Shown piece by piece: positions 1-64,000 of a stretch of 64,000 nucleotides of DNA. The stretch is from Wenzhouxiangella marina. GTDB taxonomy: Bacteria; Pseudomonadota; Gammaproteobacteria; Xanthomonadales; Wenzhouxiangellaceae. The DNA lies in contig NZ_CP012154.1 in assembly GCF_001187785.1 (NCBI RefSeq), positions 2,226,501-2,290,500 on the forward strand, read 5' to 3'. The stretch's first letter is position 1. Every line of letters starts with the position of its first letter. Under the pieces are notes generated by a model. That model worked only from the letters and a program-made list of their open reading frames with translations. It had not been told where the DNA came from and did no database searches. The translations under genes were made by a program, and so were the position numbers.

Positions 1-349
1 CGAAGGCGCGACGCTCGGGCCCGCGCAGGGTCACGATGATCTGCAGGATCTCGGACGGACGCAGGGTCAGGGGCAGCACGGTCAGCTCGGTGGCCGTGTC
101 GGCCACGCGCAGGCGCAGCGGACCCGGGGCCAGTTCCAGCAGCACGCTGCCGTCGGCATCGGTCCGGGTGCGGCGTTCGCGGGCGCTGACCAGCAGGCCC
201 GGCACCGGTCGACCGTTCTCGAACACCAGCAGGCTGAGGCTGGCCGGGGCTTCGGCGTCCGCCGAAGCGATGGTCTGGGCCGAGGTCGGCGAGAACCACA
301 GGCCGGACAGGCCCAGCAGACAGGCCAGAAGGAATCGTTGCATGCTCAT
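1..349 (-). CDS. TonB-dependent receptor, N-terminal part (truncated by window edge)
   Basis: Only the first ~116 residues are visible; the gene continues past base 1. The start MSMQRFLLACLL at 349 lies 8 bases after the stop of the upstream TPR gene. It gives a signal peptide ending near SPTSAQ, followed by a beta-sandwich-like region (SLLVFENGRPVPG, RTDADGSVLLEL) that resembles the carboxypeptidase-regulatory-like domain found at the N-terminus of some TonB-dependent outer-membrane receptors. It is the last visible gene of the DUF3450-TtpC-exbB-exbD-tonB-TPR operon, which strongly suggests that it is the dedicated receptor. The substrate cannot be told from this fragment, and neither plug nor barrel is in view. 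It could also be another secreted protein carrying that domain. Confidence 0.6.
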   Translation of the reverse strand, partial: MSMQRFLLACLLGLSGLWFSPTSAQTIASADAEAPASLSLLVFENGRPVPGLLVSARERRTRTDADGSVLLELAPGPLRLRVADTATELTVLPLTLRPSEILQIIVTLRGPERRAF

Positions 350-357
350 CGTTGAAT

Positions 358-1536
358 TCAGCCGCAGAGCCAGGGTTGATCCGCGCACTGCTCCATCACC
401 CGGCGAAGTTCGGTCGCCTTGCGGAACAGATCGGCGCGTTCGAGAACGGCGAGATGGTCTTCGGCGCGGGCGAAATCGCCAGACTTGAAGAACGCGTAGG
501 CCAATGCGTAGCGGATGTCCTGATCCTCGATCAGGCCGGTCCTAACCAGATCGGTCTCCATCGCCGCGGCCTGATCGAAGCGCGCCAGGTCGATGAAGAT
601 CGCCAGGCGCTGCTTGAGCTTCTGTGCCTGGTCGATAATCCCCGCATTGAGGGTCAGGGCTTCCATCAGCCAGCCCGCGCGACGGTAGAGCTCGGCCGCC
701 TCGCTCAGCAATGCCGGGTCGTAGACCGCCGCCTGACGCAGCACCTCGGCCGCCGCCAGGGTTCGCTCCTGGGCCAGGTAGGTGTGGGCCAGGAGACGCG
801 ATAGATCGACCTGTTCGGGCGAGCTCAGGCGAGCGCGTTCGAGAATCTCGGCGGCTTCCGTGTATTGACCGCTCTGGCGCAGGGCGTTGCCGATCGCCAG
901 GGCGTCGGCGGGACCCGCATGGGCGCCGGCCAGGTAGCGACGACCCTGGTCGGCCGCTTCCTGATAGAGCCCCTGCTCGACCAGCAGGAAAACCTGGCGA
1001 CGGGCGAATTCACCGGCACGATCCGGAAACAGGCGTCGGCCTTCGTCCAAGACCCGCCAGGCCTCGTCCAGCTCGCCGAGCTGCCAGTGCGCCTGGGCGC
1101 GCATCAGCTGCACGGAGGGAATGCGGGTCGTGTCGTCCCCGGCGCGGTCCAGCGCGGCCAGGGTCTCCAGGTACTGCTCCTGGCCGAAGTGCGCCTGGGC
1201 CAGATAGAGCCAGACCACCGGCTCGTCCTGACCGGCCTCGATCGCGGCGCGGAACTCGCGCACGGCCAGGGCCCGCTCTTCGAGATTCAGCGCCACCAGA
1301 CCATTGAGCGTGTGGAAGCGCGGCCGATCGAGCTCGGGATCGTCCGGGTCGACGGCGGCCAGCACCTGACGGGCGCGCTCGTAGTTGCCGTCGCCGATCA
1401 GCAGCGCGGCCAGGGGCAGACGCTCGGCGGCGCTCATCGGATCGCCGGCCGTCGACGCCTCCTGTCCCCAGGCCACCGAGGCCAGGCACAGGATCAGCAC
1501 CGCCAGCATCGATCTCGATCGGAATACCCGGAACAT
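358..1536 (-). CDS. TPR protein of TonB2-type operon
   Basis: A 392-residue protein with a signal peptide (MLAVLILCLASVAWG, cleaved near residue 25), then about nine helical TPR-like units (for example GNYERARQVLAAVDPD and QYLETLAALDRAGDD). It is probably periplasmic. TPR proteins of this kind sit at the end of ExbB2-ExbD2-TonB2-TtpC operons in Vibrio and Shewanella and are thought to help the TonB complex, though the exact role is unclear. It starts 19 bases after the tonB stop and ends 8 bases before the receptor start, so the genes are surely cotranscribed. No catalytic motif is visible. Confidence 0.8.
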   Translation of the reverse strand: MFRVFRSRSMLAVLILCLASVAWGQEASTAGDPMSAAERLPLAALLIGDGNYERARQVLAAVDPDDPELDRPRFHTLNGLVALNLEERALAVREFRAAIEAGQDEPVVWLYLAQAHFGQEQYLETLAALDRAGDDTTRIPSVQLMRAQAHWQLGELDEAWRVLDEGRRLFPDRAGEFARRQVFLLVEQGLYQEAADQGRRYLAGAHAGPADALAIGNALRQSGQYTEAAEILERARLSSPEQVDLSRLLAHTYLAQERTLAAAEVLRQAAVYDPALLSEAAELYRRAGWLMEALTLNAGIIDQAQKLKQRLAIFIDLARFDQAAAMETDLVRTGLIEDQDIRYALAYAFFKSGDFARAEDHLAVLERADLFRKATELRRVMEQCADQPWLCG

Positions 1537-1555
1537 GCTCGTCGATCGCTCCCGA

Positions 1556-2200
1556 TCAGCTCAGGTCGAAGCGGATGCGCTGACGCGCCCAGACCTTGAC
1601 GCTGCGACCCTGGTACTGGGCCGGCTCGAAGCGCCAGGCCTGCACACCCTGGATCGCGGACTCTTCGAAGATGCCGGCGGGCTCGGCTTCGAGCACCTGG
1701 ACCCGCTCGATCTCGCCGGCCGCGCTGATCAGCAGCGACAGCACGACGTAGCCCTGAACGCCCTGAGCGCGCGCGGTGCGCGGGTAGTCCAGCGGCGCCT
1801 GGTAGACGGGCCGCGGGGGTGCGTCGACCGAATCGTCGGTCATCACCACATCGGCGGTGTCCCCCAGCAGCTGGTCCTGCAGACTGCCCAGATCACCCGC
1901 ATCCAGGCCCGGAATACCGAAATCGATGCCGGACAGGGACGAGTCCAGGCTGACCATCGGCGGCGCCTCGGCGCGGGAGCGCTGCGGGGGCGGCGGCTCA
2001 CGGCGCACGACGCGCTGCGGCGGCGGTTCCGGCGCTCGCTCGACGGCGAAGCTGGTACTGGCCTGCTCGGCCTCACGCGACGGCGCCTCGGCCAGGCGGT
2101 TGATCATCAGCAGGGTGCCGATCACCAGCGCCGAGCCGAACACCATGAACACCAGGCCGGACAGGACGGACCGACCGTGTAGACCCTTTGCGTTCTGCAT
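1556..2200 (-). CDS. tonB: TonB family energy transducer
   Basis: TonB links ExbB/ExbD and the proton-motive force to outer-membrane receptors. The 214-residue product has one N-terminal membrane anchor (SGLVFMVFGSALVIGTLLMI), a proline/arginine-rich spacer (EPPPQRVVRREPPPPQ) and a C-terminal TonB domain (YPRTARAQGVQGYVVLSLLI, then AWRFEPAQY). The start at 2200 is chosen because AAAGGAGA lies about 6 bases before it. An in-frame ATG at 2227, 4 bases after the exbD stop, lacks such a site, and still longer readings run into exbD. The short spacer is typical of TonB2 rather than E. coli TonB. Confidence 0.9.
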   Translation of the reverse strand: MQNAKGLHGRSVLSGLVFMVFGSALVIGTLLMINRLAEAPSREAEQASTSFAVERAPEPPPQRVVRREPPPPQRSRAEAPPMVSLDSSLSGIDFGIPGLDAGDLGSLQDQLLGDTADVVMTDDSVDAPPRPVYQAPLDYPRTARAQGVQGYVVLSLLISAAGEIERVQVLEAEPAGIFEESAIQGVQAWRFEPAQYQGRSVKVWARQRIRFDLS

Positions 2201-2231
2201 GAGCTTGTCTCCTTTGAAGTCTTGCATTGGC

Positions 2232-2642
2232 TTACCCCGCCCCGGCCTCTTCGACCGTGGCCACACCGACATCCGCCGCACCGGCACGACGGGCCTGGTC
2301 GACGACTTCCACCAGACGCTCGGCCGGGACATTGCCGTCGGTCACCACCAGCACCGACTGCTCGGCGCTGCCGCTCAAGAGCTCGCGCAGACGGCTCTGG
2401 ATGACCCAGACCTGGATCGGCTGGCCGTCCAGATAGGTCGCACCCGTGTTGTCGATGTACAGGCGCACGGCCTTGGTCGAGGCCGTGGTCGCCGATTCGG
2501 CGCTGGGGCGATTGAGATCGAGCTTCATGTCCTTGACGAAGGTGGTCGAGACCATGAAGAAGATCAGCAGGATGAACACCATGTCGATCAGCGGCGAGAT
2601 ATCGACCTGCTGCTGGGTGTCGGTGCGTTCACGAAATCTCAT
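2232..2642 (-). CDS. exbD: ExbD/TolR family biopolymer transport protein
   Basis: A 136-residue inner-membrane protein with one transmembrane helix (DISPLIDMVFILLIFFMVST, residues ~16-35) carrying the conserved Asp that takes part in proton translocation, followed by a periplasmic domain with the usual TPR-free ExbD fold (LYIDNTGATYLDGQPI, VVTDGNVPAERLVEVVD). The start overlaps the exbB stop by ATGA at 2639-2642, so translation is coupled. Together with ExbB it forms the motor for the downstream TonB. Confidence 0.93.
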   Translation of the reverse strand: MRFRERTDTQQQVDISPLIDMVFILLIFFMVSTTFVKDMKLDLNRPSAESATTASTKAVRLYIDNTGATYLDGQPIQVWVIQSRLRELLSGSAEQSVLVVTDGNVPAERLVEVVDQARRAGAADVGVATVEEAGAG

Positions 2643-3247
2643 GAGGCAGTCTCATCGTGTTGAGGGGCGCAGAGCAGATCCTTGACCTGCGCCAGTTCCT
2701 GTCGCAGGCGCAGTGCCTTGCGATCGAGCAGGCCACCGACCACCAGGCCGGGGATGGCCACGGCCAGCCCCATCTGGGTGGTGAACAGGGCCTGGGAAAT
2801 GCCGCCGGCAATACCGCCGGACTGGGCGAAGAGGGACATATCGCCGAGGGAATCGAAGGTCTCGATCATGCCGTTGACGGTGCCGAGCAGGCCGAGCACG
2901 GGCGCCACGGCCACGATCGACAGGATCAGGGTGTGGAAGCGCTTGGTCGCCGACTCGTAGTCGGCAAAGGCATCGTCCAGCCAGCGGCGAAGATCGGGCG
3001 GCTCGCGCCGGCGGATCTCCAGGCCCAGCACGACGGCCGTGTCGATCAGGCCGCGCGGTGCGTGCCGCTGGCCCTTCGCGTGACGCGAGATCAGCTGGCG
3101 CACCGAGCGCACGGAACCCCGGCGCAGTTCGGCGAAGCGGAAACCGATCGCGAACCAGAGGATGAAGGCCGAAGCGAACAGGGGCGGCATGACGTAGCCG
3201 CCCACGTCGAAGTAGAAGGCCAGATCATTGATCAGACCGTTCAGCAT
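2639..3247 (-). CDS. exbB: ExbB/MotA/TolQ family proton channel protein
   Basis: A 202-residue protein with three predicted transmembrane segments: an N-terminal one near residues 15-35 (VMPPLFASAFILWFAIGF) and two in the C-terminal MotA/TolQ/ExbB domain (LILSIVAVAPVLGLLGTVNG and GISQALFTTQMGLAVAIPGL). The motif LGLLGTVNGMIETF is the family signature. The size is that of ExbB2, shorter than E. coli ExbB. It lies 1 base after the TtpC-like gene and overlaps exbD by 4 bases. Confidence 0.93.
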   Translation of the reverse strand: MLNGLINDLAFYFDVGGYVMPPLFASAFILWFAIGFRFAELRRGSVRSVRQLISRHAKGQRHAPRGLIDTAVVLGLEIRRREPPDLRRWLDDAFADYESATKRFHTLILSIVAVAPVLGLLGTVNGMIETFDSLGDMSLFAQSGGIAGGISQALFTTQMGLAVAIPGLVVGGLLDRKALRLRQELAQVKDLLCAPQHDETAS

Positions 3248-3248
3248 C

Positions 3249-4688
3249 TCAGGCCGCTCCCGACGCCTTCTCGTGGCGGGCTTCGAGGTACTGGTTGATC
3301 ACCCGCAGGGCGGCCTTTTCCATGTCGTCCTTGATCCGCTCGGCCCAGCCGGACAGGACGTTGCCGAGCAGCAGCAGGGGAATGGCGACGATCAGACCGA
3401 GCTGCGTGGTCACCAGGGCGATGGAAATGCCACCCGAGAGCAGCTTGGGATCGCCGGTGCCGAATTCGGTGATCACGTCGAAGGTCGAGATCATCCCGGT
3501 CACGGTGCCGAGCAGGCCCAGCAGGGGCGAGACGGCGGCGATGACCAGAATCACCGCGCCGAAGCGGTTCAGATGGCTGGACTCGTGCAGGATCGACTCG
3601 GAGACGATGTCTTCCAGGTGGTCCCGATCCCGATCCAGGTTGCGGATCGCCGAGGCCACGACCCGCGAGGTCGAGCCGGATTTCTTCTTCAGCACCGCCA
3701 GGGCCGCGTCACGGTCCCCGCGTTTGACGTGCGCGCTGACCGAGTCGATGATTCTGCCGGTCGAGGCGCTGGCGCGCTGCAGGAAGAAGACCCGAAGGAC
3801 GATCAGCAGCACGCCGATCACGCCCAGCCAGACGATGATCCAGCCGATCAGACCGCCGTCACGGATGACGTCGATGACGCTCTTGTCATCGCGCGTTTCG
3901 ACTTCGTTGGCCAGGGATTCATAGGCGAAGATGGCCAGGCTGTCGGGCCGCTGACCGGCGGCCAGGGCGGTGGCCACCTCGGCCGAGCCGGCTTCCGGCC
4001 AGAGCTTGAGCTCGCCGTCGCCGGCCGGCGCCAGGGCGCCCTGCCCCTGCGGACTGATGCCGTAGGCGGCAATCTGACCAACACGAATGATCTGACCGCT
4101 GACCCGCGTGCCTTCGGCCAGGAAGAATTCACCGTCCGAGCGGGTCACGCTCGAGTGATCGCGCAGTACATCGGCGGCCGCATCGAACAGGGCCGCGACG
4201 TCCTCGGTGCCCGGCGCTGCATCGCCATGGCTCGGCGCATAGGCGTCGCCAAGGGTGAAATCGGCCTGCAGGAAGGTCGAGGCCAGCAGATCGGTGTTGT
4301 CACGTGCGGTCTCGACGGCTCGTTCGGATTCGAACACCAGGGTGTCGAGGCGGTCAGCCTGGCCGCGCATGTCGACGACCTCGGCTTCCAGGCCGCGGAT
4401 CTCGGCCTGCAGGCCGCCCCGCTCCCGGTCGATGCGCGAGCGCAGCTCCATCAGGCGGCGCTCCAGGTCACGCTTCTGACCCTGCAGGAAGGCGAACTCA
4501 CGCTGATAGGCCTGCTCCAGCGAGGGCGTTTCGGCCTGCGCGGGCGGCGTCGTTGCCACCGGCTCGGCACTCGTCGCCTCGACCGGCGTCTCGGTGTCGC
4601 TTTCGGCCGTCTCGTCCTGCGCCAGCACCGGCGTCACCAGGGCGGCCAGCAACAGCGCCAGAAGAAGGGAATTCAACGCGCGATTCAT
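3249..4688 (-). CDS. TtpC-like MotA/TolQ/ExbB protein with periplasmic coiled coil
   Basis: A 479-residue second ExbB-like subunit. A signal/anchor (LLLALLLAALVTPVLA) is followed by a coiled-coil stretch (residues ~50-140), a periplasmic domain to about residue 270, and then a C-terminal MotA/TolQ/ExbB domain with GWIIVWLGVIGVLLIVLRVF and LGLLGTVTGMISTFDVITEF. This is the architecture of TtpC, an essential extra component of the Vibrio TonB2 system. The start overlaps the DUF3450 stop as ATGA (4685-4688). Its role as a motor subunit is family knowledge; nothing here shows which receptor it serves. Confidence 0.85.
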   Translation of the reverse strand: MNRALNSLLLALLLAALVTPVLAQDETAESDTETPVEATSAEPVATTPPAQAETPSLEQAYQREFAFLQGQKRDLERRLMELRSRIDRERGGLQAEIRGLEAEVVDMRGQADRLDTLVFESERAVETARDNTDLLASTFLQADFTLGDAYAPSHGDAAPGTEDVAALFDAAADVLRDHSSVTRSDGEFFLAEGTRVSGQIIRVGQIAAYGISPQGQGALAPAGDGELKLWPEAGSAEVATALAAGQRPDSLAIFAYESLANEVETRDDKSVIDVIRDGGLIGWIIVWLGVIGVLLIVLRVFFLQRASASTGRIIDSVSAHVKRGDRDAALAVLKKKSGSTSRVVASAIRNLDRDRDHLEDIVSESILHESSHLNRFGAVILVIAAVSPLLGLLGTVTGMISTFDVITEFGTGDPKLLSGGISIALVTTQLGLIVAIPLLLLGNVLSGWAERIKDDMEKAALRVINQYLEARHEKASGAA

Positions 4689-5458
4689 GACTGCGGCTCC
4701 AGGGCGACCGTGCCGTTGGGAAGCGTGAAGTACCCGGAGCGAATCTGCTTCTTGAGCGAGTCGAACAGGGTTTCGATCTGGTTGCGGTCCTCGCCGGACT
4801 CGAGCTCGACGAAGGTCCAGCCTTCACCGGCACGAGCCACCTGCCCCATGCGACCGTCGCGGGTCTGGAAATACATCGCCACGGTGCCGAGCTTGGCCAC
4901 GTCGGCCAGGACGCGCTCTCCGCCCAGGGGAATGACCTGGCTGTAGAGCCCGTTCTCGCGGGTCAGCCTGAGTTCGTCTTCGTAGAAGCTCCACAGGCGG
5001 TTGATGATGCGCGGCGGCGCCTGGGCTCCGCTTTCGAGCTGGGCCTGGATCTCGGCCAGGGCGTTCAGGCGATCGTCGGTCTTGAACGGCAGGCCCTGCT
5101 CGATGGCCGCCTGCAGGCTGGAAATGATGTCTTCGGCAATCGGCACCAGGGCTTCGCCGGCCAGACCGGCCTGGGCGGCGCGCTCGCGGTTGTCGGCCAG
5201 ATCCTGTTCGAGCTGGCGAATCCGAAGATCCTCACGCCGGCGGGTCGCCTCCAGGTCGCCCTTCTGCGCGGCCAGGGCGTTCATTTCCGCCCGGTGCTGC
5301 TCGGACAGGCTGGTGAGCTCGGCATTGAGCTGTTCGACCTCGCCGCGCATCCGGACCAGCTCGGCGGCCAGATTGTCCAGCGAATCCTGTGCGCTGATGG
5401 GCAGGGACAGCGTCAGCGAGACACTCAGGACCGCGACGCCAGTGACAAACCTAGACAT
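4685..5458 (-). CDS. DUF3450 family periplasmic protein, first gene of TonB2 operon
   Basis: A 257-residue protein with a signal peptide (VLSVSLTLSLPISAQ, cut near residue 24), a long coiled coil (residues ~28-110, rich in E, L, R and Q) and a C-terminal domain (GERVLADVAKLGTVAMYFQ, YFTLPNGTVALEPQS). DUF3450 proteins open TonB2/TtpC operons in marine gammaproteobacteria; their molecular role is not established. GGAGG lies just before the ATG. The PHO-box-like repeats at 5536-5568 are upstream, so this is the likely first gene of a seven-gene unit. Confidence 0.85.
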   Translation of the reverse strand: MSRFVTGVAVLSVSLTLSLPISAQDSLDNLAAELVRMRGEVEQLNAELTSLSEQHRAEMNALAAQKGDLEATRRREDLRIRQLEQDLADNRERAAQAGLAGEALVPIAEDIISSLQAAIEQGLPFKTDDRLNALAEIQAQLESGAQAPPRIINRLWSFYEDELRLTRENGLYSQVIPLGGERVLADVAKLGTVAMYFQTRDGRMGQVARAGEGWTFVELESGEDRNQIETLFDSLKKQIRSGYFTLPNGTVALEPQS

Positions 5459-5535
5459 GCAACCTCCACGAATCGACGGGTGCGATGAACCAATTCATGG
5501 AATTGTGACGATCGAAGATTTCACTGCCGTGTCCG

Positions 5536-5568
5536 AAATATTTCAGACCGGTGACACGAGCGTGACGC
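5536..5568 (-). promoter_or_regulatory. Candidate PHO box (three 11-bp-spaced repeats) upstream of TonB2 operon
   Basis: On the minus strand, GCGTCAC (5568-5562), GTGTCAC (5557-5551) and CTGAAAT (5546-5540) begin exactly 11 bases apart, the spacing of PhoB half-sites (consensus CTGTCAC/T plus 4 AT-rich bases). Matches to the 7-mer are 5, 6 and 5 of 7. The array lies about 80 bases before the DUF3450 start and directly after the phoR stop. PhoB binding is inferred; the four-base spacers of the first two units are not AT-rich. Confidence 0.45.
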
Positions 5569-5576
5569 CCGCAGGA

Positions 5577-6886
<1,310 letters not shown>

Positions 6887-6887
<1 letters not shown>

Positions 6888-7585
6888 CAGGAGGCTCCGG
6901 TCACCGAGAATCGATAGCCGGCACCGCGCACGGTCTGCACGAACTTGTCGAAGCCGTGCTTGGCCAGGGCCTTGCGAAGACGAAGGATATGAACGTCGAC
7001 GGTGCGTTCTTCGACGTACACGCCGCCCCCCCAGACCTGATCCAGCAACTGGGCCCGTGAATAGACGCGGTCCTGGTGGGTCATGAAGAAGCGCAGCATG
7101 CGGAACTCCGTCGGCCCGAGATCGACCGGTTCGCCATTGGCCAGCACACGATGGCTGGCGACGTTGAGCACCAGCCCTTCGGCTTCGACTTCATCGTCGC
7201 GGCCGGCCGGCGAGGTGCGCCGCATGACCGCCTTGATGCGGGCGATCAGCTCGCGCGAGGCGAAGGGCTTGGTGATGTAGTCATCGATGCCGCTTTCGAA
7301 GCCGCGCACCTTGTCGTCTTCCAGACTGCGTGCGGTCAGCATGATGATGGGAATCTCGCCGGTCATCTCGTCGCGCCGCATGGAGCGGGCGAACTCGGGG
7401 CCGGACTGGTCGGGCAGCATCCAATCCAGCAGAATCAGATCGGGACGCTGATCGGACACCGCCACGCGTCCTTCGTGACAATCGGCGGCCTCGACCACGT
7501 CGAAGCCCGCGCGCTCGAGATTGAAGGCGATCATCTTGCGAATGCCCTCATCGTCTTCGACCACCAGTATCCTGCGCTCGCTCAT
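6887..7585 (-). CDS. phoB: Phosphate regulon response regulator PhoB
   Basis: A 232-residue OmpR-family regulator: a receiver domain ([20 protein letters not shown], phospho-acceptor Asp in [19 protein letters not shown], Lys in [11 protein letters not shown]) and a winged-helix DNA-binding domain ([45 protein letters not shown]). The pairing with phoR and the close match to PhoB signatures make the assignment firm. A single good PHO half-site (CTGTCAT on the minus strand, 7640-7634) lies upstream and could mediate autoregulation. Confidence 0.93.
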
Positions 7586-7633
7586 GCTCGGTTCTCATCT
7601 CGGAATCATGGGTCGATATTCCAGCAATGCGAT

Positions 7634-7640
7634 ATGACAG
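7634..7640 (-). promoter_or_regulatory. PHO half-site upstream of phoB
   Basis: The minus strand reads CTGTCAT, a perfect match to the PhoB half-site, 48 bases before the phoB ATG. The next 11-base register (CATTGCT) matches poorly, so this is at best a half or weak box. Autoregulation of phoBR by PhoB is usual in gammaproteobacteria. Confidence 0.3.
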
Positions 7641-7642
7641 GT

Positions 7643-8647
7643 TCATGAATCGGCAGTGACGCCCGAATCGGAGCCTCCGCCACGATAACGCGCCAGCGCC
7701 GAGCCCAATGCACGCTCCACCGACTGCCGCAGCTCCACAGGCTCGACGACTTCGACGTCCGGGCCATAGCTCATCACGCTCATCATCAGCTCCCGCGGAT
7801 GCCCCATGGGCAGGCGCAGCTCCCAGCGTCCGTCATCCAGCCACTCGCCCTGCTGATTCGGATGCCAGGCTTCGTCGGCGGCCCAGCGGGCGGCTTCTGC
7901 ATCGAAGCGTAGCACCGCCGTCTGCTCGGCCGGCCCGGAAAAGATCCCGAAGGCCTGATCGAAATGCTCGCTGATCTGCTCGTGCGGAAGCTCCTGCGCG
8001 GCTTCCTCGAGGAGCGCCATGTCGCGAATCCGCTCGAGGGCGAAGCTGCGAATGCCCTCGGCCCGATGGCACCAGGCCGCCAGATACCAGCGATCGCGAT
8101 AGGCGATGAGGCGCTGCGGCGAGACTTCACGTTCGGTGAGGTCATCGCGCCGGCGGCCGTGGTAGTGCAGCCGAACCCGACGGCGCATGAACAGGGCCTT
8201 GAGCACGGTCTCGAACAGGTCTCCCGGCACCGGCCGGCCGGCGTCCTTGCGGATCTGGATGCGCTCGGGCTGGGCGCTCAGATCCAGGCCCTGGCGGTCG
8301 AGCAGCTGGTTGATGCGCTGCTGAACCCCATCGAGCTCGTCTTCCAGCAGCCCCGGCTGGACATTGCCGAGCACGTGGCGGGCGGTCAGCAGGGCCTGCA
8401 GCTCCTCCGGGCTGATCCACAGGCCCGGCAGTTCGAAATGCCCGGCCAGGTCACGATCGTAGTAGAACCCGCGCCCCTCGGCGTCCTGTTCCAGCGGCGC
8501 ACCGAGCTGATCGCGCAGCTCGGCGATCAGACGATAGAGCGTGGCCTGGCTGCAGCCCAGCTCGTCCATGAGCTGCTGCCTCGAGATCGGCGTACGGCGC
8601 TGTCGCAGGATGTCGTGCAGATGGTAGAGGCGCTCGCGACGGGACAT
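7643..8647 (-). CDS. YafY-type WYL-domain transcriptional regulator
   Basis: A 334-residue protein with an N-terminal helix-turn-helix of the DeoR/HTH_11 kind (residues ~5-60, ISRQQLMDELGCSQATLYRL) and a WYL domain (~150-225) with the signature YRDRWYLAAWCHRAEGIRSF and a WCX-like C-terminal region. WYL regulators bind ligands or nucleic acid and often control stress or DNA-damage genes; the target cannot be read from the sequence. It ends 57 bases upstream of phoB and starts 12 bases after the zur-like gene, so those two may be cotranscribed. Confidence 0.82.
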   Translation of the reverse strand: MSRRERLYHLHDILRQRRTPISRQQLMDELGCSQATLYRLIAELRDQLGAPLEQDAEGRGFYYDRDLAGHFELPGLWISPEELQALLTARHVLGNVQPGLLEDELDGVQQRINQLLDRQGLDLSAQPERIQIRKDAGRPVPGDLFETVLKALFMRRRVRLHYHGRRRDDLTEREVSPQRLIAYRDRWYLAAWCHRAEGIRSFALERIRDMALLEEAAQELPHEQISEHFDQAFGIFSGPAEQTAVLRFDAEAARWAADEAWHPNQQGEWLDDGRWELRLPMGHPRELMMSVMSYGPDVEVVEPVELRQSVERALGSALARYRGGGSDSGVTADS

Positions 8648-8659
8648 CGGAACCGAGCC

Positions 8660-9100
8660 TCAGGCGCGCTGGCAATCGCGGCAGACGCCGTAGATCTCCA
8701 GCACCTGGCGCCGGGGCTTGAAGCCGCGCTCGATAGCGGCCTGGCGAAGGCGGTCCTCGATGGCGTGATCGTGGACTTCGGTCACGGACTCGCACTCCTC
8801 GCAGATCAGGAACTGGCCCTGATGCTCATCGTCGGGATGGAAGCAGCTGACGAAGGCATTGAGGGTTTCCAGGCGGTGGATGAAGTGGTTTTCGAGCAGG
8901 AACTCCAGCGCCCTGTACACCGTGGGCGGCGCCGCCCGCGGCTGTTCGGAGCGCAGCTGGTCGAGGAGGTCATAGGCCTTCACCGGCCCATCGGCGGCCA
9001 GCACCATTTCCAGTACCCGTCGCCGGGTCGGCGTGAGCCGCAGACCCTGCGCCCGACAGTGCGACTCCACCTCTCGAATGACTTGCCTGCTATCCATCAT
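8660..9100 (-). CDS. zur: Fur-family regulator, Zur-like
   Basis: A 146-residue Fur-superfamily regulator. The N-terminal winged helix contains LRLTPTRRRVLEMVL and PPTVYRALEFLLENHFIHRL. The C-terminal metal-binding/dimer domain has CEEC (near residue 105) and a terminal CRDC pair that form the structural zinc site, and the histidine-containing FHPDDEHQGQF and VHDH. Ending at the second CxxC pair, with no His-rich tail, fits Zur better than Fur. A second ATG lies at 9097. No znuABC is nearby, so the zinc assignment rests on sequence type alone. Confidence 0.75.
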   Translation of the reverse strand: MMDSRQVIREVESHCRAQGLRLTPTRRRVLEMVLAADGPVKAYDLLDQLRSEQPRAAPPTVYRALEFLLENHFIHRLETLNAFVSCFHPDDEHQGQFLICEECESVTEVHDHAIEDRLRQAAIERGFKPRRQVLEIYGVCRDCQRA

Positions 9101-9158
9101 CGAAGTCTACCACTGCCGCAGGCCGGCTCTGATCGATGATGCACCCCGCCGAAGGCAC

Positions 9159-10592
9159 TCAGGCCGACTGCCCGGCTTCCCGCTCGGCAATGAACTCGAG
9201 CGCCCGATCGATGCGGGCCAGACTTCGCTCGCGGCCGGCCAGACGCAGGGTCTGGTTGATCGCCGGTGATTCCCCATGGCCCATCAGGGCGACTCGCAGC
9301 GGCATGCCGATCTTGCCGAAACCGACACCGAGGGCATCGGCGGTGGCCTGGACCGCGTCCTGCAGGGCATCGGCCTGCCAGTCTTCGAGCGCTTCGAGAC
9401 GCTCGCGCAGGGCCTTCAGGGGCTCGGCCGCGACCGGGCGCAGATGCTTCTTGGCCGCGCCGGCTTCGAAGTCGCTGAAGTCCTCGAAGAAGGGTCGCGA
9501 GCGCTCGACCAGTTCGACCAGGGTCTCGACCCGGTCGGCCTGCACGGAAAGCAGCTCGTCGAGGTCCGGCCCGGCGTCGGCCTCGAGGCCGGTCCGAGCC
9601 AGGTGCCAGCGCAGTTCTTCATGCAGCTGGGCGCGGTCACCCTCGCGAAGGTAGTGCTGATTGAGCCAGTTGAGCTTTTCCGTGTCGAAGCGAGAGGCCT
9701 TGCGGTTGACGTCCTCGATCCGGAACAGCTCGATCAGCTGCTCGCGGGAGAAGACCTCGTCGTCGCCGTGCGACCAGCCCAGGCGCGCCAGGTAATTGAT
9801 CAGGGCATCGGGCAGGTAGCCCTGCTCGCGCCAGGCCATCACGCTGACGGCGCCGTGGCGCTTCGACAGGCGCGCGCCATCGTCGCCGAGGATCATCGGT
9901 ACGTGCGCGAATTCCGGCGGCTCCTGGCCAAGGGCCCGGTAGACATTGATCTGACGGGGCGTGTTGTTGATGTGGTCATCACCCCGGATCACCAGGTTGA
10001 TGTCCATGTCCAGATCGTCGATGACCACGGCGAAGTTGTAGGTCGGAGAACCATCGGCTCGCATGATCACCAGGTCGTCCAGCTCCTGGTTGGCGACTTC
10101 GATGCGGCCGCGCACCCGATCTTCGAAGACCACGGTCCCTTCGTCCGGGTTGCGGAAGCGGATCACCGGCTCGACGCCCTCGGGCGGATGCTCCAGATCG
10201 CGGCAATGGCCGTCGTAGCGGGGCTTCTCGCCGGCGTCCATCGCCCTGGCACGCAGCTCGTCGAGACGCTCGCGGGAGCAGTAGCAGCGATAGGCCTGGC
10301 CCTGCTCGAGGAGCTGGTCCACCACCGCCTGGTAGCGGTCGAAGCGTTCACTCTGAAAGAACGGGCCTTCGTCATGATCCAGCGCCAGCCACTGCATGCC
10401 GTCGAGAATGGCCTGCACCGACTCCTCGGTCGAGCGTTCCCGATCCGTGTCTTCGATGCGCAGGATAAACTGGCCGCCGGTCGCGCGGGCGGCCAGCCAG
10501 CAGAACAGGGCCGTGCGGGCGCCCCCGATGTGCAGGAAGCCGGTGGGCGAAGGCGCGAAGCGCGTGCGGATGGGCGCGGAATTCTGAGTCAT
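9159..10592 (-). CDS. gltX: Glutamyl-tRNA synthetase
   Basis: A class I aminoacyl-tRNA synthetase that charges tRNA-Glu. The 477-residue length fits bacterial GluRS. The HIGH-type signature FAPSPTGFLHIGG is at residues 12-24, followed by FILRIEDTDRERS, and the KMSKS-type LSKRHG is at ~242-247. The cysteines of YCSRERL and GHCRDLEH (about 100-130) lie where the zinc-binding SWIM-like insert of GluRS is found. It stands alone, 59 bases before the zur-like gene. Confidence 0.96.
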   Translation of the reverse strand: MTQNSAPIRTRFAPSPTGFLHIGGARTALFCWLAARATGGQFILRIEDTDRERSTEESVQAILDGMQWLALDHDEGPFFQSERFDRYQAVVDQLLEQGQAYRCYCSRERLDELRARAMDAGEKPRYDGHCRDLEHPPEGVEPVIRFRNPDEGTVVFEDRVRGRIEVANQELDDLVIMRADGSPTYNFAVVIDDLDMDINLVIRGDDHINNTPRQINVYRALGQEPPEFAHVPMILGDDGARLSKRHGAVSVMAWREQGYLPDALINYLARLGWSHGDDEVFSREQLIELFRIEDVNRKASRFDTEKLNWLNQHYLREGDRAQLHEELRWHLARTGLEADAGPDLDELLSVQADRVETLVELVERSRPFFEDFSDFEAGAAKKHLRPVAAEPLKALRERLEALEDWQADALQDAVQATADALGVGFGKIGMPLRVALMGHGESPAINQTLRLAGRERSLARIDRALEFIAEREAGQSA

Positions 10593-10642
10593 GGGCGGGT
10601 CTGGCGGCGCGAAAGGCGCAGTAGTTTACCAAAGCCGGTGAG

Positions 10643-10671
10643 ATGAGAACGCGCCCGGAATCCGATATAAA
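10643..10671 (+). promoter_or_regulatory. Possible sigma-70 promoter for mltF-like gene
   Basis: ATGAGA (10643-10648) and TATAAA (10666-10671) are 17 bases apart; the -35 matches 4 of 6 and the -10 5 of 6 consensus bases. This is the only clear AT-rich -10 in the 200-base divergent gap between gltX and the mltF-like gene. The leader would be about 115 bases. Confidence 0.3.
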
Positions 10672-10793
10672 TACAGTCAGTTCATGCCCCCGTTCGCGAT
10701 GCATTCCAGTCCTACACCAGCGCAGCCGCACCCGGACTCCCGGCCACCGCCGAGGGTCTGCTGTTGCTGTCGGCCTGACTCGGGGGCGAGCGC

Positions 10794-12218
10794 GTGAACT
10801 GGCCCGTGGACCGCCAAGAGCCCGGACGCTGGCGCTACCGCCCTCGCCTGCCCAGCCTGCGCCTGCTGCTGATGCTGGCGCTGCTGCTGCTGTTCGCCAC
10901 CTCGGGCGACTCCGACCTGACGCAACTCGAGCGCATCCAGGCGCGCGGCAGCCTGATGATGCTCACGGTCAACGGCGCGTCCACCTATTACCTCGGTGCC
11001 CAGGGGGAAACCGGCTTCGAATACGATCTCGCCCGGCGTTTCAGCGAGTACCTGGGGGTTCCCCTGGAGGTCATCACCCTGCCCGATATCGCCGAGCTGG
11101 TCGACACGCTGGAAAAGGGGCAAGGGGATTTCATCGCCGCCAATCTGTCCCGAACGGTGCTCCGTCAGGATCGCCTGCGCTTCGGCCCGCGCTACGATTC
11201 CGTCGCGCCGGTCGTCGTCTATCGGCGCGGCAGCCGTCGACCGGACAACGTCGCAGAACTGCGGGACGGTCGTCTGGCCCTACTGGCGGGCACCAGCTAT
11301 GAACCCCTGCTGAAATCCGCCGCCCCCGATCTGAGCTGGGAGGTGCTCGATGACCTGAGCATCGAAGACCTGTTCGAGATGATCAGCAACGAAGAGATCG
11401 ACTACACGATCGTCGACTCCAACATCCTCGAGCTCAACCGCCGCTTCTTCCCGGACATCCGACCGGCCTTCGAGATCGACGAAGCCCAGGACCTGGCCTG
11501 GGCGACGCTGCGCCGCGACGATGACACCCTGGCTCAGCAGATGCGCGAATTCTTCCAGCTCGCCGAACAGGACGGCCTGTTGGCCGACCTGCGCCAGCGC
11601 CACTACGCGCACCTGGAGAACTACGAGCCGGTCGGCACCTACACCTTCCAACGCCAGATCCGCGAACGCCTGCCACCGCTACGGCCCTATTTCGAGCAGG
11701 CCGCCCAGGACACGGGGCTCGACTGGCGTCTGCTGGCCGCAGTGGGCTATCAGGAATCCCATTGGAACCCCGATGCCGTGTCGCGCACGGGGGTTCGCGG
11801 CGTGATGATGCTGACCCTGCGCACGGCACGCCAGCTCGGCATCGAGGACCGCCGCGATCCCGAGCAGAGCATCCAGGGCGGCGCGCGCTATCTGAAGCGA
11901 ATGATCGAGCGACTGCCGGACCGTATTCAGGAGCCGGATCGCACCTGGCTGGCCCTGGCCGCCTACAACATCGGCTTCGGCCATCTGGAGGACGCGCGCG
12001 TGCTGACCGAACGCCTGGGCGGCAATCCGGACCGCTGGCTCGACGTCCGCGACCACCTCCCCCTGCTCACCCAGGAACGCTGGTACAGCCAGACCCGCTT
12101 CGGCTACGCCCGCGGCTACGAGCCCGTGGACTTCGTCGAGAACATCCGCACCTTCTACGACATCCTCCTGTGGATGGAAGGCCGGTCCCACCCACTGCTG
12201 GCGCAGCAGAACCGGTAG
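10794..12218 (+). CDS. mltF: Membrane-bound lytic murein transglycosylase F-like protein
   Basis: A 474-residue two-domain protein. After an N-terminal hydrophobic segment (LRLLLMLALLLLFATSG) comes a solute-binding-type domain (SBP_bac_3, residues ~45-280, RGSLMMLTVNGASTYYL, GFEYDLARRFSEYLGV). A C-terminal SLT transglycosylase domain follows, with the catalytic Glu in VGYQESHWNP and LAAYNIGFGHLEDAR. This is the MltF arrangement: peptidoglycan cleavage to 1,6-anhydromuropeptides, regulated by the first domain. The start is a GTG preceded by GGGGGCGAG; the signal segment has no lipobox cysteine. Confidence 0.88.
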   Translation: MNWPVDRQEPGRWRYRPRLPSLRLLLMLALLLLFATSGDSDLTQLERIQARGSLMMLTVNGASTYYLGAQGETGFEYDLARRFSEYLGVPLEVITLPDIAELVDTLEKGQGDFIAANLSRTVLRQDRLRFGPRYDSVAPVVVYRRGSRRPDNVAELRDGRLALLAGTSYEPLLKSAAPDLSWEVLDDLSIEDLFEMISNEEIDYTIVDSNILELNRRFFPDIRPAFEIDEAQDLAWATLRRDDDTLAQQMREFFQLAEQDGLLADLRQRHYAHLENYEPVGTYTFQRQIRERLPPLRPYFEQAAQDTGLDWRLLAAVGYQESHWNPDAVSRTGVRGVMMLTLRTARQLGIEDRRDPEQSIQGGARYLKRMIERLPDRIQEPDRTWLALAAYNIGFGHLEDARVLTERLGGNPDRWLDVRDHLPLLTQERWYSQTRFGYARGYEPVDFVENIRTFYDILLWMEGRSHPLLAQQNR

Positions 12219-12341
12219 GTTTCAGGAGGAAGACGGTTTCCGGTTTCCGGTTCACGCGTAACGCGATGCCGAACGAAGGCACCCCGGACGTCCGGATGCC
12301 GGTGAAAACCCGAACTCCGACACCGCCCGATCGAAACCCGC

Positions 12342-12370
12342 CGTAGGTCGGCCCCACGCGGCCGACGGTC
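12342..12370. repeat. REP-like extragenic palindrome
   Basis: CGTAGGTCGGCCCCACGCGG followed by CCGACGGTC: the arms GTCGGCC and GGCCGAC can pair around a short loop. The same core recurs at 30903-31098 and 42996-43108, always between genes. Confidence 0.75.
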
Positions 12371-12592
12371 CATGCCCCAGACATCTCCGTCAATTCAACG
12401 GCGCAATGCCCCAAGCATCGAGAAAAACCCGACACGAGCATAACGCAGGCATCTCGGAAATCCGACGCATGCATAACGCATCCATGCCCCAGACATCTCC
12501 ATCAATTCGACGGCGCAATGCCCCAAACATCAAGGAAGACCCGACACACGCATAACGCAGGCACCTCGGAAATCCGCCGCATGCATAACGCA
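12369..12592. repeat. Two tandem copies of a 112-bp repeat
   Basis: Copy 1 is 12369-12480 and copy 2 is 12481-12592. They align end to end without gaps and differ at roughly ten positions (about 90% identical). Inside each copy CATC-containing subunits recur at 34-base spacing (12382, 12416, 12450) and GCATAACGCA occurs twice, so the element itself looks built from older, degenerate units. No open frame is shared between the copies in a way that suggests protein. Confidence 0.85.
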
Positions 12593-12654
12593 GTCATCAG
12601 GCCTCCCCTACGACGAAGACGGTTTCTCGCCAAACACCGGATTTCAGGTGGCAA

Positions 12655-12765
12655 CGGAATTCTCCGGTCGTCGGCCGCACGCGCGGCCGGTTTACGGCGA
12701 GGCGCTCCTGGCCTGCGGCCAACCGCACCACGCCTCCAACCTGCGCTGGGCCGACCTACGACTCC
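12655..12765. repeat. Degenerate REP-like segment
   Basis: Begins with the TCTCCGGTCGTCGGCCG flank typical of the repeats near 30.9 kb and ends with GGGCCGACCTACGACTCCGG, but an unrelated stretch of about 60 bases interrupts the palindrome. Confidence 0.5.
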
Positions 12766-12769
12766 GGCC

Positions 12770-13474
12770 TCAATTCCTCGGCCACAGGCACTGCCCTGAC
12801 GCCTTCTCGATGGCGGCCAGGCGAGCTTCATGCGCCGCCCGCTCGTCCGCGCTGGCCTGCACGGCCACCAGGCGACTGAGGTCAAGGCCCGTGACCAGTT
12901 CGTCCTCGCCATCCTCCGGCCCATCCCCGCCCAGGTCCAGGCAGAGATCGACCTGTCCACCGGTCATCGCCAGGTAGACATCGGCCAGCAGCTCCGCGTC
13001 GAGGAGCGCGCCGTGCAGCTCTCGATTGGAATTGTCGACTTCGTAGCGCTTGCACAGGGCATCCAGGCCGACGCGCTGTCCCGGATGGAGCTCGCGGGCC
13101 AGGACCAGGGTGTCGAGCACGCTGGCGACCGCTTCGACGGTGGTGTTCAACTCCCCGTCCAGACGCTCCAGCTCGGCATTCAGGAAGCCGACGTCGAAGG
13201 CCGCGTTGTGGATGATCAGCTCCGCGCCGCGGATGAAATCGAGAAATTCCTCGGCCACGTCGGCGAACTTCGGCTTGTCGGCGAGGAACTCGTCGGTGAT
13301 GCCGTGCACCTCGAGGGCGCCACCCTCGACCGGGCGTTCGGGGTTGATGTATACGTGGAAATTCCGCTGAGTCAGGCGGCGCTCGATCATCTCGACGCAG
13401 CCGATTTCGATGATCCGATGCCCTTCGCGATGCTCGAGGCCGGTGGTTTCCGTGTCCAGTACGACTTGGCGCAT
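12770..13474 (-). CDS. dnaQ: DNA polymerase III epsilon subunit (3'-5' proofreading exonuclease)
   Basis: A 234-residue DnaQ. The three exonuclease motifs are clear: VVLDTETTGLEHREGHRIIE (Exo I, Asp/Glu), HNAAFDVGFLNAEL (Exo II) and HGALLDAELLADVYL (Exo III, HxxxD). The C-terminal tail is long enough to bind the alpha subunit. It lies next to rnhA on the same strand, where E. coli has the two divergent, and gloB is close by, a linkage widely kept in gammaproteobacteria. Confidence 0.95.
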   Translation of the reverse strand: MRQVVLDTETTGLEHREGHRIIEIGCVEMIERRLTQRNFHVYINPERPVEGGALEVHGITDEFLADKPKFADVAEEFLDFIRGAELIIHNAAFDVGFLNAELERLDGELNTTVEAVASVLDTLVLARELHPGQRVGLDALCKRYEVDNSNRELHGALLDAELLADVYLAMTGGQVDLCLDLGGDGPEDGEDELVTGLDLSRLVAVQASADERAAHEARLAAIEKASGQCLWPRN

Positions 13475-13510
13475 CTTTCCTTCCTGTTAGCTGAATATCG
13501 TCGAAAACCA

Positions 13511-13597
13511 TTCTCTCGCGGAGACGCCGAGACGCAGAGAAAAGCGATTGAACCAATCTAACCCTACCTTGCCTTCTCTCCGCGCCTCTGCGAGAAC
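13511..13597. repeat. Imperfect inverted repeat between dnaQ and rnhA
   Basis: The left arm at about 13511-13545 (TTCTCTCGCGGAGACGCCGA then GACGCAGAGAAAAG) and the right arm at about 13572-13597 (CTTCTCTCCGCGCCTCTGCG) are imperfect reverse complements. It is a purine/pyrimidine-skewed intergenic repeat of a type scattered through many bacterial genomes and could form a hairpin beyond rnhA. Confidence 0.6.
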
Positions 13598-13636
13598 CAC
13601 TTTCCCTTCCAGAATCTCAGCGCGAACAACCGTCCC

Positions 13637-14077
13637 TTATCCGCCGACCTCTCTCGCTGCGGTGCTGGCCAACTCGTCGGCGCGTTCGTTTTCCGGGTGG
13701 CCGCTGTGCCCCTTGACCCAGTGCCAGCGCACCTCGTGGCGGGCCACGGCCTGGTCCAGGCGCTTCCAGAGATCGTCGTTCTTGACCGGCTTGCGGGCCG
13801 AGGTCTTCCAGCCGTTGCGCTTCCAGTTGATCATCCACTCGGTGATGCCCTTGCGCACGTACTGCGAATCGGTGGTCAGGTCGACCACGCTCGGACGCTT
13901 CAAGGCCTCCAGGGCCTGGATCGCCGCCATCAGCTCCATCCGATTGTTCGTGGTGCCGGGCTCTCCACCCGACAGGGCCTTTTCGTGCCCGTTCCAGCGC
14001 AACAGCGCACCCCAGCCACCGGGGCCGGGATTGCCCAGGCAGGCGCCATCGGTCCAGATTTCGATCTCTTTGCTCAT
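13637..14077 (-). CDS. rnhA: Ribonuclease HI
   Basis: A 146-residue enzyme that cleaves the RNA strand of RNA-DNA hybrids. The start [20 protein letters not shown] fits the family, and the catalytic acidic set is present: Asp in WTDGAC, Glu in [10 protein letters not shown], Asp in TTDSQYV and the terminal Asp in NERADELA, with the H of WVKGHSGH. The start is set by the ATGA overlap (14074-14077) with the upstream methyltransferase gene; longer readings run into that gene. Confidence 0.96.
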
Positions 14078-14676
14078 GCAGCTCTCGTTCTCGTCATGGC
14101 GGCATTGGCCGCGGCCAGTCGCGGACGGTTCGGTGACAGTCGGCGGACGCGAGCCGGCCGACGCGGTTTCCGGGCGACGATCACCAGCAGGCTGGAGCCC
14201 CCCGGCAACAGCGGCCACCAGCGTGCCGAGTTCGGCATCGCCCATTCCAGTTCGGCCCGCAGGTGTTGCAGCTGCCAGTGCGGCCAGCTGGGCAGCTGCA
14301 GCGCGGCGGCACCGATCTCCCGCCAGGCCTGCAGATGCCAGGGGTTGGCGCTGACCGAAATCAGGCAGCCCCCGGGCCTGAGCACACGCACCGCCTCGTC
14401 CAGTCCGCCCTCCGGCGCCCCGGGCTGCCAGAGATGGCGTAGCAACACCGCAGGCACCGAGTCGCTGTCCAGCGGCAGTGCATCCAGGCGGGCGTTGAAC
14501 GGCCAGTGGATGCCGGTTTCGTCGAACAGTAGGCGCTCGCGCGGCCGAGGCAAAGCCGGCGAGGACGAACTCAGCGGCGCCAGCTCGAGCACCCAGTCGG
14601 GCTGGAAGGGCTCGAGCAGCGCTGGAATCCGTTGATTCTCGGCCGTCTGGAGCCTTGAAAAACCGGCAAGCGACAT
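14074..14676 (-). CDS. Class I SAM-dependent methyltransferase (YafS-like position)
   Basis: A 200-residue protein (from [15 protein letters not shown]). It has a weak SAM-binding region ([10 protein letters not shown]), then [18 protein letters not shown] and [20 protein letters not shown], the post-motif typical of Methyltransf_11 enzymes, and a basic C-terminus. In E. coli the equivalent place between gloB and rnhA holds yafS, also a putative methyltransferase. The usual GxGxG loop is poor, so the fold assignment rests on the second half and context. The substrate is unknown. An upstream in-frame start at 14706 would add ten residues. Confidence 0.75.
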
Positions 14677-14729
14677 GGAAGGTTTAGAATCCCGGAGCAA
14701 CCTCAAAAAGGATAGCAGACCCAGCCCCC

Positions 14730-15497
14730 ATGTCCCTGACCATCGACGCCATCCCGATTCTGGACAGCAACTACGTCTGGGCCCTCCACGACGACCGCCA
14801 TGCGCTGCTCGTCGACCCTGGCCGTGCCGAAGAACCCCTGGCCTGGCTGGCAGCCCGAGGCCTGGAGCTGACGGGCCTGCTGATCACCCACCACCACTGG
14901 GACCACACCAACGGCATCGATGGGATTCTCGAGCAAGGCCGGGTCCCGGTCTACGGCCCTCGAGACTCCCGCATCCCCCAGGTCGACCGGCCACTGGCCG
15001 AGGGCGACACGCTGCGCCTGGCACAGCCTCGGGTCGAGCTTTCGATCCTGGACGTTCCCGGCCACACCAGCATCCACCTGGCCTATGTCGGCGAGGATTT
15101 CCTGCTCTGCGGCGATACCCTGTTTTCCGTCGGCTGCGGACGCATGTTCGAAGGCCGACCGGAGCAGTTCGTCGCCTCCCTGGACAAGCTGGCCGCGCTG
15201 CCCGACGGCACCCGCGTCTTCTGCACGCACGAATACACCGAAGCCAACTGCCGCTTCGCCCTGCAGGTCGAACCGGACAACGAAGCCCTGGTCGCCCGCA
15301 GCGAACAAGCCCGACAGCAGCGCAAATCCGGCCGGATCACCCTGCCTTCGACGATCGGCGAGGAGCGGCGAGTGAATCCGTTTCTCAGGGTTCGGGAGCC
15401 AGGCGTGATCGAAGCCGCAAAACGCCACGACCCGGCTTGCACCGGGTCGCCTGAATCCGTCTTTGCCACGATCCGGGCCTGGAAGGACCGGAGCTGA
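14730..15497 (+). CDS. gloB: Hydroxyacylglutathione hydrolase (glyoxalase II)
   Basis: A 255-residue metallo-beta-lactamase-fold enzyme that hydrolyses S-D-lactoylglutathione. The metal-binding signature THHHWDHTNG is at ~52-61, followed by PGHTSIHLAYV, CGDTLFSVGCGR and HEYTEANCRFA. The C-terminal substrate-binding segment (NPFLRVREP) is intact. It is divergent from the methyltransferase-rnhA-dnaQ set, with about 50 bases between the starts. Confidence 0.95.
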   Translation: MSLTIDAIPILDSNYVWALHDDRHALLVDPGRAEEPLAWLAARGLELTGLLITHHHWDHTNGIDGILEQGRVPVYGPRDSRIPQVDRPLAEGDTLRLAQPRVELSILDVPGHTSIHLAYVGEDFLLCGDTLFSVGCGRMFEGRPEQFVASLDKLAALPDGTRVFCTHEYTEANCRFALQVEPDNEALVARSEQARQQRKSGRITLPSTIGEERRVNPFLRVREPGVIEAAKRHDPACTGSPESVFATIRAWKDRS

Positions 15498-15516
15498 TAC
15501 CCGCCTGATCCGCGGC

Positions 15517-16800
15517 CTACTGCTGGAAGCGGTCGGCGAAGATGATCGTATTCGTGTCCTCGGTGATACAGCCGGGGAAGTTGGCGTTGATGCGCTGATC
15601 GATCCGGGTGATCACCTCGGGCGCCAGGTTCAGCCGAATCGGACCGCCGCAGGCCGAGCTGAAGTGGCAGTAGCTCATCAAGGTGCCGAAACCGGCCGTC
15701 GGACAGCTGGTCGGTCCCGAATAGCAACCCGGTTCGACTGCGTAGCACTGATCGATCGGCGGGCTGTAGCAGTGGGTGTGCGGTGAGCCCAGGTTGTGGC
15801 CCAGCTCGTGGGCGAACAGACCGGCACTCGTTGCGGCCGGAAAGGACGGGTTCCGGAACAGCTGGTTGTAGCTGTAGCTCCCGCCAGCATTCTGGGTTCG
15901 ACAATAGCTGTCGACCCAGGCGATACCGGAGGCCGAATTCTGGCTCGACAGGCGACCGGAAATCATCGCTGCATGGGTCCGTTGCACGCCGCCGTAGTTG
16001 TTCTGCCAGTAGGTCCCGAACTCGTTCAACTCCGCCGAACCGGCGCCCGAATCCGCCAGCGGATACGGATCGCTGCCGACCCGGAGAAACACCGTCCCCA
16101 GCTGCATGCGGAGATTCAGCTGCGTCTCGAACAGGCCGTTGACGGTCAGCATCAAGGCTTCGTTGTAGTCAGCCGCGGCGTTGACGTCGTCACCGAAGCG
16201 CAGCGAAAGCCACTCCTTGTCCGTATCGATGGCCAGCAGCCCCAGGCGCAGATTGGAGCCGCGCGGCCCTGGACTGAGGCCTGACGGCATCGCGAGCGTC
16301 CCGGCGCCGCGCAGGGCCTCGTAGGCGTCATTCCCGCAGCCGGCTTCGACCGGCTCACCTTCGGGAAACAGGGTCTCCACGCTGTAGGCTCGCAGCCGCC
16401 ATTCACCGTCGATGGAGTACAGGCGCAGGGCTTCGAACCCGGCCTCGCTGACCAGACCGCCCTCCCAGCTCGACGGATCCCCGCGATCCCCCAGCAGAGC
16501 CACGCGCACGGAGGGATCGTCCGCCGAACGACCGATCAGGAACACCCGATGGGAGCGATCCAGAATCGACTCGGCGCCATCGCGCAGCACCTTGACCTGT
16601 GCACCCTCGGCGTACAGGGGCACTCGTTCGAACTCGATCGTGCCCAGGCGAGACTGGCCCAGGGGCATTTCATCGAGGCGTTGTCGAGCTCCGATCTCGA
16701 GCTGGTCCAGGGTGCTCAACGCAGCGCCCTGCGCCCAGCTGGGCGCGGTCGGGACCAGCATTCCGGCCACCAGCAGGCAGAGTCCGATGGTAGATCGCAT
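15517..16800 (-). CDS. Secreted metzincin-type zinc metalloprotease
   Basis: A 427-residue product starting MRSTIGLCLLVAG at 16800, with a signal peptide ending near PSWAQ. An upstream in-frame start lacks a signal-like N-terminus. The catalytic domain carries HELGHNLGSPH at residues 331-341, the HExxHxxGxxH zinc site of metzincins, and a Met-turn LMSYCH at ~374-379, which points to the ADAM/reprolysin-like (M12B) group. Several cysteines around the site suggest disulfides. It ends in TNTIIFADRFQQ, resembling short aromatic/acidic tails (IFADGFE type) recalled from secreted proteins of related bacteria. Probably exported and possibly handled by the type II secretion system. Confidence 0.82.
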   Translation of the reverse strand: MRSTIGLCLLVAGMLVPTAPSWAQGAALSTLDQLEIGARQRLDEMPLGQSRLGTIEFERVPLYAEGAQVKVLRDGAESILDRSHRVFLIGRSADDPSVRVALLGDRGDPSSWEGGLVSEAGFEALRLYSIDGEWRLRAYSVETLFPEGEPVEAGCGNDAYEALRGAGTLAMPSGLSPGPRGSNLRLGLLAIDTDKEWLSLRFGDDVNAAADYNEALMLTVNGLFETQLNLRMQLGTVFLRVGSDPYPLADSGAGSAELNEFGTYWQNNYGGVQRTHAAMISGRLSSQNSASGIAWVDSYCRTQNAGGSYSYNQLFRNPSFPAATSAGLFAHELGHNLGSPHTHCYSPPIDQCYAVEPGCYSGPTSCPTAGFGTLMSYCHFSSACGGPIRLNLAPEVITRIDQRINANFPGCITEDTNTIIFADRFQQ

Positions 16801-16963
16801 GGCGAATTCCTTGAATTTCGAGGACCGATCCGAGTCTACGCCCACGACCCAGCACCGGCAAGCGCCGCCAGAGGCAAGCCGTTCAGAACTGATTCATCGC
16901 ATTCCATAGCCCGAGCAGTGCTAGGCTTCCGCGTGAATGCATCAGAAAGGCTGCCTCGCGCCC

Positions 16964-17776
16964 ATGAGCCGAGCCAAACAGATTCGAGTCCTGATACTGC
17001 TCCTGATCCTGACCCCGCTGGTTTTTGCGCTAAGCATGCCCGCCGATCCCAAGCCCGACTGGACTCGGACGATCATCGTCGCCGTCCTGCCCTACAACGC
17101 GGACGGCTCGCAGGCGGCTGAAGAGGCGATCGATCGACTGCGCTCGACCGATTTCCGTCCGATCGAGGACTACTTCAAGCAGCAAGCCCGGCACTTCGGC
17201 CTCCCCCTCGACACGCCCTTTCGCTTTCACTTGCTCCCGAAGACCGAGCAGGCTCCAGGCCTGCCACCACGGACCGGGCTATTCGCCCGCTTGAACTGGG
17301 CGGCCGGACTTCGATGGTGGCGCTGGATGGTCGACGCCGAAGACGTGGACGCAGACATCTTCGTCGTCGCCCGTTACCAGGCAGCCGTGAATGGTGAAAT
17401 CCACCTCAATTCCGTCGGAATGCACAGTCCGCGTCTCGCGCTTGTTGCCATGGACGCCGACCCCCGAATGCAAGAGCGAAACTGGGTCATGCTCGCCCAC
17501 GAACTGCTACACACCGTCGGAGCCAACGACCTCTACCATCATCAGAGTGGTCTCCCCATCTGGCCAGAGGGCTATGCGGCGCCGGAACGCGAGCCCCGTT
17601 ACCCGCAGCCAGCCGCGGAACTCATGGCCGGGCGCTTGCCAATAGGGCCGAATCTAACTAAAGAGGCTAGAAACCTTTCAGAAACCTGTATCGGCACGAC
17701 CACCGCGAGAAACATCGGATGGTTCGCACCCCAGAAGCGTTGCACTCCGAGCGCACCGTTTCAAATGCAGCCATAA
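16964..17776 (+). CDS. Exported putative zinc metallopeptidase
   Basis: A 270-residue protein from MSRAKQIRVLILLLILTPLV, a signal peptide or anchor. An in-frame ATG at 16937 would add nine residues, but AGAAAGG precedes 16964. The mature part contains HELLHTVGANDLY (residues ~179-191), a gluzincin/metzincin-like HExxHxxGxxD zinc site, and EVHLNS-like EIHLNSVGMH upstream. I do not recognise a named family. The gene is divergent from the metzincin gene with about 160 bases between starts, so both exported metallopeptidases may share regulation. Confidence 0.65.
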   Translation: MSRAKQIRVLILLLILTPLVFALSMPADPKPDWTRTIIVAVLPYNADGSQAAEEAIDRLRSTDFRPIEDYFKQQARHFGLPLDTPFRFHLLPKTEQAPGLPPRTGLFARLNWAAGLRWWRWMVDAEDVDADIFVVARYQAAVNGEIHLNSVGMHSPRLALVAMDADPRMQERNWVMLAHELLHTVGANDLYHHQSGLPIWPEGYAAPEREPRYPQPAAELMAGRLPIGPNLTKEARNLSETCIGTTTARNIGWFAPQKRCTPSAPFQMQP

Positions 17777-17964
17777 ACCTTTCAACTGTGTCCCTGCATT
17801 CAGGTCCATGGGAATGCCGAACATCATCAATAGAACTCCCGAAAAACTCCCGTTGATTCAAACCAGGAACGAGCATTGAGGCCTTGCTCGGCCCATTCTT
17901 CGGAATGGTCTGGCCCCGGCCTGGAACCGGACGCTGAGCTTAGCCGCTACGCAAGTAACGGTCT

Positions 17965-19944
17965 TCAATTTGGCAAAGGCATGCAATCCGCTCCTCTCAT
18001 CATAGCTTCGCGACTTAGATAAGCATGGAGTGCGCGCACCTGACGCCGCCAATTTTGTCTGAGGACAGGTCGCGACCAACCACGATCAAGAGCGCTCGCT
18101 AGATATTCGCAGCCCTGAGCCAATGTTCCCGTCCTCAAATGAATCACGGTGATTTGCTGCAGGACACCTGGCTCAGGAAAGGCTTGAAGCGCTTGCTTGT
18201 AAAAATCGATTGCTCGTTGCCACTGCTCATTTCTTGCCGCCAGAACCGCAATGGAGCGGCTGAGCAGGAATCTGGTCAAGTGATTGGCTTCCAGCGCCGG
18301 GTTTTGCAGCGCGACTTCCAGCAAAAGGTTTACGGCCGCATCATCAAGCCACGGACAGCGCTCACTGCCTGAATCACTATTGAACGCCCGAATCGAGTCG
18401 GCCAAAGCGAACGAAAAGGCCGCGCTCTGCAACGATTGCTGCAATTCGGCCAAAGACGGCGCGCGCTCAGCAACACCTAATGCTTCCGGACCACAAATCA
18501 GCCTGAGTCTCATCAATTGGAAAACAGCCCGATTCTCAGGCCCGCTGCTGTCTTCGGCGACTTCGGTATAGGCGAGCGCCTCTTCGAGCCGCTCGCTCTT
18601 GATCAGACGATCGAGCATGACGGTTTTCGCCCTTACAGATGTCGGATTATCATTCAACCAATACTCTGCAGCGCGATTGGCATCGCCCCAGATCCAGGAG
18701 TTACTCCGGCTTTGAGCAATATTTGCAGAAAGCAGAAGGAGCCCAACCAGCATGAGCGAAGTACGCAGCAGACCCCGGGACTCCATTGCCACTATCGGAA
18801 TGGCGAGCGCGATCCCGACGAGCGGAACGTAATTGCGGTGCTGAAATACCAGCTCGAGCGGAATCGTCGTTGACTCGACGGAGTGGGCAACGAGATACCA
18901 GCAGATCGCGAAAGCCGCCGGGCCCGCCTTCGATCGCAGGAAGACGGCCACCACCAGAAGAATGAGCCAACCCATTGAAGCGATGAAGGGCATTGGTGCC
19001 CAGAATGACCTGGCAATTGGATAGTTATCGAGATAGGGGTTCAGAAACTGGGGGTTCAGGTTTGCGGCAGCCGCCAGGTACTCCCACAAGATCATCGCTT
19101 CAGTGGCAAGGCGATCACCAACATCAAAGCCTCGACGCAGAAGATCAGCCTCGGTGTAGTTCCCTTTGTACACCAGAAAAACGAGAACCAGGATCGCCGG
19201 GATTCCGAGAAACACCCCCTTCCAGATCGACCAGCTTCTTGTTTCGAGCCCCGGTGGTCGTTTCAGAAGCAACCATTCCACAAGCAGCACTAGCGCCGGC
19301 AGGAGGGCCCCGTTCTCCTTCGACAAAGTTGCCAAGACCGTGAAAAGAGAGACGTTTAGCCCCAAAAGAAGCAATTTCCAGCTCTGATCGACACCTCTGG
19401 CCTCTCTTAACTTGAGATGAAAGACCAGGCCCAAGAAGACGAAAAGCGCACTCAGGGTCGTCATTCGCTGAATGACCATGAAACTCGCCGATTGCAGCAG
19501 CGGACTTGTCGCCCAAAGCAGAAATGCAATAATCCCTACCCAGGCGGACGTGAGTGCAGAGTGGTCCCGAGCCCGCGCGATCAACAAACCTATCCAACAA
19601 ACAAGGCATGCATTGATCAGATGGATCAATATATTTGTTCTAACAAACACACTCGAGTCGTGGGGCCAGGCCGCACCGTCGATCAAGAAGCTGGCAAGCG
19701 AAACTGGACGTCCAGAGGGCCCGGCCAGCCCGCCAAAGACGAACAGCAGTTTCGACTCCAAACTGGAAGAGACAACAGAAAGACCCGTCAGATTGGGCGC
19801 ATCATCGAAGTGAAAGGGCGATGTAATGCCTTGCCAGTAAACGAGAAAAACCGTTAACATCCCCAAGGGAAAGGCAAAAAAAGCAAGCAATATCCGGGTT
19901 CGATAGTATCGCCAAGAAGCACTGCTGAGATCATTCATGGTCAT
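17965..19944 (-). CDS. TMTC-like GT-C membrane glycosyltransferase with C-terminal TPRs (paralogue 1)
   Basis: A 659-residue protein with about ten transmembrane helices followed by a soluble TPR-like region (~420-659, WQRAIDFYKQALQAFPEPGV). The first extracytoplasmic loop has FHFDDAPNL (FDD at 46-48), then GPSGRPVSLASF, QRMTTLSA and TLSKENGALLP (207-212). This FDD...RP...LSKENG pattern recalls the eukaryotic TMTC/DUF1736 O-mannosyltransferases, GT-C enzymes that use lipid-linked sugar. It is a clear paralogue of the protein at 23271-25181. No donor or acceptor is shown; proximity to pilins suggests pilin glycosylation. Base composition is visibly AT-richer than in the flanking core genes. 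An alternative start is the ATG at 19938. Confidence 0.7.
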   Translation of the reverse strand: MTMNDLSSASWRYYRTRILLAFFAFPLGMLTVFLVYWQGITSPFHFDDAPNLTGLSVVSSSLESKLLFVFGGLAGPSGRPVSLASFLIDGAAWPHDSSVFVRTNILIHLINACLVCWIGLLIARARDHSALTSAWVGIIAFLLWATSPLLQSASFMVIQRMTTLSALFVFLGLVFHLKLREARGVDQSWKLLLLGLNVSLFTVLATLSKENGALLPALVLLVEWLLLKRPPGLETRSWSIWKGVFLGIPAILVLVFLVYKGNYTEADLLRRGFDVGDRLATEAMILWEYLAAAANLNPQFLNPYLDNYPIARSFWAPMPFIASMGWLILLVVAVFLRSKAGPAAFAICWYLVAHSVESTTIPLELVFQHRNYVPLVGIALAIPIVAMESRGLLRTSLMLVGLLLLSANIAQSRSNSWIWGDANRAAEYWLNDNPTSVRAKTVMLDRLIKSERLEEALAYTEVAEDSSGPENRAVFQLMRLRLICGPEALGVAERAPSLAELQQSLQSAAFSFALADSIRAFNSDSGSERCPWLDDAAVNLLLEVALQNPALEANHLTRFLLSRSIAVLAARNEQWQRAIDFYKQALQAFPEPGVLQQITVIHLRTGTLAQGCEYLASALDRGWSRPVLRQNWRRQVRALHAYLSREAMMRGADCMPLPN

Positions 19945-20206
19945 TGTGAAAAAAACGCTCTACCAGATACACCGTTAGCTTCGCAGAACTTAAGGTAACT
20001 CTCTGAATATTCGGCGAATTGAGAGCCAGAAACTCCAGAAACCTCGTCAACAAGCCGCCGGAGAACAATACGGCAATTCGATCGTTCAATCCAGCCGGAC
20101 CACAGCACTTTAAAGAAATGAAACACCCGGCCAGGAATCGCTCTTCTCAGGACGCCCCTCCTGCGTCATGCATTGAAAGCCACTGAAATAGAGAATCCCT
20201 CAGATC

Positions 20207-21100
20207 ATGCCCCAAACCGAATCCACAAACGTCAGGTTTTCATCAGGCCCCATCAGCGTTGTCATACCTGCAAAGAACGAGGCATCGACCATCGGGACAG
20301 TCATTGATTCGGTTCGGCTGCATTTGCCGGACAGCGAAATCATCGTGGTCGATGACGGGTCCGAAGACGACACCGCCAAGATCGCAAATCAGCATGGGGC
20401 GCTTGTGCACCGACACCCTGTTAGCCTTGGCAATGGCGCGGCAGTAAAGACAGGCGCGCGACGGTCGACTGGAGACATCATCGTATTCCTCGATGCGGAC
20501 GGTCAGCACAACCCTGCGGACATCCCGAGACTTCTCGCGCAAATCGATGCGGGCTATGACATGGTCGTCGGTGCTCGAAGCACTGGCTCCCACGCCAATA
20601 TCGCCCGACTGATGGCCAATGGTGGCTATAACGTCATTGCCTCGCTCGTTACGGGGCGAAACATCCCCGACCTGACGTCAGGCTTTCGAGCAGTCAAAAG
20701 CCTCTTCTTCAAGAAATTCCTCTACCTGCTACCGAATGGATTTTCCTACCCCACAACGATCACTATGGCCTTCATCCGATCCGGCCTGCTGGTTGACTTC
20801 GTGGACATCAAGGCTGCGAAGCGGAAAGGAAAAAGCCACATCAAACCTTTGAGGGATGGCCTCAGGTTCTTGTTGATCATCTTCAAGATCGCAACCCTTT
20901 ATTCTCCGCTGAAATTGTTCTTGCCCACCGCTGGAGCCTTTCTTACGGTAGGGATAGGCTATTACGCCTATACCCTCCTGGCCTTTGGGCGCTTCACCAA
21001 TATGAGTTTATTGCTCCTGAGTGCGGGAGTGATCATATTCCTGATCGGACTCGTTTCGGAACAAATCACCACTCTTCTCTACAGTCGGTCAACAGACTGA
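20207..21100 (+). CDS. GT2 glycosyltransferase, DPM1/polyprenyl-phosphate-sugar synthase-like
   Basis: A 297-residue protein. The N-terminal GT-A domain has VVIPAKNEASTIG, the nucleotide-binding VVDDGSEDDT and catalytic-region VFLDADGQHNPADI, plus LTSGFRAVKS, as in dolichol/undecaprenyl-phosphate mannose synthases. The C-terminus has two hydrophobic segments (LKLFLPTAGAFLTVGIGYYA and LLLLSAGVIIFLIGLV). Such enzymes load a hexose onto a polyprenyl phosphate at the cytoplasmic face. It is divergent from the GT-C paralogue 1 gene and could supply its donor; that link is inferred. Confidence 0.82.
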   Translation: MPQTESTNVRFSSGPISVVIPAKNEASTIGTVIDSVRLHLPDSEIIVVDDGSEDDTAKIANQHGALVHRHPVSLGNGAAVKTGARRSTGDIIVFLDADGQHNPADIPRLLAQIDAGYDMVVGARSTGSHANIARLMANGGYNVIASLVTGRNIPDLTSGFRAVKSLFFKKFLYLLPNGFSYPTTITMAFIRSGLLVDFVDIKAAKRKGKSHIKPLRDGLRFLLIIFKIATLYSPLKLFLPTAGAFLTVGIGYYAYTLLAFGRFTNMSLLLLSAGVIIFLIGLVSEQITTLLYSRSTD

Positions 21101-21158
21101 AGAGGCCGACTCCTCGTCATGGCCCGCCCTCCTGCATGGCTATTGTGTCCCGTCGCCA

Positions 21159-22163
21159 TCAAACTTCTTCGTCACCATCCAACTGCAGGAGCGTAGCCAA
21201 TAACCAACCGGCAAACGCAAAGCCCATGTCCGAAAGAAATGTCGTGAGGCGGAGAAATGCGGCAATTTGTAGCGCAGGCTCCAGCCCGATCTGAACAGAA
21301 AGGCAAGTTCCAATCACGATCTCACGCACCCCCAGGCCGGCAGGAGCGAAGATCGCCAGAATTCCCGAGACGTTGGCGAGCGCCAGCACAGCAGCAATTC
21401 CAGCCCATCCGTAAAGCGAAGCCGAGGCTGGAGCCATCAGAGCAATCAAAGGAAAGAGCGCCAGCCCCAAGCCAATATGCAAAAAGCAATGACCGGAAAA
21501 GAGTATGAACCATCGCTTCCAGTCGACTGGCCCGGCGGCAGGGCCGAAGTGGCGCTTTAGAAACCCAATGCAAGCGAGGCATGCGACGCCCACGCAGAGG
21601 CCAAGAGCAACTCTCAACGCGACGGAATCCAGGGCCGTCCCGAATCCATCCATTGAAGCACTTTCAAGATTCAAGACCTCATTTGCTATGAAATTGACGT
21701 TCAGCGGCATCAGCATGATCGCAACAAGCACCCCGGCCGAAACGAACAAGATCTGCTCAGCCAGCATGATGTGCGTGAGCGATCGAACGGACCGCGACGA
21801 AGCCAGATTAGCGGATACCTTGGCGAGCCAGAATCCCGCTTTACCCGGTAGATACCGCCCACCCCAGGCAAGCGATTGCGTCTTCAGGCCTTCCGACCAG
21901 GAAATCGATACACCCAAACCGATTTGTATCGCTTTCCTCCACAAGATCATCAGGCCAAGAGGAAGGAGAAACCAAGCACCTGCGAACAGCCCGAGCTGCC
22001 AGCTCACCAAGCGTTGGGAAAGCATCAAGGACCCAAAATCTGCACTCACCAGCAGCCATAGCAGCCATGCCGCGGTGACGGCAGCGAAGACCAGTCTCAG
22101 ATATCGCAACTCACTTACCCTTCGCCGTCTGGCCGGCGAGGTTTCAACAATAGAATGGTCCAT
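21159..22163 (-). CDS. Lysylphosphatidylglycerol synthase TM-region (UPF0104/AglD-like) membrane protein
   Basis: A 334-residue protein with about eight transmembrane helices, for example YLRLVFAAVTAAWLLWLLVS and GLFAGAWFLLPLGLMILWR. The conserved stretch SLAWGGRYLPGKAGFWLAKV and the late LANVSGILAIFAPAGLGVRE are signatures of the LPG_synthase_TM/UPF0104 family, members of which work in lipid-linked sugar pathways or lipid translocation. There is no aminoacyl-transferase domain, so it is not an MprF. The ATG overlaps the end of the methyltransferase gene by 49 bases. A role moving or extending a lipid-linked sugar is inference. Confidence 0.75.
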   Translation of the reverse strand: MDHSIVETSPARRRRVSELRYLRLVFAAVTAAWLLWLLVSADFGSLMLSQRLVSWQLGLFAGAWFLLPLGLMILWRKAIQIGLGVSISWSEGLKTQSLAWGGRYLPGKAGFWLAKVSANLASSRSVRSLTHIMLAEQILFVSAGVLVAIMLMPLNVNFIANEVLNLESASMDGFGTALDSVALRVALGLCVGVACLACIGFLKRHFGPAAGPVDWKRWFILFSGHCFLHIGLGLALFPLIALMAPASASLYGWAGIAAVLALANVSGILAIFAPAGLGVREIVIGTCLSVQIGLEPALQIAAFLRLTTFLSDMGFAFAGWLLATLLQLDGDEEV

Positions 22164-22741
22164 GGGATGGGTTGCGCCGAGTCAACCACCTCGAAATAGG
22201 GGCTGACGAACTTCCTCAAGCCACTCGACGACCAATGCTGAATGTGTCCCGGCGTATTCCCCAAGTCCGTGAGGTACTTACCTCGGCAGAAGTTCAAGGT
22301 GCGCCAGATCGGCTCTCTCGGGGTCGAGAGAAGCACATACTTGGATGAGACTCTTTGAAGCTCGCGCAGGGCACGCTCTGGCTCATCGAGATGCTCCAGA
22401 ACTTCGAGCATCACAGCCAGATCAAAAGCCCGATCGGCGTGTGCCAGTTCATATACCGATTGTTGAATGAAGCCGACCGAAGGATTCAAGCGCCTGGCAT
22501 TCGAAATCAGATCGATCGACAAATCACTGGCCAGAAATCGAGACGCCTCAGGTAGCCAGCCTTGAATTCGCTGGCTTGAGTAGCCAGGTCCGCACCCTAT
22601 CTCCAGAACGCTTTCGAGCTGATTGATTCGCGGCATCAGCAGTCGACGAGCGGCTGTAAAGAACCGGTCGATCAACCAAAGGCCGATCACCCCTGATTTC
22701 TCGTACTTTCCCGTGAATTCCTCTGTAGAATCACTCCTCAC
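22115..22741 (-). CDS. Class I SAM-dependent methyltransferase
   Basis: About 208 residues. SAM motif I is clear (VLEIGCGPGYSSQRI), with LASDLSIDLI, AFDLAVMLEVLEHLDEPERA and VLLSTPREPIWRTLNF, typical of Methyltransf_11 enzymes of sugar and lipid clusters. The GTG at 22741 is chosen because GAGGG lies about 9 bases upstream. An ATG at 22834 (MSETAGKWSLRQQ) would add 31 residues. It is probably cotranscribed with the UPF0104 gene. The substrate may be a sugar or polyprenyl-linked intermediate, but this is not shown. Confidence 0.75.
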   Translation of the reverse strand: MRSDSTEEFTGKYEKSGVIGLWLIDRFFTAARRLLMPRINQLESVLEIGCGPGYSSQRIQGWLPEASRFLASDLSIDLISNARRLNPSVGFIQQSVYELAHADRAFDLAVMLEVLEHLDEPERALRELQRVSSKYVLLSTPREPIWRTLNFCRGKYLTDLGNTPGHIQHWSSSGLRKFVSPYFEVVDSAQPIPWTILLLKPRRPDGEG

Positions 22742-23270
22742 GAAAGTTCTACCCTCATGCTCGATTTTTGACCTGACTTGTAAGCGGAAAGACACTTGCT
22801 GTCTGAGGGACCACTTTCCTGCAGTTTCGGACATTGGACCAGGATGCCGCAGAACAATACGACAGTTTCGTCCCGTGATCCAGTATGCACCGCGGACTGG
22901 ATAGCAGATTCGATCAGTGCGATCGACGCACGGAGACTCTAAGCGGCCGGCTTGGGTTAGGCTTCCCGTTGCCATAAAGACACTCGAGAACAATGGACTC
23001 AGGCAGAATCGGTGAGTAACGCGAGCTATCGATCGTCGAAATCGGGAGCAGCAGGACCGGAAAGTTTCGATACGACAGCAGCTCGACTGGACTGCAACCA
23101 GTCGCCGCACTTGAATGTGAACCGGTCGCCGCCTCGAAAGCTGGCATGAATATTGCTTACAGCACCTACCCGGATGAACTGGCGATCCCGTTTTCTGATC
23201 GTTGGACAACCGCCACACAGCCCCCCCCCCGGTTGCGTCACCAAACACTCAGGATTTCTCTCAAATTGCA
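22742..23270. other. Divergent 529-base intergenic region in the glyco block
   Basis: No convincing gene. It carries the leaders of the methyltransferase gene (minus) and GT-C paralogue 2 (plus), a C10 tract at 23221-23230, and near 22850-22885 an element resembling sequence upstream of GT-C paralogue 1. If the methyltransferase starts at 22834 the gap is 436 bases. Confidence 0.55.
23221..23230 (+). repeat. C10 homopolymer tract upstream of GT-C paralogue 2
   Basis: Ten consecutive cytosines, 40 bases before the ATG at 23271. If translation instead began at the in-frame TTG at 23202, the tract would lie within the coding region and slippage would shift the frame. This is a candidate phase-variation site. 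Confidence 0.6.
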
Positions 23271-25181
23271 ATGAATTCCATCGAATCAAAGCCAGACTCT
23301 CGAAGCCTCTTCCCTTTCCTTGGGGGACTCGGCGTTCTGCTCTGTGCGACGTTCTGGATCTACTCGTACGGCCTAGGGGGGACCTGGCACTTCGACGACC
23401 CCGCAAATCTGGATGGATTGCAGCAAGTCCACGATTGGCAGTCCGGCTTGATCTTTTCAGTCTCCGGAGACAGCGGGCCGACGGGCCGTCCTCTGAGCCT
23501 GGCCACCTTTGCGGCCCAAGCGGAGCACTATCCGGAAAACCCAGCAGCCTTCTTGAGAATCAATATCATTCTTCATCTGGTCAACTCCGTCCTGGTGTTC
23601 ATTGCGGCTTACTTGCTTGCCAAGGCGGCGCAGACCACGACACGCCAAGGCTTGTGGGTTGCCTTCATGACCAGTGCGATCTGGAGTCTTTCACCATTCC
23701 TTGCAAGCTCCAACCTGTTGATTATTCAAAGGATGACCTCCCTGTCCGCGACGTTCGTCTTTGCCGGGGTCATTCTGTTCCTGGTCGGCCGAACCGTATA
23801 TGATGACAGGCCACGCCTGGGTAGTTTGCTCGCGTGGACCGCAGTGCTGGGCGCGACGGCTGCAGCGACGCTCAGCAAGGAAAATGGCGCACTTCTCCCG
23901 TGCCTGCTCTTGTTGATCGAGGTCTTCGTTAGGCCCGAATCGGCTTGGAGTCATTCCCGAGCAAGGAAGATCCTGATGAGCGCCCTTGGGCTTATGGCGG
24001 CCCTGATCGTTGGCTTTATCGTTGCGGCCGCGCTCTCCAGCTCGACGTTCGAATTCCGTAATTACACGATGTTCGAACGCGTTCTGACCCAACCGAGGGC
24101 GATTTGGGACTACCTCATCAATCTCTTGCTACCAGGGGCACGCGCTGGGAACCCGTTCACGGACGCCTACCCCCTTTCCAGGGGGCTCATGGAGCCCGCC
24201 AGCACTGTACCTGCGATCGCTGGACTATTGCTCCTGCTGGCAAGCATTCCATTGCTCGCAAGACGTTTCCCGTTGGTGGCGTTCGGTCTGGCATTTTTCT
24301 TTGTCGCTCACCTGTCAGAATCGACCATCCTGTATCTGGAACCTTATTTTGCCCACCGAAACTACGTGCCTGCCTTCGGCCTTTACCTGGCCTTGACTGC
24401 TGGTCTCGCACAGATTGCAGTGTCAACCGATAATGCAAGAATCGCGATCGCAGGCGGGCTGGCTTACGTTGCCGTGCTGGCATTCTCTCTTTTCACCGTG
24501 ACTCACACATGGGGCAACCCGTCGAACGCTGGAGATCAATGGTTTGCCCAGAGACCTGAGTCGCCCAGGGCTGCACTATTTCTCGCAGGCGCTCAGGTAG
24601 AGAATGATCTGTACTTTTCGGCGATCGAAACCCTGGATCGCGCGCTGCGCGCCAACCCCGACGATGTCTACCTACTGACTCAAAGCCTGATGCTCTGTGA
24701 CGTCGGCCGAGACCGACTGGATGAATACCTCGTCAACCTGAAAAGCAGGCTGGAAAATATCGAACGTTTGAACCGTAATGAAGCCGACGGCCTGCACTCG
24801 CTCGCACTGAGAGTGAGCCGCCAGCCTTGCCCTCAGATCACCCCGTTGGAGGTCGAAGGCCTGGTCCGGCTGGTGTTGGAGGACGACAAGCAGTTCCAGA
24901 ATCCAGCATCGGAGAATCGGGTGCTCTACGCTGCTGCTCAGCTTGCTGCAGCACGAGAAGATTACTTGGAATCGAACGTCTTTCTGGAAGAATCGCTGGG
25001 TGTCGAACCCAATGCTTCGACCGTCGTACGCATTGCCTACAATCTGGTACTGGCTGGGCAACGCGAAATGGCTATACAACGACTGGAGGAGGCGCTCAAC
25101 GCCCCTCCGGACAATCCTTTGGCTCGAAGCGTCTGGGTCGAGGAGATCAAAGATTATCGAGATGTACTGCTTCGAGATTAG
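23271..25181 (+). CDS. TMTC-like GT-C membrane glycosyltransferase with C-terminal TPRs (paralogue 2)
   Basis: A 636-residue protein from MNSIESKPDSRSLF; an in-frame TTG at 23202 would extend it through the C10 tract. It has about ten transmembrane helices, then a TPR-like C-terminal region (~400-636, IETLDRALRANPDDVYLL, NASTVVRIAYNLVLAGQREM). Shared with paralogue 1: HFDDPANLDGL (FDD 41-43), GPTGRPLSLATF, IIQRMTSLSATFVF and TLSKENGALLP (201-206). The FDD motif in the first external loop fits the acidic catalytic residues of GT-C enzymes. It ends 273 bases before the first pilin start on the same strand, a position where pilin glycosyltransferase genes such as tfpO lie in other species (downstream of pilA there). 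Confidence 0.7.
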   Translation: MNSIESKPDSRSLFPFLGGLGVLLCATFWIYSYGLGGTWHFDDPANLDGLQQVHDWQSGLIFSVSGDSGPTGRPLSLATFAAQAEHYPENPAAFLRINIILHLVNSVLVFIAAYLLAKAAQTTTRQGLWVAFMTSAIWSLSPFLASSNLLIIQRMTSLSATFVFAGVILFLVGRTVYDDRPRLGSLLAWTAVLGATAAATLSKENGALLPCLLLLIEVFVRPESAWSHSRARKILMSALGLMAALIVGFIVAAALSSSTFEFRNYTMFERVLTQPRAIWDYLINLLLPGARAGNPFTDAYPLSRGLMEPASTVPAIAGLLLLLASIPLLARRFPLVAFGLAFFFVAHLSESTILYLEPYFAHRNYVPAFGLYLALTAGLAQIAVSTDNARIAIAGGLAYVAVLAFSLFTVTHTWGNPSNAGDQWFAQRPESPRAALFLAGAQVENDLYFSAIETLDRALRANPDDVYLLTQSLMLCDVGRDRLDEYLVNLKSRLENIERLNRNEADGLHSLALRVSRQPCPQITPLEVEGLVRLVLEDDKQFQNPASENRVLYAAAQLAAAREDYLESNVFLEESLGVEPNASTVVRIAYNLVLAGQREMAIQRLEEALNAPPDNPLARSVWVEEIKDYRDVLLRD

Positions 25182-25369
25182 CGATACTAAACTCTCGAAG
25201 CGCGGCAAGTGTCTGCGGTCACGACCGAACCGGGCTGACAATTTTTGTCACATTGCGACATTCCGTGTCGAAACACCTCTGGGAGCGGATGCAGCAGGGA
25301 CGACGCACTTCGCTCGACTCGAGAACGGTTGGATTGCAAGCTTGGTGCAGCTCAACAATAAGCTTTGCT

Positions 25370-25385
25370 TGGCGCAATAATTGCA
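25370..25385 (+). promoter_or_regulatory. Sigma-54-type promoter of pilin 1
   Basis: TGGCGCAATAATTGCA has GG-N10-GC spacing and the TTGCA -12 element of RpoN promoters. Transcription would begin near 25396, about 59 bases before the pilin ATG at 25455. PilR/RpoN control of the major pilin is well known in gammaproteobacteria; pilSR is not in this window. Confidence 0.65.
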
Positions 25386-25454
25386 TTATCCTTTGTGATG
25401 GCTGGCGCATGTCTGGCCAATGTCGACCTAGAAACCAAAATTAGGAGCTTGAAC

Positions 25455-25904
25455 ATGAACCTTCCCCGCAATATGCAGAAGCAGCAGGGCTTCACCCTGA
25501 TCGAACTCATGATCGTGATTGCCATTCTGGCCATCCTGCTGGCCATCGCAATCCCGGCTTACCAGAACTATTCGATCCGCGCCGCCAATAGTGAGTGCGT
25601 CAATCTGGCCGCCTCCATCAAGCTGGCCGTATCCGAAACCGCCCAGTCGAACGGCGTACTGGCGACCGGTGTCGCGACTGCGACGGCTGCAGGCGTTGTC
25701 CCGGCCAACGTTGCAACTCCCCGCTGCGGCAGTGTGACCGTCGCCGCAGGCGTGATCACGATCGCCAGCACGGGCAGCGACGGCACGTCGGCAGGCACCT
25801 TCACCTTCACCCCGACGCAGTCCACCATCAACGACTCCATCCAGTGGAACTGCACGGCGAACCACGGGAACCCGCAGCACGTCCCGGCTGAGTGTCGTTC
25901 ATAA
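25455..25904 (+). CDS. pilA: Type IV major pilin, copy 1
   Basis: A 149-residue prepilin. The leader [12 protein letters not shown] is cut before F13 (GFTLIEL), and the mature Glu5 is present. The hydrophobic N-helix is [20 protein letters not shown]. Cysteines at 48, 91, 133 and 147 are all matched in the second pilin, with the last two likely closing the D-loop. The C-terminus [11 protein letters not shown] is identical in both copies. The middle is rich in Ser, Thr, Ala and Gly, offering possible O-glycosylation sites. AGGAG lies 7 bases before the ATG, and a sigma-54 promoter and a strong terminator bracket the gene. Confidence 0.93.
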
Positions 25905-25952
25905 GTAATTGACGTACCAGCGATAACCTACCCGCGTTATCGCCACGTCAGA

Positions 25953-25984
25953 GAAAAGCCCCCGACATCGTCGGGGGCTTTTTT
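25953..25984 (+). terminator. Rho-independent terminator of pilin 1
   Basis: A 10-bp perfect stem AGCCCCCGAC/GTCGGGGGCT with a three-base ATC loop (25957-25979), followed by a run of T. It separates the two pilin genes into independent units. Confidence 0.92.
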
Positions 25985-26110
25985 GTTGCCTGAAGCCCTC
26001 CTGGCAATCCGACTCACTGCCGCACGGGCAGGCCAATTGCAAATGATGCCGCAAGCCCTAGGCGGCCACTTGCCCCAGAACCGTGACTGGCAGCAAAGCA
26101 GGGATCAGGT

Positions 26111-26126
26111 GGGCACAGGAATTGCA
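26111..26126 (+). promoter_or_regulatory. Sigma-54-type promoter of pilin 2
   Basis: GGGCACAGGAATTGCA contains GGCAC-N5-TTGCA with exact GG-N10-GC spacing, a very good RpoN match. The start would be near 26137, giving a 23-base leader to the ATG at 26160. A weaker GG-N10-GC site with TTGCA lies at 26027-26041. Confidence 0.65.
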
Positions 26127-26159
26127 GCACTTAAGACAGCCTCATGCCGGAGCACCCCA

Positions 26160-26597
26160 ATGACCCGTTCTTCGCATCAAACCGGTTTCACGCTGATCGA
26201 ATTGATGATCGTTATCGCGATCCTTGCCATTCTGCTGGCCATCGCGGTGCCTGCCTACCAGAACTACAGCATCCGAGCCAGCAACAGCGAATGCGTCAAT
26301 CTGGTGGCCGCCGTCAAGCTGGCCCTTGTGGATACGGCCCACTCGAACGGCGTCACCGTCGACAACGTCCAGCTGGCTGATGTCGGCATGGATGCGGCAA
26401 CCACCAACACCCCGAGATGCTCCGACTTCGATGTCGTCGATGGTGTGATCACCATTTCATCCACAGGAAGCGACGGCACCAGCTCTGGGCAGTTCTCCTT
26501 TTCACCAGTACAGGCCACGATCAACGACTCCGTCTCCTGGACCTGCACGAGCAGCCACCCGAATCCCCAGCATGTTCCGGCTGAGTGCCGGAGCTGA
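26160..26597 (+). CDS. Type IV pilin, copy 2
   Basis: A 145-residue prepilin with a shorter leader (MTRSSHQTG) cut before F10. The N-helix is almost identical to that of pilin 1 ([18 protein letters not shown] versus the [11 protein letters not shown] region), the cysteines at 45, 87, 129 and 143 correspond, and the end is [11 protein letters not shown] in both. The middle (HSNGVTVDNVQLADVGMD) has diverged and is more acidic. It starts 255 bases after the pilin 1 stop, with its own RpoN-type promoter, and lies upstream of pilB. It could be an alternative major pilin or an antigenic variant. Confidence 0.9.
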   Translation: MTRSSHQTGFTLIELMIVIAILAILLAIAVPAYQNYSIRASNSECVNLVAAVKLALVDTAHSNGVTVDNVQLADVGMDAATTNTPRCSDFDVVDGVITISSTGSDGTSSGQFSFSPVQATINDSVSWTCTSSHPNPQHVPAECRS

Positions 26598-26705
26598 TTA
26601 TCCACGGGGCACGCCGGCACCTGGCGCGCCCGCTGGTGGCCCTTTGCAATTCGGCGGGGGAACGGATAGCATCCGAGACATCGCATTCTTTCGGATGATC
26701 GCTTG

Positions 26706-28430
26706 ATGTACGCCCAGTCCACGCCCTCGCTCAGACTCTCGAACCTCGGACGCAAGCTGGTCGAGAATGGCCTGATGTCGGAGGAACAGGCCATCGAGGC
26801 AATGGCCAAGGCCGCAGAAAAAGGGCGCACTTTCACCAGCCATCTGGTACGGGAAAAACTGATCGATGCCGTTGGCTTCGCGCACGTGGCCGCAGAGGAT
26901 TTCGGCATGCCGCTTATCGACCTGGCGGCCGTCGACCTGAAGCACGCTCCGACAGACATCGTGCAGGAGGACCTGCTCCGCAAGCATCTGATTCTTCCCC
27001 TGACCAAGCGGGGCAAGAAACTCTACGTCGCAGCAGCCGATCCCGGCAACAAGGCCGGGATGGACGAGATCGCCTTCTCGACCGGCTACAGCGTTGAAAC
27101 CATCCTCGCCCCCTTCAACGCCATCGACGGCGCCATCGACAGGGCCCTGGCCGGCTCCGCGCAGGCGTTCAGCGAGCTGACCGAGGAAGAAGACGAGCTC
27201 GAGAACCTCAACTTCAACACCAGCGACGAAGAGGACGAGAAGTCCGGCAATGACGCATCCGGCGCCGATGATGCCCCCGTCGTTCGTTTCGTCAACAAGA
27301 TTCTCGTCGACGCCATCCGTCGTGGCGCTTCGGACATTCATTTCGAGCCCTACGAAGAAGAGTACCGAGTACGCTTCCGCATCGACGGCGTACTGGCGAC
27401 CCAGGTCAAACCGCCAAAGCGCATGGCACCGCGTCTGGCCGCGCGCATCAAGGTCATGTCCAGCCTGGATATCGCCGAGCGCCGCATCCCGCAGGATGGC
27501 CGCATCAAGCTGAACCTCTCCAAGGGTCAGGCCTTCGACTTCCGTGTTTCGACCTGCCCCACCCTGTGGGGCGAGAAGATCGTGCTTCGAATCCTGGATT
27601 CCTCGGGCGCGTTCCTGGGCCCGGAGAAGCTGGGCTTCGAAGAAGAGCAGAAGGACGCCTACCTGGCCGCCATCAACAAGCCCTACGGCATGGTGCTCGT
27701 CACGGGCCCGACCGGCTCCGGTAAGACGGTCTCCTTGTATACGGCTCTCGGACTGCTCAATGGCGAGGGCACGAATATCTCCACCGTCGAGGACCCGGTC
27801 GAAATCCGCATGATGGGCGTCAATCAGGTCCAGCAGAACACCAAGCAGGGTCTGACCTTCGCGGCAGCACTGCGGTCCTTCCTGCGCCAGGATCCCGATA
27901 TCATCATGGTGGGTGAAATCCGTGACCTGGAAACTGCGGAGATCGCCATCAAGGCAGCCCAGACCGGTCACTTGGTGCTGTCCACCCTGCACACCAACGA
28001 CGCCCCCCAGTCCATTGCTCGACTGGCGAATATGGGTGTGCCCACCTACAACATCGCTTCGACCGTCCACCTGGTGCTGGCCCAGCGCCTCGGGCGAACT
28101 CTGCACAAGTGCAAGAAGCTGGAAGATGTCCCAGACGACGCCTTGCGCAAGATCGGCTTCAAGGAAGACGAGATCGAAGAAGGCATCAAGATCTATCAGG
28201 CCAACGGCTGCGACCAGTGCAACCAGGGCTACAAGGGACGAACCGGCGTTTTCCAGGTGATGCCCATTTCGGAAGCCATGGAGGAAATCATCCTCAAGGG
28301 CGGCAACGCACTGGAATTGGGGCGCCAGGCAGAGGCGGAGGGCATCATCGACTTGCGTCGGGCCGCACTCAACAAGGTCAAGCGGGGGATGCTCAGCCTG
28401 ATCGAGATGAACCGAGTGACCAAGGACTAG
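26706..28430 (+). CDS. pilB: Type IV pilus assembly ATPase PilB
   Basis: A 574-residue extension motor. It has the N-terminal MshEN-type region, then the ATPase core: Walker A GPTGSGKTVSLY (~334-345), the Asp box TVEDPVEIRM, Walker [17 protein letters not shown] and the His box [12 protein letters not shown]. Of the C-terminal zinc tetracysteine only HKCKKLE and CDQCNQGY remain, so the first CxxC pair is incomplete. The ATG at 26706 directly follows an in-frame TTG. First of the pilB-pilC-pilD group. Confidence 0.95.
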   Translation: MYAQSTPSLRLSNLGRKLVENGLMSEEQAIEAMAKAAEKGRTFTSHLVREKLIDAVGFAHVAAEDFGMPLIDLAAVDLKHAPTDIVQEDLLRKHLILPLTKRGKKLYVAAADPGNKAGMDEIAFSTGYSVETILAPFNAIDGAIDRALAGSAQAFSELTEEEDELENLNFNTSDEEDEKSGNDASGADDAPVVRFVNKILVDAIRRGASDIHFEPYEEEYRVRFRIDGVLATQVKPPKRMAPRLAARIKVMSSLDIAERRIPQDGRIKLNLSKGQAFDFRVSTCPTLWGEKIVLRILDSSGAFLGPEKLGFEEEQKDAYLAAINKPYGMVLVTGPTGSGKTVSLYTALGLLNGEGTNISTVEDPVEIRMMGVNQVQQNTKQGLTFAAALRSFLRQDPDIIMVGEIRDLETAEIAIKAAQTGHLVLSTLHTNDAPQSIARLANMGVPTYNIASTVHLVLAQRLGRTLHKCKKLEDVPDDALRKIGFKEDEIEEGIKIYQANGCDQCNQGYKGRTGVFQVMPISEAMEEIILKGGNALELGRQAEAEGIIDLRRAALNKVKRGMLSLIEMNRVTKD

Positions 28431-28669
28431 GCCAGTCCGTTCGGGGCCAGAGACAAAACGCGGGAAGCATCGACCGGCAATACACCGGCCAGGCTCGATC
28501 AGAGCCGGTCTGGGACGCCCTCCCCAATCCCGAGGCGCTACGGGTCAGGCCCAGGAATCCCGGCTTGCAATTCCAGCGCTTTATGCGCAAAATCACTGTC
28601 TTGTAGCCCCTTTTCCAAGCGAAATGGCAACAATCAAGGGGATCGGCACGAAGCAGGAGTGGCGCGTTC

Positions 28670-29890
28670 ATGGCGACGACCAAGCAGGAACTCGAGACTT
28701 TCCTCTGGGAAGGTAAGGACAAACGCGGCAAGAAGCTCAAGGGCGAGAAGACGGGTCGAAACGAGACCATCGTCAAGGCGGAACTCCGCCAGCAAGGCAT
28801 CATGCCGTCTCGGGTTCGCAAGAAGCCCAAGGCTCTTTTCGGCTCGACCGGCAAGCGAATTTCCGCCAGGGACATCGCCATCTTCACCCGCCAGCTGGCC
28901 ACCATGCTGACCTCGGGCATCCCTCTCGTCCAAAGCTTCACGATCATCTCCCAGGCGGCCGAAAATCCTCGACTGAAGAAACTGATCAAGGACATCCAGA
29001 ACGACGTCGAATCCGGCTCCACGCTGGCCGAGTCCGTCGCCAAACATCCGGCCTACTTCGACGAACTCTACGTCAATCTGGTGGAATCGGGCGAGAGCGC
29101 CGGTGTACTCGATCAGGTGCTGGATTCGATCGCGAGCTACAAGGAGCGGATCGAGTCGATCAAGGGCAAGGTCAAGAAGGCCATGTTCTACCCCGCGACC
29201 GTCATGGCGGTGGCCATCAGCGTCACGGCCCTGCTGCTGATCGTCGTCATCCCGCAGTTCGAGCAGATCTTCCAGAGCTTCGGGGCCGATCTTCCGGCCT
29301 TCACTCGACTGGTGATCGGGGCGTCCGAGTTCCTGCAGAGCAATATCTTCTGGATTCTCCTGGTCGTCGGCGGCGGTGGTTATGCCGTCGTGCAGCTCAA
29401 GAAGCGAAACAAGCCCTTCGCGCACTTCCTCGATCGAATGTCCCTGAAGATTCCCGTCATCGGCCCGGTACTGGAGAAGTCTGCTCTGGCCCGCTTCGCC
29501 AGCACACTGGCCACCACCTTTGCGGCGGGTGTACCGCTGGTCGATGCTCTCAAGACCGTCGCCGGGGCCACCGGCAATGTGGTTTACGAAGAGGCCGTGC
29601 TGAAGATCCGAGAAGATGTTTCGACCGGCCATCAGATGCAGTTGGCCATGCAGCAGACCGGCCTGTTTCCGCCAATGCTCATCCAGATGACCGCCATCGG
29701 TGAGGAAGCCGGCTCACTGGACGCCATGTTGAACAAGGTGGCTACGTTCTACGAGGAAGAAGTCAACAATACGGTCGACGCACTGTCGAGCCTGCTCGAA
29801 CCTCTGATCATCGTGTTCATCGGCGTCGTGGTCGGCAGCCTCGTCGTCGCCATGTATCTTCCGATCTTCCAGATGGCTGCGGTGATGTAA
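28670..29890 (+). CDS. pilC: Type IV pilus inner-membrane platform protein PilC
   Basis: A 406-residue GspF-family protein with two T2SSF repeats (~70-195 and ~275-400), each containing a FxxxLATMLxxGIPL-type helix (FTRQLATMLTSGIPLVQSF, FASTLATTFAAGVPLVDALK) and transmembrane segments (ATVMAVAISVTALLLIVVI, PLIIVFIGVVVGSLVVAMYL). It anchors PilB and the pilus base. It follows pilB after a 239-base gap with no obvious gene. Confidence 0.95.
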   Translation: MATTKQELETFLWEGKDKRGKKLKGEKTGRNETIVKAELRQQGIMPSRVRKKPKALFGSTGKRISARDIAIFTRQLATMLTSGIPLVQSFTIISQAAENPRLKKLIKDIQNDVESGSTLAESVAKHPAYFDELYVNLVESGESAGVLDQVLDSIASYKERIESIKGKVKKAMFYPATVMAVAISVTALLLIVVIPQFEQIFQSFGADLPAFTRLVIGASEFLQSNIFWILLVVGGGGYAVVQLKKRNKPFAHFLDRMSLKIPVIGPVLEKSALARFASTLATTFAAGVPLVDALKTVAGATGNVVYEEAVLKIREDVSTGHQMQLAMQQTGLFPPMLIQMTAIGEEAGSLDAMLNKVATFYEEEVNNTVDALSSLLEPLIIVFIGVVVGSLVVAMYLPIFQMAAVM

Positions 29891-29972
29891 ATCCGGTTCG
29901 GCCCGGCGCCTGGCGCGTCGGGCCCTCCTCGGAGCCGTTTCGCTTCGCGCCTTCGATACCAAGGGCAATCCA

Positions 29973-30842
29973 TTGAATTACTTTGATTTTCTCAGCAGCC
30001 TTCATCCGCTGGCACTGGGAATGATAGTCTTCGTTTTCGGCCTTCTCGTCGGATCCTTTCTCAATGTCGTGATCCTGCGCCTTCCGGCGCGCCTGATGCA
30101 CGACTGGCGCTGCCAGTGCCGAGAACTGCTCGAAATCGAGCAGGACCAGGAGGCCAGTCAGCCCCCCAGCCTGGTGTTCACCCGCTCGCACTGCCCCCAG
30201 TGCGGCAAGGCGATCGCCTGGTACGACAATGTTCCGTTGCTCAGCTGGCTGGTCCTGAAGGCGCGTTGCCGGAATTGCCAGAAGCGCATTCCGTTCCGCT
30301 ACCCCCTGGTCGAGTTCAGCACTGCGGTGCTTTCGGTGATCGTCGTCCAGGCCTTCGGGCCCTCCCCCGAGGCGCTCGGCGCCCTGGTGCTGACCTGGTC
30401 ATTGGTTGCCCTGACCGGCATCGACTTCGATCAGCAGCTGCTGCCGGACCAGATCACCCTGCCCCTGCTCTGGCTGGGACTGCTGGTCAACCTCCAGTGG
30501 GGGCTGTTCGCCAGCCTGGAAGAGGCCGTGATCGGTGCTGCCGCGGGCTACGGCGTCCTCTGGGCGGTGTTCCACCTGTTCAAGCTGCTGACCGGCAAGG
30601 AAGGCATGGGCTTCGGCGACTTCAAGCTGCTGGCGGCCCTTGGTGCCTGGCTGGGCTGGTGGATGCTGCCGGTCATCATCCTGCTGGCCTCTTTCGTGGG
30701 GGCCGTCGTCGGGATCGTGCTCATGATCGCGACCCGCCATGGCAAGGACGTTCCGATCGCCTTCGGCCCCTACCTGGCCGCGGCCGGCTTCATCGCTCTG
30801 CTGTACGGTGATCGGATCGTGGATTTCTGGTTGTATAGCTGA
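29973..30842 (+). CDS. pilD: Prepilin peptidase / N-methyltransferase PilD
   Basis: A 289-residue inner-membrane aspartic peptidase that cleaves and N-methylates prepilins, and probably the GspH-like and T2SS pseudopilins too. The cytoplasmic zinc tetracysteine is visible (CPQCGKAI and CRNCQKRI), and the catalytic aspartates are in TGIDFDQQLLPDQ and GMGFGDFKLLAALG. The start is a TTG preceded by AAGGG at 8 bases. coaE, a common neighbour of pilD, is not next to it here; a repeat cluster follows. Confidence 0.93.
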   Translation: MNYFDFLSSLHPLALGMIVFVFGLLVGSFLNVVILRLPARLMHDWRCQCRELLEIEQDQEASQPPSLVFTRSHCPQCGKAIAWYDNVPLLSWLVLKARCRNCQKRIPFRYPLVEFSTAVLSVIVVQAFGPSPEALGALVLTWSLVALTGIDFDQQLLPDQITLPLLWLGLLVNLQWGLFASLEEAVIGAAAGYGVLWAVFHLFKLLTGKEGMGFGDFKLLAALGAWLGWWMLPVIILLASFVGAVVGIVLMIATRHGKDVPIAFGPYLAAAGFIALLYGDRIVDFWLYS

Positions 30843-30877
30843 CTTTGGGCCACGGGGTCAGTCCGGCTCGGGGGCCG

Positions 30878-31098
30878 TCGCCATTCTCCTGGATTGCTGG
30901 ATTCTCCGGTCGTCGGCCGCGTGGGGCCGACCTACGACTATGGGCCTGTCGCCATTCTCCTGGGTTGCTGGATTCTCCGGCCGTCGGCCGCGTGGGGCCG
31001 ACCTACGACGGATCGGGCGGGGACGCCCACTGCATGATCCTTCGGGGATGTGACCCCGACCTTCGATTCTCCGGTCGTCGGCCCCGTAGGGCCGACTT
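30878..31098. repeat. Cluster of three REP-like palindromes, two in a 71-bp direct repeat
   Basis: The unit CCATTCTCCTGGATTGCTGG followed by ATTCTCCGGTCGTCGGCCGC and GTGGGGCCGACCTACGAC occurs at 30881-30938 and, with few changes, at 30952-31009 (period 71). A third, partial palindrome lies at 31066-31098. Each core can fold as GTCGGCC/GGGCCGAC. The cluster fills the whole gap between pilD and the response regulator. Confidence 0.8.
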
Positions 31099-31109
31099 GG
31101 GACACCTGT

Positions 31110-31811
31110 TCAGGCGTCTTCCGGCGTGGCGATCTTGAAGCCCATGCCCTGAACGGTATGGAGCAGCTTGACTTCGAAGGGACGATCGATGCCCTTGCGC
31201 AGGTTGTACATGTGCGAGCGCAGGGTGTCCGAGTCGGGCAGCAGATCACCCCAGAGCTCGTTTTCCAACTGCTCCCGGCTGACCAGACGGGGCGATTCGC
31301 GCATCAGCACCTTGAGGATCCGCACCGAGGTGGGCGACAGATTGACCCGCTGCCCTGCCCGCTCGACGCGCATCGTGCGCGGATCGAAGACCAGATCGCC
31401 GACGCGCATGGCGCCATCGGACATTTCGCCGCGCGCCCGCCGAATCAGCGCCCGGACACGGGCCGCGAGCTCTTCCATCTCGAAGGGCTTGACCAGATAG
31501 TCATCGGCGCCGGCGTCGAAACCCGCCACCTTGTCATCGAGCTGGTCGCGAGCCGTGAGCATGAGGATCGGCGTGCCATCGCCCCGCTCGCGCAGGCGCT
31601 CGCAGACCCGGATGCCGTCGATCTTCGGCAACATCAAGTCGAGGATGATGGCGTCGTAGGGGTTTTCCTCGAGCAGATTCAGCGCGATCGCGCCGTCCGC
31701 CGCATAGTCCATGGCAAAGCCCAGGGACTCGAGATAGTCGCCGATGCTGGCCGCGAGATCGTCATGATCTTCGACCAGCAGCAGCGTGGCATTGCCTTCG
31801 GAATCAGTCAA
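31110..31811 (-). CDS. Orphan OmpR-family response regulator
   Basis: A 233-residue two-domain regulator: a receiver (LLLVEDHDDLAASIGDYLES, phospho-Asp in AIILDLMLPKIDG, MLTARDQLDD, Lys in YLVKPFEMEEL) and a winged helix (LSPTSVRILKVLMRESPRLV, SREQLENELWGDLLPDSDTL, TVQGMGFKIATPE). No kinase gene is adjacent. The only unpaired histidine kinase in the window is at 49829-51160, a possible but unproven partner. The function is unknown. Confidence 0.85.
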   Translation of the reverse strand: MTDSEGNATLLLVEDHDDLAASIGDYLESLGFAMDYAADGAIALNLLEENPYDAIILDLMLPKIDGIRVCERLRERGDGTPILMLTARDQLDDKVAGFDAGADDYLVKPFEMEELAARVRALIRRARGEMSDGAMRVGDLVFDPRTMRVERAGQRVNLSPTSVRILKVLMRESPRLVSREQLENELWGDLLPDSDTLRSHMYNLRKGIDRPFEVKLLHTVQGMGFKIATPEDA

Positions 31812-31993
31812 AGTTCAGTCCTTTTTCATTCCAACAGTTTCACAATTGTGAATTCATGTTGTGAAAGCCTGGTGAGGAAAAGCGCTTGACCCTGGCGGCA
31901 ACTGCGATTACCAACCCGACAACCGGCCGCCTACCATGCAACTGCTCTCGAAGCTGTTCGCAGCATGAGCAGCGATGCCCGCTTACTGTCGGC

Positions 31994-33886
31994 TTAATGG
32001 ACTGAGCTAGCCGCTTGTGGCTCTTCTTGAGCGTGCACAAGCCCAGACAGCGAGTAGCTCGCCCTCCGCCACTCCAACCTCAACGCAGGAGGAAGCGACT
32101 CGACCAGGTTCGTTGTCTCGTTGGGATCGTGGAGAAGATTAAACGCTGCCTCCTCCCCGCTTCTGAGATCCAGCCAATACTTCCAGAGCGCGCCCTGCAA
32201 CCTGGATACTCTGCCGATCAGATGGCCCTGACGAAGATGAATCACTCGACTGCCAGAGCCCTGCTGTAAGGGAAGACCCCGCCAGGTCGCAGGGAGACGT
32301 AGTCCCAATTCATGAGCAATCGATGGAGCCACGTCCACCAGCCCACCAAAATCGACTCGGATCAGCGGCCGGGACACGGATTGCCCCCACCGCGGGAGGA
32401 GCAAGAACGGCACTCTAATCACTGGCTCATAGAGCGTCTTCGCATGCCCCCAAGCGCCATGCTCCCCCAGCAGCTCTCCGTGATCGCCCGTAATCACCAC
32501 CACAGCATCCTTCAAATAGCCCTTCTGTTCAAGTATTTGCAGCGCTTCCTGGATCACCCTGTCTGTCTGCAAGACCCCATTGTCGTAATAGTTAAGCGCC
32601 GATTCGAAATCGCGCAACCCAGGCAAAGTGTAATTGGCGGCGGGAGCAAACTCGTCCGTCTGCCCCCAGCGTCTGCCGATATTGTGGGCGGACATCAGAT
32701 GCATCTTTATCATCGTCGGCGAGCCAGACCATTGTTCTAGCGACGAAAGACGCTCGAGAACAACGCGATCATCGTTGGCATCGCGACCAGCCGAGTGCCC
32801 GTCGAATGCAATATCGTGAGGACCATAGAAGCGGCTGACGTTATAGAAATTCGTGTGATCCCCACTCAGGTAATGATGGACTTCATACCCCATGATCATC
32901 AACACTTCGGAAAGAGTGATCAAGCGATCAGAAAAATGATGCGGATAAATGGAGGCGTTGATCGCAAGCAGACCACAAACGGACTCCGCGCATGAAGAGT
33001 AGACGCTTCCAGCCATGGAGAACTTCCCCTCATTTCTCAGCGCGGACAGAAATGGTGTGGTTTCTCGATCTGCGCCCAGAACCCCCATACGATCAGCCCT
33101 CAGGCCATCTACCACGATTAGCACCACGTTTCGCGACTCGAAAATCTGACTTTCGGGGTACTCCAGCCTTGCTTGCTCCGCTTCGATATTCAACTGCCTT
33201 GTCACAAGGGGATCCGCTTTGAATCCCTGCATCGGCATCACGGCCTGTTGAGAAAAGAACGTCAATGAAAATGGCTCGAAAGAATCCAGCTCCGGCTCGG
33301 CTGAAAACGTCATCAGCCGCGCGAAAACAATCGCTATAAGCATGATGGATAGTGCGGCGGTCGAAACACGACTCAGGTGGCGCCCCACCAATTCATGAAC
33401 CCAGTCCCAGCGGCGCCAGATCCGACTCAGCGCAAGGACCATGCCAACAACGATCAGACCAAAAATCACCAGCAACAGGATAGGAGACACACCAAGGGTA
33501 TCCAGTAGTGCGATCAGTTGGGTGCCGCTGTACCTCTGGACAAGATCCAAGGAGACCACCCTGCCCCACATATTCAAGCCGGTTGCGACAAGCGCGTAGT
33601 AAACCCATATCAAGCTCCACAGGGCCACGAAGAGGCTTGAATTTAATAGGCTGCGGAGCTTGTTTGGCAAGGGAAAGGTGCAGACCATGAGCCTGCAAGA
33701 AAGAAAAGCAAGGAAGGCCAGCCCAATCAGGTAAAGATGAGCTACCCAGGGCGGCGAAGGCAGCAGAAGTTTCCAGGCGTACCAGGACAGGAAAGCCAGT
33801 GAAGGAACAAAAGCCAGTGCCAGCTCGATAATCAATCCAGGGAGAATGGAATGTCTTCGAGTCGGAATGGCCGCATTACCGTTCAT
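31994..33886 (-). CDS. Membrane-anchored sulfatase/phosphotransferase-like enzyme (alkaline phosphatase superfamily)
   Basis: A 630-residue protein from MNGNAAIPTRR (an in-frame ATG at 33898 adds four residues). It has about five N-terminal transmembrane helices (~15-190), then a periplasmic sulfatase-like domain from ~250: the metal-binding NVVLIVVDGLRADRMG, the nucleophile region VYSSCAESVCGLL, and TGDHGELLGEHG and WGHAKTLYEPVIRVPFLLLP. The layout recalls phosphoethanolamine or phosphoglycerol transferases and PbgA/YejM. The nucleophile motif SSCAES fits neither the sulfatase CxPSR nor the classic EptA motif, so the reaction is open: it may modify lipid or polysaccharide. It is slightly AT-richer than its neighbours. 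Confidence 0.7.
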   Translation of the reverse strand: MNGNAAIPTRRHSILPGLIIELALAFVPSLAFLSWYAWKLLLPSPPWVAHLYLIGLAFLAFLSCRLMVCTFPLPNKLRSLLNSSLFVALWSLIWVYYALVATGLNMWGRVVSLDLVQRYSGTQLIALLDTLGVSPILLLVIFGLIVVGMVLALSRIWRRWDWVHELVGRHLSRVSTAALSIMLIAIVFARLMTFSAEPELDSFEPFSLTFFSQQAVMPMQGFKADPLVTRQLNIEAEQARLEYPESQIFESRNVVLIVVDGLRADRMGVLGADRETTPFLSALRNEGKFSMAGSVYSSCAESVCGLLAINASIYPHHFSDRLITLSEVLMIMGYEVHHYLSGDHTNFYNVSRFYGPHDIAFDGHSAGRDANDDRVVLERLSSLEQWSGSPTMIKMHLMSAHNIGRRWGQTDEFAPAANYTLPGLRDFESALNYYDNGVLQTDRVIQEALQILEQKGYLKDAVVVITGDHGELLGEHGAWGHAKTLYEPVIRVPFLLLPRWGQSVSRPLIRVDFGGLVDVAPSIAHELGLRLPATWRGLPLQQGSGSRVIHLRQGHLIGRVSRLQGALWKYWLDLRSGEEAAFNLLHDPNETTNLVESLPPALRLEWRRASYSLSGLVHAQEEPQAASSVH

Positions 33887-34018
33887 CGGCCACCCCATCA
33901 GAACCGCTCACAACTTGGTTCGCGAAGAAACGCACTTTCCGTTCCAGACCCGAGCTCCCGAAAGGGTCAACAGGCAAAACCGCCCCATTGAGAGTTCAAT
34001 CGCCACTTGCAGTCATTA

Positions 34019-35275
34019 TCAGCGCTTCATGTAGTTGAAGAATTCTTCGTTGGTCTTGGTGACCTTGAGCTTGTCGAGCATGAACTCGATCGCCTGCGCC
34101 TCGTCCATCGGCTGCAGGATCCGGCGGAGAATCCACATCTTCTGCAGCTGGTTCTCACCGACCATCAGCTCCTCGCGGCGGGTGCCGGAGCGGTTGATGT
34201 CGATGGCCGGGTAGACGCGCTTCTCGGCGATCCGGCGGCTCAGATGGACTTCCATGTTGCCGGTGCCCTTGAACTCCTCGTAGATCACCTCGTCCATCTT
34301 CGAACCCGTGTCGACCAGGGCCGTGGCGATGATCGTCAGGCTGGCGCCGGACTCGATGTTGCGCGCCGCGCCGAAGAAGCGCTTGGGGCGCTGCAGGGCG
34401 TTCGCGTCGACACCACCGGTCAGAACCTTGCCCGAGGAGGGCACGACGGTGTTGTAGGCGCGCGCCAGTCGGGTGATGGAATCGAGCAGGATGATCACGT
34501 CCTTGCGATGCTCGACCAGGCGCTTGGCGCGCTCGATGACCATGTCGGCCACCTGCACGTGACGGGTGGCCGGCTCGTCGAAGGTCGAGGAAATGACCTC
34601 GGCGTCGACGCTGCGCTGCATCTCGGTGACTTCTTCCGGACGCTCGTCGATCAGCAGGATGATCATGTGCGACTCGGGGTTGTTGGCCCGGATCGCGGTG
34701 GCGATGTTCTGCAGCATCATCGTCTTGCCGGCCTTCGGCGGGCTGACAACCAGGCCACGCTGGCCCTTGCCGATCGGCGCGATCAGGTCGATGATGCGAC
34801 CGGTGATGTCCTCGGTGGAGCCATTGCCGCGCTCGAGCTTCAGCTGTTCGCGCGGGAATTCCGGCGTCAGGTTCTCGAACAGGATCTTGTTCTTCGAAGC
34901 CTCGGGCTTGTCGTAGTTGAGCTCTTCGACCTTCAGCAGCGCGAAGTAGCGTTCGGACTGCTTCGGCGGTCGGATCTTGCCGGAGATGTAATCGCCGGTG
35001 CGCAGGTTGAAACGGCGGATCTGGGAGGGCGAGACGTAGATGTCGTCCGGGCCCGCCATGTACGAGGCCTCCGAGGAGCGGAGAAAACCGAAGCCGTCCT
35101 GGAGGATCTCCAGCACGCCATCGCCGTAGATGGCTTCCTTGTTCTTGGCCTTGGCCTTGAGGATCGCGAAGATCACGTCCTGCTTGCGGGAGCGCCCCAT
35201 GTTCTCGATGCCGAGTTCTTCGGCCATCTCGATCAGGTCCTTGGCGGGTTTTCTCTTGAGTTCGGTCAGATTCAT
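34019..35275 (-). CDS. rho: Transcription termination factor Rho
   Basis: A 418-residue hexameric RNA helicase, typical in length. The start [20 protein letters not shown] matches the family N-terminus. The RNA-binding domain has GFGFLRS and the ATPase Walker A is [11 protein letters not shown], followed by [15 protein letters not shown], the Q-loop and R-loop regions and [14 protein letters not shown]. No insertion is seen. trxA lies upstream on the same strand after 266 bases, the common trxA-rho order. Confidence 0.97.
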
Positions 35276-35541
35276 GGACGTGTGTTCCATCGGTTGCACA
35301 CACGAATGCCCTGGGCAAACGGAGAGTTCGCCGGTGAAGGCATCCGGAAGTCGGCTGTGCCAGTTCAGATTGCTGTAGGCCCGGTTTCCCGAGAGGATAG
35401 TAAAGGGATTTTGCGGCGGGTGCCCGCCTCAGATTTTTCTAAGTTAGCACTATTTGGCGGTCGAGTCCAGCGAGCTAACCCTTCACCGATCAACCCCTGC
35501 GCACCCGCCGGCCCGAGCGGGGCGCATGGGCCCAGTGCGGC

Positions 35542-35868
35542 TCAGATCGACTCGTCGACGAAGGCCTTCAGGGCGGACTTCGTCAGAGCACCCACCTTGG
35601 TCGCCTGCGGCTCACCGTTCTCGAACACCATCAGGGTCGGAATGCCGCGGATCTTGTACTTGGCGGTGATCTGCTGGTTCTCGTCGATATTGACCTTGGC
35701 AACGGTCAGCTTGCCGGCGTATTCATCGGCGATCTCGTGCAGGATCGGCTCGATCATCTTGCAGGGACCGCACCACTCGGCCCAGTAGTCGACCAGTACG
35801 GGCCCGCTGGCCTTCAGCACGGTCTGCTCGAAGTCGCTGTCGGAGACATGGACAATCTTGTCACTCAC
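35542..35868 (-). CDS. trxA: Thioredoxin 1
   Basis: A 108-residue dithiol redox protein with the active site WCGPCK (C33, C36), [15 protein letters not shown], cis-Pro in [14 protein letters not shown], and a C-terminal helix. The start is GTG at 35868 with AAGGAG about 10 bases upstream. It reduces cytoplasmic disulfides, including ribonucleotide reductase and PAPS reductase partners. Confidence 0.97.
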
Positions 35869-36083
35869 TTGTGGACACTCCTTGGTGAGAGGCGGGACGC
35901 GACCCGAGCGCTATCGATTCGGGCCGAAGTTCAAGGGCTTTCCTGGTCGTGGTGGCCCGCAGGCCGGCACGGATCAAGAATAATCAATATACTACGGGAT
36001 GCACAGCCCAGGTGACGGCACCGCGCTCCCTGCGCTCTATGTCTAGGCCGCACCGACCAAATTCAAGGAACCTCAATCACCCG

Positions 36084-37379
36084 ATGTCCGACAATCCGAC
36101 CTCCGAAGTCGTCCTGACAGACACCCGCTTCGACTCCTTCGATCTCGACGAACGCATGCTCAAAGGCCTGAACGAAGCCGGCTTCGAGCGCTGCACACCG
36201 ATTCAGGCCGAGACCCTGCCCCTGGCCCTCAAGGGCAGCGACGTGGCCGGCCAGGCTCGCACCGGCACCGGCAAGACGGCGGCCTTCCTGCTCGCCATCT
36301 TCAAGCGCCTGCTCTCACCGGACTCGCAGGGCCCGGGCCCCAATCCCCGCGCGATCTGCATCGCACCGACGCGCGAGCTGGCGATCCAGATCCACCGCGA
36401 TGCGGAACTGCTCGGCAAGCACACGGGCTTGCGCTTCCTGCTCGCCTACGGCGGCGTCGACTACGCCAAGCAGCGCGACGAGATCGCCGAGGGCGTGGAC
36501 GTCCTGATCGGCACCCCGGGGCGCCTGATCGACTATTTGAAACAGGACATCTACAACCTCAAGCACATCGAGGTCGCGGTGCTGGACGAAGCCGACCGCA
36601 TGTTCGATCTGGGCTTCATCACCGACATCCGCTTCCTGTTCCGCCGCATGACGCCGGTCGGAAAGCGCCAGACCCTGATGTTCTCCGCCACCTTCCCGCT
36701 GAAGGTGACCGAGCTGGCCTACGAACACATGAACGAGGTCGAGACGGTCCGCATCGAAGAAGAGCAGATGACCACCGACCGCGTGACCCAGGTGGTCTAC
36801 TACCCGGCCAATCGGGAGAAGCTGCCGCTACTCGTCCAGCTGCTGGCCGACAAGGAAGACAAGCACATCATGGTCTTCGTGAACACCCGCCACGCCGCCG
36901 ATCGGGTCGCCCGGGTGCTCAAGGCCAACGGCTTCGACGCCGCCATGCTGGCCGGCAACGTGCCCCAGGCCAAGCGTCAGAAGCTGCTCAAGCGCTTCCA
37001 CGACGGCGAGCTGGCGGTACTGGTCGCGACGGACGTGGCGGCTCGCGGCCTGCACATCCCGGACGTCAGCCACGTCTTCAACTACGACCTGCCCCAGGAC
37101 GCCGCTGACTACGTCCACCGCATCGGCCGGACCGCCCGACTCGGTGCCACCGGGGATGCGATCAGCTTCGCCTGCGAGGACTACGCCTTCCATCTGCCGG
37201 AGATCGAGGAATACATCGGCATGTCCCTGCCGGTGATGCAGCACGATCCGGACAGCCTGCCGGAGCTGAAGAAGGCGCCGCCGCGCAAGAAGAGCCCGGA
37301 CGACGGCAAATCCAGAGGTGGCGGTGGCCGCGGACGGTCCCGCCGTCGGCGCAGCGGAAAGCCACCCGCTCAGGCCTGA
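36084..37379 (+). CDS. rhlB: DEAD-box RNA helicase, RhlB-like
   Basis: A 431-residue ATP-dependent RNA helicase: Q motif [13 protein letters not shown], Walker [15 protein letters not shown], the DEAD box [15 protein letters not shown] (MFSATFP), then helicase C with [11 protein letters not shown] and [11 protein letters not shown] basic, Gly/Arg-rich tail ([17 protein letters not shown]) fits RhlB, the degradosome helicase. It is divergent from trxA-rho, the same neighbourhood as E. coli rhlB-trxA-rho. AAGGAA lies 12 bases before the ATG at 36084; readings starting further upstream have no family support. Confidence 0.93.
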
Positions 37380-37447
37380 ACCGGCCCGCCCGAAGGGCCG
37401 GTGTGTGCTAATCTCCCGGCAGTCGATCCGCGATTTTTCGGAGTCCC

Positions 37448-38344
37448 TTGGCACAGCATCTTCACACCCTCGATTCCGGGCGCGTGGCCCTGTTCAGCAC
37501 CGCTCTGCTGGCGCTCGCTGCCCTGTGGCTGCTGCTTCGCATCGTGTGGCTGCTGCTCGGTGGTCCCGAGGTCCAGAGCGCACCGGTGCCGCCAGTCCCC
37601 CGCATCAGCCAGGCCAGCGCCAGTAGCGGCGAATTCCGCTGGCAGCTGTTCGGCCAGTCGCGCAGCCTGGCCACACCGGTTCGTCCCGTGGCGACCGTCA
37701 GCCGATCCAGCTTGCGCCTGGTCGGCGTGGTCAGCGGCGACGACGGCTACGCGATGATCTCCGACAGCGGCCGGGAAGGCGTCTACCGTGTCGGCGATGA
37801 ACTGCCCGATGGCTCACGATTGCAGTCCATCGAAACCAGCCAGGTGATTCTCTCGGCCAACGGCCGCGATGAGATTCTCGCCCTGGAGCGCGACCGCCTC
37901 GACACCTCGCCCTCGCGCAGCGCCGCCGCGGCCACTCCCCGCACGGGCGGCCCGAACCCCATCGTGGCCAACCCGATGCCCGGTTTCCGGGGCTTCCAGG
38001 CGCCGACCGGCATCAGCACCGCATCGATGCCCGAACTGACCAGCATGGCCGGGATCGACCTGAGCGGCATGGCCAACAACATCACCGTCCTGCCCGTCAA
38101 CGGCGGCGGCTTCCGCGTGCGCCCGGGCCGCAATGCTCGCCTGTTCGCCGACCTGGGCCTGCAGGTCAACGACGTCGTGACCGCCGTCAACGGTCAGCCC
38201 CTGGAGTCCGAGGCGCAGGTGCAGAGCCTGTTCGCCGACGTGCTGCAGCGTGGCGAAGTGACCATTACCATCAACCGACAGGGCCGGGAAATGGTCCTGC
38301 GCCCCGATCTCGATCAGATCCTCCGGAGCCTGCAAAACCAATGA
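37448..38344 (+). CDS. gspC: Type II secretion protein GspC
   Basis: A 298-residue inner-membrane protein with one transmembrane segment (VALFSTALLALAALWLLLRI), a periplasmic HR domain (~60-140, FRWQLFGQSR, LRLVGVVSGDDGYAMISD, VYRVGDELPDGSRLQ), a Pro/Ala/Gly linker and a C-terminal PDZ-like domain (LFADLGLQVNDVVTAVNGQP). It links the inner-membrane platform to the GspD secretin. The start is TTG with GGAG close upstream; the stop overlaps gspD by ATGA (38341-38344). Confidence 0.9.
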   Translation: MAQHLHTLDSGRVALFSTALLALAALWLLLRIVWLLLGGPEVQSAPVPPVPRISQASASSGEFRWQLFGQSRSLATPVRPVATVSRSSLRLVGVVSGDDGYAMISDSGREGVYRVGDELPDGSRLQSIETSQVILSANGRDEILALERDRLDTSPSRSAAAATPRTGGPNPIVANPMPGFRGFQAPTGISTASMPELTSMAGIDLSGMANNITVLPVNGGGFRVRPGRNARLFADLGLQVNDVVTAVNGQPLESEAQVQSLFADVLQRGEVTITINRQGREMVLRPDLDQILRSLQNQ

Positions 38345-40257
38345 TTTCCAGTCGATTCCTCCCGTTCCTGCTCGCCGTTCTGCTGCCCCTGTCCGCGCTG
38401 GCCCAGAGCGAGACGAGCAGCGACAACGGCCACGTGCTGAACTTCCAGGATGCCGAGATCCGCTCGCTGATCGCGGCGGTCGCGGACATGACCGGCAAGA
38501 ACATGATCGTCGACCCGCAGGTCACCGGCCGCGTGACCGTGATCAGCACCCAGTCCCTGGACGCCGACGAGGTCTACGACATGTTCCTGTCGATCCTGCG
38601 CGTGCACGGATTCACCGCGGTCGAGGAAAACAACGTCGTCCGGGTCCTGCCCGACGCCAACGCCCGCCAGGACGGCCGCGTGCCGATGGACGACGGCCGC
38701 GCCCGGGGTGATCAGCCGATCACCAGCATCATCCCGCTGCAGCACGTCCAGGCCTCGGAAATCTCGGCCCTGCTGCGCAACCTGCTGCCGCAGTCGGCCT
38801 TCATGACCCACCACGAGAGCTCGAACAGCCTGCTGATCTCCGACCGCGCCGCCAACGTGCGCCGCATCGAGGCCATCATCCAGCGCCTGGACGCGGTCAC
38901 CGATCAGGACGTGGAGCTGATCGCCCTGAACCACGCCGACGCCGGCGAAGTGGTCGGCCTGATCAATCGCATCTACGCCGACAACGGCCGCGAGTCTGCT
39001 GTGGCCGACGAGCGCACGAACTCGATCATCCTCGGCGGCGATCCGAACCGTCGCCTTCGCCTGCGCACCCTGATCACCCACCTCGACACGCCCCTGGAGG
39101 CCGAGGGTTCGACCCAGGTCGTCTACCTGCGCTATTCCACCGCCGAGAGCCTGCTGCCGGTGCTCGAAGGACTGATCCAGACGGGCGAGGACAGCAGCCA
39201 GGACGTGCGCATCCAGGCCCATGAGGAAACCAATGCCCTGGTGATCACCGCCCCGCCCTCGGCCTTCCGGGGCATCCAGTCCGTGATCCGCCAGCTCGAC
39301 ATACGCCGCGCCCAGGTCCTGGTGGAAGCCATCATCGCCGAAGTGGCCGTGGACACGAGCCGTGAGCTGGGCGTGCAGTGGCAGGCCTTTTCCGAAGGCG
39401 ACGACGGCCTGTTCGGCGGCACCAATTTCGGCGTCGGCGGCAACAACATCCTGAACCTCGGCGCGGCAGCCGGTAGCGCCACGGACAACGGCCTGCTCCT
39501 GCCCGGCCGTGGCCTGAACCTGGGCTATGTGCGCGGCACCACCAGCCTGCTCGGCGTGGAGATTCTGGAGATCGGCGCCCTCGCCCGCGCCCTGGCCAAC
39601 GACGCCAACACGAACGTGCTCTCGACACCCTCGATCGTGACCCTGGACAACCAGGAAGCCAGCATCAACGTCGGTCAGGAAGTGCCCTTCCTGTCGGGCA
39701 GCTTCTCGACCCAGGGCATTGCCTCGGGCGACGGTCAGGTCAACCCCTTCCAGACCATCAACCGCGAAGAGATCGGCATCAAGCTCAACGTCACCCCGCA
39801 CATCAACGAGGGCGACACGATCATTCTGGACCTGAGCCAGGAAGTCTCGACCCTCGCACCGTCGGCCGGTGCCGTCGACCTGATCACCAACAAGCGCACG
39901 ATCACCACCCGCGTGATGGTGCCCGACGGCTCGATGCTGGTGCTCGGTGGCCTGATCTCGGAAGACCTGCAGGAGCAGGTCGAGAACGTGCCGGGCCTGA
40001 GCCGCATCCCCCTGCTCGGCGAATTGTTCAAGTACCGCTCGACGAGCAACATCAAGCGCAATCTGATGGTCTTCATCCGCCCGCGCATCCTGCACGACGA
40101 GGCGCTGATGAACGAGGTCACGCGCAGCAAGTACTCAGGTATCCGCAGCCAGCAGCTGCTGCAGCGGGAACGCGCACCGGGCCTGACGCGTTCCGACGAC
40201 ATGCCCCTGCTGCCCGAGCTGGAAGCCTTCCTCCAGACCGAGCCGGATGGACGCTGA
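38341..40257 (+). CDS. gspD: Type II secretion outer-membrane secretin GspD
   Basis: A 638-residue secretin with a signal peptide ([14 protein letters not shown]), four N-domains (N0 [20 protein letters not shown], then N1-N3 repeats such as [20 protein letters not shown] and [20 protein letters not shown]) and the secretin core ([56 protein letters not shown]). The protein forms the outer-membrane gate for folded exoproteins. It overlaps gspE by 11 bases. Confidence 0.95.
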
Positions 40258-41725
40258 GTTTCGACCGGCCTACGGTTTTGCCCGCAAGCGCGGGGTGGCG
40301 GTGGCCGGCGAGAGCGCCGATGGCCACGTCCGCCTGGCCGTGCGCGAACCCGTCGACCTGGCCGCCGTCCAGGAGGTCCGCCGGCGCCTGAGTGCGCCGG
40401 TGCAGATCGAGCGCCTCGGCGCCGGTGAATTCGAAGCCCTGGTCAGCCGCCTGTACGAATCCGGCGACGAGGCCGCCCGTCAGGTCGCCGAAGACCTGGG
40501 CGAGGACCTCGACCTGGCTCGCCTGGCCGACGACCTGCCCGAACCCGCCGACCTGCTGGAAAGCGAGGACGACGCGCCGATCATCCGCCTGATCAACGGC
40601 GTCCTGACCCAGGCGATTCGCGAGAACGCCTCGGACATCCACCTCGAACCCTTCGAAGACCGCCTGTCGATCCGCTTCCGCGTCGACGGCGTGCTCAGGG
40701 AGGTCATGGCGCCGGCCCGCGGCCTCGCCGGCCTGATCACCTCGCGCATCAAGGTCATGGCCCGTCTGGACATCGCCGAGAAGCGCGTGCCCCAGGACGG
40801 TCGCATCGGCCTGCGCATCGCCGGTCGTCCGGTGGACGTTCGCGTCTCCACCCTGCCCTCGAACCACGGCGAGCGCGTGGTCCTGCGACTGCTGGACAAG
40901 CAGGCCGGACGCCTCGACCTGGCCGAACTGGGCATGGATCCGGACACGGAAGCGCGGATGGCCCAGCTGATCACACGGCCGCACGGCATCCTGCTGGTCA
41001 CCGGCCCGACCGGATCGGGCAAGTCGACCACCCTGTATTCGGCCCTGCTGCGCCTGAACGATCGCAGCCGCAACATCATGACCGTCGAGGACCCGATCGA
41101 GTACGACCTCGACGGCATCGGCCAGACCCAGGTCAACCCCAAGGTCGATCTGACCTTCGCCCGCGGCCTGCGCGCCATCCTGCGCCAGGATCCGGACGTC
41201 GTGATGGTCGGCGAGATTCGCGACCTGGAAACCGCCCGTATCGCGGTCCAGGCCAGCCTGACCGGCCACCTGGTGCTCTCGACCCTGCACACGAACACCG
41301 CCGTGGGTGCGATCACCCGCCTCGTCGACATGGGCATCGAGCCCTTTCTCCTCGCGTCGAGCCTGATCGGCGTGCTCGCCCAGCGCCTGGTCCGCGTCCT
41401 CGACCCCGAGACGCGCGAGGCCTACACGATCAGCGCCGAGGAACTCGCGCGCCTGGGCCTGGACGGCCACGGCGCCACCACGCTCTACCGCCCGCGCGCC
41501 GACCTGCCTGCAGGCCAGTCGGCCTACAAGGGTCGAACGGGCATCTACGAGCTGGTCGCCATCGACGAGACCCTGCGTCAGCACATCCACGACGGCGCCT
41601 CGGAGCAGGCCCTGGAAAAGCTCGCACGCGCCGGCGGGCCCTCGATCCTGGAGGACGGCTGGCGCAAGGCCGTGGCCGGAACGACCTCGCTGGAAGAAGT
41701 GCTGCGCGTGACGCGGACGGTGTAG
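40247..41725 (+). CDS. gspE: Type II secretion ATPase GspE (zinc tetracysteine missing)
   Basis: A 492-residue secretion ATPase: Walker A GPTGSGKS at 253-260, Asp box [13 protein letters not shown], Walker [17 protein letters not shown] and His box [16 protein letters not shown]. The usual CxxC...CxxC zinc finger between the His box and the [10 protein letters not shown] motif is absent: this stretch (~383-430) reads [18 protein letters not shown] and [20 protein letters not shown] with no cysteine at all. It starts within gspD and is followed after 4 bases by gspF. Confidence 0.94.
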
Positions 41726-41729
41726 TCCA

Positions 41730-42926
41730 GTGGCGGCCTTCGAGTACCAGGCCCTGGATGGCCAGCACACCGCCCGCGGTGTCATCCAGGCCGACAATGC
41801 CCGGGCTGCCCGCGCCCAGCTGCGGGAACGCGGTCTCATTCCGCTGGACATCCAGCAGGTGGAGACCCAGTCGAAGCGCGAGTTCTCGCTCCGCTCCCAG
41901 GGCCGCGAACGCGCCCTGGTGCTCCGCCAGCTCGCCACCCTGCTGCGCGCCGGCCTGACCCTCGAAGAAGTCCTCGGCATCCTGGTCGAGCAGACCGACG
42001 CCTCGGCCCAGCGCCGCCAGCTCGGCGCGATCCGCTCGCGGGTCATGGAGGGCCAGAGCCTGAGTTCGGCCATGGCCGAGCACCCGGCCCTGTTTCCGGC
42101 CCTCTACAGCGCCTCCGTGGCCGCCGGCGAGCGCGCCGGACAGATCGACCGCGTCCTCGCCCGCCTGGCCGACTACGCCGAACAGCGCGAGGAGACCGCC
42201 CGCGGTGTCAGCCTGGCACTGATTTACCCGGCCCTGCTCGCGATCATCGCCGTGGGCGTGGTCTGGGGTCTGATCGGCTTCGTCGTCCCGCGCGTGGCCG
42301 GCGTGTTCGAGACCGCCGGCCAGGAACTGCCCGACCTGACTCTCAGCCTGCTGGCGATCTCCGGGCTGATCTCGAATCACGGCCTGTGGCTGCTGCTCGG
42401 CCTGATCGGCGCGGGCTTCGGCCTGCTCCTGCTCTGGCGCTCGCCCGGGCCGCGGCTGGCCATCGACCGGCGCCTCCTCGCCCTGCCCGTCATCGGCCGC
42501 CTGACCCGCGCACGCCAGACCGCCAGCTTCACCCGCACCCTGGCCATCCTCACCAACAGCGCCGTGCCCCTGGTCGAGGCCCTGAAGGTCGCGGCCCGCG
42601 TGGTCGAGAACCACCAGGTCCAGGCCGACCTGGAACGCGCCGCCGGCCAGGTCCGCGAAGGCCAGTCCCTGAGCGCCAGCCTGCACTCGGCCGCCTGGCT
42701 GCCGCCGATGGCCCGTCGCCTGATCGCCGGCGGCGAGCGCAGCGGCGAACTCGCCCCGATGCTCGAACACGCCGCCGACATCCAGGAGCGCGAACTCCAG
42801 TCCGCGACCACCGTCATGCTGGCCGTGCTCCAACCGGCCCTGATCCTCGCCGTCGGCCTGATGGTGCTCTACATCGTGCTGGCCATCATGCTGCCGATCC
42901 TGAACATGAGCCAGTTGTTGTCGTGA
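41730..42926 (+). CDS. gspF: Type II secretion inner-membrane platform protein GspF
   Basis: A 398-residue GspF with the family opening FEYQALDGQHTARGVIQADN, two T2SSF domains (VLRQLATLLRAGLTLEEVLG, SFTRTLAILTNSAVPLVEAL) and three transmembrane segments, ending LMVLYIVLAIMLPILNMSQL. The start is GTG. The gsp cluster stops here: no gspG-N follows, unlike the usual operon, and a REP pair comes next. Confidence 0.95.
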   Translation: MAAFEYQALDGQHTARGVIQADNARAARAQLRERGLIPLDIQQVETQSKREFSLRSQGRERALVLRQLATLLRAGLTLEEVLGILVEQTDASAQRRQLGAIRSRVMEGQSLSSAMAEHPALFPALYSASVAAGERAGQIDRVLARLADYAEQREETARGVSLALIYPALLAIIAVGVVWGLIGFVVPRVAGVFETAGQELPDLTLSLLAISGLISNHGLWLLLGLIGAGFGLLLLWRSPGPRLAIDRRLLALPVIGRLTRARQTASFTRTLAILTNSAVPLVEALKVAARVVENHQVQADLERAAGQVREGQSLSASLHSAAWLPPMARRLIAGGERSGELAPMLEHAADIQERELQSATTVMLAVLQPALILAVGLMVLYIVLAIMLPILNMSQLLS

Positions 42927-42995
42927 TGGTGTACGGGATTCGACAAAGGCAGATTCACCATCCCTCCATTGCAGGCAGGAGGAGACAGATTCAGG

Positions 42996-43108
42996 CATGG
43001 TCCGTCGGGCGCGTGGGCCCGACCTACGCGATCGCGCCCGTCGAAAGTGACGAGGCCGCCGTAACGGCTATTGCCGTAGGTCGGGGCCACGTCCCCGACG
43101 GTCCATGT
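42996..43108. repeat. Inverted pair of REP-like palindromes between gspF and ftsE
   Basis: The first unit, GGTCCGTCGGGCGCGTGGGC then CCGACCTACGCG (about 42999-43030), and the second, GCCGTAGGTCGGGGCCACGT then CCCCGACGGTCCATG (43074-43108), are in opposite orientation. The GGTCCATG flank is also present at 12368. Such pairs often act as mRNA 3'-end hairpins or as RAYT substrates; no RAYT gene is visible here. Confidence 0.75.
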
Positions 43109-43173
43109 CAAAGCCATCTCCGTCACAACGGCACCCCCGCCGCACACGAACCCACCCACCGGGCCCTGTTGTC

Positions 43174-43861
<688 letters not shown>

Positions 43862-43875
<14 letters not shown>

Positions 43876-44812
43876 GCATGGCGGCATGGAAGCCCTGCCG
43901 GGTGCCGCCGGCGTGCGCGCCTGGGCCCGGCGCCATGCCTTCAGCTTCCTCTCCTCCCTCGGTGCCCTGACCCGCCAGCCCATCGCCTCGGCGATGACCC
44001 TGGTGGTGCTGGCCGTGGCCCTGACCCTGCCCACGGCCCTGCACGTGACCCTCGACAACGTCAGCCGGATCAGCCAGAACTGGGAGCGGCTCGACACGCT
44101 CTCGGTCTTTCTCGACCAGGACGTCGACGAGAACGCGGCACGAAGCCTCGGTTCCCGAATCACGCTCTGGGACGAGGTCGCCGCCGTCGACCCGATCAGC
44201 CCGGAGATCGGCCTGGCCGAAGTCACCGGCCAGCTGCAGATCGAGAACCTGGCCGACAGCCTGCCCGACAACCCCCTGCCCTGGGTGCTGGAAATCACGC
44301 CGGAAACGGGCACGCCGATCCCGACCCTGGTCAATCGCCTGGAGCGCGAGGCCGGTGTCGATACAGTGGTGGTGGACCTGAAGTGGCTGGAACGCCTGGA
44401 CGCGATGCTGGACGTCATCAGCCAGCTGGTGATCCTGCTGGCGGCCCTGTTCGCTGTCGGCGTGGCCTTCATCATCGCCAACACGATCCGCATGGACATC
44501 CAGAACCGAAGGGAAGAGATCGAAGTCATGGCCCTGGTCGGCGCGACCCCGGCCTTCATCCGCCGCCCCTTCCTTTATACGGGTCTCTGGTACGGCCTGA
44601 TCGGCGGCACCCTGGCCTGGCTGATCGTGCGCTTCGGCCTGATCGCCCTGGCCGGCCCGATCGCCGATCTGAGTGGCAGCTATGACGCGAACTTCTCCCT
44701 TCAGCCGCCAGCACTGGAAATTATCGCCCTGCTGATCCTCGGCGCCGGCCTGTTCGGCATCCTCGGCGCCTGGCTGGTCGTCAACCAGCACCTGAAGCGG
44801 ATCAACCCCTGA
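43862..44812 (+). CDS. ftsX: Cell division membrane protein FtsX
   Basis: A 316-residue protein with four transmembrane segments (ASAMTLVVLAVALTLPTALH; QLVILLAALFAVGVAFIIAN; GLWYGLIGGTLAWLIVRFGL; LEIIALLILGAGLFGILGAW) and a large periplasmic loop after the first that activates murein hydrolases via EnvC-type partners. The motif RREEIEVMALVGATPAFIRR is typical. rpoH, often downstream of ftsEX, is absent here. Confidence 0.95.
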
Positions 44813-44825
44813 CCTACCAGAGTCC

Positions 44826-45437
44826 TCAGGCGCGGGGACAGAAACAGGCCAGCGGTTCGGCGTACTTGCCGCGCAAAGCTCGCCACTCCATCCGGAACCA
44901 GGGCGCCACAGGAGCGCCGCGATCAGCCACCAGGGCATCGGCTTCGTCGAGGCTCACGAAGCGCCACTGGGCGATTTCCGAGGGATTGGGGCTGAGTTCG
45001 GATTCGCGGGTGCGGCCGAGGAAGACGGAGCAGAGTTCGTGCTCGGAGCCCAGGTCCTCGTAGCGGGCCTGGTAACGGAATTTATAGATGAATTCGAGTT
45101 CGGCGGTGACGCCCAGCTCCTCTTCCATGCGGCGCTGGGTAGCGATCTCGAGGCTTTCACCAGCACGCGGGTGCGAGCAACAGCTGTTGGCCCAGTAGCC
45201 GGGCCAGAGCCTTTTACCGGGGGCGCGCTGCTGGATCAGCAGGCGGCCCTGCTCGTCGAACAGGAAGACCGAGAAGGCGCGGTGCAGGAGGCCGTCGCCG
45301 TCGTGGGCCTCGCCCTTGGACAGCAGGCCGATTTCCTGGTCGTTCTCGTCGACCAGGATCAGCGATTCGGACTCCGAGGAGACGACGCGCGCGGGCCCGG
45401 CCTGCTCAAGCGCCACCGACGGTGACCTCGATGGCAT
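44826..45437 (-). CDS. idi: Isopentenyl-diphosphate delta-isomerase, type I (Nudix)
   Basis: A 203-residue enzyme interconverting IPP and DMAPP. The type I features are present: HRAFSVFLFDEQGRLLIQQR, WPGYWANSCCSHPRAGE with the catalytic Cys and metal-binding His, the Nudix-like RRMEEELGV, and YEDLGSEHELCSVF. The start is uncertain: ATG at 45437 or GTG at 45416, both inside the end of the HMGR-MVK gene, implying translational coupling. Last gene of the mevalonate operon. Confidence 0.92.
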   Translation of the reverse strand: MPSRSPSVALEQAGPARVVSSESESLILVDENDQEIGLLSKGEAHDGDGLLHRAFSVFLFDEQGRLLIQQRAPGKRLWPGYWANSCCSHPRAGESLEIATQRRMEEELGVTAELEFIYKFRYQARYEDLGSEHELCSVFLGRTRESELSPNPSEIAQWRFVSLDEADALVADRGAPVAPWFRMEWRALRGKYAEPLACFCPRA

Positions 45438-47664
45438 GGTAGCCGGCGGCACGGATGGCGCGGGCCACGCCGGCGCTGTTCTCGGGGGCCAGGGCGATGA
45501 TCGATCCACCGCCGCCGCCACCGGTCAGCTTGGCGCCCAGGGCGCCGTTGTTGCGGGCGATCTGGATCAGTTCTTCCAGTTCCCAGCTCGAGACCTGCAT
45601 GGCGTTCAGCAGGCCCTGGCAGACGTTCATCATCTCACCCAGAGTGTCGTAGTCGGAGGTCTTGAGCGCGTCGAGGCCCAGGCCGACCAGGCCGTCGATC
45701 TCGTCGAAGATGCGTTCGTAGATGGCCGGGTTCTTCTTCCAGGCTTCGCGCACGCGGGTCACGGTCTTGGCCGTCAGGCTCTCGACCCCGCTCATGCCGA
45801 TCACGATCGGCAGGGGCTCGGGCAGTTCGATGACTTCACGCATCGGCTGCTCGCCGGCGCGGAACAGGGTCACGTCGCCATAGGTCGCCAGAGTGTTGTC
45901 CAGGCCCGACGGCGTGCCGTGGGCGAACTTCTCGCACTCGAAGGCCAGTTCGTTGACCCGGGCATCGCTGAGCCCGAGGCCGAAGTGCACGTTCATCGCG
46001 CGAATGACAGCCACGGCCAGCGCGGCCGAACCGCCCAGGCCCATGGCGCGCGGCACGTTCGGGAAGATCTCGATGCGCATGCCGCGGCCGGTCAGGCCCA
46101 GGGACTCGAGGAGGCGCGCCATCGAGCGGGTGAAGGACGGCGGGCGTTTGGCGTCGAAGTCCAGACGCTGCTCCACGCCCCAGCGCGGGATGATCAGTTC
46201 GATGCCTTCGCGCGTGTCCTCGATGCGGGCCTGAATCGCCAGTGGAATGGGTGCGGCGATCGCGCGACGGCCGTAGACGACCGAATGCTCGCCGAGCAGG
46301 ATGATCTTGCCGTGACCGGCGCCCAGGGCCTCGCCTTCCAGGGTGTCCGGCGTTTCAGTCTTGAGCGTCGGCGTGGCCTGCGCGCTGACCGAGGCCATGA
46401 TCTCCTCGGCCTTCCAGATCTTGATCTCGCCGGAAGCGATCAGGCGCTCGACGACCGTGTCGAACAGCTCCGGCGGCACGCCGGCGGCCGTGGCCACGCT
46501 GCGCGCGTGCAGGGTCATGTGGCCCTGCTGGATGCCTTCGGTCACCAGGGCGCGCAGGGCCGAGAAGGTCTGGGCCAGACCCACGGCGCCCATCACCTCG
46601 GCCAGTTCACGGGCGGACTGGACGCCGAGCATGCGCAGGTTCAGCGCCACGGTGGGGTTGGTCTGCAGGGGACCACCGACCGTGCCGACCTTGATCGGCA
46701 CTTCCAGCTCGCCGATCAGGTCACCGTTGTCGGCCTTGGACCACTGGGTCAGCGACGTGTAGCGGCCGCCACGGGCGGCGTAGGCATGGGCACCCGCCTC
46801 GATGGCTCGCCAGTCGTTGCCGGTGGCCAGGGCCACGGCGTCGATGCCGTTCATGATGCCCTTGTTGTGGGTCGCGGCCCGGTAGGGGTCGACGCGGGCG
46901 AAGTCATTGGCGACGATGATCCCGTCGCGCACCTGTTCGCCGTCGAAGCCCTTGCCCGTCAGCAGGGCCGTCGGAATGCGGACCTTCGAGCGCACCAGGG
47001 CGCGGTCGGCCAGGTTGGACAGAATGCGCAGGAAGACCCGGCCCTCGGCGATGGTCTCGACCAGGGAGGCCACGCCTTCGCACATGGTGTTGACCAGGTT
47101 GGCGCCCATCGCGTCACGGGTGTCGACGAGCAGATGCAGCACGACCATGTCGCCGCCCGGGCCCTGGGATGGATGGATGAAGACTTCCAGGTCCTTGGCG
47201 CCGCCGCCGCGGGCCATCATCTTCGGGTGCAGGCTGTTGGCGAGGTTCAGGATCTCCGCCTTGCGCTGCAGCAGGGCCGCGCGGGCACGGGCCGTGTCGG
47301 GCACGTCGACGATCTGCACCTGGCCGATCAGCATCGGCTCCTGGGATTCGACCTGGAAGCCGCCGGCCTGGCGGGCCAGCTTGGCCGCCGAACTCAGCGC
47401 CGCGACGATCGAGGGCTCCTCGACCACCAGGGGCACGACGTAGTCCTTGCCGTTGATCAGGAAGTTCAGACCCAGACCGACCGGCAGCCCCATCACGCCG
47501 ACCACGTTCTCGATCATCTTGTCGGCCAGCTGGACCGACAGGGTGTGCCGGCCGGACTGCAGATTCTGGTAATCCTCGGCGTCCAGCAGGCCGCGGTCGC
47601 GCACGGTGCGCACGCGCTCGGGCACGCTCATCTTGTAGAACTGCGGTATCCGCGATCGATCCAT
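45406..47664 (-). CDS. HMG-CoA reductase (class II) - mevalonate kinase fusion
   Basis: A 752-residue fusion starting MDRSRIPQFYKMSVPER at 47664, with GGAG about 10 bases upstream. Residues ~1-420 are class II HMG-CoA reductase: catalytic Glu in VEEPS (~83), Lys in NKGIMNG (~268), Asp in GNDWR (~284) and His in QQGHMTLHA (~382), close to Pseudomonas mevalonii numbering. After a short linker (~420-450), residues ~453-752 are a GHMP mevalonate kinase with GHGKIILLGEHSVVYG, GLGGSAALAVA, HGTPSGLDN and LTGGGGGGSI. It would turn HMG-CoA into mevalonate and phosphorylate it on one chain. No stop or frameshift lies between the domains. It is flanked by phosphomevalonate kinase and idi. Confidence 0.93.
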   Translation of the reverse strand: MDRSRIPQFYKMSVPERVRTVRDRGLLDAEDYQNLQSGRHTLSVQLADKMIENVVGVMGLPVGLGLNFLINGKDYVVPLVVEEPSIVAALSSAAKLARQAGGFQVESQEPMLIGQVQIVDVPDTARARAALLQRKAEILNLANSLHPKMMARGGGAKDLEVFIHPSQGPGGDMVVLHLLVDTRDAMGANLVNTMCEGVASLVETIAEGRVFLRILSNLADRALVRSKVRIPTALLTGKGFDGEQVRDGIIVANDFARVDPYRAATHNKGIMNGIDAVALATGNDWRAIEAGAHAYAARGGRYTSLTQWSKADNGDLIGELEVPIKVGTVGGPLQTNPTVALNLRMLGVQSARELAEVMGAVGLAQTFSALRALVTEGIQQGHMTLHARSVATAAGVPPELFDTVVERLIASGEIKIWKAEEIMASVSAQATPTLKTETPDTLEGEALGAGHGKIILLGEHSVVYGRRAIAAPIPLAIQARIEDTREGIELIIPRWGVEQRLDFDAKRPPSFTRSMARLLESLGLTGRGMRIEIFPNVPRAMGLGGSAALAVAVIRAMNVHFGLGLSDARVNELAFECEKFAHGTPSGLDNTLATYGDVTLFRAGEQPMREVIELPEPLPIVIGMSGVESLTAKTVTRVREAWKKNPAIYERIFDEIDGLVGLGLDALKTSDYDTLGEMMNVCQGLLNAMQVSSWELEELIQIARNNGALGAKLTGGGGGGSIIALAPENSAGVARAIRAAGYHAIEVTVGGA

Positions 47665-47716
47665 GTCTTGCAAACTCCAGAAAAAGGTCTCGGCCAGGCC
47701 GATGGATAAGCCGGGC

Positions 47717-48799
47717 TCAGCGCCCCGAATCCCCGCCTGATTCTGACCGCTCGAGCCGAACACCGTTCCGGTCGACCTGCATGACCAGCTCCGGAATGCC
47801 CCGCTGGGCCAGCCAGCGGCTCATGTCCAGCATGCGATCGGGCTCGGTCCCCGCGATCAGGGCCAGATCTCCGACCCCTGCACCGCTGGGCTTGGCGGCC
47901 AGACCGAGGCGTTCGGCCTGCTCCATGATGGCCGCGTGCTGCCCGTCGAGCAGATTCACGCCCATCCAATCGCCCATTGTACCCATTCTGTCGCCGTATT
48001 CGCCCAGGCAGGCCACCAGGGACGCGGCATCTCCGGCCTGGATGGCCGCGCGGGCGTCGGCCACGATCTGCGCGGCGGCGAGCTGCCACTGGCGGGCCTT
48101 GCGGGGCGTTTCCCTCGACCAGGCGCGATAGCGGGCCAGCAGCGCCGGGGTGGACGCCGGGGCACCGGTCCAGGCAAAACGGAGTTCCAAGTTCGCCGGC
48201 AGATCGAGGGGCCGGACCTCGGCGCCGGATGCGGTCGGCCGGAACTCGATCAACCCGCCGTAGAGGCTGGTCGCCAAATCGATGCCACTGCCCTCCCCGC
48301 CCTGGCCGTGGCGATAGGGTGGCAGCAGGCGGGCCAGGGCCTGATCGGCGTCCTCGGCCGCCTGCCCGGCGTGGCCGCCGATCGCCGCGTCCACCGCCAC
48401 CGCGACGGCCGAGCTGGACCCGAGGCCGAGCTTGATGAGACGGGCGTCGTGCGAGAGGTAGAGGGCCCGGGTGTCGATGTCCAGGCGGAAGGGTTCGAGC
48501 TCGAATCCGGCCTGCTGAAGTTCGAGGACACGGTGGCTGATCAGCCCGGCCGTTCGCTGCAGGCGCTCGAAGCCCGCGGCGCGACGATCCCAGAGAACGC
48601 CGGAATCCGGGTCGATGGTGAACGCGACGGACGACAGGCCCAGCTCGGGAGCACTGATGCGGCAGCCTCCGTGGCCGCAAGCGCTCAACCGGACTCGCGC
48701 ATGACGATCGACGGCCAGGGACAGGGCCGCACCGCCATCGGTCACCGCGTACTCACCGATCAGAACGGCCTTGCCCGGCGCCTGGGCCAGCATGCTCAT
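47717..48799 (-). CDS. GHMP kinase, probable phosphomevalonate kinase
   Basis: A 360-residue GHMP-family kinase: MSMLAQAPGKAVLIGEYAV, the phosphate-binding LGLGSSSAVAVAVDAA, GSGIDLATSLYGG and the late KPSGAGVGDLALI. By its place between mvaD and the HMGR-MVK fusion, and by the GxYAV-type N-terminus and SGAGxGD motif, it is the ATP-dependent phosphomevalonate kinase making mevalonate diphosphate. It overlaps mvaD by ATGA (48796-48799). Confidence 0.85.
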   Translation of the reverse strand: MSMLAQAPGKAVLIGEYAVTDGGAALSLAVDRHARVRLSACGHGGCRISAPELGLSSVAFTIDPDSGVLWDRRAAGFERLQRTAGLISHRVLELQQAGFELEPFRLDIDTRALYLSHDARLIKLGLGSSSAVAVAVDAAIGGHAGQAAEDADQALARLLPPYRHGQGGEGSGIDLATSLYGGLIEFRPTASGAEVRPLDLPANLELRFAWTGAPASTPALLARYRAWSRETPRKARQWQLAAAQIVADARAAIQAGDAASLVACLGEYGDRMGTMGDWMGVNLLDGQHAAIMEQAERLGLAAKPSGAGVGDLALIAGTEPDRMLDMSRWLAQRGIPELVMQVDRNGVRLERSESGGDSGR

Positions 48800-49773
48800 G
48801 GCAGCTCGACGGCGCCGGGCCCGAGCCGCGCCTCGAGCACACGGTGCACTCCGGGCAGTTCCGCCAGCGCGTCGGCGACGGGCCGGCGATGCTCGGGCCG
48901 GCAGATCGCCTTGACCTGTGGGCCGGCATCGACGGTGAAGAAGACGTCCAGCCCGGAGGCGCGCAGCTCGCGAACCCGCTCCAGGCAGGCCAGCGTGGCC
49001 GGCTTGAAGTAGATCACCCCCGGCCGCGCGGCCAGGGCCGAGGCATGCATGGCCAGGGCGCTGGCTTCGGCCACGTCGGCGAGGGCGGCGAAATCCCTGG
49101 AGAGGATCGATTCGCGCGCCAGCGCCAGATCGCGATCGACCTGCTCGACCCAGGCCGGGTAATACGGCGAGGTCCGCATGGTGCGGCGCATGCCCTCGCT
49201 CGAGGACACGGACTTGGCCTCTTCGCTGGTCACGGCCACCACGACCTCGAGGGGCCAGTGCTCGGCCGGGGCCAGAGGGCGAGCCACGCAGTCGCTGCCG
49301 TCGGGCGCTTCGCCGCGCGCCATCTCGACGAAACCGCCGAAGATCGAGCGCGCGGCCGAGCCCGAACCCTGGCGCGCCAGCTCCGACAGGCGAGTCGGCG
49401 AGAGATCGAGGCCGAAGGCCCGGTTGGCCGCCACCGCCAGCGCCGCAAAGGCCGAGGCGGAGGACGCCAGGCCCGCCGAGGTCGGGAAGCTGTTGCTGCT
49501 GATGACCTGAAAATGGCCTTCGCGACCGGCCAGGGCGCGGAAGCGGTCGAGAAAGGCGCGCAGACGCGCCGGGTCGGCCGGGCGACCGTTGAGTTCGAAC
49601 TGATCGGCCGCCAGGCTCGGGTCGGGAACGAGCCGGGTGTCCGTATGCAGCGTGTCGAGGGTGATCGACAGGGAGCCGGTTGCCGGCAGGTTCAGGGCCT
49701 CGTCACGCTTGCCCCAGTACTTGACCAGCGCGATGTTGGAACCGGCTCGCGCCCTCGCCTCCTGGATGTCCAT
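48796..49773 (-). CDS. mvaD: Diphosphomevalonate decarboxylase
   Basis: A 325-residue GHMP-fold enzyme turning mevalonate diphosphate into IPP. The N-terminal signature SNIALVKYWGKRDEALNLPA is followed by SLSITLD, FPTSAGLASSASAFAALAVA, the phosphate loop QGSGSAARSIFGGFVEM and, late, TVDAGPQVKAIC with the catalytic Asp. First gene of the mevalonate set; 55 bases separate it from the histidine kinase gene on the same strand. Confidence 0.93.
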   Translation of the reverse strand: MDIQEARARAGSNIALVKYWGKRDEALNLPATGSLSITLDTLHTDTRLVPDPSLAADQFELNGRPADPARLRAFLDRFRALAGREGHFQVISSNSFPTSAGLASSASAFAALAVAANRAFGLDLSPTRLSELARQGSGSAARSIFGGFVEMARGEAPDGSDCVARPLAPAEHWPLEVVVAVTSEEAKSVSSSEGMRRTMRTSPYYPAWVEQVDRDLALARESILSRDFAALADVAEASALAMHASALAARPGVIYFKPATLACLERVRELRASGLDVFFTVDAGPQVKAICRPEHRRPVADALAELPGVHRVLEARLGPGAVELP

Positions 49774-49828
49774 GCTGCTCGTTCAGGCTGGTGGAAAAGC
49801 GCAATGATAGCCCGACGGGGCGCCGGTC

Positions 49829-51160
49829 TCAGTCCGAGGCGTCGCTGAAGCGCTTGAAGCTGGCGCGCGGGAATCCGACGCGAATCTCGGTACCCACTCC
49901 GATCTCGGAGTCGGCCTGCAGGGACCAGCCGAAGCGGTCGCAGAGACGGCGGACGATCGCCAGGCCAAGGCCATAGCCTTCGTTGCTGCGGTCATGACCG
50001 CGGTAGAAGGGCTCGAACATGCGCTCAAGATCCGCCTCGCTCATGCCGCAACCCGTGTCCTTGATCGACACGCCCCGGTGATCGATGAACACATCGACCC
50101 GCCCCTTTTCCGTATAGGTCAGGGCGTTGCGCAGCAGATTGGTGAAGACGATAGCCAGCACCCGCTCCGGCGCGTCGACCTCGAGCAGGCCGCGCGCGTG
50201 CATGCCGACGCTGACCTCTGCCTTGGGCACGGCGCGAACCACCTGATCGAAGATCTCGGCGACCAGGTCGTTCAGCACGACCGAAGACCAGTTCAGTTTC
50301 GATTCGGTCTCGCGGGCCAGGATCAGCAGGGTCTCGACCAGGGCCTCCATGTCGCGTACCGTGCGCGACATCCGCTCGACAACCCGCTGCCGACGCTCGG
50401 GCTCATCGAATTTCTTGAGCAGGTCCAGATTGGCCTTGACCACCGCCAGGGGCGTGCGCAGTTCATGGCTGGCGTTGCGGGTGAAGTTCCGCTCGCGCTG
50501 GATGAAGGCCTCCATGCGCTCGATGAACTGGTTGAAGGCATTGACCAGGGTCACGACCTCCGAATCCGAGGTGTCACCGAAGGATTCCGGGCAGAATTTC
50601 TCGAACTGGCCCGAGTTGAAGTCGTAGTTGCGCACCATCTCGGACAGCTGCACGACCGTCGACACGGCCCGCCGCGACAGCACGTAGCCGATCCAGGTCA
50701 GCAGATAGATCAGCAGCAGGACCGCGGTCAGGGGCGCGATACCGAAGTAGAAGGCCAGCGAACTGACCTGCACCTCGTCGAAGACCAGGTAGAGCCGGTC
50801 GGCCCCCTCGTCGCTGACGAAGACGACCGGCCGCTCACCGTTGCCCGCATCGACGCGCTGGAAGCCGGCCGGGACGTCCTGCAGCCATTCGGGGACACCG
50901 TGGAAGCTGCTCTGGCGCGCCATGTAACCGCGCAGATTGTTGGTGTTGGGCAGCGGAAAGCTGTGGTCTTCGCGGTAGTTGGCCCAGAAATGCTCGGCCT
51001 CGCCATTGAGCGCTTCCTGCACCAGCACCTTCTCGACCACCAGAGCGGCCCCGTAGACGCCCATCACCGTGGCCACGCTGATGGCCAGCACCTGCAGCAC
51101 GAACACCCGAACCAGCTTGGTATTCAAGCCTCCTTTCAGGATTCGGTTCAGGTAGGACAT
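49829..51160 (-). CDS. Sensor histidine kinase without adjacent regulator
   Basis: A 443-residue membrane kinase: a transmembrane segment at ~18-38 (LVRVFVLQVLAISVATVMGV), a periplasmic domain of about 110 residues, a second segment (FGIAPLTAVLLLIYLLTWIG), a HAMP-like linker, the HisKA box TRNASHELRTPLAVVKANLD and HATPase motifs (FTNLLRNALTYTE, IKDTGCGMSEADLERMFEPF, GYGLGLAIVRRLCDRF). It follows the CFA-like methyltransferase after 6 bases, so it belongs to the lipid-remodelling operon. Its partner may be the orphan regulator at 31110-31811. The ligand is unknown, but a membrane or lipid cue is plausible. Confidence 0.85.
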   Translation of the reverse strand: MSYLNRILKGGLNTKLVRVFVLQVLAISVATVMGVYGAALVVEKVLVQEALNGEAEHFWANYREDHSFPLPNTNNLRGYMARQSSFHGVPEWLQDVPAGFQRVDAGNGERPVVFVSDEGADRLYLVFDEVQVSSLAFYFGIAPLTAVLLLIYLLTWIGYVLSRRAVSTVVQLSEMVRNYDFNSGQFEKFCPESFGDTSDSEVVTLVNAFNQFIERMEAFIQRERNFTRNASHELRTPLAVVKANLDLLKKFDEPERRQRVVERMSRTVRDMEALVETLLILARETESKLNWSSVVLNDLVAEIFDQVVRAVPKAEVSVGMHARGLLEVDAPERVLAIVFTNLLRNALTYTEKGRVDVFIDHRGVSIKDTGCGMSEADLERMFEPFYRGHDRSNEGYGLGLAIVRRLCDRFGWSLQADSEIGVGTEIRVGFPRASFKRFSDASD

Positions 51161-51166
51161 GGTTGA

Positions 51167-52192
51167 TCAGCGACGTCGGAAACGATAGTGGGCCACCATC
51201 CAGGCATTGCCCTCATCGTAGCCGAACAGCTCCTCGCAGGCCATGAAGAACATGCGCCAGCGCTGGCGCCAGATCTCGCCGTCGTCGCCATAGATCTGCT
51301 GCATGACCTGACGGCACTCGTCCTTGCGCGCGTCCATGTTGTCCAGCCAGGCTCGCGAGGTACGGGCGTAATGGGTCCCGGAGTAGAGCTTGCGATCTTC
51401 CAGCGCCAGGTCGTCCTGGAAGTGCAGCAGGGTGTCTGCCGCCGGCATCAGGCCGCCGGTAAAGAAATACCGCCCCATCCAGTTGTCCTCCCCCTCGGTC
51501 TCGAAGGGATAGGCCAGGTAGCGGTGACAGAAGATGTGCACGAACAGCTTGCCTTCCGGCTTCAGCCAGCCGGCGATCCGGTTCAGCAGGACGCGGTAGT
51601 TGCGCACGTGCTCGAACATCTCCACGGACACGACGCGATCGAAGCGTTCGTCGAGTTCGAGCTGATTGACATCGCAGGTCCGGATCTCGACGTTGTGCAG
51701 ACCGAGCTCGAGGGCGCGCTGCTCGATGAAGGCGCGCTGCGAGGCGGAGTTGCTGACCGCCGTGATGCGACTGTTCGGGTACTGGCTGGCCATCCATAGC
51801 GTCAGCGAGCCCCAACCGCAGCCGAGTTCGAGCACTCGCTGACCATCGGCCAGCTCGGCCTGCGCGCAGCTGGCCTCGAGCATCGCCTCTTCGGCAGTGT
51901 CCAGATCATTGACACCCGGCGGATAGAGGGCGCTGGAGTACTTCAACCGCGCCCCCAGGGCCAGCTTGTAGAAGGCGGCCGGCACCTCGTAGTGCTGTTC
52001 GTTCGCCGCATCGGTCTCGATGGCGATCGCCGATTCGGCCAGTTCGTTCATCAGGGCCTGGGTACGCTCGGCCTGCTGTTCGGGGTCGCGATCGAATTCG
52101 TCGCGCAGGCGCTGGGCCAGCAGTCGACGAATCCCTCGTCGGATCAACCAGTCGGGGGCCAGGCCTTTCTCGGCCAGTTCGATCGGGGTCAT
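51167..52192 (-). CDS. CFA-like SAM-dependent methyltransferase (second of pair)
   Basis: A 341-residue protein of the cyclopropane-fatty-acid synthase superfamily. It has HYEVPAAFYKLALGARLKYS, SAM motif VLELGCGWGSLTLWMASQYP, RVVSVEMFEHVRNYRVLLNR and FVHIFCHRYLAYPFE. It differs from the CFA synthase at 52758-54035 and resembles the group that methylates unsaturated acyl chains or sugars rather than closing a cyclopropane ring. The start at 52192 overlaps the DUF2878 stop by ATGA. The exact product is unknown. Confidence 0.8.
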   Translation of the reverse strand: MTPIELAEKGLAPDWLIRRGIRRLLAQRLRDEFDRDPEQQAERTQALMNELAESAIAIETDAANEQHYEVPAAFYKLALGARLKYSSALYPPGVNDLDTAEEAMLEASCAQAELADGQRVLELGCGWGSLTLWMASQYPNSRITAVSNSASQRAFIEQRALELGLHNVEIRTCDVNQLELDERFDRVVSVEMFEHVRNYRVLLNRIAGWLKPEGKLFVHIFCHRYLAYPFETEGEDNWMGRYFFTGGLMPAADTLLHFQDDLALEDRKLYSGTHYARTSRAWLDNMDARKDECRQVMQQIYGDDGEIWRQRWRMFFMACEELFGYDEGNAWMVAHYRFRRR

Positions 52193-52758
52193 TCGGTTTC
52201 GACTCCAGCGTTGTCGGTGGTCAGGGATGATCGAGCCGCCGAAGCCTTCACTTCGGGTCGACTCAACCAGAACAGGAAGGGCAGCAGCAGCGCCCAGCTC
52301 AGGCCGACCGCCAGCACCACGGCCCAGGCCGGCGCCAGCCATTCGACCGCGCCGAAGCGAGCCCCGGCAAAATAGGACATGGGCGAGCCGATGCCACCCA
52401 GCAGTCCGATCAGCAGCAGGCGCTGCTTGAAGGCCGCCATCGAGTGGTTGATCACCAGCGCCAGGGCGACCCAGAGGAGCAGGATCCACAGGGGCGCGAA
52501 GCCCGGCGACGGCCAGGCGGTGCTGTAGGCAAGGACGCCGGCCCGCACCCAGAAACTGTCCAGCAATATGCCCAGGCCCACACAGACGGCCAGCATGCGG
52601 AGGTCCTGCGGGTGCCGACGCGCCGGGTGCAGCTGCCAGACCGCCATGGCACCGACCACCAGCAGGCCGATCCAGAGCTGCCCGTAGGCCGCGCCGATGA
52701 CGCAGGCCGGCCAGGCCGCCTGGAAAAAGCCCTGATTGATCCAGAAGTCGCGGTGCAT
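52189..52758 (-). CDS. DUF2878 family membrane protein
   Basis: A 189-residue inner-membrane protein with about six short helices (AAWPACVIGAAYGQLWIGLL, LAVCVGLGILLDSFWVRAGV, LWILLLWVALALVINHSMAA, WAVVLAVGLSWALLLPFLFW). The GxxxDxxWVxxGVL and HSMA motifs are typical of DUF2878, found in CFA/DUF1365 lipid clusters of Vibrio and other proteobacteria. The function is unknown. It is coupled to both neighbours by short overlaps. Confidence 0.82.
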   Translation of the reverse strand: MHRDFWINQGFFQAAWPACVIGAAYGQLWIGLLVVGAMAVWQLHPARRHPQDLRMLAVCVGLGILLDSFWVRAGVLAYSTAWPSPGFAPLWILLLWVALALVINHSMAAFKQRLLLIGLLGGIGSPMSYFAGARFGAVEWLAPAWAVVLAVGLSWALLLPFLFWLSRPEVKASAARSSLTTDNAGVETE

Positions 52759-54035
52759 CAGGCCTCGCCGGTCAGTCCCGTGGCGCGAGAGGGACGGTAA
52801 TCCGGGCCGGCCATCAGCAGGTGCACATCGCTGATCGCCCGTTCCAGGAAACCGCCCTCGCAGTAGGCCAGATAGAAGCGCCAGCGGCGGCGGAAAGTCT
52901 CGTCGAAGCCCATCGGCTCGATCCGATCCCAGGCCGCTTCGAAGCGCTCGCGCCAGTCGCGCAGGGTGCTGGCATAGCTGGCCCCGAAATCGGCCAGTTC
53001 GATCAGCCCCAGCCGCGTGGCTCTGGCCATCGAGGCCGTGATCGTGCTGACCGAGGGGATGAAGCTGCCCGGGAAGATATAGCGCTTGATGAAGTCCACG
53101 CTCTTCAGCGCCGAGGCATAGCGGAAGTCCTCGATCGTGATGGCCTGGATCAGGGCCAGCCCGTCGGGCCGAAGCAGCCGATCGATGCGACCCAGATAGG
53201 TATCGAGATAGTCGTGTCCGACCGCCTCGATCATCTCGATCGAGACCAGCTTGTCGTACTGGCCGTCCAGATCACGGTAATCGTCGAGGCGCAGCTCGAT
53301 CCGGTCCTTCAGGCCGGCTCGCTCGATGGCGGCCTTTGCGTGATCGTGCTGTTCGCGGGAAATGGTCGTGGTCGTGACCCGACAGCCGTAGTGCGTCGCC
53401 GCGTGGATGGCCAGGCCGCCCCAGCCGGTGCCGATTTCGAGCAGATGATCCTCGGGGCCCAACTTGAGGCGCTGGCAGATGCGATCGAGCTTGTTGATCT
53501 GGGCCTGCTCGAGGCTGTCTTCGTCGCTCAGGTACAGACCGCTGGAATACATCATCCGCTCGTCGAGCCAGGCCGCGAAGAAGTCGTTGCCCAGGTCATA
53601 GTGCGCCGCGATATTGCGCCGGCTGCCCGCCAGACTGTTGCGGTTGAAGCGATGCCAGACCTTCAGCAGGGCGCCGGTGACACGTGCGCCCCCCTCTTCC
53701 ATCGCATCGAGGGCGTTTCGGTTGCGCGCCAGCACCTGGACGACGGCCACCAGGTCCGGGCTGTCCCAGAGACCCGCCATGTAGGCTTCCGCCGCGCCGA
53801 CGCTGCCGCCGGTCGCCATCAGGCGCCAGAACTTCATGTCGTGGATCAGGACTTCGGCGACCAGCTCGTCCCCGGCACCGATCTCGATCACGCCCTGGGC
53901 GTCCTCGATGATGAGTCGGCCTCGCGTGATGGCCGCGGCCAGGCGCTCGGACACGCGACGCCGCAGCCAGCCATCGAGACGGCCGCCCGAGTCTTCGGCA
54001 CGAAGGCCGGCATCGGCGAACTCGCTGCGACTCAT
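52758..54035 (-). CDS. cfa: Cyclopropane-fatty-acyl-phospholipid synthase
   Basis: A 425-residue CFA synthase that adds a methylene from SAM to unsaturated phospholipid chains. It has [43 protein letters not shown] motif [60 protein letters not shown] and [18 protein letters not shown]. The ATG at 54035 is taken because it overlaps the DUF1365 stop as ATGA and gives the usual length; an upstream ATG at 54089 is possible. Confidence 0.93.
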
Positions 54036-54784
54036 CGTGAGTTCGGCGACGGATCCGGATGAGGATGAAACGGAATTCGTTTTAGCCATAGTCGAAAAGC
54101 CTGCCAGTAGATGCCGGCCACCACCTTGAGGGTGACCAGCGGAAAACGGAGGGGCATCCACGCCATCGACCGAGAGGTCATCGGCTGAAGCGCCAGACTC
54201 ATGCCCGCCCGGAAGCATTCTGCGTTCCCGTCGATCAGAAGCATGTGAACAGCCACGCGCCCTTCTTCGATGCGGAAGCGCCAGTCATAGGCGAGCTCCA
54301 TCGGCATGAAGGGGGAGACGTGGAAGTCCTTGTCGAAACGGAAGCGGTAATCGGGTCCGGCCTGATCGCGGGCATCGAGCACGTAGGCACGACGCTCGTT
54401 CCACGGGGTGTTGTGCACCTCGGCCACGATGGCGGCCAGCTCACCCTCGTGATGGCAGAAATAGAAACTCACCGGATTGAAGCAGAAGCCCCACTGACGG
54501 AGATGCGTCAGCAGGAACACCTGCCCGGTGGGCCGGAAGCCGAGTTCCGTGTGCACGCGCTCACGCACGGCCTCCGAAACGCCGAGCTCCGGCGGGCCGA
54601 GATAATCCGAGCGGCGGAAACTGACCAGATTGAAGCGCCGCAGGCTCCAGAGCCGGGAGCGCTGGAAGAGGCCCTCCAGTGCGTCGAGATCCAGCAGGCT
54701 GAAATACAGCGAATAGCGGAATCGGTGCGGGCGCGGCACGGTCCGGCGATGCCAGACCGTCCCCGTGGCCAGTGCGCTATCCAT
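54032..54784 (-). CDS. DUF1365 family protein
   Basis: A 250-residue protein starting [20 protein letters not shown] (an in-frame ATG at 54799 adds five residues). Typical DUF1365 motifs are [48 protein letters not shown] and [22 protein letters not shown]1365 genes nearly always travel with an FAD oxidoreductase and CFA synthase, and in several proteobacteria this group answers oxidative or membrane stress. The biochemical role is not settled. It overlaps the FAD gene by 8 bases. Confidence 0.88.
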
Positions 54785-56021
54785 CGGCCCGGCCGGCAAG
54801 ATGATCGATCACCCGGCGCGCGCTGCGGGCGCCGTCTTCATGGAAGCCCCAGCCCCACCAGGCCCCGCAGAACCAGGTTCGATTCCGGCCGTTGATCTCG
54901 CCCCAGCGCCGCTGCGCCATGATCGCCTCGGGGGTGAACACCGGGTGGGCGTACTGGCGCTTGACCAGAATCTTCGCCGGGTCGATGAGTTCGGTCTGGT
55001 TCAGGGACACGATGTAGTCTTCCGGTCCGTCGATGCCCTGCAGCAGATTCATGTAGTAGGACACCCGACACTGCTCGCGATCCTGCGCGTCGCGGCGAAC
55101 GTTCCAGCTGGCCCGGGCGGCCGGATTGCTCGGCAGCAGGCCCGTGTCCGTATGAAGCACGGTCTCGTTGTCCTGATAGGCGATGGCCCCCAGGATCATG
55201 CGTTCGTTGCGGTCGGCGTCGTCGAGCAGGGCCAGAGCCTGGTCCGAATGGCAGGCCAGGATCACCGTGTCGAAGCGTTCGTCGTCGCCATCTGTCCTGA
55301 TGCGCACGTGATCCGGGTGGCGCTCGATGGATCGGACCGGTGTGGCCCGACGCAGCTGGCCGCAGCCGGGCAGCGCACGCTCCACGTACTGGCGCGAGCC
55401 TCCATCGATGGTCTTCCATTCCGGACGCTCGTTGACCTGCAGCATCGTGTGATGGTCCATGAAGGCCAGCAGATGGCGCATCGGAAACTCCCGGATCCGA
55501 CCCATCGGCGCCGACCACAGGGCCGAGGCCATGGGCAGCAGGTGCTGCTCGCCGAAGGCCCGGCCCAGGCCGCTGCCCTCCAGCCAGTCGCCGAGCGTCA
55601 CGCGATCGTCGATGGTCTCGAGGAGGCTCGGCGCCTGACGGTAGAAGCGGAGGATGTCCCGCACCATGCCGAGGAAACTCGGCCGGAACAGGTTGCGCCG
55701 CTGACAGAACAAACGGTTCAGGGAGGTGGCGTTGTACTCGATGCCGGTCAACCGATCGGAGACCGCGAAGCTCATGTCCGAGGACTTCCAGCGAACCCCC
55801 AGGGCCTCGAGCCAGGCCGTGAACAGGGGGTAGTTCTGCTCGTTGAAGACGATGAAGCCCGAGTCGACCGGGATGTTCCTGCCACCGGCCTCGACCTGCT
55901 GGGTGTCGGCGTGACCACCGAAGCGGTCCTCGGCCTCGAACAGACAGACCTCATGCTCCCTAGCCAGGTGCCAGGCCGCATACAGCCCGGACACGCCGCC
56001 GCCGACGATCGCGATCTTCAT
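54777..56021 (-). CDS. FAD/NAD(P)-binding amine-oxidase-like oxidoreductase
   Basis: A 414-residue flavoprotein. The dinucleotide-binding [20 protein letters not shown] is at the very N-terminus, followed by [15 protein letters not shown], the FAD-family middle region ([16 protein letters not shown]) and the C-terminal [20 protein letters not shown]. It belongs to the COG2907-type group linked to DUF1365 and CFA genes. The substrate is probably an acyl chain of the membrane lipid, by context. The ATG overlaps the desaturase stop as ATGA (56018-56021). Confidence 0.9.
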
Positions 56022-56938
56022 CCGGCGGCCTCGATGCGTCGCGCGTTGCGCAACTGAACCGGCACGGGCTTGAGGCCACGCACCAGCCCCACCCAGCTCA
56101 TCATCTTGAGCAGGTAGTAGCTCAGATCGATCTCCCACCAGTAGAAGCCCTGGCGGGCGGAACCCGGGTAGTGATGGTGGTTGTTGTGCCAGCCCTCGCC
56201 CAGGGTCAGCAGGGCGAGGAACCAGTTGTTGCGGCTGTCATCCCGAGTCGCGTAGCGACGGCGACCCCAGAGGTGGGCCAGGGAATTGATGGTCAAGGTC
56301 ACGTGGATCAGTACCACGGTCGAGATGAAGTAGCCCCAGATCAGCATCTGCCAGGCGCTGGTGCCCAGCTCCGGATACCAGCGGTCCAGCAAGGCGCCCA
56401 GGCCGAACATCCCGACCGCATACAGCACGGGCACGAGCAGATCGTAGCGGTCCAGCAGGCGAAGCTCCGGGTAACGGACCAGGTCGGGAATCTGGGAGTG
56501 ATCGGTCGCGAAGTGGCGACGCGACAGGAACCAGCCCATATGACTCCACAGGAAGCCGTGGCGGGGCGAGTGGGGATCGGCCTCGCGGTCGGCAACCTTG
56601 TGATGGTGGCGATGGTGCGCCGCCCACCACAAGGGCCCCCGCTGGGTCGCCGCCGCGCCGATCAGCGCGAACAGGAACTGCACCGGCCGGGAGGTCTGGA
56701 AGGTCCGATGCGAGAAATAGCGGTGGTAGAACGCGGTGATTGCGAACATGCGCAGCAGGTAGCTGGCCAGGGCCACGGCCACCGCAACCCAGGACACGCC
56801 GACCCAGATGACGGCCAGACACGCCAGATGCAGGGCGATGAACGGCACGATCCTCGCCCAGTCGATGCGCTCGTCCTCGACCGGCACGTTGGCCGCGTCC
56901 GAATTGAACCAGGCGGTAAGACTTCGTTTCAGTGACAT
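56018..56938 (-). CDS. Membrane acyl-CoA/acyl-lipid delta-9 type desaturase
   Basis: A 306-residue di-iron desaturase with the three histidine boxes AFYHRYFSHRTFQT, WAAHHRHHHKVAD and GEGWHNNHHHYPGSA, and about four hydrophobic segments (IVPFIALHLACLAVIWVGV; WYPELGTSAWQMLIWGYFIS). It places a double bond in saturated chains, producing the substrate that CFA synthase modifies. First gene of the minus-strand lipid operon; the upstream 178-base gap is shared with the divergent prepilin gene. Confidence 0.93.
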   Translation of the reverse strand: MSLKRSLTAWFNSDAANVPVEDERIDWARIVPFIALHLACLAVIWVGVSWVAVAVALASYLLRMFAITAFYHRYFSHRTFQTSRPVQFLFALIGAAATQRGPLWWAAHHRHHHKVADREADPHSPRHGFLWSHMGWFLSRRHFATDHSQIPDLVRYPELRLLDRYDLLVPVLYAVGMFGLGALLDRWYPELGTSAWQMLIWGYFISTVVLIHVTLTINSLAHLWGRRRYATRDDSRNNWFLALLTLGEGWHNNHHHYPGSARQGFYWWEIDLSYYLLKMMSWVGLVRGLKPVPVQLRNARRIEAAG

Positions 56939-57116
56939 CGATCAGGTCCTCTCGATCACGGCGCCAATTAGACGGGCTGGCGGTGAACCACGGGTGAATC
57001 CCGGCGCATGATGGACGATTTCCTACCGAATGGTGCGGCATCGACCCGATGCCCGAGGCGCGCCGGGAGAGAACAATGATCCCGAACTCGACGGCCCACG
57101 GGGCCAGGGATCGACC

Positions 57117-57638
57117 ATGCCCAGCAAAACACGCGGATTCACCCTGATCGAACTGCTTATCGGACTGTTGCTGACCGCCATCGTCCTGTCCCTGGCCGTG
57201 CCCGGCTTCAGCCGCTTTCTGGCCGGGCAACGCGTCACCGTCGCCACCAACGAACTGATGGCCAATCTGCAGTACGCGCGCAACGAGGCCCTGACCCGCC
57301 ATCAGATCGTGATCGCCTGCCCCAGCCCCGATCACCAGGACTGCGAGGGCAACCGCTGGGACCGCGGCTGGATCGTGTTCGTCGACCCGGATCGCAACGG
57401 CAGCGTGGAGGCACCCGAACAGATTCTGCGCGTGATGGGCCCAAACGACCACGCGCGGATGCATTCCGGCGGTCGCTATCGCGTCCGTTTCCGGCCCAGT
57501 GGCAGCGCCTATGGCAGCAACCTGACCATCCGTGTCTGTGACCCTCAGGCGCGGGTCCCGGGACGCGCCGTGGTGGTCTCCAATCCGGGTCGCGCCCGGG
57601 TGGAACGTCGCCTGAGCCCGGCGGATTGCGCAACCTGA
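57117..57638 (+). CDS. GspH/FimT-family minor prepilin
   Basis: A 173-residue prepilin. The leader MPSKTRG is cut before FTLIELLIGLLLTAIVLSLA, then VATNELMANLQYARNEALTR and the GspH-type C-terminal domain (DRGWIVFVDPDRNG, RVRFRPSGSAYGSNLTIRVC). FimT/FimU proteins are minor pilins priming type IV pili; GspH is a T2SS pseudopilin. It stands alone, away from both pil and gsp genes here, so the assignment between these is open. It needs PilD. Confidence 0.88.
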   Translation: MPSKTRGFTLIELLIGLLLTAIVLSLAVPGFSRFLAGQRVTVATNELMANLQYARNEALTRHQIVIACPSPDHQDCEGNRWDRGWIVFVDPDRNGSVEAPEQILRVMGPNDHARMHSGGRYRVRFRPSGSAYGSNLTIRVCDPQARVPGRAVVVSNPGRARVERRLSPADCAT

Positions 57639-57643
57639 ACCTC

Positions 57644-57672
57644 TTGCATACGCCGGCGTATGGCGCTAGGAT
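57644..57672 (+). promoter_or_regulatory. Sigma-70 promoter of psrA-fadE with internal 16-bp palindrome
   Basis: TTGCAT (57644-57649) and TAGGAT (57667-57672) are exactly 17 bases apart. Within the spacer, CATACGCCGGCGTATG (57647-57662) is a perfect palindrome overlapping the -35 and could be a second operator. The likely start site falls inside the PsrA-like operator just downstream. Confidence 0.6.
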
Positions 57673-57689
57673 TCAAACAATCGTTTGAA
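57672..57689 (+). promoter_or_regulatory. PsrA-type operator
   Basis: TTCAAACAATCGTTTGAA is an inverted repeat with the CAAAC-N4-GTTTG core of the PsrA binding site described in Pseudomonas. It sits immediately after the -10, so binding would block transcription, and only 12 bases before the GTG of the TetR gene. A further half-site, GTTTGAG, lies at 57696-57702. Confidence 0.7.
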
Positions 57690-57701
57690 ACCGACGTTTG
57701 A

Positions 57702-58346
57702 GTGAAAGAAGCCCCGAACACCTGTGATCGACTCCTGGACGCGGCCGAACGCCTGTTCGCCGAGGCCGGCTTTCACGCCACTTCCCTGCGCCAGATCACC
57801 CAGGCGGCCGGCGTCAATCTGGCGGCCGTCAACTACCACTTCGGTTCCAAGCAGGCGCTGATCGTCGCCGTGTTCAGACGTCGCCTCGATGCCCTGAACG
57901 CCGCCCGCCTGGCTCGCCTCGACGAAGCGCTGAACACCGCCTCGGACGACACCCTCGAAGCGGTGCTCGATGCCTTCGTGACCCCGGCCATGGCCTGGAC
58001 GCACGGTCGTGCCGAGGAAGGGCACCGCTTCATGCGCATCCTGATGCGCGCCTTCGCCGATCAGGACGAGCAGCTGCATCGGGATCTGAGCGCCGAATAT
58101 GCGCACGTCATGCGGCGCTTCGCCGAGGCGATCGCCCGCGCCCTGCCCGATGCCGCGCCGGACACGATCCGCCGCCAGCTCGATTTCATTGTCGGTGCCC
58201 TGACGCACACCATGGCAGAGTCCCGACTCCAGGACGGACCGGCGATCGCCGCCGATCTCGTTCGCTTCGCCGCCGCAGGACTGCGCGGCAGCATCCAGAC
58301 CCACCCCAAAATCGCATCACAACGCCCGATGGAGATCGTTCGATGA
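57702..58346 (+). CDS. psrA: TetR-family fatty-acid regulator, PsrA-like
   Basis: A 214-residue TetR regulator: the N-terminal HTH (LLDAAERLFAEAGFHATSLR and ITQAAGVNLAAVNYHFGSKQ) is followed by an all-helical ligand domain. The operator in its own promoter and the coupled fadE gene (ATGA overlap 58343-58346) fit PsrA, which represses beta-oxidation genes and itself until long-chain acyl-CoA or fatty acid binds. The start is GTG at 57702. The specific symbol is an inference from the operator and context. Confidence 0.8.
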   Translation: MKEAPNTCDRLLDAAERLFAEAGFHATSLRQITQAAGVNLAAVNYHFGSKQALIVAVFRRRLDALNAARLARLDEALNTASDDTLEAVLDAFVTPAMAWTHGRAEEGHRFMRILMRAFADQDEQLHRDLSAEYAHVMRRFAEAIARALPDAAPDTIRRQLDFIVGALTHTMAESRLQDGPAIAADLVRFAAAGLRGSIQTHPKIASQRPMEIVR

Positions 58347-60787
58347 ATATCCTCTCCGTAGTACTGCTGTTCGCCGGCCTCGGCCTGCTGGCCTACCTGC
58401 GCCTGCCCCTGTGGTTGGCTGCGCTGGCCTCGCTGATCGCCGCCGTGGCGGTCGTCACCGCAACGCCCCTGGCCTGGCCCGTCGACGTGATCTTCTCGGT
58501 CACGGCCGCCGCCCTGGTCTTCATGGCCCTCAAGCCGCTGCGCCGGAACCTCCTCTCGCGCCCCCTGTTCAACTGGTTCAAGACCGTGCTTCCGGCCATG
58601 TCCGACACGGAAAAGGAAGCCCTGGACGCCGGTACGGTCTGGTGGGATGCCGAACTGTTCTCGGGGCGGCCGAAGTGGAAGACCCTGTTCGACATGCCCA
58701 AGCCGACCCTGACCGAGGAAGAGCAGGCCTTCGTCGACGGGCCCGTCGAGGAGCTCTGCAAGATGCTCGACGACTGGAAGATCAACCGTGAACTCAAGGA
58801 TCTGCCGCCGGAAGTCTGGCAGTTCATCCGCGAGAAGCGCTTCCTGAGCATGATCATCCCGAAGGAATACGGCGGCCTGGACTTCACGGCCCAGGGCAAC
58901 GCGGCCGTGGTCACCAAGCTGTCGACCCGCAGCCTGACCGCCGCCGTCTCGGTGATGGTGCCGAACTCCCTCGGCCCGGGCGAGCTGCTGATGCACTTCG
59001 GCACCGACGCCCAGAAGAAGCACTACCTGCCGCGCCTGGCGCGGGGCGAAGACATCCCCTGCTTCGCGCTGACCTCACCGCAGGCCGGTTCGGATGCGGC
59101 CTCCATGCCGGATGAAGGCATCGTCTGCAAACGCACGATCGACGGCAAGGAAGTGCTGGGCCTGAGCGTCTCCTGGGACAAGCGCTACATCACCCTGGCC
59201 CCCGTCGCCACGGTGCTGGGCCTGGCCTTCAAGACCCGTGATCCGGACGGCCTGCTCGGCGGCAAGGAACACCTGGGCATCACCTGCGCGCTGATCCCGA
59301 CCTCCACCCCGGGCGTCGAGATCGGCAACCGCCACCTGCCCGGCGGCAGCCTGTTCATGAACGGCCCGACCCGCGGCAAGGACGTGTTCATCCCGATGGA
59401 CTGGGTGATCGGTGGCCAGGAGCGCATCGGTCAGGGCTGGCGCATGCTGATGCACTGCCTCGCGGCCGGACGCGCCATTTCCCTGCCGGCGCAGAGCGTG
59501 GCCGGCGGCAAGGTCGCCTCCATGCTGACCGGCGCCTATGCACGCATCCGCTACCAGTTCAAGCAGCCGATCGGCTACTTCGAAGGCATCGAAGAGCCGT
59601 TGGCCCGTATCGGTGCCGAGGCCTATCGAATGGAAGCCGCGCACAAGCTGACCCTGTCGGCCCTCGACCGCGGCGACAAGCCGGTCGTGCTGTCGGCCAT
59701 CCTCAAGGCCTATCTGACCGAAGCGAATCGCAAGGTCGTCAACGACGCCATGGACGTGCACGGCGGCAAGGCCGTCGTCGAAGGCCCGAACAACTACCTG
59801 TCTCTGGGCTATCAGGCCCTGCCCGTTTCGATCACCGTCGAGGGCGCCAACATCCTGACCCGCTCGATGATCGTCTTCGGCCAGGGCGCGATCCGCTGCC
59901 ACCCCTACCTGCTCAAGGAAATGCTGGCGGCCCAGGACGATGACCTGGCTGCCTTCGATGACGCCCTGTGGCGCCACGTCGGCTACCTGATCTCCAACGG
60001 CGTTCGCGCGCCGATCCTGGGCCTGACCGGCGGGCTGGTCAGCCCGAGCCCGGTGTCCGGACCCACCGCCCGGGACTTCCGCCGTATCAACCGCCTCTGC
60101 TCGGCCTTCACCCTGACCGCCGATCTCGCCCTGCTGATCCTCGGCGGCAAGTTCAAGTTCGCCGAGAAGCTGTCGGGTCGCTTTGCCGATGCCCTGGCCC
60201 ATCTGTACATGGCCTCGGCCACCCTGCGCCGCTTCGAGGACGACGGTCGCCCGAGCGAGGATCTGCCGCTGGTCCGCTACGCCGTCGACGACAGCCTGCA
60301 CCAGGTCGAAGAAGCTCTGCACGGGGTCTACCGCAACTTCCCGATGCCGGGCCTGGGCCCGATCCTGAAGTGGCTGTGCTTCCCGACCGGCCGCCGCCAC
60401 GCGCGCTCGGACGATCGCACCGGTCACCGCATCGCTCGCCTGCTGCTGGAGAAGTCGGCCAGCCGCGACCGCCTGATCCATGGTGCCTTCATGTCCGACG
60501 TCGAAGATGGCACGGGCCTGGTGCTGAAGGCCTTCGATGCGGTGCTCAAGGCCGAGCCGGCCGAGCATGCGCTGCGCAACGCGCTCAAGCAGGTCCCCAG
60601 CCCCTCGAACATCGACGCCCTGTGCAGCAAGGCGCTGGCGGCAGGCGTCATCACCGAAGAGCAGGCCGAAGACCTCAAGAATGCCCAGGCCCTGAGTGCC
60701 CGCGTCATTGCCGTCGACGAGTTCACGCCGGCCGAGCTGCAGGGCAGCCAGAGCGAGGCGCCGCCGGCCCTGGCCGAGGCCAGCTGA
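58343..60787 (+). CDS. fadE: Acyl-CoA dehydrogenase FadE
   Basis: An 814-residue protein, the same length as E. coli FadE. An N-terminal membrane segment (VVLLFAGLGLLAYLRLPLWL) is followed by the acyl-CoA dehydrogenase core (residues ~130-470, FLSMIIPKEYGGLDFTAQGN, CFALTSPQAGSDAASMPDEG, VHGGKAVVEGPNNYLSLGYQ) and the DUF1974 C-terminal region. It introduces the first double bond in beta-oxidation. It is cotranscribed with the psrA-like gene; a GC-rich hairpin separates it from fadB. Confidence 0.95.
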   Translation: MNILSVVLLFAGLGLLAYLRLPLWLAALASLIAAVAVVTATPLAWPVDVIFSVTAAALVFMALKPLRRNLLSRPLFNWFKTVLPAMSDTEKEALDAGTVWWDAELFSGRPKWKTLFDMPKPTLTEEEQAFVDGPVEELCKMLDDWKINRELKDLPPEVWQFIREKRFLSMIIPKEYGGLDFTAQGNAAVVTKLSTRSLTAAVSVMVPNSLGPGELLMHFGTDAQKKHYLPRLARGEDIPCFALTSPQAGSDAASMPDEGIVCKRTIDGKEVLGLSVSWDKRYITLAPVATVLGLAFKTRDPDGLLGGKEHLGITCALIPTSTPGVEIGNRHLPGGSLFMNGPTRGKDVFIPMDWVIGGQERIGQGWRMLMHCLAAGRAISLPAQSVAGGKVASMLTGAYARIRYQFKQPIGYFEGIEEPLARIGAEAYRMEAAHKLTLSALDRGDKPVVLSAILKAYLTEANRKVVNDAMDVHGGKAVVEGPNNYLSLGYQALPVSITVEGANILTRSMIVFGQGAIRCHPYLLKEMLAAQDDDLAAFDDALWRHVGYLISNGVRAPILGLTGGLVSPSPVSGPTARDFRRINRLCSAFTLTADLALLILGGKFKFAEKLSGRFADALAHLYMASATLRRFEDDGRPSEDLPLVRYAVDDSLHQVEEALHGVYRNFPMPGLGPILKWLCFPTGRRHARSDDRTGHRIARLLLEKSASRDRLIHGAFMSDVEDGTGLVLKAFDAVLKAEPAEHALRNALKQVPSPSNIDALCSKALAAGVITEEQAEDLKNAQALSARVIAVDEFTPAELQGSQSEAPPALAEAS

Positions 60788-60805
60788 GCCGTTTCCCCGA
60801 TACAC

Positions 60806-60835
60806 GCCCCCGGCCGCCAGCGAGCGGCCGGGGGC
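60806..60835 (+). terminator. GC-rich hairpin between fadE and fadB
   Basis: GCCCCCGGCCGC and GCGGCCGGGGGC form a perfect 12-bp stem around a 6-base loop (CAGCGA). No T-run follows, so it may be a processing or mRNA-stability element or a weak attenuator rather than a full terminator. Confidence 0.55.
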
Positions 60836-60874
60836 CGACGATTCCACCAATCAATCAACCAAACGAGACGATTC

Positions 60875-63244
60875 ATGACTGATCACAAGCTACGAGTCCG
60901 CCGTGCGGCGGTTCTGGGCTCCGGCGTGATGGGCGCCCAGATCGCCGCGCACCTGACCGCCGCCGGCATTCCCGTCGACCTGTACGACCTGCCCTCCGAC
61001 GACAAGCAGCGCAGCAAGATCGCCGCGGGCGGCATCCAGAACCTGCTCAAGCTCAAGCCGGCACCGCTGGCGAGCAAGGAGCTGGCCGAATTCATCACGC
61101 CGCGCAACTTCGAGGACGATCTCGACCAGCTCCAGCAGTGCGACTTCATCATCGAAGCCATCGTCGAACGCATGGACATCAAGAAGTCGCTCTACGAGAA
61201 GATCGGCCCGCATATCCACGCCGACGCCTTCTTCGTCACCAACACCTCCGGCCTGTCGATCACCGAGCTGGCCGGCGTGGTGCCGGCAGCCCTGAAGGAT
61301 CGCTTCTGCGGCGTGCACTTCTTCAATCCGCCGCGCTACATGCACCTCGTCGAGCTGATTCCCCACGCCGGCACGAACGCCGAGACCCTGGACCTGCTCG
61401 AAGACTTCCTGACCCGCAATCTCGGCAAGGGCGTGGTCCGCGCACGCGACACGGCGAACTTCATCGCCAACCGCGTCGGGGTGTTCACCATGTGGTCGAC
61501 CATGCATCACGCCCAGCGCCTCGGCCTGGGCTTCGATACCGTCGATGCCCTGACCGGGCCAGCCATCGGCCGCCCGAAGAGCGCCACCTTCCGCCTCGCC
61601 GACGTCGTCGGTCTGGACACGATGGCCAACGTCATCAAGACCATGGATTCGAAGCTGGCCGACGACCCCTGGCACGGCTACTACCAGGCCCCGAGCTGGC
61701 TGAGTCAGCTGATCGAGGCGGGCGCCCTGGGCCAGAAGGCCGGCGCCGGCGTGTTCCGCAAAGAAGGCAGGGAAATCAAGGTGTTCGACCCGGAATCTGG
61801 AGGCTATCGCAGCACCGATTACAGTCTGCCGGACAGCATTCAGGCCATCCTCCAGATCAGAAACCCGGCCGAGAAGCTGGCCGAGCTGGCCAAGTGCGAA
61901 ACGCCAGAAGCGGAGTTCCTCTGGGCCATCCACCGCGATCTGTTCCACTACTGCGCCTATCACCTGGCGGAGATCGCCGACTCCGCCCGTGAAATCGACC
62001 TGGCCATGCGCTGGGGCTACGGCTGGAAGCTCGGCCCCTTCGAACAGTGGCAGGGTGCCGGCTGGAAGGCCGTCGCCGAACTGATCCAGGCCGACATCGA
62101 GTCAGGCAAGACCGGCGTCGATGCGCCCCTGCCCGCCTGGGTCGGCCAGATCGAGGCGGCCCACGGCGCCGACGGCTCCTATGCCGCCGACCAGAGCAGC
62201 TACAGCCCGCGTCCGGATCTCGAGGTCTACCAGCGCCAGTACCAGCCGGTGCGCCTGCTCGGTGAGAAGCAGGACCACGGCACGACCGTGCTCGAGACCG
62301 ACGGTATCCGCCTGTGGACGATGAGCGACGACGTGCTGATCGCCAGCCTGAAGACCAAGATGGGCGTCATCGACGACAGCGCCGTCGAAGGCCTGAACGC
62401 GGCCGTCGACAAGGCCGAAAGCGAGTTCGACGGCCTGGTCCTCTGGCAGCCGGCAGGCCCCTTCTCCGCCGGCGCCAACCTGAAGGCCGCCGCCGAAGCC
62501 ATCCAGCGCGGTGACCTCGACAGCGTGCGCAATCTGGTGGCCGGCTTCCAGGCCGTCAACCTGCGCCTGCGCTACTCCGCCGTGCCGACCGTCGCCGCCG
62601 TTCGCGGCCTGGCCCTCGGGGGCGGGCTGGAGCTGGCGATGCACGCCGCGCGACGCGTCGCCCACCTGGAAAGCTACATGGGTCTGGTCGAAGCCGGCGT
62701 CGGCCTGCTGCCGGCCGGCGGTGGCCTGGCCACCCTGGCCATGCAGATCCAGGCCGACACGGCCGCGGGCGACAGCTACCCGCTGCTCGAAAAGCGCTAC
62801 AAGCAGGTGGCGATGGGTCAGGTCTCCGGATCCGCGATGGAGGCCCGGGAGATGGGCTACCTGCGCCCCGAAGACACGATCGTCCTGCACGAGCACGAGC
62901 TGCTGCACGCGGCGCACGGTGAAGTCCGCGCCATGGTCGCGGCCGGCTATCGACCGGCCATGGCGGGCGCGCGAATCAAGGCCGCCGGCGACGTCGGCAT
63001 CGCCACGCTGAAGATGCTGCTGGTCAACATGCTCGAGGGGCACTTCATCTCCGAGCACGACTTCGAGATCGGCAGCCGCATCGCCACCGTCATCTGCGGC
63101 GGCGAAATCGATCGCGGCACGCCGGTGACCGAAGAATGGATCCACGGCCTCGAGCGCGAGCACTTCCTCGAGCTCTGCACGATGCCGAAGACCCAGGAGC
63201 GGATCGCTCACATGCTCAAGACCGGCAAGCCGCTGCGCAATTGA
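60875..63244 (+). CDS. 3-hydroxyacyl-CoA dehydrogenase / enoyl-CoA hydratase fusion (FadN-type order)
   Basis: A 789-residue bifunctional beta-oxidation enzyme. The NAD-binding dehydrogenase is first (RRAAVLGSGVMGAQIAAHLT, VTNTSGLSITELAG, FCGVHFFNPPRYMHLVELIP, TANFIANRVGVFTM) and the crotonase domain is last (FDGLVLWQPAGPFSAGANLK, VRGLALGGGLELAMHAARRV, SYMGLVEAGVGLLPAGGGLA). This is the reverse of E. coli FadB and matches FadN/YusL-type proteins. It acts with the thiolase encoded next. Confidence 0.94.
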   Translation: MTDHKLRVRRAAVLGSGVMGAQIAAHLTAAGIPVDLYDLPSDDKQRSKIAAGGIQNLLKLKPAPLASKELAEFITPRNFEDDLDQLQQCDFIIEAIVERMDIKKSLYEKIGPHIHADAFFVTNTSGLSITELAGVVPAALKDRFCGVHFFNPPRYMHLVELIPHAGTNAETLDLLEDFLTRNLGKGVVRARDTANFIANRVGVFTMWSTMHHAQRLGLGFDTVDALTGPAIGRPKSATFRLADVVGLDTMANVIKTMDSKLADDPWHGYYQAPSWLSQLIEAGALGQKAGAGVFRKEGREIKVFDPESGGYRSTDYSLPDSIQAILQIRNPAEKLAELAKCETPEAEFLWAIHRDLFHYCAYHLAEIADSAREIDLAMRWGYGWKLGPFEQWQGAGWKAVAELIQADIESGKTGVDAPLPAWVGQIEAAHGADGSYAADQSSYSPRPDLEVYQRQYQPVRLLGEKQDHGTTVLETDGIRLWTMSDDVLIASLKTKMGVIDDSAVEGLNAAVDKAESEFDGLVLWQPAGPFSAGANLKAAAEAIQRGDLDSVRNLVAGFQAVNLRLRYSAVPTVAAVRGLALGGGLELAMHAARRVAHLESYMGLVEAGVGLLPAGGGLATLAMQIQADTAAGDSYPLLEKRYKQVAMGQVSGSAMEAREMGYLRPEDTIVLHEHELLHAAHGEVRAMVAAGYRPAMAGARIKAAGDVGIATLKMLLVNMLEGHFISEHDFEIGSRIATVICGGEIDRGTPVTEEWIHGLEREHFLELCTMPKTQERIAHMLKTGKPLRN

Positions 63245-63264
63245 CGGAGTTGAACCATCGATGA

Positions 63265-63343
63265 CACCACGAAGGCACGAAGGGCACGAAGAAATGCCTT
63301 TGAATCAGAGCCTTTCTTCGTGAACTTCGTGTCCTTCGTGGTG
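63265..63343. repeat. Inverted repeat of CACGAAG units between fadB and fadA
   Basis: The left arm CACCACGAAGGCACGAAGGG then CACGAAGAAA (63265-63294) and the right arm TTTCTTCGTGAACTTCGTGT then CCTTCGTGGTG (63313-63343) pair almost perfectly. Each arm carries three CACGAAG-like motifs about 9-10 bases apart. This would fold into a long hairpin in the fadB-fadA message; similar CACGAAG repeats occur between genes in many unrelated bacteria. Confidence 0.75.
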
Positions 63344-63375
63344 AACAGACTTGAGTCTTATTCAGGAAAATGACC

Positions 63376-64000
63376 ATGAATGATGCATACGTAGTTGCCG
63401 CCGTTCGTACGCCCGTCGCGCGTGCCTTCAAGGGCGGTTTCAGAAATTACCGGCCGGACGATCTGCTGGCCCACGCCCTCTCCGAGGCGATGAAGGAAGT
63501 GCCGGAGCTGGATCCGGCTCGCGTCGAGGACGTGATCGTCGGCTGCGCCATGCCGGAAGCCGAACAGGGCATGAACGTCGCCCGCATCGGCGCCCTGCTC
63601 GCCGGCCTGCCCGACAGCGTGCCGGGCGTGACCGTCAACCGCTTCTGCTCTTCGGGCCTGCAGACGATCGCCATGGCCGCCGATCGGATTCGCCTCGGCG
63701 AGGCCGACGTGATGATCGCCGCCGGCACCGAGTCGATGACCATGATCCCGATGATGGGGCACAAGGTGGCGATGAACCCGCGCACCTTCACCGACGACAA
63801 CGTCGCCATCGCCTACGGCATGGGCATCACCGCCGAAAAGGTCGCCCAGGAATGGAAGGTCAGCCGCGAGGATCAGGACCAGTTCGCCTACCGCTCGCAC
63901 CAGAAGGCGATCGCCGCCATCGACGGCGGAGAATTCACGGAGATCCGCCCCGTGACCGTCACCAGCCGGGTCCCCGGCCCCGACGGCACCATCCAGGAGC
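63376..64000 (+). CDS. fadA: Acetyl-CoA acyltransferase (3-ketoacyl-CoA thiolase), N-terminal part
   Basis: The first 208 residues of a thiolase; the gene runs past the window end. The start [20 protein letters not shown] has AGGAAA upstream. The nucleophilic Cys is in [19 protein letters not shown] (~93), and [15 protein letters not shown] and [16 protein letters not shown] are family motifs. It completes fadE-fadB-fadA, cleaving 3-ketoacyl-CoA to acetyl-CoA. The His and second Cys lie outside the window. Confidence 0.94.

Follow-up and report, generated by a model that had tools for sequence, protein, structure and literature searches.

The window, the whole stretch of 64,000 nucleotides analysed here, raises the question of whether one gene of Wenzhouxiangella marina truly encodes HMG-CoA reductase (HMGR) joined to mevalonate kinase (MVK), and what such a protein would gain from the joining. 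The genome consists of a single contig of 3,675,202 bases.

A single frame for HMGR and MVK

The first-pass annotation had described one uninterrupted frame, and its coordinates on the minus strand proved exact. The HMGR::MVK gene (45406..47664, minus strand) runs from an ATG at 47664 to a TGA at 45408-45406, with 752 codons and no internal stops, and matches both TIGR00532 and TIGR00549 above their cut-offs. A GGAG lies upstream, its end 10 bases from the ATG. HMGR occupies residues 1-430 of the 752-aa protein and MVK residues 448-752, with a loose linker (431-447) between them, and HMG-CoA_red, GHMP_kinases_N, and GHMP_kinases_C are the only Pfam domains. That a frame error had merged two adjacent genes is practically impossible. 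Third-position GC is coding-like throughout the junction (0.92 in HMGR, 0.87 across residues 421-450, and 0.89 in MVK), with no break in the pattern. As the first-pass annotation had proposed, the domain pair was searched for in other genomes, and a frame carrying both domains was found at 105 of 138 loci, the window's own counted in. It exceeds 700 aa at 103 of these, and the other two (L028 and L120) are cut by contig ends. The 105 loci encode 98 distinct fused proteins including that of the window, to which the other 97 are 52-88% identical. Because of this recurrence a local frame error is excluded, and together with the GC pattern it rules out an origin of the fusion by chance or frame error. 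The top results of a full-text literature search, partly aimed at the fusion, named no natural HMGR-MVK fusion, in line with the first-pass annotation, to which no characterised enzyme of this form was known. The HMGR::MVK fusion is real, widespread, and apparently uncharacterised.

The N-terminal part is a class II HMGR domain with C-terminal flap helices (residues 1-430; 46375..47664, minus strand). PF00368 matches residues 15-387 (367.5 bits) and TIGR00532 matches residues 1-387 (403.3 bits, cut-off 259.95; model positions 19-395 of 395), and the alignment to PDB 6dio reaches residue 430. Residues E83, K268, D284, H382, and H386 are invariant in the fused set, gap rows aside, and we take the first four to be the catalytic Glu, Lys, Asp, and His of class II HMGR. 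The MVK (GHMP) domain (residues 448-752; 45409..46323, minus strand) is matched by TIGR00549 at residues 451-725 (237.6 bits, cut-off 163.05; model positions 2-276 of 276), and both GHMP Pfam domains score above their cut-offs. K453, E459, G542, G544, S546, E578, D589, and T631 occur in 98 of 98 distinct fusions, and G710-T714 and G717-G720 in 97 of 98, the remaining row being cut; presumably these residues represent the Lys/Glu of motif 1, the GLGxS motif 2, the catalytic Asp, and the Gly-rich motif 3. All 98 fusions keep the named catalytic residues wherever the position is present, and the gaps at these positions belong to two rows cut by contig ends. The earlier description of a full class II HMGR with its expected catalytic residues and a full GHMP mevalonate kinase therefore holds. 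An AlphaFold2 monomer model showed two well-predicted domains (pTM 0.54), and its Foldseek matches included the HMGR of Pseudomonas mevalonii (9dcp) and mevalonate kinases (2hfu, 6mde).

The cofactor helix of HMGR (H146-R152; 47209..47229, minus strand) was located in an alignment of fused and unfused HMGRs. Passages of PMC13370337 give the helix as (H/Y)xSxxxR in NADPH-type HMGRs and as Dx(V/L)xxxL in the NADH-type HMGRs of the P. mevalonii kind, and state that some bacterial HMGRs accept both cofactors; the distinction of Asp from Tyr/His at this site also appears in a passage of PMC12292504. The NADH-type helix was sought in the window HMGR and not found; H146 and R152 are present instead and fit two of the three positions of the NADPH-type motif. 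Distinct fused HMGR domains have His at position 146 in 98 of 100 cases and Arg at 152 in 100 of 100. P. mevalonii-like unfused HMGRs have Asp at 146 (17/17) and mostly Leu at 152 (15/17), and more distant unfused HMGRs mostly have Ala at 146 (9/11). Since Arg at 152 is present in all 11 of these distant HMGRs, it does not distinguish the fused form. The fused cofactor helix looks NADPH-like, unlike that of the nearest unfused relatives, and we infer a preference for NADPH. It should be noted that cofactor use is a prediction, because at the Ser of the NADPH motif the window protein has K, and the fused set as a whole has K, N, Q, or R. NCBIfam names this HMGR family 'degradative'.

The mevalonate operon of the genome

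The fusion gene is the third gene of an operon with the order MDD, PMK-like, HMGR::MVK, IDI. The diphosphomevalonate decarboxylase gene (MDD; 48796..49773, minus strand) matches TIGR01240 with 279.9 bits (cut-off 171.35) and shares 4 bases with the PMK-like gene. The latter, a GHMP kinase gene upstream of the fusion (47717..48799, minus strand), has TIGR01220 as its best model at 113.1 bits, under the cut-off of 165.7; together with its operon position, this makes it a probable phosphomevalonate kinase. The type 1 isopentenyl-diphosphate isomerase (IDI) lies in an open frame at 44826..45521 (minus strand), with matches above the cut-offs of NF002995 (177.8 bits) and TIGR02150 (162.9 bits). Its start is uncertain and is perhaps a GTG at 45416, overlapping the 3' end of the fusion gene. 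HMG-CoA synthase is encoded elsewhere in the genome (362.5 bits, cut-off 360.35).

No second HMGR or MVK was found in the genome: a search with the whole fusion protein added only the neighbouring PMK-like gene (33% identity over 105 residues), and a class I HMGR model matched inside the fusion only. In addition, searches for two enzymes of the MEP route, Dxr and IspG, gave no match to either. Judging from these searches, the mevalonate operon looks like the genome's only isoprenoid-precursor pathway. Both domains of the fusion are probably active and needed, because the genome has no other match to HMGR, MVK, Dxr, or IspG. A catabolic role for the HMGR was also considered, and was rejected in view of the operon, the missing Dxr and IspG, and the cofactor helix.

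Occurrence and origin of the fusion

The full fusion was present in 35 of 61 genomes (the source genome and 60 relatives). None of these 35 had a Dxr or IspG match, and both enzymes were matched in 22 of the 26 genomes without a full fusion, 21 of them above the cut-off in each search. Among 50 fusion genomes hand-chosen from the 80 named loci, for which no completeness values are given, nine had Dxr above the cut-off, five a weaker Dxr-like match, one a trivial match, and 35 none. Since some carriers keep Dxr, the fusion is not the sole isoprenoid route in every carrier. The named relatives are the best 80 of 582; no unfused forms occurred among them, which says little about the wider set.

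A sample of the class yielded matches in 29 of 369 genomes, comprising nine full fusions, one cut (G233), and 19 with HMGR only. The class-wide MVK search matched 30 of 275 genomes; eight carried HMGR::MVK at 49-100% identity, one of them (G233) truncated by a contig end, and the other 22 showed 24-33% identity. No close unfused HMGR and MVK ancestor pair was found among these 275 genomes. In a phylum-wide sample, 18 of 397 genomes matched at E<=1e-30, of which two (G000 and G762) were fused; the other 16 matches, seven of them outside the class, span the HMGR part only. One long-frame match of this sample (L048) is a 438-aa frame. Another frame (L057) has a long N-terminal part, and no kinase follows because it stops right after the HMGR match. 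Among 72,556 plasmid records 37 matched the fusion; none covered more than 80% of the query, and the twelve matches listed cover the HMGR part only.

Three of the 22 genomes with 24-33% identity (G156, G269, and G111) encode another fusion, HMGS::MVK. Like the window fusion, it joins mevalonate-pathway enzymes in a protein of about 760 aa with MVK at its C-terminal end. However, the partner is HMG-CoA synthase, and the MVK part is 27% identical to that of the window fusion over 232 columns. At one such locus (L175), the gene before the fusion codes for a class I-like HMGR that scores 268 bits, under the TIGR00533 cut-off.

Fused forms clustered together in both the HMGR and MVK domain trees, including those from metagenome-assembled genomes (MAGs) labelled as other phyla, although these labels come from the MAG records and contaminated bins may explain some. 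The trees, built from 107 fused loci thinned to 57, are quick maximum-likelihood trees with SH-aLRT support only; the MVK tree carries a long-branch warning, and its 20 'other' rows include three HMGS::MVK fusions (L164-L166). Distances of the two domains correlate at r = 0.87. Hopanoid genes were found within ~5 kb in 36 of 81 loci, as classified by a crude gene picker with one scanned representative per cluster, and loci near contig ends give undercounts; hopanoid cluster no. 16 was unscanned, and none of the 36 loci was counted by that cluster alone. We tentatively speculate that the fusion is the core of an MDD, PMK, HMGR::MVK, IDI cassette, often accompanied by hopanoid genes, which may have arisen once, moved between bacterial phyla, and displaced the MEP route in several lineages, with the kinase driving forward a reversible reductase whose cofactor helix is NADPH-like.

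Proposed function and known systems

We propose, at a probability of about 0.85, that the fusion is a bifunctional biosynthetic enzyme converting HMG-CoA to mevalonate and then to 5-phosphomevalonate for the rest of the operon. The N-terminal HMGR would reduce HMG-CoA, probably with NADPH, the C-terminal kinase would phosphorylate mevalonate with ATP, and the PMK-like kinase, MDD, and IDI would take 5-phosphomevalonate on to IPP and DMAPP. From the sequences we infer both activities and an advantage of 1:1 expression and tethering, in which the kinase would draw off the product of the reversible reductase and mevalonate would reach the kinase by simple diffusion across a flexible linker, not through a fixed channel. 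Class II HMGRs form dimers or higher assemblies with the active site at the interface, and their flap moves. The kinase is predicted to be attached to this flap, and a loose linker would permit its motion.

The first-pass annotation had suggested that the fusion may channel mevalonate, and two consecutive steps kept fused throughout a widespread lineage, whose members cluster in both trees, would suit active sites of HMGR and MVK that face each other in an oligomer and keep mevalonate from the bulk. This is unlikely. The linker (residues 431-447; 46324..46374, minus strand) is predicted to be disordered: residues 431-444 are the only run of at least three residues with pLDDT < 50 in the monomer model (pTM 0.54). 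Region 421-450 is the least conserved (mean column identity 0.30-0.39, versus 0.48-0.95 in other 15-residue blocks), and the length of the W417-K453 spacer ranges between 25 and 42 residues in the fused set. Channelling is not supported, because the linker is unconserved and disordered and MVK is elsewhere joined to HMG-CoA synthase, which catalyses a non-adjacent step. The predicted models gave no support for a fixed HMGR-MVK interface, and the linker and HMGS::MVK together appear to favour tethering or co-expression over a fixed tunnel.

The linker is also rich in Glu and Ala, and in one genome (G036) the fusion is directly followed by a separate tandem copy of MVK, as might be expected if the protein were cut, or re-initiated internally, into separate working HMGR and MVK. 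We consider this improbable, as there is no conserved internal Met (any Met between K415 and K453 occurs in 32 of 96 distinct full-length fusions, GTG/TTG aside), and 34 of 35 fusion genomes have no second match above 45 bits, G036 being the exception. A reading in which one domain has lost catalysis and acts instead as a regulator or scaffold is very improbable, given the retained catalytic residues and a genome lacking matches to another HMGR or MVK and to Dxr or IspG. If the bifunctional reading is right, a fusion of two textbook enzymes, apparently uncharacterised though present in dozens of genomes, would offer terpenoid engineering a natural catalyst that carries out two steps in one of its costly parts. 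It would make channelling, product pull, and stoichiometry testable against each other, with HMGS::MVK as a built-in comparison, and the association of the operon with hopanoid gene clusters would make a mevalonate-fed hopanoid supply testable in cultured Dyella and other isolates.

Among known systems, the class II HMGR of P. mevalonii (1qax, 9dcp) resembles the window HMGR in fold, aligned length, and catalytic residues (51-55% identity), but has no kinase joined on, and the 17 unfused relatives of its type have the NADH-type Asp in the cofactor helix where fused HMGRs have His together with Arg. The mevalonate kinases of Methanosarcina and Leishmania (6mde, 2hfs) share the GHMP fold and motifs (31-35% identity) but stand alone. 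In mvaE the thiolase is at the N-terminus, and no such domain was detected in the window fusion by Pfam scan. The mvaE of Enterococcus faecalis, named in a reference title of PMC13370337 as acetoacetyl-CoA thiolase/HMGR, is also a natural bifunctional mevalonate-pathway enzyme with a class II HMGR, whereas the window HMGR has the pathway's next enzyme as its C-terminal partner. IspDF of the MEP pathway, mentioned in PMC13001223, is likewise a bacterial fusion of two isoprenoid-precursor enzymes, but it belongs to the other pathway and joins non-consecutive steps, whereas HMGR::MVK joins consecutive ones.

Domain structure and conservation of the fused protein

The unbroken minus-strand frame at 45406-47664 encodes 752 residues, in which a class II HMG-CoA reductase (HMGR; residues 1-387, 403.3 bits to NCBIfam TIGR00532, HMG_CoA_R_NAD, cut-off 259.95) is followed by a mevalonate kinase (MVK; residues 451-725, 237.6 bits to TIGR00549, mevalon_kin, cut-off 163.05). 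The first-pass annotation had described one uninterrupted frame joining two complete enzymes, and both points were borne out. HMG-CoA_red, GHMP_kinases_N, and GHMP_kinases_C were the only Pfam domains found at E ≤ 0.001. In sequence alignments, solved class II HMGRs reach residue 430 and solved mevalonate kinases begin at about residue 447. An AlphaFold2 model based on 57 fused sequences had a mean pLDDT of 84.8, with residues 431-444 as the sole run of at least three residues below 50; its pTM of 0.54 leaves the relative placing of the domains unfixed. Foldseek matched the HMGR part to P. mevalonii HMGR (target TM 0.93) and the MVK part to the kinases of L. major and M. mazei (target TM 0.82-0.90).

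The expected catalytic residues, noted for HMGR in the first-pass annotation, are kept in all non-gap rows of an alignment of 98 distinct fused proteins (E83, K268, D284, H382, and H386 of HMGR; K453, E459, S546, E578, D589, and T631 of MVK); we take their roles to be those assigned in published work on the P. mevalonii reductase and the rat kinase. Across the same proteins, mean column identity was 0.30-0.39 at residues 421-450, and the spacer from W417 to K453 varied from 25 to 42 residues. With invariant residues in the domains and a variable joint, selection looks to be acting on both domains and not on the joint.

The cofactor helix of the fused enzymes differs from that of unfused P. mevalonii-like HMGRs, which carry Asp at position 146 (17/17) and Leu at position 152 (15/17), whereas fused HMGR domains carry His (98/100) and Arg (100/100). 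More distant unfused HMGRs (n = 11) had Ala (9/11) and Arg (11/11) at these positions. PMC13370337 assigns Dx(V/L)xxxL to NADH enzymes and (H/Y)xSxxxR to NADPH enzymes, and PMC12292504 reports that NADH enzymes have Asp at the helix site, where the four NADPH class II enzymes in its alignment have Tyr or His. NADPH preference of the fused HMGR is likely but not certain, since the first and last positions of the NADPH motif fit and the Ser position does not.

Distribution and history of the fusion

The same domain pair, which the first-pass annotation had proposed seeking in other genomes, was present as a two-domain frame in 105 of 138 collected loci; 103 of these frames exceeded 700 aa, and the 97 distinct proteins other than that of the window were 52-88% identical to it. 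An even sample of the class contained the full fusion in 9 of 369 genomes, plus one (G233) in which it broke off at a contig end; 29 genomes matched in all, 19 of them by the HMGR part only. The phylum sample contained it in 2 of 397 genomes. Among the best 80 of 582 relatives in a named scan, all 80 had the two-domain frame, one (L120) incomplete at a contig end. Carriers among these 80 included Wenzhouxiangella, seven Dyella species, Rhodanobacter, Nevskia, Dokdonella, Marinobacter gelidimuriae, and Litchfieldella, as well as MAGs labelled Acidobacteriota, Calditrichota, KSB1, Deltaproteobacteria, Rhodospirillales, and others.

In a quick maximum-likelihood tree of the HMGR domain, one branch (SH-aLRT 99) parted 57 fused rows from 28 unfused ones. 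The corresponding MVK tree, which gave long-branch warnings, separated 58 rows (the 57 fused and a separate tandem copy from genome G036) from 20 others, including three HMG-CoA synthase (HMGS)-MVK fusions, also with SH-aLRT 99. Within the fused set, HMGR distances correlated with MVK distances (r = 0.87, or 0.80 when the longest row was left out), a value reached by 0 of 1000 permutations. The simplest interpretation, though not a proved one, is that the domains fused once and then descended together. One clade of the HMGR tree holds Calditrichota, KSB1, and one deltaproteobacterial MAG together with one family of the window's class; this grouping suggests transfer, with the caveat that the labels are those of MAG records. 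In G036, a separate MVK directly follows the fusion (L168, 2467-3426 and 3416-5704, 57% identical); its nearest relative is the fused MVK of its own genome, it keeps 10 of 10 checked residues, and it is probably a tandem copy.

Operon, isoprenoid supply and gene neighbourhoods

The operon reads, in the direction of transcription, diphosphomevalonate decarboxylase (MDD; 48796-49773, minus strand), a GHMP kinase resembling phosphomevalonate kinase (PMK) that scored below the PMK cut-off (47717-48799, minus strand), the fusion, and type 1 isopentenyl-diphosphate isomerase (IDI). MDD overlaps the PMK-like gene by 4 bases, and 52 bases separate the latter from the fusion. The PMK-like kinase was 39-46% identical to its counterparts in same-genus loci L003-L016, where the HMGR domain was 88-93% identical, and is, judged from these sequences, fast-evolving. 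HMGS lies elsewhere in the genome (G000:C1:3180901-3182046, 362.5 bits, cut-off 360.35). Upstream of the operon are a histidine kinase gene (49829-51160) and two genes (51167-52489 and 52758-54218) whose best NCBIfam models, cyclopropane-fatty-acyl synthases, scored below cut-off; both kinds of neighbour recur in most of the Wenzhouxiangella loci L059-L067.

The window genome (one contig of 3,675,202 bases, 99.99% complete) gave no match to the MEP-pathway markers Dxr and IspG and no second HMGR or MVK match except a weak one in the PMK-like gene, and class I HMGR matches were confined to the fusion. These results point to the fused enzyme as the probable carrier of isoprenoid precursor supply. 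Among 61 genomes (the window's own and 60 relatives), 35 had the full-length fusion and none of these matched Dxr or IspG in profile searches; Dxr and IspG occurred in an identical set of 22 genomes, each over cut-off in 21. The remaining four genomes had neither: G008, in which a piece of the fusion lies at the edge of a contig, and three that are 65-84% complete (G014, G021, G022). The case for a sole route is looser beyond the close relatives: among 50 named fusion genomes, Dxr was over cut-off in nine, weaker in five, a trivial match in one, and without a match in 35. Seven fusion-bearing Dyella genomes (L081, L083-L086, L089, L092) comprised three without a Dxr match and four with a divergent Dxr below cut-off (204-256 bits), and the L096 genome had a weak Dxr match split in two. 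The most divergent carrier, G219, has a class I-like HMGR elsewhere (L172, G219:C3:17071-18180; 331.8 bits to TIGR00533, cut-off 441.8).

Of 81 loci (that of the window plus the 80 from the named scan, L059-L138), 78 had IDI and 62 had MDD within ~5 kb. Hopanoid genes lay at this distance or less in 36 loci, from L068 to L126 (HpnH 34, HpnB 21, HpnI 14, HpnG 9, HpnA 7, squalene-hopene cyclase 6, HpnN 5). Clusters were named from a profile scan of one representative each, over cut-off for HpnH, HpnI, HpnG, HpnA, and squalene-hopene cyclase and below it for HpnB (376.7 vs 379.25) and a partial HpnN (685.1 vs 751.85). Because the operon lies so near hopanoid genes, with HMGS also near in some of these loci, a mevalonate-fed hopanoid supply is suggested. 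Squalene-hopene cyclase was over cut-off in none of 30 genomes of the window's genus and in four other family members (G031, G032, G033, G036), lying less than 10 kb from the fusion on the same contig in the last three. Seven loci (L123, L127, L129-L132, L137) showed no MDD in the vicinity, and the neighbours of the fusion and IDI there include genes for a FadD-like ligase (7/7), enoyl-CoA hydratase (6/7), and a MaoC protein (5/7), as named from scanned L123 proteins; here HMG-CoA perhaps comes from acyl-CoA breakdown.

Possible role of the fusion and comparison with known systems

Each domain most likely acts as it would alone. The fusion would set a 1:1 supply of reductase and kinase and hold the kinase close to the reductase, and mevalonate phosphorylation could draw the reversible reductase forward. 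The kinase is attached at the HMGR flap region, which must move in class II enzymes; a flexible linker would fit and could allow this motion. Mevalonate channelling, raised in the first-pass annotation, is a guess that the evidence leans against. Three class-wide MVK matches sit in frames of 757-767 aa (G156, G111, G269) that join HMGS (412.8-470.5 bits, cut-off 360.35) to MVK (166.7-170.2 bits, cut-off 163.05; both NCBIfam), at L164:37-2193, L166:25-2190, L175:3657-5939, and L176:3172-5454, the L164 and L175 genes being the same. The order in L175 (G156) is class I-like HMGR, HMGS-MVK, GHMP kinase, and MDD, and the MVK part is 27% identical to that of the window fusion. Fusion of MVK therefore appears to have happened at least twice, once with a non-adjacent step, which weakens channelling as a general reason and favours the joining of operon neighbours with shared dosage.

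The first-pass annotation pointed to no characterised enzyme of this form, and searches of the open-licence literature, some of them aimed at other questions, brought up no description of the fusion, although a subscription paper may exist. Passages of PMC13001223, PMC12583986, and PMC13370337 do not describe it, and neither 'mevalonate' nor 'isoprenoid' turned up in a word search of PMC4921024, which surveys fusions of metabolic genes. PMC7691419 sets Wenzhouxiangella apart from Marinicella by the mevalonate pathway and squalene synthase, with 'fused', 'HMG', 'hydroxymethylglutaryl', and 'kinase' absent from the main text by word search. The account of acidobacterial genome SD22 in the consulted part of PMC5462960 reports most mevalonate-pathway genes, shc, and hpnH, and leaves an HMGR-MVK fusion unmentioned. 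The original observation of the fusion stands in full, and the enzyme is a new, widespread, and apparently uncharacterised variant of two known families.
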